Source of the DNA: Bdellovibrionales bacterium
GTDB lineage: Bacteria > Bdellovibrionota > Bdellovibrionia > Bdellovibrionales > UBA1609
DNA length: 32,867 nucleotides
Assembly (NCBI GenBank): GCA_022842925.1
Contig: JALHOQ010000007.1
Location: 6,253-39,119 of the forward strand
Reading direction: 5' to 3'
The translations under genes were made by a program, and so were the position numbers. Numbering within the stretch: the first letter of the stretch is position 1; each line of letters opens with the position of its first letter. Of this stretch, positions 1 to 32,867 are shown piece by piece. Under the pieces are notes generated by a model, which was not told the origin of the DNA, did no database searches, and was given only the letters and a program-made list of their open reading frames with translations.

Positions 1-413
1 ACGCCCGCGACCGCAGAGGGAGTTTTGATTTGGAATTTGGAGGATTTGCCGTCGTATTTCTGTTCAACCTTCGAGCGAACCTTACCGTAGATCACATTCA
101 AGAGAACGTCTTTCTTACCGGATGCAGGATCGTATTCATAGTTTTGGATCTCGATCTGAGATTCCGGCGAAACGTTAATCTCGTTATTGTCCACCATCAC
201 GATTTTGGCGCGGGAGTCTTTGGCGGTGATCACCGTATCTTTTGGAAACACTTTTTCGCCCATTCGAGCGCGGGCGGTTTGGCCGGTTTTGGCCGACTTG
301 ATTTGCACATCTCCCTTCACCACGCGAAGCACGCCGTGAACTGACTGCGCCTCAGCGAATGAAAAAGAGAAAGCAATGCAAAACCCAATAACCCACTTAT
401 AGCTTACGTTCAT
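1..413 (-). CDS. FecR-domain-like secreted protein, 5' (N-terminal) part only; runs off left window edge
   Basis: Reverse-strand reading from ATG at 413: MNVSYKWVIGFCIAFSFSFAEAQSVHGVLRVVKGDVQIKSAKTGQTARARMGEKVFPKDTVITAKDSRAKIVMVDNNEINVSPESQIEIQNYEYDPASGKKDVLLNVIYGKVRSKVEQ...; signal peptide and FecR-like 'D.I.T...S.A.I...D...I...P.S.' pattern. Open to the window edge, so absent from the ORF track. Confidence 0.75.
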   Translation of the reverse strand, partial: MNVSYKWVIGFCIAFSFSFAEAQSVHGVLRVVKGDVQIKSAKTGQTARARMGEKVFPKDTVITAKDSRAKIVMVDNNEINVSPESQIEIQNYEYDPASGKKDVLLNVIYGKVRSKVEQKYDGKSSKFQIKTPSAVAG

Positions 414-588
414 ATATTTACCCTCGGGGGTTTAAGTCCATTATGCTTTTCGGCATAAATGGATCAAAGCTCAATCTTTGAGCCAACTTGAATCACTGGA
501 CTCTTGAATTGAGAATTCTCATTCCTAGACTTTCTTACGATTGCATTGGCCGCTATACAAGCGCTCGCGAGGCGTGCAATAACAACCC

Positions 589-1635
589 ATGCGCAAGATC
601 ATCCATGTCGACATGGATTGTTTCTACGCCGCGGTCGAGTGCAAGTACCGGCCCGAACTCCGTGGCAAACCTCTCGGGGTGGGCGGGCCGGCCAACTCCC
701 GCGGTGTTTTGACTACAGCCAGCTATGAAGCTCGCAAATTCGGCGTGCGCTCGGCAATGCCGTCGGCGCGGGCGGCTCGGCTTTGTCCCGACCTCATTCT
801 AGTTCCACCAAATTTTTCGCTCTACAAAAAGGAATCGGCGGCGGTGCGCGAGATTTTTCGCCGCTACACCGAGAAGATTGAACCCCTTTCCCTCGACGAA
901 GCCTATCTCGACGTTTCGGGAGTGGGCAATGCCACTGAGATCGCCCGCGATATCCGCTCGGCCATCCAGAGCGAACTGCAGCTGACCGCTTCGGCCGGAA
1001 TTGCGGGGAACAAGTTTCTAGCTAAGATCGCGAGCGATTGGCGAAAGCCAAACGGCCAGTTTACGATCCGACCCGATCAAGTGGACGAGTTTGTTGCAAA
1101 GTTGCCGGTCGAAAAGATTCACGGTGTCGGCGCCGTGACGGCCAAGCGGATGCACGAGCTGGGTGTAAAAACCTGCGCGGACGTGCAGCAGAAGTCGTTG
1201 ACCGAGCTGGCGCGTATGTTCGGCTCGCGGGCGCAATGGCTGTACGATCTCGCGCGCGGAATCGACAACCGGGAAGTGCAAACGGAATGGCAGCGCAAAT
1301 CGCTTACGGTTGAAGAAACTTACAGCCAAGATTTGACGTCGTTGGAACAATGCCTAAGAAAGCTGCCCGAACTCTACGCCGATTGGGAGAAGCGCATGCG
1401 AAAGAACGGCGGTGAATCCCAGATTCGAGGTTTCGTGGTCAAGCTGCGGTTCTACGACTTTAAGCGCACGACCCATGAGATGTCGGCGCGCCGGTTCCCA
1501 ACTCAGGCGGATTTCGAAAATCTTTTGACCAAGGCCTGGAGCCGCCGTGGCGACCCCGTACGCCTAATTGGTCTCGGGGTTCGCATGGGAGAGGAGGAAC
1601 AGGAATCGGATCCGAATCAGCTGAGTTTGTTTTAG
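589..1635 (+). CDS. dinB: DNA polymerase IV (Y-family)
   Basis: MRKIIHVDMDCFYAAVE N-terminus, SLDEAYLDVS motif, SAGIAGNKFLAKIASDWRKPNG; C-terminal NQLSLF resembles a beta-clamp-binding motif. Confidence 0.95.
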   Translation: MRKIIHVDMDCFYAAVECKYRPELRGKPLGVGGPANSRGVLTTASYEARKFGVRSAMPSARAARLCPDLILVPPNFSLYKKESAAVREIFRRYTEKIEPLSLDEAYLDVSGVGNATEIARDIRSAIQSELQLTASAGIAGNKFLAKIASDWRKPNGQFTIRPDQVDEFVAKLPVEKIHGVGAVTAKRMHELGVKTCADVQQKSLTELARMFGSRAQWLYDLARGIDNREVQTEWQRKSLTVEETYSQDLTSLEQCLRKLPELYADWEKRMRKNGGESQIRGFVVKLRFYDFKRTTHEMSARRFPTQADFENLLTKAWSRRGDPVRLIGLGVRMGEEEQESDPNQLSLF

Positions 1636-2171
1636 CTCCTCGCCACAATCTCTCGCGCCACATCCAGCAAATTCGGCGCATGCACCTCCGGCGGACGGAA
1701 GTGGTGAAAATTCTCCGGACTCTCCATGACACCGACCAGTGCCGATCGGCAGCCGGCGCGATGGCCCGCTTCGACGTCGGTCATGCGATCACCCACCATC
1801 CACGACGCCGCTAAATCCACACCATGCCAGCGGGCCGCCTCGAGCAACATGCCTGCGTTGGGTTTGCGCATCGGATGATCGAAGGAGGTCATATAGGGCG
1901 CCGAGTGAAACGACAGAATATCCACGCCCTCGGAACAAAATTTTGCCTGAATCCGTCGATGAATTTCATCCAGGTTGCGCACGTCCACAATACCGCGGGC
2001 GACACCACTCTGGTTGGTGGCCACGCAAAAAACATACTCATGATCGCGCAACAGGCGCAGCGCCTCAAATACTCCGGGCAGATATTCAATCCGCTCCGGA
2101 TCGTTCAAGTAAACCATATCGACAATTAGCGTTCCGTCGCGGTCCAGAAGGACGGCCTTTTTTTCAGACAT
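1632..2171 (-). CDS. gmhB: D-glycero-D-manno-heptose 1,7-bisphosphate phosphatase-like HAD-IIIA hydrolase
   Basis: AVLLDRDGTLIVDMVYLNDPERIEYLPGV and WMVGDRMTDVEAGHRAGC HAD motifs. Confidence 0.8.
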   Translation of the reverse strand: MSEKKAVLLDRDGTLIVDMVYLNDPERIEYLPGVFEALRLLRDHEYVFCVATNQSGVARGIVDVRNLDEIHRRIQAKFCSEGVDILSFHSAPYMTSFDHPMRKPNAGMLLEAARWHGVDLAASWMVGDRMTDVEAGHRAGCRSALVGVMESPENFHHFRPPEVHAPNLLDVAREIVARS

Positions 2172-2180
2172 CGAGCGAGT

Positions 2181-3197
2181 CTATTTCAGATCCTCGGGCT
2201 TTTTGAGCTTTGACGCCGAGAGCGGGTGATGTTTTTCAAGCGATCGGGCCAAATGATCGATGCTCAAGTGCGTGTACTTCTGCGTGGCCGACAAGGATTG
2301 ATGCCCCAGAAGTTCCTGTAAGACCCGTAAGTCCGCCCCCGAAGTGAGCAGATGAGTGGCAAAGGAGTGGCGCAAGGCATGGGGATGAAGCGGTCGGAGC
2401 AGCCCGGCTCGCGCTCCGGCCTCGCGCACCCAATCGTAGGCCTTCCGAGTCGAGAGCGCTGAATCTCCTCCCAGAACAAAATCACCCGTGCGCGGCAAGC
2501 GCTGAATCTGCTTCCAACACGAATCGGGCAGAGTCACCAGCCTCTCCCGGCCGCCCTTTCCTCGCACCCGGAGCGAGCGCGATTCCGCGACCAAATCCCG
2601 CCACAAAAGGCCGCATGCCTCCGAGACCCTCAAACCTCCGCCGTATAGTAAAAGCACTAAGGCCTTCTCGCGGCTCGAGGGCAGGCTATTCACGAGGGCG
2701 ATGGCCTCGTCGACTGAGATGAAGTGCGCCAGTTTCAGCGGCACCTTGGCTGAATAGATCCGAAGATCCAAATTTTCAGTTATGAACTTTTGATCTTTGA
2801 GCCACTTCAGAAACCCCCGAATGCAGGCCCATTTGCGATTGCGCGAGGCCGGACTCAACGACGACCATCGCGCTTGGGCTTCGGTAATTAAGCGGAGCAA
2901 AAGATTTTCACTGCATGTGTCTGAAATAGCCTGGCTTTCTTTCGCAATGACTTGGAAAGAACTAACCGGAGTTAGAGAGGTGTATAAAATCTTTTGAACT
3001 CCTATTGGAGCGAGGAACTGCGCAACATCGCTGGCATAAGACTTGGATGTGTGATGACTTGCAGTCCGCTGCTCGCTTAGGAATTTCAGATACTTAAGCG
3101 CAAGGGAGGCCAATTTTGGTCGCTCTTGGGGTGACAATGTGGGGCTCTCCTTTAAGGGTAGATTAACTACATAGCGCCGTGCAAAAAAGACTTGCAT
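2181..3197 (-). CDS. Tyrosine recombinase XerC/XerD family
   Basis: GGGLRVSEACGLLWRD, HPHALRHSFATHLLTSGADLRVLQELLGHQSLSATQKYTH: conserved R..HxxR..H..Y catalytic pattern; start codon uncertain. Confidence 0.88.
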   Translation of the reverse strand: MQVFFARRYVVNLPLKESPTLSPQERPKLASLALKYLKFLSEQRTASHHTSKSYASDVAQFLAPIGVQKILYTSLTPVSSFQVIAKESQAISDTCSENLLLRLITEAQARWSSLSPASRNRKWACIRGFLKWLKDQKFITENLDLRIYSAKVPLKLAHFISVDEAIALVNSLPSSREKALVLLLYGGGLRVSEACGLLWRDLVAESRSLRVRGKGGRERLVTLPDSCWKQIQRLPRTGDFVLGGDSALSTRKAYDWVREAGARAGLLRPLHPHALRHSFATHLLTSGADLRVLQELLGHQSLSATQKYTHLSIDHLARSLEKHHPLSASKLKKPEDLK

Positions 3198-3303
3198 ATC
3201 ATTTCAGCATCTGTTAGAACGGCGTGTCGAGTTAAGACGCACTACGTTGTAGCAGAACCGGGGGGAGGCTGAAACAACAGTAAACCAAGAAGGGGTTGTA
3301 CGT

Positions 3304-4365
3304 ATGTCGGGTATGGATAAATCGTCTCACTTTGATGGAGAGACCACCAGCCTTCCCACCGCTAATCCTCAAGGGGGTCCCCCCTCGAGTATTGAAAATA
3401 AACGGATAGTCTATAAGTCGGAAGTCATGCGCCAGTTGATGCGTATGGTGGACCGCGTGGCTCCAAGCAACGCCACTGTTCTCATATTAGGTGAGAGCGG
3501 TACCGGTAAAGAGCTTGTCGCCAATGCGATTCACGAGCGTTCGAATCGCCGGCACAAGCCTTTCGTCGCGATCAACTGCGGCGCATTGCGCGAGACTCTG
3601 CTGGAGAGTGAGCTCTTCGGTCACGAGAAGGGAGCCTTTACCGGCGCCTATTCCCGTAAGATCGGTCTCGCTGAAGTCGCCAACGGCGGCACTCTGTTCC
3701 TCGATGAAATCGGAGAACTGACCCCCGGTATTCAAGCCAAGCTCTTGCGCTTTCTTCAGGAAGGCGAAATCTATCGCGTGGGTGGTAAAGACCCGATCCG
3801 CGTCGATATCCGCCTGATCAGCGCCACTAATAAAGAATTGGATAAAGAAGTTTTACGCGGCAACTTCCGCGAAGATCTCTTCTATCGCATCAACACAATC
3901 ATGGTTCACTCACCGCCGCTTCGTCGCCGTAAGGAAGATATTCCTTCGCTGATTGAGCACTTCCTGAGCACCAACACCGCCGGTTTCCTGAACCGCGGCC
4001 GTCAGATGTCGGAAGATTCGATGAAGATCATGATGAAGTACGACTGGCCGGGTAACATCCGCGAGTTGCAGAACGTTTGCGAACGCCTGCAGATTCTGTC
4101 GGAAGGCCACGTCATTATGCCGGGCGATCTGCCGGACCATATCCGCAATCCCGACCACAAAGTCGTGATTGACGATTATGATCCCACGATGACTCTGCAT
4201 GAATTGGAAAAGCGCTATATCTTGAAGGCTCTGAACTACTTCGACGGCAACAAGACTCAGGCCGCGAACGCTCTCGGCATCACGATCAAGACGCTTTACA
4301 ATAAACTGCATGAGTACGGCGAATTCGAAAAATACGCCGTTCACTCCAAGCCTGCAGTCAAGTAG
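3304..4365 (+). CDS. Sigma54-dependent transcriptional activator (AAA+ and Fis-type HTH, no receiver domain)
   Basis: [15 protein letters not shown] Walker [24 protein letters not shown] loop, [12 protein letters not shown] Walker B, C-terminal NKTQAANALGITIKTLYNKLHEYG HTH; only about 35 residues precede the AAA+ domain. Confidence 0.93.
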   Translation: MSGMDKSSHFDGETTSLPTANPQGGPPSSIENKRIVYKSEVMRQLMRMVDRVAPSNATVLILGESGTGKELVANAIHERSNRRHKPFVAINCGALRETLLESELFGHEKGAFTGAYSRKIGLAEVANGGTLFLDEIGELTPGIQAKLLRFLQEGEIYRVGGKDPIRVDIRLISATNKELDKEVLRGNFREDLFYRINTIMVHSPPLRRRKEDIPSLIEHFLSTNTAGFLNRGRQMSEDSMKIMMKYDWPGNIRELQNVCERLQILSEGHVIMPGDLPDHIRNPDHKVVIDDYDPTMTLHELEKRYILKALNYFDGNKTQAANALGITIKTLYNKLHEYGEFEKYAVHSKPAVK

Positions 4366-4370
4366 GCATC

Positions 4371-4844
4371 GTGACGACATTCCGAAACTGGATTGTAAAA
4401 CTGGCGCTCGTGGCGCCAGTTTTTTTTGGCATGTATACGGCTGAGGCCGAGAATCTAGCCGATCTGCGCAAGGATTTGGCGGCGACAGCGGTTGAAAATT
4501 CCGTCGATGAAGAGACGAAGTCTAAAATTACCCTCTTTATCGACCGCGAAGACGCGAATCCCAATACGTTCGTGCGTTGGAGTTACAATCCACTCCGATA
4601 TTTTTCGGAAGGTTGGGTCCTGCAGTTTGACGGGTTTGCGGTGGTGACCGGTGTGGATTCTAAAATTCCGGCGCGCGGATATGCCTTCTTTAGTTTCAAG
4701 CAAAGTGTCGATGGAGAGGCGCTTTGTTTCACTGTCGCAACGAGAGCGATCGTTTTAAAGTTCGCCGGAATGCCAGAGCGCTTGCGCCGCTATGAGTTTG
4801 TGGGCCGACCCTTTACCCACTGCCAGCCCCGACCGCGAAAATAA
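4371..4844 (+). CDS. Hypothetical secreted protein (GTG start)
   Basis: MTTFRNWIVKLALVAPVFFGMYTAEAEN looks like a signal peptide; 157 aa; alternative ATG at 4431 possible. Confidence 0.6.
   Translation: MTTFRNWIVKLALVAPVFFGMYTAEAENLADLRKDLAATAVENSVDEETKSKITLFIDREDANPNTFVRWSYNPLRYFSEGWVLQFDGFAVVTGVDSKIPARGYAFFSFKQSVDGEALCFTVATRAIVLKFAGMPERLRRYEFVGRPFTHCQPRPRK
4397..4427 (+). terminator. Intrinsic terminator overlapping the start of the 4371..4844 ORF
   Basis: AAAACTGGCGC-TCGTG-GCGCCAGTTTT: 11-bp perfect stem including the A/T pairs, 5-nt loop, T8 tract. Confidence 0.8.
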
Positions 4845-5213
4845 CTAAGGTGTCAGATTTTCGATCCAAGCCGCGATGACTTCGGCGTCGCTTGAACTTA
4901 AGGCTCCGCCTTGCGGCATATCTTTAGGCCCCTCGATGCCGGTCGAGCCGACAAGGCGGTAATAGATTTGCGACGCTTCGGGGTCGGCCGCCACAATCAA
5001 GCCCGCCGCGATCAGTTGGGCTTCAGTTTGAGTGTGATAGGCATGGCAACCGTTGCAGCTTTGGCTCATTACCGTGCGGGCAGCCTGAAACTCGGGCGTG
5101 CCCCCCACGCCTCCGTACATCGCCGCGTCCAGAGAGCTGGAGTTCTCCGTTTGCAGACAGGCGGTGAGAGTCAGGATGAGGGCGATCAATGCCGTTTTCT
5201 GCCAGAACATCAA
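4845..5213 (-). CDS. Monoheme c-type cytochrome-like lipoprotein
   Basis: Signal/lipobox LILTLTACLQ; CNGCH heme-binding motif; short cytochrome-c-like tail with D-M-P-Q-G and AWIENL. Confidence 0.78.
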   Translation of the reverse strand: MMFWQKTALIALILTLTACLQTENSSSLDAAMYGGVGGTPEFQAARTVMSQSCNGCHAYHTQTEAQLIAAGLIVAADPEASQIYYRLVGSTGIEGPKDMPQGGALSSSDAEVIAAWIENLTP

Positions 5214-5216
5214 AGC

Positions 5217-5756
5217 TTACTTCCTTGCCGTTTTCTTGCGGCTCGCGGTCGAGCGGGCGGGAGCCTCAGTTAGCGGGATGCTGACATTTATCGTCACTTC
5301 ATCCTTTACTCCGATGCCCATATAATTCACATCTGTGATTTTAAGGTCTGAGAGCTTCATTTTAAACTGAGCGTTCAAATTGTTATTCTCAACGGTGTAA
5401 GTGCCCTCAACATTCTTTTTGGTCCCCATGATGTTAATAAGGCCTTTACCCTTGCCATCTTTGCCGACGGCTTTGATCAGCTTGATCTGGGGAAACTTTT
5501 CCGTCAATAAACGCTTTTTTAAGTGGCTGTCTCGTAGTGAGACGCCGGTTTTAAGAGTCGTTGCGTCGATGACGACATTCTCCGCAATCACGCCATCGGC
5601 CGTCTTGTGGGCAGTACCGGAAACCCTCTTGGTTTCGGCCTTAAAACTACCTGCGGGGCTGAGCGTGACGTCCACGGCCACTTCTCCCGCGGAGGCGCGC
5701 GCCTGTGAAATACTGAGCGCTAAAACGATCGCTGTAAAAAATTTTGGCAAATACAT
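5217..5756 (-). CDS. YceI-like family periplasmic protein
   Basis: Signal peptide; GSFKAETKRVSGTAHKTADGVIAENVVIDATTLKTGVSLRDSHLKKRLLTEKFPQIKL typical of YceI. Confidence 0.85.
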   Translation of the reverse strand: MYLPKFFTAIVLALSISQARASAGEVAVDVTLSPAGSFKAETKRVSGTAHKTADGVIAENVVIDATTLKTGVSLRDSHLKKRLLTEKFPQIKLIKAVGKDGKGKGLINIMGTKKNVEGTYTVENNNLNAQFKMKLSDLKITDVNYMGIGVKDEVTINVSIPLTEAPARSTASRKKTARK

Positions 5757-5774
5757 TTAGTCCCCCCATTAACC

Positions 5775-5802
5775 TTGACCCGATATTTATTGTAGCTAGA
5801 CT
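5775..5802 (+). promoter_or_regulatory. Putative sigma70-type promoter TTGACC-N16-TAGACT
   Basis: -35 at 5775-5780, -10 at 5797-5802, 16-nt spacer; upstream of ATG 5812. Confidence 0.45.
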
Positions 5803-5811
5803 TTGAATTCG

Positions 5812-6966
5812 ATGCCACTGATTCTCATCTTAGTACTACTCTCATTGCCCCAGCTGGCATCGGCCTACCCCCAGTTTATTGGTTATAAATACGCCTCGTG
5901 CCTGACCTGTCATTTTAATGGACACGGCAACGGCCCGCTCAATGATTACGGTCGAGCCCTGTGGGCCGCGGAAATCGCGGGCAAGGCTTTCGCCTCGGGC
6001 AAGAGCGATGAGGAGCTAGGTGAAGCCTCTGGACTATTCGGCTCACGCAAACTCCCTTGGTGGTTAAGACCCGGCTTCAAGGCCCGGGAGTTAGTGTATC
6101 AGCCGAATCCGCCCTCTAGCGGTGCCAATACTCGCTACATCACAATGCAGGCGGATGCCAACCTCGCGCTCATATTCAACCGCGATCAAAAGTATATTTT
6201 TGTCGGCTCGATCGGATATGTGCCTAAGCCCCAGCGGCTGCAATCACCAGGCGCGCAAACGGTGCCGGAGTGGATTTCGCGAGAGCATTATTTCCGCATG
6301 CTTTCGGGTGAAAATCTTTGGCTTTACTTCGGCTTTCTCGACAAAGTTTATGGTATCCGTCATGTCAATCATACGGCCTATAGTCGGCAGAAGTTGGGCC
6401 TGGCTCAGAACGATCAGTCACATGGGGTCGTCGCTCATTACATTCAGCCGACGTGGGAATTCACGATCAATGCTTTCGGGGGCAACTTTTATCAAGATGC
6501 GGATGTTCGGCAGATGGGCGCCTCGTTTACTTATGAGCATGAGGTCAAAGAGGCGTTTCGAGTCGGAAGCTCTTTGCTCTATTCGACCAACAAATATGTG
6601 GGCAACGCCCGGCTTGGCGTTTTTGGCCGCTATGGTTTTGGATACGGTGCCGCGGTAATCGGCGAAGTAGGGCTGCTACAGGATAAACCTAAGAGTGGCG
6701 AAGCGAAAAACGGGTACTATCTTTATTCCGAAGCCACCCAGCGGATCGTGCGTGGTTTTCATGTATTCATGGCCGCGCAGATTTTTAAAGATCGCATGCA
6801 GGGCAATCGACCGGACAACCTGAGAACAGGGGCCGGCTTTATAGTGTGGCCACGCCAGCGATTTGAATGGCGGTTCGAACTCGAAAACGGCCGACAGTTT
6901 ACCGACAATACGGAAGTGCAGAAGGAGTCGTGGTTGGTGCTCTCGCAGCTCCATATCGCGTTGTAA
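5812..6966 (+). CDS. Outer-membrane protein with N-terminal CxxCH motif followed by predicted beta-barrel
   Basis: MPLILILVLLSLPQLASAYPQFIGYKYASCLTCHFNGHGNGPLNDYGRALW...: signal peptide, CLTCH, then alternating aromatic/polar strands to C-terminus (...VLSQLHIAL). ORF track start (TTG 5803) seems less likely than ATG 5812. Confidence 0.7.
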   Translation: MPLILILVLLSLPQLASAYPQFIGYKYASCLTCHFNGHGNGPLNDYGRALWAAEIAGKAFASGKSDEELGEASGLFGSRKLPWWLRPGFKARELVYQPNPPSSGANTRYITMQADANLALIFNRDQKYIFVGSIGYVPKPQRLQSPGAQTVPEWISREHYFRMLSGENLWLYFGFLDKVYGIRHVNHTAYSRQKLGLAQNDQSHGVVAHYIQPTWEFTINAFGGNFYQDADVRQMGASFTYEHEVKEAFRVGSSLLYSTNKYVGNARLGVFGRYGFGYGAAVIGEVGLLQDKPKSGEAKNGYYLYSEATQRIVRGFHVFMAAQIFKDRMQGNRPDNLRTGAGFIVWPRQRFEWRFELENGRQFTDNTEVQKESWLVLSQLHIAL

Positions 6967-6968
6967 GA

Positions 6969-7706
6969 ATGAAGATGAAGTGGTGGCACTACATTATATT
7001 GATCGGACTGCTGCCAACTCTGGCCTCGGCCCAACCGAGAAAAACCAAGCGGAAGAGGGTTAAGCCGAGCGCCGGTGCCAATATTCAGAAGGCTCAAGAG
7101 CCGCCAGCCGAGGCAACTGATTCAGGGGCAACCCCAGAGGTGGCACCGTCCGAAGGATCCTCTTCTACGCCTTCCGCCGGTGCGAGCAGAGTCCGCCGAC
7201 CTTATTGGAGTTCCGGCGTGGGACTTCTCCTCTGGCAGGAAGCCGTGGAACTGAAGCGGCCGGGCAGCACCGCCAAAATGCAAACTCAATTCAAAGGTTT
7301 AAATTTTCAAGGGGCTTATAACCGAACCCGGTCCAATTCCTATTGGCAGGAGTACTACGGTTTTGAACTCGGCTACGGAACGCTAAAAGGACAGGGCGAT
7401 CAACCCGCCATTACGGACCGGCTCGACAATCAATCCTGGATTCTGCTCACGCTGAAGCCCGGATTGATCTATCGTACCAGTCCAGTGTCCCGGGTCGGGA
7501 TCATGTTGCCGGTTGTGTACAGGAAAATTCAGTGGAATTTCAACCCAGGCTCAGGTCTGGAGGCCGGCGACAAGGCATTCTCAGTGGGAGTGGGTTTCCA
7601 TTACGTTCAGCGCGTGAGCAAAGACTCTTCCGTAGATTTTGCGTTAACCCACCAAAAAATGTGGGCGACCAACCTGTGGTCGGCCGCCTGGAACTACGAA
7701 TTTTAG
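6969..7706 (+). CDS. Hypothetical outer-membrane/beta-barrel-like secreted protein
   Basis: In-frame ATG at 6969 gives MKMKWWHYIILIGLLPTLASAQPRKTKRKR..., Pro/Ser/Ala-rich linker, then alternating strands ending WNYEF (C-terminal Phe typical of OMPs). Confidence 0.65.
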   Translation: MKMKWWHYIILIGLLPTLASAQPRKTKRKRVKPSAGANIQKAQEPPAEATDSGATPEVAPSEGSSSTPSAGASRVRRPYWSSGVGLLLWQEAVELKRPGSTAKMQTQFKGLNFQGAYNRTRSNSYWQEYYGFELGYGTLKGQGDQPAITDRLDNQSWILLTLKPGLIYRTSPVSRVGIMLPVVYRKIQWNFNPGSGLEAGDKAFSVGVGFHYVQRVSKDSSVDFALTHQKMWATNLWSAAWNYEF

Positions 7707-7709
7707 TCT

Positions 7710-8030
7710 TTAATTGAAATGGCACATTTTGTTTACGCAGGTTCCGCGTGGAGACGGGCAGTCGCTACGGAATCGGCACTCGGTTCCGGTCAACTTGCAC
7801 TTTTCATTTAAACAGGAATTCTGCACCATGCAGTCCGTATCGTAGGTGCATTTCATGGGCTTGATGGCGGTCGGAGCCGTGGATTTGACTGACCCGGAGC
7901 CTTTCGTGGTGGAGGACTTCTCATGAGTTACGGATGCTGTGCCGTCTTGGCTTTCGCTAGGGACAGGTGCGGAACTCGAACATGCGGTGAGTGCAAAAAT
8001 CAGGGTCGCAAGGGCGAAATGGGATTTCAT
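7710..8030 (-). CDS. Small Cys-rich lipoprotein
   Basis: MKSHFALATLIFALTACSSSAPVPSES: lipobox LTAC; C-terminal duplicated Cys motif CTYDTDCMVQNSCLNEKC / CRFRSDCPSPRGTCVNKMC. Start taken as in-frame ATG after MEATR. Confidence 0.7.
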   Translation of the reverse strand: MKSHFALATLIFALTACSSSAPVPSESQDGTASVTHEKSSTTKGSGSVKSTAPTAIKPMKCTYDTDCMVQNSCLNEKCKLTGTECRFRSDCPSPRGTCVNKMCHFN

Positions 8031-8066
8031 GCGGGTGGCCTCCATTGATGTAAAGTCAGTATAAAC

Positions 8067-8094
8067 AAAAAACCCCGCTTGCGGCGGGGTTTTT
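8067..8094 (-). terminator. Intrinsic terminator for the 8126..8590 gene
   Basis: Plus-strand AAAAACCCCGC-TTGCG-GCGGGGTTTTT; T tract on the minus-strand transcript after the stem. Confidence 0.8.
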
Positions 8095-8125
8095 AGCAGT
8101 CTTCAATGGAACGGTTCGAGTTCGA

Positions 8126-8590
8126 CTAGAAGTAACCTTCGTCGTCGTCGCTTCCCACTTCATCGTCCAAGTCATCGGCGTCGTCAAACGGCTCAACTTC
8201 AGTCTCGGCGAGGTTATCGTCTTCCACGGAATCCATATCGTCATCTCCGGCGACGGTTTCGGACATGCTCTCAAAATCCATGGTTTCCTCGGTCTGACCC
8301 ATGGTCGAGCCGAAGGCGCCACCCAAAGCTCCACCCACTGCCCCAGCGCCCAGAGAGGCGGCTGTCGAGGTTTTTGCTTTTTTGGGAGTCGGCGATTTTT
8401 TCGCGGCCTTTTTCGGAGCGGCTTTTTTGGTTGTCAGTTTCTTGCCGGTGACCTTTTTGGCCAACATTTTCTTGCCCGCTTTTTTAGCGGGCTTCGCGAT
8501 TTTCTTCGCGGCCTTTTTTGTGGTCTTTTTCGCGCCTTTTTTGGCGGTTTTCTTCATCGTCTTTTTCGCTTTTTTCTTAGCCTTAGCCAT
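8126..8590 (-). CDS. Histone-H1-like Lys/Ala-rich protein with Gly/Ala segment and acidic C-terminal tail
   Basis: MAKAKKKAKKTMKKTAKKGAKKTTKKAAKKIAKPAKKAGKK...ASLGAGAVGGALGGAFGSTMG...EDDNLAETEVEPFDDADDLDDEVGSDDDEGYF; start taken at in-frame ATG 8590. Confidence 0.8.
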   Translation of the reverse strand: MAKAKKKAKKTMKKTAKKGAKKTTKKAAKKIAKPAKKAGKKMLAKKVTGKKLTTKKAAPKKAAKKSPTPKKAKTSTAASLGAGAVGGALGGAFGSTMGQTEETMDFESMSETVAGDDDMDSVEDDNLAETEVEPFDDADDLDDEVGSDDDEGYF

Positions 8591-8710
8591 TCGAGAAACT
8601 CCCGTTTTTTTATTTCCTGCGATCAAAGTCGCGAGTACCACTCAGTTTTATGCCATTAAATTGTGGAGTGTGAAGGGGAAAGGCCCAATGGCGCATAGCA
8701 TTAGGTGGGG

Positions 8711-8745
8711 AGAAAAAGGAAACCCGGCTGAGAGGAGCCGGGTTT
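8711..8745 (-). terminator. Intrinsic terminator downstream of flagellin
   Basis: AAACCCGGCT-CCTCTC-AGCCGGGTTT followed by CCTTTTTCTCC on the minus strand. Confidence 0.75.
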
Positions 8746-8797
8746 CAGAGTTAATTGAGGCCGAAGGTGAATCCAGCCTCAATCAAAATTTATGCTA

Positions 8798-9631
8798 TTA
8801 ACCGATCAATTTGAGGGCGACCGAGCTCGTCTGATTGGCCTGCGCCAGGGCGGCGGTCGAAGCCTGGAGCATGATCGTATTACGCGTCAGCTCCGAGGAC
8901 GAGTTGGCCATGTCCGTGTCCCGGATACGGCTATTGGCGGCAGCCATATTCTCTTCGAAGACACCGAGGTTTTGCACGGTCGAGAGCAAGCGGTTTTGGA
9001 GGGCACCGAGATTGGCGCGCATTCCGTTCACTTTCTCTTGAGCGGCATCCAGAAGAGACAGGGATTCCTGAGCGCCGAGTTTCTCGTTGTAATCCATTCC
9101 AGAAAGGCCCAGAGCGTCCAAAGTGGCGACGTTCACCGAGGCATCAAAGCTGATGCGATCGTCGAATTCGTCATTGTAGATGCCGACTTGGAAGTCGAAG
9201 GTTGGAGTGGAGCCGTCGAGCAGCTTCGTCTTGCCCCAAGTGGTGGCCGAGGCGATACGTTGCATCTCGTTTTTCAACTGTTGAATTTCTTTGTCTACGA
9301 AACCGCGCTCGAGATTCGACACCGTGTCGGAAGCGGCCTGGATGCCCAGTTCGCGCATACGGACGATGATGTTGCCGATTTCGTTTAATCCACCCTCAGC
9401 GGTTTGCACCATCGAGATACCGTCGTTGGCGTTTCGGTTCGCCTGACGGGTCGAGCGGATTTGCCCCTTCAAATTTTCACTGATCGCGAGACCAGCGGCA
9501 TCGTCAGCGGCTTTGTTGATTCGTGAACCCGAAGCCAGCTTTGACAAGCTGTCTTGGATGTTCATTTGGCTGCCCAACAGATTTCTCTGAGCATTAACGG
9601 CAGCGATGTTTGTACTTACTCGCATTCCCAT
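8798..9631 (-). CDS. fliC: Flagellin
   Basis: MGMRVSTNIAAVNAQRNLLGSQMNIQDSLSKLASGSRINKAADDAAGLAISENLKGQIRSTRQANRNANDGISMVQTAEGGLNEI and C-terminal ANSSSELTRNTIMLQASTAALAQANQ, classic D0/D1. Confidence 0.97.
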   Translation of the reverse strand: MGMRVSTNIAAVNAQRNLLGSQMNIQDSLSKLASGSRINKAADDAAGLAISENLKGQIRSTRQANRNANDGISMVQTAEGGLNEIGNIIVRMRELGIQAASDTVSNLERGFVDKEIQQLKNEMQRIASATTWGKTKLLDGSTPTFDFQVGIYNDEFDDRISFDASVNVATLDALGLSGMDYNEKLGAQESLSLLDAAQEKVNGMRANLGALQNRLLSTVQNLGVFEENMAAANSRIRDTDMANSSSELTRNTIMLQASTAALAQANQTSSVALKLIG

Positions 9632-9636
9632 TGTAG

Positions 9637-9657
9637 TTATCCTCCATTAAATTTCAT
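9637..9657 (-). CDS. Putative leader peptide (uORF) MKFNGG upstream of flagellin
   Basis: Minus strand AAGGAGGT-AATTCGAA-ATG AAA TTT AAT GGA GGA TAA; stop is 5 nt before the flagellin ATG; the GGAGG in its last sense codons is the flagellin Shine-Dalgarno. Confidence 0.5.
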   Translation of the reverse strand: MKFNGG

Positions 9658-9705
9658 TTCGAATTACCTCCTTGTGTTTTTTCCCCGCGCAGTTATTTGC
9701 TTGAG

Positions 9706-9732
9706 GGTCCGGCATCCAGGCCGATTTTTTTA
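9706..9732 (-). promoter_or_regulatory. Putative sigma28 (FliA) promoter for flagellin
   Basis: Minus strand TAAAAAAA-N11-GCCGGACC, matching the TAAA-(N15)-GCCG core layout of flagellar sigma28 promoters; the second half of the -10 is degenerate. Confidence 0.45.
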
Positions 9733-10060
9733 AGGGTACGTATAAAACTTACCTCTCACTCAGTTTTCCATGTACGACAAGTTCGTCGTCCTTGATCCTC
9801 CCTTTCATTCGAAGTGCTAGAGGTACCATGCTCTCTAGTCCGTTGTTGCATTCAGCTTTTTCCATCGTGAAGACAGGAACTGAATGTGTACTCCTGTTCT
9901 CACTCACGCATAACAGTTCGGGATCGGCATCGGATTCTTGACGGGGTTAAGGTCTAAATTGGACTTTGCTCGTGCAAGATTGGCCCTTAGGTGGAGTGCT
10001 CTTCGTCGAGAAAGGGATGAAGGTACTAGGGAGGTAAGTCGGGTCTGTTTAGCCGTTGAG

Positions 10061-10990
10061 CTAGGTTTTCGCAGTGAAAAACTCGACGATCTTCTGGCGC
10101 ACCCACTCGGGCTCGTCTTCTTGTAAATGGTGCCCTCCGCCCTCATGAACATGGCTGTCCGAGGCTTGTAGAGCGGATTCCAGCTCGGCGATTACCTTTT
10201 TTGACACCAGTCTGTCGTGCGAACCCCACAGTAGGAGCACTTTAGTTTGGATGTGCTTGAGGTCGTGCGGCAGCCGTGGGTCGCGGATCGCCTCTGTGGC
10301 GCGCATGAAGGAGCGGACGGCGTCGGGCTGGCGGCCGTAGGTGCGGAAAGTCTCTTCGATCCGGACCTGGTCGACTCGATCTTTGCGCGAGACCGTGCGA
10401 CGGTGGGCCCAACGGATTGCGGTGCGGGTCAGGACCAAAGACGCCGCGCCGGATAGCCAAAGCCACTTCTGCAGATTGAAGGGTACGAGCCGTGGGCTTG
10501 TCGCGGGAGCGATCACTCCGACGCCCAGCACGCGTGATGGAAACGTGCGCGCCAGCCAAAGGGCGATGTTGCCGCCCATGGAGTTGCCGACCACGTAAGT
10601 CTGCCGGATGTTCATCTTGTCCAGGAACTCTTCCAGCCTTTCGCACTGGTCGTCGAGGCCGTAGGACGCGGATTTAGGTTTGGAGCTGCCGCCGAAACCG
10701 GGGAGATCCAGCGCCGTCACTTTAAAATTCTCAGCGAGCAGGGGAATCAGCCAACGCCAACAATATAGGTTGGCGCCAATTCCGTGCAGCAGGAGGAGAT
10801 GGGGGCCGCGGCCCGATTGGTGGTAGCGGATCAACCAGTCGCCGACCTGCGCGGAATCCGTGGTCAGTTCAAACGGCTTCAGCCGCCGCCGCGTCCACCA
10901 TCCCGCGAAAAGAGCGACGGCGAGAGTCAGAATGAAAAGTATCAGAATGATATGAACAAAGCTCGGTTCAAGAAACATTCCATCAATCAA
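10061..10990 (-). CDS. Alpha/beta hydrolase with N-terminal membrane anchor
   Basis: LLLLHGIGANLYCWRWLIPLL, VVGNSMGGNIALW nucleophile elbow (GNSMG), LLLWGSHDRLV, GGGHHLQEDEP. Confidence 0.9.
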   Translation of the reverse strand: MIDGMFLEPSFVHIILILFILTLAVALFAGWWTRRRLKPFELTTDSAQVGDWLIRYHQSGRGPHLLLLHGIGANLYCWRWLIPLLAENFKVTALDLPGFGGSSKPKSASYGLDDQCERLEEFLDKMNIRQTYVVGNSMGGNIALWLARTFPSRVLGVGVIAPATSPRLVPFNLQKWLWLSGAASLVLTRTAIRWAHRRTVSRKDRVDQVRIEETFRTYGRQPDAVRSFMRATEAIRDPRLPHDLKHIQTKVLLLWGSHDRLVSKKVIAELESALQASDSHVHEGGGHHLQEDEPEWVRQKIVEFFTAKT

Positions 10991-11072
10991 GCCGCCATTT
11001 TGCCGAAGTGGTCAACAGGACATTGTCTTAAATTGAGCACATAGGACGTTTACCTATTTGCGGTAGAGTCAC

Positions 11073-11102
11073 AAGGGAACTTGGCCCACGCCAAGTTCCC
11101 TT
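11073..11102 (-). terminator. Strong hairpin downstream of 11111..11443; possible terminator
   Basis: AAGGGAACTTGGC-CCAC-GCCAAGTTCCCTT, 13-bp perfect stem; only a weak T tract. Confidence 0.45.
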
Positions 11103-11110
11103 TGACCATT

Positions 11111-11443
11111 TTAGATCGGGGCTGTCTCCTCCCATGTTTGCTGCTCGTAGGGACCCATCATAAACTCGGCCCGCCAAATCCCATCGTGTTTGGCCAGAGT
11201 CATTAAGAAAATATCTCGTCGGCGTAGACAGAGCTTCACGTCCTGGGGGATGTGCACGGGCCGAAATATTTCATCGTTAAATAGATGAACCAATGTTATC
11301 GCATCGCGACCGATCGCCCCGACTTCGAACATTTCGGTCACTCGCTCAGTGCCGTCGGACTCGTCGATGTCGACTTCGCCAAAATGTTTGAAGACGCTGA
11401 TTTCTAGAGCCTCAAGCCGACTCTCATTGCTAATAAAATGCAT
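11111..11443 (-). CDS. Hypothetical protein
   Basis: In-frame ATG at 11443 (MHFISNESRLEALEISVFKHFGEVDIDESDGT...) preceded by CAGGAGGTCCAT, a good Shine-Dalgarno; the ORF-track start is longer. Confidence 0.6.
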   Translation of the reverse strand: MHFISNESRLEALEISVFKHFGEVDIDESDGTERVTEMFEVGAIGRDAITLVHLFNDEIFRPVHIPQDVKLCLRRRDIFLMTLAKHDGIWRAEFMMGPYEQQTWEETAPI

Positions 11444-11570
11444 ATGGACCTCCTGGCGGAAGACCAATGCAAAGGTGGGCCAGTGAGTGAGCTGAAACGG
11501 GGCTACAATCGGTGATTTTTTAATCCGAAGATCGGACGACGGCGCGAATGATCCGTCCATTCCCTTTTAT

Positions 11571-11765
11571 CTAATCAATTTCCGAAAACCGGCAGAAGGC
11601 CACTCGCCCCAAAAGCTCATAGCTCTTCAATTGAACTTCGCGCAGGTGTTTGGAGGCGTCATAGCCGATCGTGCAAGTCTGCGTTCCGGGCGCGAAATGC
11701 GAGCATTGCTCGCAGGCATATATAATATCCAACTCCCTGAAATCCTTAGGATGAATAGGATCCAT
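11571..11765 (-). CDS. Small Cys-containing hypothetical protein
   Basis: MDPIHPKDFRELDIIYACEQCSHFAPGTQTCTIGYDASKHLREVQLKSYELLGRVAFCRFSEID; CxxC...C...C pattern; start at in-frame ATG 11765. Confidence 0.55.
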   Translation of the reverse strand: MDPIHPKDFRELDIIYACEQCSHFAPGTQTCTIGYDASKHLREVQLKSYELLGRVAFCRFSEID

Positions 11766-11863
11766 TATGACGCTTCGGCGCACGAGGGGTTTGGTTGGCT
11801 GTCGCATTGACTTTCCCATAAAGGGCCTCAGATTTAATTCAGCTCCAACTGAGGTCAAGACAT

Positions 11864-14437
11864 ATGAGTGAAATCGATAAAATGACGCTAAAAAGTCAGG
11901 AAGCCATGCAAGCCGCGGCCGCCCTGGCGGAAAAACATAACAATTCGGCGGTGGAATCCGAGCACCTGATCGCCGAGATCCTTCGCCAAGCCGACGGAAT
12001 CGTGCCCCGGGTTTTGGACCGCATGCATATCCCCGTAAACCCGATCGTGCAGGACCTCGAACGGCGACTGCAAACTCTGCCTACCATAACGGGCAGTGGA
12101 GTTCGCCTGGTGCCGAGTGCAGGTTTACAAAAGCTCTTCCAAGACAGCGAAAGGGTTGCACGCGCTTTTGGTGACAGCTTTATTTCAACCGAGCACTTCC
12201 TGATAGCCGCCCTAAAAGGGGGAGCGCCGGAGATCCAGAAGATTTTTGAGAAAGCCCGGGTGAGCTTAAACTCATTTCAAACGGCCCTGCAGGAGATCCG
12301 CGGGAATAGCAAAGTCACCGACGACAATCCCGAAAACAAATTCGATGTTCTTAAAAAATATGCCCGCGATCTGACCGAACTCGCCGAGCAGGGAAAACTG
12401 GATCCCGTGGTCGGTCGTGAGGAAGAAATTCGCCGTGTGATTCAGGTCCTCAGCCGACGCACAAAGAACAATCCGGTCCTGATTGGGGAGCCCGGAGTTG
12501 GCAAAACCGCGATCGTGGAAGGTCTTGCCGTTCGCATCACCAATCGTGACGTGCCGGAGATTCTGCTCGGAAAAAAACTGATGGCGCTCGATCTGGGCTC
12601 CATGGTGGCCGGTTCCAAGTATCGCGGTGAGTTTGAAGATCGCCTAAAGGCTGTGATCAAAGAGGTCACGTCGAGCAATGGCGAAATCATTCTCTTTATC
12701 GACGAAATTCACACGCTAGTCGGCGCAGGTAAAACCGATGGCGCTATGGACGCGGGGCAAATTCTAAAACCCGCGCTTGCGCGAGGCGAACTGCGCTGTA
12801 TCGGCGCCACCACTCTCGACGAGTACCGCGAATATATCGAGAAGGACAAAGCCCTTGAGCGCCGCTTTCAAACCACACTGGTGGGCGAACCCAGTATCAA
12901 TGATGCCATCACCATTATGCGCGGTCTCAAAGAAAAATACGAAGTCCACCATGGCGTGCGCATCACGGACGCTGCCCTGGTTTCGGCGGTCAAACTTTCA
13001 CACCGCTACATCACCAACCGTTTTCTTCCCGATAAGGCCATTGATCTGATGGACGAAGCCGCGTCGAGATTGAGCATCGAGGCGAATAGCGTGCCCACGG
13101 TGATCGACGAAATCCAGCGCAAGGTCATGCAATTGCAAATCGAACGTGAAGCTCTACTAAAGGAAAAAGACCAGCATGCGCGCGAGCGACTCGCTCAAGT
13201 CGAAAAGGAAATCGACGATCTCGAAGGCAAGGGCAAGATTTTGCGCAAGCAGTGGGACGAAGAGAAGGGCGAGATCACGCAGCTCAAGCAGACCAAGCAG
13301 TCTCTCGAGAGCATGAAGGTGGAAATCGAGCGGGCCGAGCGCGAGGGCAACCTCGGTAAAGCGGCCGAGCTCAAATACGGAAAACTGCCGGAAACAGAGA
13401 AACGCCTGAGCACGCTTGAAGAGACCGTGCAAAAGCGCAAGAACCGGATGCTCAAAGAGGAAGTCGGTCCCGAAGAGATCGGCGAAGTTGTGGCCAAGTG
13501 GACCGGAATTCCGGTTCAGAAAATGCTCGAGAGCGAAACAGAGAAACTGCTCCGGCTCGAAGAACATCTGCGCCGCCGCGTAAAGGGGCAGTCGCACGCA
13601 CTCGAAGCCGTGTCCGACGCGATTCGCCGCGCACGCGCCGAGATTGCGGACCCCAATCGCCCCATAGGCAGCTTTATTTTCTTAGGTCCGACCGGAGTCG
13701 GCAAAACCGAAACCGCGAAGGCACTGGCGGAATTCCTGTTCGACACCGAGGAAGCCGTGCTCCGCATTGATATGAGCGAGTACATGGAGAAGCACTCCGT
13801 GAGCCGCTTGATTGGCGCGCCTCCCGGCTACGTGGGTTACGAGGAGGGCGGCCAGCTGACCGAACGCGTCCGCCGCCGGCCCTATAGCGTGGTGTTGCTC
13901 GATGAAATCGAGAAGGCCCATCCGGAAGTGTTCAACGTTCTATTGCAAGTTCTCGACGACGGTCGCCTGACCGACGGTCAGGGCCGTACCGTGGATTTTA
14001 AAAACTCGATTCTGATCATGACTTCGAACGTGGGTTCGCAAGCCATCATCGACGAGAAGATGTCGAAGATTCAGAAGGAAACGGCCGTAATGGACGCGCT
14101 TCGTTCGCACTTCCGCCCCGAGTTCCTGAATCGCATCGACGAGACCGTGATCTTCGATCCCTTAACCGAGGAGCAGCTACAGGATATCGTGCAGGTGCAA
14201 ATCGCGGCCGTAGAGCGGCGTCTGGCTGAGAAACGGATCAAACTCGATATTGCGAAAACCGCGGTCAAGTGGCTCGGTCATAAGGGCTTTGATCCGATTT
14301 ACGGTGCCCGGCCCCTAAAACGCGTGATCCAGCAGGAGTTACTCAATCCGCTGGCTAAGAAGATTCTGGATCACACGGTCAAACCCGGAGATACGGTTAA
14401 AGTTTCGCTCAAAGGCGAGAAGTTGGAGTTCGCCTAA
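11864..14437 (+). CDS. clpB: ATP-dependent chaperone ClpB (Hsp104/ClpB-type AAA+ disaggregase)
   Basis: Two AAA+ domains ([35 protein letters not shown]), coiled-coil middle domain, [42 protein letters not shown]. Confidence 0.96.
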
Positions 14438-14578
14438 AGCCTCAATTCAAACCCCGTTTAAAGCGGCCCTGATCGCCAAAAAAAAGGGGCCGCTAATGGC
14501 AAGAATTCTCTTTGATAACCCTTACTTGACGCACACGAATACTGCGGATAGCGTGCCGCTAATCTCGCAAAGGGTTGT

Positions 14579-15175
14579 ATGTTTTCCGGAATCGTTGAAG
14601 CTCACAGTTCCATCATGGATGTACAGGCGCGCCCTGGCCTGATGACTCTCACTGTAAAAAAGCCAATAGAATTCAACGATTTAAAGGTCGGCGACAGCAT
14701 CGCGGTGGATGGCGTGTGCCTCACCGTGGAGGCGTACGATAGCGCCTCAATGACCTTTTCACTCGGGCCTGAGACTTTGCGAATAACCGGCTGGACTCCG
14801 GAAGGGGTCTTAAATCGGGTTGTGAATCTCGAGCGTTCACTTCGCTTGATGGACCGTATTCATGGTCATCTCGTGACCGGCCATGTGGACATGAGTGCAC
14901 GTGTGGTCGTGGCGGAGAAGCAAGGAGAAAGCTTGAAGCTCGCGATCGAAATTCCCGAGGAATTCCGCCCCTATTTTTGGGCCAAGGGCAGCGTCGCCGT
15001 GAATGGCGTTAGCCTCACGATTAACCAAGTGACCGCCGACTTTTTTACGGTCGGATTAATTCCGGAGACATTAAAGCGCACGAATCTAAGCCAGTTGAAA
15101 GCGGGTGAACGGGTGAATCTGGAAATCGACAATATGGCGCGCGCTTTTGTGCGGCAGATGGAGCTCGAAGCATGA
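14579..15175 (+). CDS. ribE: Riboflavin synthase alpha subunit
   Basis: MFSGIVEAHSSI, GDSIAVDGVCLTVE, HGHLVTGHVDM, GSVAVNGVSLTIN: duplicated lumazine-binding domains. Confidence 0.95.
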   Translation: MFSGIVEAHSSIMDVQARPGLMTLTVKKPIEFNDLKVGDSIAVDGVCLTVEAYDSASMTFSLGPETLRITGWTPEGVLNRVVNLERSLRLMDRIHGHLVTGHVDMSARVVVAEKQGESLKLAIEIPEEFRPYFWAKGSVAVNGVSLTINQVTADFFTVGLIPETLKRTNLSQLKAGERVNLEIDNMARAFVRQMELEA

Positions 15176-16371
15176 GTCTCAACTCCATTCCCGAAATTTT
15201 AGACGATATCAAATCCGGCAGAGCTGTGATCCTGGTCGATGACGAGGATCGCGAGAACGAAGGCGACTTGATCGTCGCCGCCGATTACATCACGCCGCAA
15301 ATGGTGAACTTTATGGCGCTGGAGGCGCGCGGGTTGATCTGTCTTTCGCTGACGAGCGATCAGATTTCCCGGCTGGGTTTACCGCTGATGACCAAAGACG
15401 AAGGCAACCGGGCTCCGCATCGTACGGCCTTCACGGTCAGTATCGAGGCGGCCAAAGGAGTGTCGACTGGAATCAGCGCCGCGGATCGCGCGCTGACGAT
15501 CAAGGTCGCGGCCAATCCTGCCGCCACGCCTGACGACATTATAGTTCCCGGTCATGTGTTTCCCATTCGCGCGCAAGAAGGGGGCGTGCTTAAGCGGGCC
15601 GGTCATACCGAGGCCAGCGTGGATTTAGCTCGCATGGCGGGACTTAATCCCGCGGCCGTAATCTGCGAGATTATGAATCCCGACGGGACCATGGCCCGTA
15701 TGCCCGAACTTCTTGAGTTCGCGCGCAAGCACGGAATTAAAATCGGCACGATCGAATCTTTGATCCGCTACCGTATTCAAAACGAATCCTTCCTGGTCGA
15801 GCGGGCTCAGGCTCAGCTTCCGTGTCGCTTCGGTGACGGTTTTCGCATTCACATTTTTGAAAACCTTCTCGATGGGCGCGAGCATGTGGCTTTGGTGAAG
15901 GGCAACATCGACTCCGATAAACCGGTTTTGGTGCGAGTGCACTCCGAGTGCTTGATGGGCGATGTCTTTCGTAGTCTGCGCACGCGCTCGGGCGATTATC
16001 TCGAAGCTTCTATGCGGCAGATCTCGGACGAGGGTGCCGGTGTGATTGTGTACTTGCGAATGGAAGACATGGGCCAGCGTTTGCGCCAGCGAGTGATGAG
16101 TTATCATCAAATCGATCAGGGTGAAACGGTCACGGAAGAGGGAAAAAAGATCTTCCGGTCTGATGATCGGGATTACGGTGTCGGCGCCCAGATTTTGCGG
16201 GCGCTTGGCATTCGCCGCCTGCGGCTGATCACCAACAATCACGCCAAGCGCGTGGGCTTAAGAGGCTACGGACTTGAAATCATCGAAGAGGTGGCTCTCC
16301 CGATTGACACCGAACCCCTTTTGCAAAACGTGCATCCCCTGATCAACGGGATGCCCCTAGACTTGGAGTAA
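15172..16371 (+). CDS. ribB: 3,4-dihydroxy-2-butanone-4-phosphate synthase fused to a degenerate GTP cyclohydrolase II-like domain (RibBX-like)
   Basis: N-terminal VILVDDEDRENEGDLIVAADYITPQ...HRTAFTVSIEA...RAGHTEASVDLARMAGL (RibB); C-terminal RVHSECLMGDVFRSLRTRSGDYLEA aligns with the GCH II zinc motif but with T and S at the second and third Cys positions. Confidence 0.88.
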   Translation: MSLNSIPEILDDIKSGRAVILVDDEDRENEGDLIVAADYITPQMVNFMALEARGLICLSLTSDQISRLGLPLMTKDEGNRAPHRTAFTVSIEAAKGVSTGISAADRALTIKVAANPAATPDDIIVPGHVFPIRAQEGGVLKRAGHTEASVDLARMAGLNPAAVICEIMNPDGTMARMPELLEFARKHGIKIGTIESLIRYRIQNESFLVERAQAQLPCRFGDGFRIHIFENLLDGREHVALVKGNIDSDKPVLVRVHSECLMGDVFRSLRTRSGDYLEASMRQISDEGAGVIVYLRMEDMGQRLRQRVMSYHQIDQGETVTEEGKKIFRSDDRDYGVGAQILRALGIRRLRLITNNHAKRVGLRGYGLEIIEEVALPIDTEPLLQNVHPLINGMPLDLE

Positions 16372-16374
16372 AAC

Positions 16375-16842
16375 ATGGTTCGCCAAGGCACTCTGGAAGT
16401 GAAAGAACGCTGGAAAATCGGCATTGTGACATCTCGCTTCAACTCCGCCATTACCGAGGCTCTCGAGTCCGGCTGTTATCAGCGGCTACAAGAGATGGGT
16501 GTGAAGGAAGAGCGAATTCAGCGGATTCGCGTCCCAGGAGCCGTGGAAATCCCCCTTGCTGCGTTAAAACTTCTGGAGCGAGACTGTGACGCAGTTGTGG
16601 CCCTGGGCGCGGTGATTCGCGGCGAGACCAGCCACTACGACTATGTGTGCAACTCGGTGGAGCGTGGCTGTAGCGAAGTGATGCTGCAAACCAAAAAACC
16701 TGTGGTCTTCGGCGTTTTGACCACTGAGAATGAAGAGCAGGCGGAGGCCCGCGTAGGCGGAGCCCATGGCCATAAGGGGAGAGATGCCGCCGAGGTCGCA
16801 GTCGAGATGCTGAGCCTGGCGGATATGATCGACAATGGTTGA
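16375..16842 (+). CDS. ribH: 6,7-dimethyl-8-ribityllumazine synthase
   Basis: [67 protein letters not shown]. Confidence 0.95.
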
Positions 16843-19090
16843 AAAGGCCTCGGAAGTTCAGAACGAAAAACTAAAACGGCGTCGCGAAGTCGGAATGGTA
16901 TTCGGGCTGGCGTTGCTGTTCCTCGTGCTGACGGCCATCGAATACAAACTCTTCGGCATGAGCCAGCAGCTGCCGTTCGAGACGTCCATCTTTTTTCTCG
17001 GTCTAGTTAATTTCAACATCATCCTTTTTCTTCTTCTGTTCTTTCTGATTTTTCGCAACGTGGTGAAAATTTTCTCCGAACAGCAAGCGGGGTTGGCGGG
17101 AAAAACTCTCAAGGCCAAGCTGATCATGGCCTTTGTGGCCTTTAGCTTTGTTCCGACGGCGTTGATGTTCGTGGTGTCGGTGTTTTACATCAACAACAGC
17201 TTCGATAAGTGGTTTTCGGAGAAGATGGCCGGGGTATTGAAGAGTTCTCTGGAAGTAACGAACGCATACTATCTGGAAGCCAAGCGCAACAACTACCATT
17301 TTGCCGAACGAGTGGCGAAGGAGCTGCGAAACACGAGCCCCAGCGAATGGGGGAGGCGCTTGGCCGACGCCCGCGCCCGCTACAATCTAGCGGCGGTGGA
17401 GTATTATCCTTCGCTTTTCGGTCAGCGCGTGGTGAGCGTGCGCCCGGATGATGCGCTACCCGAGGTCCCGCCGCTCTCGCTCGAACTTTTAGAGCGAGGG
17501 ATCGAGGACCGCAACGAAGCCTCTACGATTCACCAATTTGAAAACGGCAACTTGGTGCGAGTGATCTTTCCGGTCGGCCGCAGCAAGCAGGAAGGCGCGG
17601 TCGTCGTCTCCACCTTTATTCCGCTCTCCCTTATCACCAACATGGACGATATCGCATCGGCCTATGAAGACTTTCGCGACGTCAACCCGCTCGAGTATCC
17701 GATCAAATCGATCTATTTAATTATTTTGGTTTTGATGACGCTGACCATTTTGCTGGGCGCCACCTGGTTCGGCTTTTATCTGGCGCGACAGCTGTCGATC
17801 CCGCTTGAAGAATTGGGACAAGCCGCCCAGCGGGTGGCGAACCACGATTACAGCCCCGTGGCGGCGCGCTCGGGTTCGTTTGAGATCAACGAGCTGGTGC
17901 GCCACTTTAACCAGATGACCCAAAATCTGGCGACCAGCGAACGCGAAGTGCGCGAGGCCAACCAATCGCTGCGCCAAACCCTCAGTCGACTCGACGAACA
18001 CTCGCGCTATATGGAAGTGGTTTTGAGTACGGTCAGCACAGGCGTGATCACCCTCGATCCCGAGGGGCATATCACGATGATCAACCGTCATGCCTGTAAG
18101 CTTTTGAATATTAAGCCGGAGCGCTTGCTGGGTAAGCATATCGGTCAGGTTTTGCAGAAAGAGTATTACACGGTTCTGGAGAATATGATCGAACAGATGC
18201 GCGCCCATCGCGCCGATAGTATTCAACGTGAAATTCGCATTCAGGTGCGCAACCGTTCCATTCCTTTGCAGATGACGCTGTCGTTTTTAACGGACGAGCG
18301 GCAAACCGAAATCGGAAAGGTTCTGGTTTTCGACGATCTCACGGCCGTGCTTGGCGCGCAGCGGGCAGCGGCTTGGACCGAAGTGGCGCGGCGAATCGCC
18401 CATGAGATCAAGAATCCACTGACGCCGATCAAGCTTTCGGCTGAGCGACTCGAGAAAAAGTTCGGCCGAGATATCAAGGACCCCGCTTTTCAAGAATCCA
18501 TCCGCCGGATTATCGATCAGGTCGAAAGCCTAAAAAATCTCGTGAATGAGTTCAATCAGTTCGCGCGACTGCCGAAATCCAATCCGGTTCCCGCGGATTT
18601 GAATAAAACGATCTCAGAGACTTTGGTGCTCTACCAGCCGGAAGACGCTTCCCATCGCGTGGAGTTTATTTCGGATCCCACGCTTCCCGTTTTTATTTTC
18701 GACCCGGACCAGATGCGCCGGATCGTCAATAATCTGGTCGACAACGCCGTTTCGGCGGTGATCGGGCGCAGCGACGGCCGGATTCTGATCCGCACCTCCT
18801 ATGACGGCGTGCTTAAGATCGCCCGTATGGAAGTGGAAGATAATGGTCCAGGCATTCCCCCGAACCTGCTGGAACGGATCTTCGAGCCCTATATGACGAC
18901 CAAGGAGCACGGCACCGGATTAGGACTGGCGATCGTCAAAAGAATGGTGGAAGATCATCACGGATTTATCCGTGGCTTTTCCGACGGATCGAGTGAGACC
19001 AAGATTGTGATTGAATTACCGGTGGTCGAGGCTACCGAACGACCGAAAATAGTGCGAACGCGCGATAGCGCGGGGGAGACCCGAGCATGA
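16835..19090 (+). CDS. ntrY: NtrY-like membrane sensor histidine kinase
   Basis: Multiple N-terminal TM helices, HAMP-like and PAS regions, [27 protein letters not shown]-box, [33 protein letters not shown]. Confidence 0.9.
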
Positions 19091-20442
19091 AAAGCAAGAT
19101 TCTGATTATCGACGATGAAAAGGCGATTGTGGAGGTACTGGCGGCGTCCCTCAGAGACGAGGGGTTCGTCGTGGACTTCGCCTTCAGCGGGCGCCAAGGA
19201 CTGGAAAAGATTCGCGAGTTCTCTCCCGATGTCGTCCTGCAGGACATTTGGATGCCCGGAGATATGGATGGTCTGCAGGTGTTGGAACAGGCCAAGAAAA
19301 GCGGATATCCCGATTGCCAGTTTATCATCATGTCGGGTCACGGAACGATCGAAACGGCCGTGCGCGCGGTGAAGAATGGCGCTTGGGACTTTGTCGAAAA
19401 GCCTCTGTCCATGGATAAGATCACGATTTTGATTGCCAATATTTTGAACTTTAAGCGCGAGCAGAGCGAGAAAAATGCACTGCTGAATCGGTTGCGCAAA
19501 AACATCGCGCTTATTGGGGATAGCCCATTGATGGTAAGCCTGAAGCAAATGATTGCGCGGGTCGCGACTTCGAATGCCTGGATTTTGGTAACGGGAGAAA
19601 ACGGCACCGGGAAGGAACTCGTCGCCCAAAACATACACTACCTAAGCCATCGGGCCGGACGTCCGTTAGTAGAAGTGAATTGCGCGGCCATTCCTAAGGA
19701 CTTGATCGAAGCCGAACTCTTTGGTTACGAAAAGGGCGCTTTCACCGGAGCCGACCGGGCCAAGAAAGGCAAATTCGAATTCGCCAATGGCGGAACCCTT
19801 TTTCTCGATGAGATCGGGGATATGAGTCTTGAGGCGCAGGCCAAGGTTTTGCGCATCTTGCAGGAGCGCCAGTTCTACCGCTTGGGCGGTGAGGAGTCGG
19901 TCGAAGTCGATGTGCGCGTGATTGCGGCCACCAATAAAAATCTCGAAGAAGAAATTAAGGCCGGGCGCTTTCGTGAGGATTTGTACTATCGCCTAAACGT
20001 GGTGCCGCTTCGGGTGGCTCCTTTGCGCCAGCGGCGTGAAGACATCGTGCCGTTGGTCGAGTATTTCGGTGATCAGTTTCTTCGCAACAACGGATATAAG
20101 CGCAAGGTTTTTTCTGAACCCGCCATGCAGATGATGCAAGCCCATAACTGGCCGGGCAATGTGCGCGAGTTACGCAACTTCGTGGAGCGGGTTTACATCC
20201 TTACGCCCGGTGATTACGTGGACGTACACGATCTCAAATTCGCGGGCCTAACGGATACGGCGGCCGCGAGTCCGGATGAAGAGCTGATGACGTTTCGCGA
20301 GGCTCGGGCTCGTTTTGAGAAAGATTTTTTGATGGCCAAGATCGAAGAAAATCAGGGCAATATCTCAAAAACGGCGGAAAGCATCGGACTTGAGCGCAGT
20401 TATCTTCATCGAAAAATAAAATCCTACGGCATCGAGGTTTAA
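19087..20442 (+). CDS. ntrX: NtrX-like sigma54 response regulator
   Basis: Receiver [14 protein letters not shown]...DIWMPG, AAA+ [45 protein letters not shown]-terminal Fis HTH; ATGA overlap with ntrY. Confidence 0.92.
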
Positions 20443-20447
20443 GCGCA

Positions 20448-22184
20448 ATGAAATGGTCGTCTAGTTACCTCTTCACCTTGAAAGAAGCTCCCACGGATGC
20501 GGAAATCCCTAGCCACATTTTGATGGTCCGTGGCGGTTATATGCGTAAGCTCGCACCGGGGATTTATACCTACGGGCATCTGCTTCTACGTTCGCTGCGT
20601 AAGTTTGAAAAAATCGTGCGCGAAGAATTAGATAAGCGGGGCTGCACCGAGATCCTGATGCCGATGGTGCAACCGCGTGAACTTTGGGAAGAGACCGGTC
20701 GCTGGAAGGAAATGGGCGACGGTTTGCAGAAGTTGAAGAATCGCAACGGCCATGATTTCTGCCTCGGTGCGACCCACGAAGAAGTGGTGACCGACTACGC
20801 CCGTAAGGATGTGAAGAGTTACCGCGATCTGCCGTTTAACCTCTATCAAATTCAAACTAAGTTCCGCGACGAGATCCGCCCGCGCTTTGGCCTTATGCGA
20901 GGTCGCGAGTTTGTGATGAAAGACGCGTACAGCTTTGACGTCGACGTCGAGGGAGCGCAAAAGTCCTACGCCAAAATGCATGAGGCCTATACCGCTATCT
21001 TTAAGCGCTTAGGCGCGAACTTCCGAGTCGTGCAGGCCGATAGTGGGAATATCGGCGGCAATCAGAGCCAAGAATTTCATATCATCGCCGACAGCGGTGA
21101 GGACCACTTGATGGTTTGCGAAGAAAGCGATTTCGCGGCCAATATCGAGGTCTGTCCGGCCATCGACTCGTTTCAGCCCAAGCCTCCGCCTCCGCTAGAA
21201 CCGATGGAGGAGTTCGCGACTCCGGGGCTTAAGACCATCGAGGCCTTATCGAAGGCGATCAAAGTTCCGGCCAACCAACTGGTTAAGACTATGTTTTTTT
21301 CGGCCAGCGATGATCCGGCCAAAGACCTCAAGCCCGTCGCGGTGATTTTGCGAGGCAGTGATGAGGTCAACCCGGTGAAACTAAAAAATCATTTTGGCTT
21401 GTCCAATCCTCCGCTGATGTTAAACGACGACGAAGTTCGCCGCGTAACGGGTGGGGCTTCGCCTGGCAGTTGCGGCCCGGTGGGGCTCAAAATCCCGGTT
21501 CTGTGCGACAACGGGATCAAGCATCGGTTTAACTTTACCGTTGGCGCAAATAGAGACGATTTCCATTTGAAGAACGTGAACCACGATCGCGACTTCAAAG
21601 TCACGACCTGGGGCGATTTCCGAATGGCCAAAGAAGGCGATGCCAGTCCCGATGGCAAAGGCAAACTCAAGTCCTATCGAGGAATCGAAGTCGGTCACAT
21701 TTTCTATCTGGGAACGAAGTACTCGAAAATGATGCAGGCCAATTACCTGGATACGGACAGCGTATTAAAGCCGATCGAGATGGGCTGTTACGGCATCGGA
21801 ATCACTCGCACGGTGCAAGCGGTGATCGAGCAGAACAACGACAAAGACGGCATTATTTGGCCGGTGTCGGTGGCGCCGTTTGTGGTGCATATTTGCTTAC
21901 TCGATCCGGACAATGCCGAGGCGAAAGCGCTTTCGGATCGGTATTATGAAGAGCTGACCGCCAAGGGTATTGATGTTTTGGTCGATGATCGCAGCGAACG
22001 CCCCGGCGTAAAATTTAAAGACGCCGATCTGCTCGGAATGCCTCTCCGAATTAACATCGGTGCGCGGGGCCTTGCCGCGGGTGAGATCGAAATTCTCGAG
22101 CGTAAAACCAAGAAGCTGGATAAGGTTTCACCCGGCGCCGTAGTTGAAAAGGTGCAGGTGTGGTTGAAGGAACAGGCCACATGA
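20448..22184 (+). CDS. proS: Prolyl-tRNA synthetase
   Basis: MKWSSSYLFTLKEAPTDAEIPSHILMVRGGYMRKLAPGIYTYGHLLLRSLRKFEKIVREEL; FRDEIRPRFGLMRGREFVMKDAYSFD; GCYGIGITRTVQAVIEQ. Confidence 0.97.
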   Translation: MKWSSSYLFTLKEAPTDAEIPSHILMVRGGYMRKLAPGIYTYGHLLLRSLRKFEKIVREELDKRGCTEILMPMVQPRELWEETGRWKEMGDGLQKLKNRNGHDFCLGATHEEVVTDYARKDVKSYRDLPFNLYQIQTKFRDEIRPRFGLMRGREFVMKDAYSFDVDVEGAQKSYAKMHEAYTAIFKRLGANFRVVQADSGNIGGNQSQEFHIIADSGEDHLMVCEESDFAANIEVCPAIDSFQPKPPPPLEPMEEFATPGLKTIEALSKAIKVPANQLVKTMFFSASDDPAKDLKPVAVILRGSDEVNPVKLKNHFGLSNPPLMLNDDEVRRVTGGASPGSCGPVGLKIPVLCDNGIKHRFNFTVGANRDDFHLKNVNHDRDFKVTTWGDFRMAKEGDASPDGKGKLKSYRGIEVGHIFYLGTKYSKMMQANYLDTDSVLKPIEMGCYGIGITRTVQAVIEQNNDKDGIIWPVSVAPFVVHICLLDPDNAEAKALSDRYYEELTAKGIDVLVDDRSERPGVKFKDADLLGMPLRINIGARGLAAGEIEILERKTKKLDKVSPGAVVEKVQVWLKEQAT

Positions 22185-22888
22185 GAGCGCAGATGAGCAA
22201 TCCGATCTTCGTGGCGCTCGATGTGGATGACGACAAGGCGGCGATGGCGCTGGTTAAAGAATGTCGGGCGTTCGTCGGCGGCTTTAAGGTCGGTCCGCGC
22301 TTGGCGCTTCGCTATGGCGAACCTTTTCTTAAAGAGGTCGCTCGCCACGGCAATATGTTCATCGACAACAAGTACTTTGATATCCCGAACACCATGGAAG
22401 CGGCGGTGCGGGCCTCGTTTGAAGTGGGCGCGAGCTTTTGTACCGTGCACGCGCAATCGGGCCCTGAAGCTTTAACCATGCTGGCCGAACTGGAAGAAAG
22501 CCTGAATCGGACCCGTCCATTTCGAATTCTCGCGGTGACGGTTCTGACCTCCTTCAAACAAGAGACGTTGCCCTCCGTGGTCAAACACTTGCCGATCGCC
22601 GAGCAAACCCGAGCGCTCGCGCAACTCGCGATCGACTGTGGTATTACGGGTCTAGTGTGTTCGCCCGACGAGGTCGAGATGCTGCGTGGGCTTTATCCGA
22701 GTGCCTATCTCGTCACACCGGGTGTGCGCTTAAGCCACGAAGATCGCGGCGATCAGAAGCGGGTATCCGATCCATTAACGGCTCTGCGCCGGGGTGCTTC
22801 GGCCCTTGTGGTCGGTCGCCCCATTTACGATGCTCTTGAGCCCGCTCTCGCGGCAAAGGCGTACTATGAAGAAATTCAGAAGCGGTAG
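22181..22888 (+). CDS. pyrF: Orotidine 5'-phosphate decarboxylase
   Basis: FVALDVDDDKAAMALVKEC, MFIDNKYFDIPNTMEAAV (catalytic D-x-K-x-x-D), VTPGVRLSHEDRGDQKRVSDPLTALRRGASALVVGRPIYDA; ATGA overlap with proS favours start 22181. Confidence 0.93.
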   Translation: MRAQMSNPIFVALDVDDDKAAMALVKECRAFVGGFKVGPRLALRYGEPFLKEVARHGNMFIDNKYFDIPNTMEAAVRASFEVGASFCTVHAQSGPEALTMLAELEESLNRTRPFRILAVTVLTSFKQETLPSVVKHLPIAEQTRALAQLAIDCGITGLVCSPDEVEMLRGLYPSAYLVTPGVRLSHEDRGDQKRVSDPLTALRRGASALVVGRPIYDALEPALAAKAYYEEIQKR

Positions 22889-23723
22889 CAGTAGCGGTCG
22901 TGGACCCCACGGCCGCCGTCCTGACGTCCGTGGACCTCAGGGTGGTCGCGGCCATAAGCCCGAACCAAGCCGTCCGCAAGGCCAATCACAACATCGCCCG
23001 CCGCAAGGCCGCTGCGTCGTCGGAATTCACGCCGTTAACGAGCTGTTAAAAGTGCGCCCGCGCGCCATCAGCAAACTCTGGCTACGCGATAAGTATCTTG
23101 ATCATCCGGAACTCAAGTCCATTCACGAACTCGCGCAGAAACTGCGCGTGCGAATCGAAACCCATCCCGCTGGCGCTCTCGACAAAATCATCTCGAGCCA
23201 CCAGGGCGTGCTCGCGTTCAGCGAGGAGCAACCCGAAATCGATTGGGAAAAGCTCAAAACCGCGGAGAGCGCGGTCTTACTCGCGCTTGACGAAGTCGAA
23301 GATCCCCATAATCTCGGCGCCATTATGCGCACGGGTTGGCTGTTTGGCGCCGAAGGCATTTTAATTCCCGAACACCGATCCGCCGATCTCTCACCGGCCG
23401 TAAGCAAAGTGGCTCAGGGCGCGGCTGAGCATATTCCGGTGGAGAAAGACAACGCTCTCCCGCAGCAACTTGAACGCCTGAAAGAAATGGGTTTTTGGAT
23501 TTTGGGTCTGTCCCATAAGGGTAAGCAGGGACTTTTTCAGCTGGATATTCCTAAAAAAGTGGTTTGGGTTCTCGGTTCGGAATCCTCGGGTTTACGCAAA
23601 TCCGTAGAAGGCGTGTGCGACGATTTGATCTCGATCCCCCAGTCCAATCCCGAGGCCAGCTACAATGTCTCTGTCGCCGCCGCGGTCGCGATGGCTGAAA
23701 CCTTCCGTCAAAAAGCTCTTTAA
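22866..23723 (+). CDS. rlmB: TrmH/SpoU-family RNA 2'-O-methyltransferase (RlmB-like) with basic low-complexity N-terminus
   Basis: VVGIHAVNELLK, LALDEVEDPHNLGAIMRTGWLFGAEGI, WVLGSESSGLRKSVEGVCDDLISIPQSNPEASYNVSVAAAVAM; start taken at in-frame ATG 22866. Confidence 0.87.
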   Translation: MKKFRSGSSSGRGPHGRRPDVRGPQGGRGHKPEPSRPQGQSQHRPPQGRCVVGIHAVNELLKVRPRAISKLWLRDKYLDHPELKSIHELAQKLRVRIETHPAGALDKIISSHQGVLAFSEEQPEIDWEKLKTAESAVLLALDEVEDPHNLGAIMRTGWLFGAEGILIPEHRSADLSPAVSKVAQGAAEHIPVEKDNALPQQLERLKEMGFWILGLSHKGKQGLFQLDIPKKVVWVLGSESSGLRKSVEGVCDDLISIPQSNPEASYNVSVAAAVAMAETFRQKAL

Positions 23724-23724
23724 A

Positions 23725-24483
23725 TTATCCCTTCAGCGTGCCGAAGATTCGATCCATAAAGGTGTAATACAAACCGAAATTGTGTCGGGAAAAGCGATGA
23801 TGCTGGGAGTGATTCTCGCCGCTGATAAAGCCCATGTTGCGAAACCATTTCGGTAGCAGTTCATAACCGAGATGGTTGTTGATGGCCGAAAGAGTCATTA
23901 ACGTCATGTAGGTGATAAACATAACCGGATGGATGGGGATCACCAGCACGAGAAGCGGCAGGACCAGGGCCTCAATCAAGCCTTCAATCGGATGAAAACT
24001 AAAGCTGGCCCACGGGCTGGGTTCGCGCGAGAGATGGTGGACGTAGTGCACATGCTTATACACCGACGGCTTATGCATCCAAACATGGGTGACATAGAAG
24101 TACACCTCATGAGCCAGACTATAAAGAATCAGTGAAACCGGTAGGTACCAGAGCGGATATTCATCGAAGCCTAAGTAAAACTGCGTCCAACCCGCCTGCC
24201 ACATCAATCCCGTGAGCACGCCGCCGAAGGCAAAAATTACGGACGTGACAACGGACCAGGAAATCTCCTGTCGAATTTGTTTTTTCTTTCCCGTGAGTGA
24301 ATAAAGCGCCTTTTTGCGCAGCCGCGCGGAAGGCTTCCACCAAAAAATTCCGTAGAAAAGGCCGACACCGAGTAAGTAGCGGACCACAATAAAGAAGAAG
24401 ACCACAGCCCAAGCGACCAGAAAGTTCACCGGGTCGAAAAGATCCACGGGAATGTAGGATGAGAATTCCTGAAAGTGATCCAC
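23725..24483 (-). CDS. Sterol desaturase / fatty acid hydroxylase superfamily membrane enzyme
   Basis: His clusters HEVYFYVTHVWMHKPSVYKHVHYVHHLSREPSPWASFSFHPIEG, NHLGYEL, GENHSQHHRFSRHNFG with TM helices. Confidence 0.88.
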   Translation of the reverse strand: MDHFQEFSSYIPVDLFDPVNFLVAWAVVFFFIVVRYLLGVGLFYGIFWWKPSARLRKKALYSLTGKKKQIRQEISWSVVTSVIFAFGGVLTGLMWQAGWTQFYLGFDEYPLWYLPVSLILYSLAHEVYFYVTHVWMHKPSVYKHVHYVHHLSREPSPWASFSFHPIEGLIEALVLPLLVLVIPIHPVMFITYMTLMTLSAINNHLGYELLPKWFRNMGFISGENHSQHHRFSRHNFGLYYTFMDRIFGTLKG

Positions 24484-24548
24484 ATGTCTAACCTCGCTCG
24501 AATGATCAGGCTAGGCAAGCTTTAGCGGGTAGCTCCAGGCCCACCACT

Positions 24549-25883
24549 TTAGAACAGTTCGACGTGGACTTTTCCGCCCTTTTTCAGTTCGTCCAAGGAC
24601 TGGCCTCCGTATTCGGCCCGCTCCATCTGAATGCGGTCTTCCTCAGGATAGAGTAGCCATAAAGGCCAGTCCTGAGGAATCAAGGCCTGAGAATTCTGGC
24701 AATATACGAAGCCATTGGCAGCGGACATGGAGAGGGCTCCATTTTGGTTCTCTTCGACCTTTTTCATCAGGCTAACGGACAAAGAGATAAGGCGACCGGA
24801 GCGAAAAGAAAGCGAAATCTGTTTTTCGGGGACCTGGGGTCGATTCGATAGGTGAACGCTAAATCCGGAATATTCATAGCGGGGATTGTGGTTTTGATAG
24901 AAATCGCCTTTCACGTCCACGGTAAAAGTCCCTTCAAAAATCAGGGGCGGTCGGTTCTTTCTTCTCGCGGTGGCGCGGAGGGAAAGTTCATTGGTTGCGG
25001 AATTGAACCGGAAAGAGGCGTTACATTTTTCACTAGCGATGCCATTTTGATTGTACTCCGTATACATTTTCACGATCTGTCCGCTCAATTCTTCGAGAAC
25101 TCGAAGCCGGTCTACACGCTCGATGGTATCTCCTGTTGTCTTCGGATGAGAAAGATATTTCCCAAACCGAATGAATCGTCCCTCCATATTGAGGCGATAC
25201 ATTTCGTTATGAAACTGTTCGGGAGTCATGCGCCCATGATTGGCCATTAACCATACGACGGCGGAGCGGACTTCGTCGTAATCTTTGGGCGAGAGCTTTA
25301 CATTTCTTTTCAGCGGCTCCGTGATTCTAGAATTGCAGGGAGACGAACTTCCAATTGAGCAAACCTCTTCAAACGAAGCGTAGCGAAGGAGCTTTATGGC
25401 GACAAACATTTCGTGAAGAAGGATTGTGGCTTTATTTAAAGGGTCTCCCTGGTACTTCGGTTGCGCGAGCCAAACCGCTGTTTCGTTTTGCAGAGCCCAT
25501 TGGTCGGCATTGACCGGCAACCCCATTTCCGCGCCAGAAAGCGCGGGTAGATCGGAGGGCAGGAGATACCAAGCCTTCTTCTCGGCTCCGTATCGAAAGA
25601 TTTCCCCATATTCCGGATGGATCTTCTTCAAGCTATTGAGAATAGGTACGATATGAGATTGGTACTCGGACCAGGTCTCTATTTTTACTCGATAAAGCTC
25701 AATTGGTTTGCCGTTGATGCCGGCGCCACCGCTTCCATCCACGGTTCCTCGCGGGCCGCTCGATTTCACTTCGTCGCCCAACGGAGAAGGAAGTGATCCT
25801 CTTGGCTGCCGTTTATCGGCACAACCCAGGGCGGAAATGAGCAGAAGAAGGCATAGAATCGTAAATGGTGCAGGTAACCGCAT
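24549..25883 (-). CDS. Hypothetical lipoprotein
   Basis: MRLPAPFTILCLLLLISALGCADKRQ: signal peptide with lipobox; 444 aa uninterrupted. Confidence 0.75.
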   Translation of the reverse strand: MRLPAPFTILCLLLLISALGCADKRQPRGSLPSPLGDEVKSSGPRGTVDGSGGAGINGKPIELYRVKIETWSEYQSHIVPILNSLKKIHPEYGEIFRYGAEKKAWYLLPSDLPALSGAEMGLPVNADQWALQNETAVWLAQPKYQGDPLNKATILLHEMFVAIKLLRYASFEEVCSIGSSSPCNSRITEPLKRNVKLSPKDYDEVRSAVVWLMANHGRMTPEQFHNEMYRLNMEGRFIRFGKYLSHPKTTGDTIERVDRLRVLEELSGQIVKMYTEYNQNGIASEKCNASFRFNSATNELSLRATARRKNRPPLIFEGTFTVDVKGDFYQNHNPRYEYSGFSVHLSNRPQVPEKQISLSFRSGRLISLSVSLMKKVEENQNGALSMSAANGFVYCQNSQALIPQDWPLWLLYPEEDRIQMERAEYGGQSLDELKKGGKVHVELF

Positions 25884-25912
25884 TTAAATCGTCCTTTGCA
25901 ATAGTGGAAAGC

Positions 25913-25933
25913 AGGGGGTGTGCCACACCCCCT
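25913..25933 (-). terminator. GC-rich hairpin downstream of 25952..26326; possible terminator
   Basis: AGGGGGTGTG-C-CACACCCCCT inverted repeat; weak T tract on the minus strand. Confidence 0.4.
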
Positions 25934-25951
25934 TTGGTTATGGCGAAAAGA

Positions 25952-26326
25952 TCATTTACAGATTTTAGCCTGTATCAGTGATTCTCTAAGTCGGGCGATG
26001 GTCATAATATCCTTGGACATTTGCGCCGGCTCACTGTCCTGCCACAGGGTAAAGCGACCCTCGTACGCCGAGATGAAACAAGTGGGCACCTTCTCATCGG
26101 GCGGCAAGTGGCAGGCCTCGGCGGAGACGAGAACATTCCTGAGTTCGATCGCCTGTTCAAGATCCTGAGTCTCCAGCGCTGGGCGAGGGCCTTGCCAGAC
26201 TGAGTAACGAGCTACGGATTCGGTCGGGCCAGCGACTTCCCGTGCCGTAATCACGCAGGTCTCATCTGCGCTGGCTAGAGCGGGACCCGAAACTAGAGCG
26301 AACAGAACTGTGATAAAAACTTTCAT
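25952..26326 (-). CDS. Hypothetical secreted protein
   Basis: MKVFITVLFALVSGPALASADETC signal peptide; AGGAGAAAAA upstream on the minus strand. Confidence 0.65.
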   Translation of the reverse strand: MKVFITVLFALVSGPALASADETCVITAREVAGPTESVARYSVWQGPRPALETQDLEQAIELRNVLVSAEACHLPPDEKVPTCFISAYEGRFTLWQDSEPAQMSKDIMTIARLRESLIQAKICK

Positions 26327-26473
26327 TTTTTTCTCCTTGTTTTAGAGCTTCATGCTCTTGTGACGCAGAGTATAAGTTCTCGATCAAAGTCTCGATAGAC
26401 TAATTTATTAAATATTCAACGTTAAAGTTTACCATTTATTTAATATACTCTAAGTGTATGAAAAGAGGGAAAT

Positions 26474-27277
26474 TTGAGCATATTCGAGCATCAAGATTAT
26501 AAGGACTTTGTCCGCAACTGGGTTCAAGCGCGCCCAAGTCATGGACGGGGTGAGTTCAGAAGAATAGCCGCCCACCTTGGGGTAAGCAGCTCGATGGTTT
26601 CCCTAGTTTTTAGTTCCGACAAGCATCTCAACCTCGAGCTCGCGAGCGACCTCTGCGAGTACTTGGGATTAAGCGATTCCGAAACGGATTATTTCTTTCT
26701 CTTGTTAAATTATCAGCGCGCCGGCACCGAGCGCTTGAAACGAAAGCTATTAGCCCGAGTGCTTAAGGCGCAAGATGGCGCGCGAAAGATCAGCCAACGG
26801 GTTGTGATCCATAAGGAGCTCGATTCGGAGGAACGGGCCATTTTTTATTCGAGTTGGGTTTTTACGGGTGTCCGAAACCTTTTGGCCATTCCTCACCCTT
26901 GGTCCGCGGAGGAGATAGCTAAGCGCCTTAAGATCGATTTAGTTCAGGCCCAGAATGCGATCAGTTTTTTAGTTGAGAAGGGGCTCGTACGCTTGGAGAG
27001 CGGACGCTACGAAATCGCGGCTCGGGCCACACACTTGGGCGCCGAACACCCTCTCGCGGCAAAGCATCATCAAAATTGGCGTCTGCGGGCCATGCAGAAA
27101 ATGGATTGGCGCGCGAGTACGAACCTTTTCTATACGGGACCTATGTCTCTGGGTGTTGCCGACTCAGAAAAGGTGCACGCTATGCTTTTAGATTTTCTGC
27201 AAAATGTAAATAAGCTGGTCGTCGATTCACCATCGGAAACCGTTCGTTGCTTGAATTTTGATTGGTTTGAATATTAA
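26474..27277 (+). CDS. TIGR02147-like family protein (putative regulator; TTG start)
   Basis: MSIFEHQDYKDFVRNWVQARPSHGRGEFRRIAAHLGVSSSMVSLVFSSDKHLNLELASDLCEYLGLSDSETDYFFLLLNYQRAGTERLK...: HTH-like N-terminus followed by a winged-helix-like region, as in TIGR02147 proteins. Confidence 0.8.
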   Translation: MSIFEHQDYKDFVRNWVQARPSHGRGEFRRIAAHLGVSSSMVSLVFSSDKHLNLELASDLCEYLGLSDSETDYFFLLLNYQRAGTERLKRKLLARVLKAQDGARKISQRVVIHKELDSEERAIFYSSWVFTGVRNLLAIPHPWSAEEIAKRLKIDLVQAQNAISFLVEKGLVRLESGRYEIAARATHLGAEHPLAAKHHQNWRLRAMQKMDWRASTNLFYTGPMSLGVADSEKVHAMLLDFLQNVNKLVVDSPSETVRCLNFDWFEY

Positions 27278-27338
27278 GAACTGAATTGCTGCGACACGAC
27301 CCAGCATCACCTAGTCTTCCGGTATAGACGCGCATATT

Positions 27339-28226
27339 GTGAAATTCGATATGCCAGTTCTGTCTTTTCAAAATGTTAGCAAATCCTTCGGCCCCAACAG
27401 AGTCTTGAACGGCCTTAGTTTTTCTGTGGCGCCGGGGGAACTTCTGGTTCTGCTGGGGCCGAATGGCGCCGGCAAATCCACGACCATGTCTATGGTCACC
27501 GGTCTGGAGCACCCCTCGTCCGGCCAGGTCGAACTTCTGGGAGCGGCGCCCGACTCCATGGCCGCGCGCAGGCAGTTTGCTTTCGTGCCGCAAGACAGTC
27601 ACATGCCAGCCCACGCCACGGGCCACCAGGTTTTAAACTTTATGCGCGCGCACTATCCGAATGGTCATTCGGTCGACGACGTGGTCGCACGCTTTGATCT
27701 CGAACGGCTCCTCGCATTTCAAGTGGGCCACTTAAGTGGGGGGCAACGGCGATTGATTGCACTTGCAGGCGCTTTTATCAGCAAGGCTCCATTTATGATT
27801 CTGGATGAGCCCACGGTCGGTCTCGATATGGAGGTGCGCCATGGCCTCTATCAGGAACTGCGACGTTACACATCGGAAGGTGGAACAGTTTTGATGACCA
27901 CCCATTACCTGGCTGAGGCCGAAGAGCTGGCCAGTCGGGTGATTGTGCTCCATCAGGGTAAGGCTGTATTCTCAGGAACCCCGGGCGAGATAAAAAATCG
28001 TTACGGCTTTAAGCGCGTTTCTTTTCGCGCGGATCAAAAGCCGCCCGACACTTTGGTCGGCAGTATCACTCAGCAAAACGATCAGTGGCGCGTCGATTCA
28101 AGTCGCTCGGACGAGGTGTTAAAGGCCTTAATGGCGTGGGGAGAAGCGCGCGAAATCGAAGTCGTACCACTGCCGCTTGAAGAAATATTCTTAAGCGAAT
28201 CCGGAAAGGGCGGCGCATGGATCTGA
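27339..28226 (+). CDS. ABC transporter ATP-binding protein
   Basis: LLGPNGAGKSTTMSMVTGL Walker A, HLSGGQRRLIALAGAF signature, MILDEPTVGLD Walker B. Confidence 0.93.
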   Translation: MKFDMPVLSFQNVSKSFGPNRVLNGLSFSVAPGELLVLLGPNGAGKSTTMSMVTGLEHPSSGQVELLGAAPDSMAARRQFAFVPQDSHMPAHATGHQVLNFMRAHYPNGHSVDDVVARFDLERLLAFQVGHLSGGQRRLIALAGAFISKAPFMILDEPTVGLDMEVRHGLYQELRRYTSEGGTVLMTTHYLAEAEELASRVIVLHQGKAVFSGTPGEIKNRYGFKRVSFRADQKPPDTLVGSITQQNDQWRVDSSRSDEVLKALMAWGEAREIEVVPLPLEEIFLSESGKGGAWI

Positions 28227-28945
28227 CCATCCTCTGGGCCCATCTTAAGATTCGCTTTGTGCAATTGTTTAAAGAGCCGGGCTATGTGGTCAGTACTCTG
28301 ATTTTCCCGGCCCTGTTTTTTCTGATCTTCGCCCTGCCCAACGCCGACACGCCCGATAAAGCACGGTTTCTACTCGGGTCTTTCTCGGTGTTTGCCGTGC
28401 TCGGCGTTTGCTTCTTCCAGTTCGGCGTTCATCACGCGCAGGAGCTTCGCACGGGCTGGCATCGCTTTCTGCACACGCTTCCGGTTCCGCGCTGCCATCT
28501 CTTTCTCACGCAATGGTTTGCAGCGCTCGTTTGCGCACTCCTCTCGGCCGCAGTCGTTTACGTCACGATCGAATTTTCCACGGATCTGGAGATCGAGTTC
28601 ACCCGCTGGCTGCAAATGGTGGGAGTTTTAATTCTGGGGGCTGCACCCTTCGCGCTTTTCAGCGCGGCATTGGCCCGATGGGTTTCGCCAACGGCAGCCC
28701 TGCCGACGTTTAACCTGATTTATATTCTCTCGAGTTTCGCGGGTGGACTTTGGCTTCCGCCAAATGCCCTTCCGGCCAAGGTCGAAACTTTTTCGCATTA
28801 TCTGCCGACTCGCCATCTAGGCGAAATTCTGTGGAAGGTGTCGCTCGCGCAAGAGATAGAGTGGCGATACGCGATTTACCTGGCCGTATTTGCTCTGGCT
28901 ACGCTTATCATTTTGGCTGCCCCGGGGCCATCACTCAAAAGGTAA
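28217..28945 (+). CDS. ABC-2 type transporter permease
   Basis: Multiple hydrophobic helices, overlaps the ATPase gene by 10 nt, start MDLTILWAHLKIRFVQLFKEPGYVVSTLIFPALFFLIF typical of ABC-2 permeases. Confidence 0.88.
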   Translation: MDLTILWAHLKIRFVQLFKEPGYVVSTLIFPALFFLIFALPNADTPDKARFLLGSFSVFAVLGVCFFQFGVHHAQELRTGWHRFLHTLPVPRCHLFLTQWFAALVCALLSAAVVYVTIEFSTDLEIEFTRWLQMVGVLILGAAPFALFSAALARWVSPTAALPTFNLIYILSSFAGGLWLPPNALPAKVETFSHYLPTRHLGEILWKVSLAQEIEWRYAIYLAVFALATLIILAAPGPSLKR

Positions 28946-29370
28946 TGATCATGATTTGGTTAGCGGTTTTGACCTGTTTCAGTTTCAGCCAGGCCAATTC
29001 TAGGGCGAGCGGGTTGTCCATTCCGGCCGCCTGTTCGAAGAAGGACGTTATTGAGAACTGCTGGATAAAGCCATGCCATCAGGACCTTGATTTTGATGGG
29101 GATGGAAAGCTGGATCGCGCCCACCTAGTGTCTAAAGGGTCGGATGGTCCCAAGGGAATTCTAATTCTGATGAACGGTGGAAAGTGTTTTCTCGCCGGTG
29201 CCGGAGATTCTATAGGGGCCGGTGGAGAAAATTTTTACTGGATGAACACCTGGAGTGTTTATAAAGCGTATCGGGACCGAAAAGATGGCCTATCGGTGTA
29301 TAAGGAAGAGATCGGGGGAACCATCTTCCTGGAAAAGGCCCAGTTGAATTGGGAACAGGGCGGGGATTGA
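28945..29370 (+). CDS. Hypothetical secreted protein with EF-hand-like DxDGDG motif
   Basis: ATG at 28945 overlaps the permease stop (TAATG); MIMIWLAVLTCFSFSQANSRAS...DLDFDGDGKLDRAHLVSKG. Confidence 0.65.
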   Translation: MIMIWLAVLTCFSFSQANSRASGLSIPAACSKKDVIENCWIKPCHQDLDFDGDGKLDRAHLVSKGSDGPKGILILMNGGKCFLAGAGDSIGAGGENFYWMNTWSVYKAYRDRKDGLSVYKEEIGGTIFLEKAQLNWEQGGD

Positions 29371-29383
29371 ATTTTTAAAAACT

Positions 29384-29983
29384 TTAAAGCGGCCAGTTGG
29401 CTAAAGTCTCCGCCACTCCCGGATAGCCTTGCGAGAACCAGTAGTACCAAGCCAGAATCATAATTCCGTGACCGAGAAAAATAAAAAAGTGGCTCCACAT
29501 TTCCACGCGGTCGGAGTGCAAGCTGAAGTATCGGCGCCAGTGCAGGCCCTCATCAATCATGCTGTAGAAAACCGAAAGCAGAATCATAACTAGAGTCGGG
29601 AAACGTAAGAAATCGGGATAGGTGTAAGCCAGGCAGAGCATCAAGCAGCTCGTAATTCCGGCGAAAATCGTGATCCCGTGAACCAGAGACTCACCCTTTT
29701 GCAGCTCCGCCTTGTAGCGCGTGCGATGTCCGATCGAATCAAACGAGATGGCGGCGGAGAAAATGAATGTGCCGAGCGGGATATTCCATACATAGGCTGG
29801 ATACTGGACGCCGGCTAAGTGTCCAATCAGCAAGAAGCCCGTGGTCGAAAAGAACAGGCCCATCATCAAACCGACCCAGCTGATATAAACCAGCCAGTCT
29901 TTGGTGCCAAAATTTCGCACCTCGCTTGCGTATTCAACCGTGTCTTGCCAGAACGAATTGGCTGTTGTCATTGGAATCTCCAA
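29384..29983 (-). CDS. Uncharacterised polytopic membrane protein, carotenoid gene cluster member
   Basis: Several hydrophobic segments; overlaps the 3' end of crtB (29968..29983); His/acid-rich motifs FDSIGHRTRY, DEGLHWRRYFSLH, WSHFFIFLGHG. Confidence 0.75.
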   Translation of the reverse strand: MEIPMTTANSFWQDTVEYASEVRNFGTKDWLVYISWVGLMMGLFFSTTGFLLIGHLAGVQYPAYVWNIPLGTFIFSAAISFDSIGHRTRYKAELQKGESLVHGITIFAGITSCLMLCLAYTYPDFLRFPTLVMILLSVFYSMIDEGLHWRRYFSLHSDRVEMWSHFFIFLGHGIMILAWYYWFSQGYPGVAETLANWPL

Positions 29984-30873
29984 ACCTGCTTAATAGGGGC
30001 CACTTGAAACTTGCGCCGCCCACCCAATTGTTTGAGCCAAATCCAGGCGGCTTTCATAAGACAAACTGTTTTCTCAAAGCCCGAAGTGTACTGTCGCGTG
30101 TCCCAGGCGCGGGGGCCCGCCACCCGAACCTTGTCGCCGATCCGGGCATAGGTGAACCGGGCAATCAGAATCACCAATGCCGAAGTGCGGGAGAGGAAGG
30201 GCGTGCCGGCTTCACCGGACCGGTAGTACTCGTCGGCCCAGGTCAAAACCTCATTTACGGCGGCGACCAGCCGCTCACGGTTCTCTTCGCCCGCGAAGTT
30301 TTCCACGGTCAGACCATGGCGTGCCAAAAGGTCTAAAGGCAAATAGCACCGGTTCATTTTCCAATCATCGATCACATCGCGCGAAATATTGGTCAGCTGC
30401 ATGGCCATTCCCATATCGCACGCGTGCCGAAGAGCTTTTTCATCACTCACGCCCATCACATGCGACATCATAAGGCCCACGACACCGGCCACGCGATAGC
30501 AATAAAGCTTCAGTTCCTGTTCATTCGCCGGAATGGAAAACTCAGCGTCCATGGCCATGCCCTCGATCAGTTCGAGGGGATAATGGGCGGGGATGGAATG
30601 TTTTTTAACCAGATAAGTCAGAGCGCGAAACGGAACATCAGAAGCGAGTCCGTTCAGCGCCTCACCGGTTTTCTGTCTTAAAATTTGCAGCTGCTCGTGT
30701 TTACCCTCGGGCGGGCAAGCGTCGATAGCGTCATCGCAGTGACGGCACCACTGATACAAAATCGCCGCGTCCTGCATTTTCTCCCGCGAAAAAAAGCGCG
30801 AGGCGAAGGTGAAGGTCTTCGAACCTTTCGCGATGGACTTTTGGCAATGGCGAACGAGCTCGGCCCTGTTCAT
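29968..30873 (-). CDS. crtB: Phytoene synthase (squalene/phytoene synthase family)
   Basis: ILYQWCRHCDDAID and MAMQLTNISRDVIDDWKMNRCYLPLD aspartate-rich motifs. Confidence 0.93.
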   Translation of the reverse strand: MNRAELVRHCQKSIAKGSKTFTFASRFFSREKMQDAAILYQWCRHCDDAIDACPPEGKHEQLQILRQKTGEALNGLASDVPFRALTYLVKKHSIPAHYPLELIEGMAMDAEFSIPANEQELKLYCYRVAGVVGLMMSHVMGVSDEKALRHACDMGMAMQLTNISRDVIDDWKMNRCYLPLDLLARHGLTVENFAGEENRERLVAAVNEVLTWADEYYRSGEAGTPFLSRTSALVILIARFTYARIGDKVRVAGPRAWDTRQYTSGFEKTVCLMKAAWIWLKQLGGRRKFQVAPIKQVWRFQ

Positions 30874-32357
30874 AAATCCGCCGCGATCACTTCCGCTGTG
30901 GCTTTGGCCGAGTTCACAACTCCCGGCACACCCGCACCCGGATGCGTTCCCGCGCCGACAAAATAAAGACCCTTCAAGTAGGGATCCCGATTATGAGTGC
31001 GGAAGTAAGCGCTCTGGGTCAGCAAGGGTTCAATCGAAAAGGCCGAGCCTAGGTGAGAATTCAGTTCGCTCTTGAAATCGAGCGGGGTGAAAATCCGCTG
31101 GGTTACGATATGCTTTTTCAAATCCGGCAGAATCTTGCGATCCAGGTATGTCAAGATCCGGTCGGCATACTTCGGCCCCTCGACATTCCAGTCGATTTCG
31201 CCGAGCCCCAGGTGCGGCACGGGGGACAGCACGTAAAATCCCTCACAGCCCGGAGGCGCTAAATCGGGATCGGTCACGGTCGGAGTGTGCAGATAAAGCG
31301 AGAAATCCTCGGCCACAATGCCATTCTTAAAAATGTCCTCGAGCAGTTCTTTATAGCGCGGACCGAAAATCACCTGATGATGGGCCTGGCCGGGATACTT
31401 TTTATTGGTGCCGAAGTAAATCAGGAACAAGGACATGCTGTATTTGCTCTTGAGCGCTTTACGGCGAGTGGTTTTGACCCGCTTTTCATTGCGCAAGAGA
31501 TCGCGGTAGGTGTGAGCTACGTCGGAGTTGCAGCTCACAATGCGAGCGAAAAGTTCCTCGCCCGTTTTTAAGCGCACGCCCGTGACATGATCTCCTTCAC
31601 TTAAAATCTCATCCACTTCCGCATTCACACGGACACTGCCGCCCAAATCGGTAAACAGCTTGGATAAGGCCTGCACCAATGCGCCCGTTCCGCCTTTAGG
31701 AAAGAACACACCCCAATTGCGCTCGAGATAGTGAATCAGAGTATAAATGCTGGAGGTCGAAAACGGGTTTCCGCCGACGAGAAGAGAATGAAAGCTGAAA
31801 GCCTCACGTAGGTGACGGTCCTTCACAAAGCGGCTGACGATCGAGTGCACGGAACGGTGGGACTGCAGCTTGATTAGCTGAGGCGCGCATTTCATCATGC
31901 TCCAGAAATTTGGAAACGGCTTGGCCGCAAGTTCCGTATACCCAGCATGAAAGACTTGCTCAGAATATTTCAGAAAGCGCTTATAACCTTCCCAATCGGC
32001 TGGGCTCTTAGCTTCGATCTGAGTTTTCAGCGCGGCATCGTCATTGCTGTAGTCGAACTGGTAACCATCGTCCCAGGTCAGCCGGTAAAACGGCAGCACG
32101 GGCATCAGCTCCACATAATCTTCCATCAGCTTTCCACTCAAAGTAAAAAGCTCTTCCAGACAGGTGGGCGCCGTGATTACGGTGGGACCGGCGTCGAAGG
32201 TGAAACCTTTGTCACGAAAGACGTAGGCGCGGCCGCCGATCTGATCGCGCTTTTCGAGCAGCAGGGTTTTCATCCCGCGGGCCTGCAGGCGAATGGCGAG
32301 AGATAAACCACCGAAGCCGGCGCCGATCACGATGGCATCATATTTTTGCGTATGCAT
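30870..32357 (-). CDS. crtI: Phytoene desaturase (CrtI-type FAD-dependent)
   Basis: DAIVIGAGFGGLSLAIRLQARGMKTLLLEKRDQIGGRAYVFRDKGFTFDAGPTVITAP; C-terminal GLYFVGAGTHPGAGVPGVVNSAKATAEVI. Confidence 0.95.
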   Translation of the reverse strand: MHTQKYDAIVIGAGFGGLSLAIRLQARGMKTLLLEKRDQIGGRAYVFRDKGFTFDAGPTVITAPTCLEELFTLSGKLMEDYVELMPVLPFYRLTWDDGYQFDYSNDDAALKTQIEAKSPADWEGYKRFLKYSEQVFHAGYTELAAKPFPNFWSMMKCAPQLIKLQSHRSVHSIVSRFVKDRHLREAFSFHSLLVGGNPFSTSSIYTLIHYLERNWGVFFPKGGTGALVQALSKLFTDLGGSVRVNAEVDEILSEGDHVTGVRLKTGEELFARIVSCNSDVAHTYRDLLRNEKRVKTTRRKALKSKYSMSLFLIYFGTNKKYPGQAHHQVIFGPRYKELLEDIFKNGIVAEDFSLYLHTPTVTDPDLAPPGCEGFYVLSPVPHLGLGEIDWNVEGPKYADRILTYLDRKILPDLKKHIVTQRIFTPLDFKSELNSHLGSAFSIEPLLTQSAYFRTHNRDPYLKGLYFVGAGTHPGAGVPGVVNSAKATAEVIAADL

Positions 32358-32854
32358 TTTTCAACTCCGTCAAAATCACGTCCACGATTTCGGGACGCGC
32401 GAATGTGGCGCGCAGCTTTTGGGCCCGGCCGTCGATTAACTCCGATGCCCGTTTTAAAATGTCGAACTGAGCGAGCCAAGCATTTAGGCCCTGTCGTTCC
32501 GGTAATTCTTGTGCCGCAAGAATCAGCTGCTCCCAGCAAGCGCTGTCGGGATGGCTGGCCGCGATGGACCAGACCAAACCCGGACGCTGATTCTTAAGGT
32601 CCTCGTATTGTTTGCCAACCGCCTGGGGATCATCTTTAAGATTTTTAAGATCGTCGTAGGCCTGAAGAATAAAACCGATCTCTTCACCGAGCGAGAATGC
32701 GGTCTCGGCTTCGGGCATCTCACCTCCGGCCAGCACGGCTCCGCCGGCAAAGGCCAGGCCGGTCAGCGCACCCGTCTTTAGGCGAATACTGGTTTCCGAA
32801 GTTTCAAATACCAAGGTGCGCGGCGTGGCCGCCATGGGTACACCCAGATCGAGG
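32338..32854 (-). CDS. crtE: Geranylgeranyl/polyprenyl diphosphate synthase, C-terminal part (truncated by contig end)
   Basis: ...LDLGVPMAATPRTLVFETSETSIRLKTGALTGLAFAGGAVLAGG...FSLGEEIGFILQAYDDLKNLKDD: second aspartate-rich motif region of trans-prenyltransferases; 20-nt overlap with crtI. Confidence 0.85.
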
Positions 32855-32867
32855 AGATCGGAAGAGC
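32855..32867. other. Illumina adapter core sequence at contig end
   Basis: Final 13 nt AGATCGGAAGAGC are identical to the common TruSeq adapter core. Confidence 0.9.

Follow-up and report, generated by a model that had tools for sequence, protein, structure and literature searches.

A flagellin gene of a Bdellovibrionales bacterium, located in the 32,867-nucleotide stretch of DNA that was analysed (the window), is preceded by a six-codon open reading frame (ORF) with its own Shine-Dalgarno sequence. We propose, with a probability of roughly 0.7, that this conserved leader minicistron delivers ribosomes to the flagellin gene and that, in the FliC5 group of flagellins, its Shine-Dalgarno sequence (SD1) is the target of CsrA-type control. 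Read from sequence, the leader is very probably a natural minicistron that couples flagellin initiation to the leader ORF. The feature is real and deeply conserved; that this coupled ORF serves as a CsrA control point in the Bdellovibrionales, we regard as probable. A wider generalization, in which minimal minicistrons of ~5-6 codons, the last being the next Shine-Dalgarno sequence, serve flagellins across the phylum and the CsrA-FliW feedback of the Bdellovibrionales hits the minicistron and not the flagellin Shine-Dalgarno sequence, is tentative and somewhat short of probable.

Layout of the flagellin leader

The earlier note on this DNA described a leader ORF with a perfect Shine-Dalgarno sequence that stops 5 nt before a flagellin gene, and re-reading of the sequence bears out this layout exactly (Table 1). 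On the minus strand, SD1 is followed after 8 nt by the leader ATG (9657-9655), the minicistron reads ATG AAA TTT AAT GGA GGA TAA, and the 5-nt gap CTACA (9636-9632) leads to the flagellin ATG (9631-9629). The two glycine codons do double as the flagellin Shine-Dalgarno sequence (SD2), as had been claimed. The 16S 3' end CACCTCCTT is present in a congener and in a genome that we take to be that of B. bacteriovorus HD100; hence, AAGGAGGT is a full match to the anti-Shine-Dalgarno sequence of these relatives. The 16S tail of the genome itself was not found, the gene presumably being absent from this MAG.

Table 1. Features of the flagellin leader and gene (window coordinates)
Feature	Position	Strand	Basis
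Flagellin gene, counterpart of Bdellovibrio FliC5 by best match	8798..9631	minus	Pfam and best match
SD2, flagellin Shine-Dalgarno sequence GGAGGA, two Gly codons of the minicistron	9640..9645	minus	sequence
Leader minicistron ATGAAATTTAATGGAGGATAA (MKFNGG, stop)	9637..9657	minus	sequence and conserved layout
SD1, minicistron Shine-Dalgarno sequence AAGGAGGT	9666..9673	minus	full complement of relatives' 16S 3' end
Putative CsrA/RsmA-type site ACAAGGAGGT, CANGGA core, overlapping SD1	9666..9675	minus	CANGGA statistics
GGA-loop hairpin CGGC-CTGGAT-GCCG, candidate upstream CsrA site	9710..9723	minus	group statistics and MFE
Weak candidate FliA (sigma-28) promoter TCAAG-N15-CCGAAC, tentative	9916..9941	minus	read from sequence

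The downstream ORF is indeed a flagellin, with Pfam matches to Flagellin_N (5.2e-36) and Flagellin_C (3.9e-19), and is among seven clear flagellins of the genome, which also has one weaker PF00669 match. Its best match in the genome assumed to be HD100 lies near 2.96 Mb, where we expect fliC5 (Bd3052). We infer that it is the counterpart of FliC5 from this best match and because the 2.96-Mb position was matched to Bd3052 by locus-tag order. FliC5 (Bd3052) is described as abundant in the proximal filament and belongs to the class of major filament proteins (PMC2791853). Another flagellin of this genome (L002, 1453-1488) has a four-codon minicistron, ATG CAA GGA GGA TAA, with CAAGGAGG upstream; it ends 2 nt before the flagellin start, and 18 nt separate the GGA motifs. 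Directly downstream of the window flagellin gene lies a very lysine-rich, histone H1-like ORF (8126-8641, minus strand). A scan of the leaders for FliA promoters (consensus TTAAG-N16-CCGATA; PMC3627812) gave weak matches only. The tentative candidate in the window has three mismatches and would give a leader of ~280 nt; FliA-like sites also occur 210-270 nt upstream in some relatives.

Conservation of the minicistron

Within the order, we collected the best flagellin match of each of 102 genomes, giving 73 non-redundant leaders that still share ancestry. Under fixed rules, a Shine-Dalgarno sequence, an ATG, a short ORF and a stop before the flagellin were found in 86 of the 102 genomes and 58 of the 73 leaders. 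When the stretch between the two Shine-Dalgarno sequences was shuffled, 6.4 +/- 2.1 (maximum, 14) of 64 leaders kept the layout, against 56 observed. Almost all leaders carry (A)CAAGGAGG or a near variant with the ATG 3-10 nt further on; the ORF usually has 4-9 codons and stops before the flagellin, and some leaders of the FliC5 group have this stop ahead of SD2. The stops are TAA (51) or TAG (7), and AAA is the most frequent second codon, just as it is at ordinary starts. Across the order and the phylum, the peptides vary freely (MKFNGG, MKNKY, MNLNGG, MKLDF, MFEGD, MLTGD, MTTKD), which indicates that it is the layout, not the peptide, that is conserved.

The layout is largely specific to these genes. 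The same detector, applied to upstream-free genes called with a simple gene finder in 400 kb of this genome plus the window and in 400 kb of a second genome (G048), found 2 of 246 and 2 of 217 (~460 genes in all); three of the four detections were flagellins, that of the window included. Among second-best flagellins, 5 of 17 have the layout, and most other flagellin paralogues of the same genomes have no minicistron. The earlier note had named loss of the frame or stop in close relatives as a refutation, and two of three congeners (L014 and L026) do have no leader ATG, although they retain SD1, with its CsrA-type site, and SD2. The minicistron is therefore dispensable in some lineages, and SD1 has some use without the ORF.

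Searches for flagellin leaders covered the phylum Bdellovibrionota. A pattern of GGAGG together with an ATG and a start like that of a flagellin, with no stop required, matched in 249 of 369 genomes, against five, as read from the table, for the reversed control, and the matches that were sampled encode flagellins. The upstream frame is closed before the flagellin in 125 of the 128 distinct strings among the matches listed, whereas the other frames close in 73 (+1) and 49 (+2) of these strings, which points to selection on frame and stop; families outside the order supplied most of the strings, and many strings are close relatives of one another; 128 is hence not a number of independent events. 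Of the 125 closed leaders, 121 are 5 or 6 codons long and 124 stop 1-4 nt short of the flagellin ATG; GGA is retained as a codon in 109 strings, which typically read ATG nnn nnn GGA GAY TAR. The contrast between frames is weaker in the FliC5 set, where frame 0 closes in 59 of 59 leaders and the others in 55 and 45. On a flagellin tree the trait requires at least 13 changes and is concentrated in four groups; as part of the tree was sampled by pattern match, the tree shows that the trait occurs in several paralogue groups and does not give rates.

A putative CsrA site at SD1

CsrA/RsmA sites have a consensus of the CANGGA type, against which SD1 was scored. SD1 is CANGGA in 52 of 58 non-redundant leaders of the FliC5 group, with A, C, G or T at the third position, whereas the Shine-Dalgarno sequences of background genes fit in 25 of 230 cases. 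A fixed CA and a free third base before GGA are expected of a CsrA/RsmA site and not of Shine-Dalgarno strength alone, and SD1 in this group looks like a putative CsrA repressor site. SD2 is CANGGA in 1 of 24 leaders and often ACGGA. Further upstream, 33 of 73 leaders have a GGA-loop hairpin that usually resembles GGCUCGGAUGCC; shuffles give 1.3. In the window, where the MFE structure of the leader also has a hairpin at this place, the GGA of the loop lies 46 nt upstream of that of SD1, within the range of 10-63 nt over which CsrA bridges GGA sites (PMC7652899). The genome has two copies each of csrA and fliW; both genes are near-universal in flagellated members of the phylum, so that their co-occurrence is uninformative about a role for CsrA. 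The earlier reading of SD1 as a Shine-Dalgarno sequence stands, and to it are now added the CsrA-type site, the hairpin and the csrA and fliW genes. Given CANGGA at the leader Shine-Dalgarno sequence of the FliC5 group, CsrA and FliW probably act on the minicistron, by analogy with the action of CsrA on iraD ORF27. Searches of open-licence papers gave no report that CsrA/FliW controls flagellin in Bdellovibrio.

Several further observations were made in these genomes. The two csrA-fliW pairs of this genome lie on contigs C197 and C207, and nearly all relatives have one; a duplication or a mixed bin is possible. Several small genomes of the same family (for example, G004, G016, G017 and G020) have kept csrA and lack both fliW and a match to this flagellin, suggesting loss of the flagellum. 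A hairpin of at least 5 bp with a GUAGG loop occurs in 10 of 181 leaders, against 1.4 in shuffles (among them L003 [177, 1488], L033, L068, L071 and L075), and sometimes replaces the GGA-loop hairpin. Two Bdellovibrionales-type flagellins (L061 and L073) come from records titled as a Streptomyces griseus MAG, a title that looks wrong.

SD1 could be a CsrA site and nothing else, paired with a hairpin further upstream in the manner of the Bacillus hag leader, with an ATG and stop that are incidental or weakly used. The CANGGA signature, the presence of csrA and fliW, and the two congeners with SD1 and no ORF are consistent with this. CsrA has no need of an ATG and an in-frame stop, however, yet these are conserved far beyond chance, even where SD1 is not CANGGA. 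Among the Bacteriovoracia-type matches from other families, the minicistron occurs with an SD1 that is CANGGA in only 4 of 30, so that the CsrA layer is not universal and the minicistron is no by-product of the CsrA site. We consider a CsrA site alone unlikely, although no other alternative fares better.

Proposed ribosome hand-over and its alternatives

Both Shine-Dalgarno sequences of the leaders are more open than those of background genes (0.54 and 0.55 vs 0.32; p<1e-6), the entire window leader is no more stably folded than its shuffled versions (z = -0.28), and an Rfam search of the leader gave no match. Unmasking of SD2 by structure is not supported, given this openness and the z score; open sites with no excess of folding fit a hand-over of ribosomes better.

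In the mechanism that we propose, a ribosome would load at the strong, open SD1 and translate 5-6 codons. The leader stop lies 0-5 nt before the flagellin start (5 nt here; ~10-30 nt in some relatives), and SD2 lies inside or beside the last leader codons; a terminating 30S subunit would thus sit over SD2 and could re-initiate on the flagellin. In this way the minicistron would supply ribosomes to a very abundant protein, as a natural equivalent of the synthetic bicistronic design (BCD). Flagellin that is not exported would bind FliW and so leave CsrA free, and free CsrA would block initiation on the minicistron in the FliC5 group and, through coupling, on the flagellin as well.

The same arrangement might instead act as a dosage brake, in which ribosomes on the minicistron block access to SD2 and mostly leave the mRNA at the stop, limiting flagellin. 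SD1 is at least as strong as SD2, an elongating ribosome must cover SD2, and some leaders of the FliC5 group stop ahead of SD2. On the other hand, stops 1-4 nt before the flagellin in nearly all phylum matches are the geometry of efficient coupling, and the target belongs to a class of major filament proteins (PMC2791853); a brake seems about as unlikely as a CsrA site alone, or marginally more so. The earlier note had offered occlusion and re-initiation jointly. Conservation of the layout across the order and phylum strongly supports the leader ORF and coupling and, with the open state of both Shine-Dalgarno sequences, favours hand-over; occlusion is less likely.

SD1 may also be a ribosome standby or mRNA-stabilizing site of the STAB-SD type, the ORF merely clearing bound ribosomes. 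A strong, open site close to a highly expressed gene would suit this, as would SD1 without an ORF in L014 and L026, but it leaves frame closure and the geometry of 5-6 codons and 1-4 nt unexplained and is improbable. An attenuator or stalling peptide responsive to a metabolite or drug, suggested by a short leader ORF ahead of a regulated gene, is very improbable: the peptides are diverse, no conserved peptide or run of regulatory codons was found, and Rfam gave no match. A chance Shine-Dalgarno sequence and ATG, conceivable for so short an ORF, is refuted by the rarity of the layout before other genes, its excess over shuffles and its conservation across the phylum.

If ribosome hand-over by the minicistron is correct, a short ORF kept across a phylum for its position alone would be direct natural evidence of ribosome-delivery minicistrons for high-output genes, for which the examples to date are largely engineered or isolated ones. 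Predatory Bdellovibrio would gain a testable post-transcriptional flagellin switch, and the flagellin minicistron would offer synthetic biology a compact natural coupling part.

Comparison with known systems

Delivery of ribosomes by short ORFs is one of the reviewed models of translational coupling (PMC12548453); no flagellin leader ORF in Bdellovibrio was reported in the open-licence papers searched. The BCD (Mutalik 2013), as described in PMC6302717, has an accessible RBS1 and a short leader ORF that holds RBS2 and stops at the target start. The flagellin leaders share these elements, but they are natural and conserved, have 5-6 codons, usually stop 1-5 nt before the start without overlap, and serve a target whose Shine-Dalgarno sequence is open from the outset.

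E. coli iraD ORF27 (idlP) is a tested case of CsrA repression through a coupled upstream ORF (PMC5574718). Here too a CsrA-type site lies over the upstream Shine-Dalgarno sequence in most of the FliC5 group and the upstream stop adjoins the main start. However, ORF27 is 27 codons long and RNA structure sequesters the Shine-Dalgarno sequence of iraD, whereas the flagellin leaders mostly have 4-9 codons and SD2 is open; the target is a flagellin, fliW is in the genome, and the action of CsrA is putative.

The Bacillus subtilis hag leader is governed by the CsrA-FliW-Hag system (reviewed in PMC7652899). It resembles ours in being a flagellin mRNA with two GGA sites, one of them over a Shine-Dalgarno sequence, in a genome with csrA and fliW. 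The pairing of a GGA in a hairpin loop with a GGA over a Shine-Dalgarno sequence is present in the window (9723-9710 and SD1), the hairpin occurring in under half of the leaders. The second site in hag covers the flagellin's own Shine-Dalgarno sequence, whereas the putative site here covers that of the minicistron.
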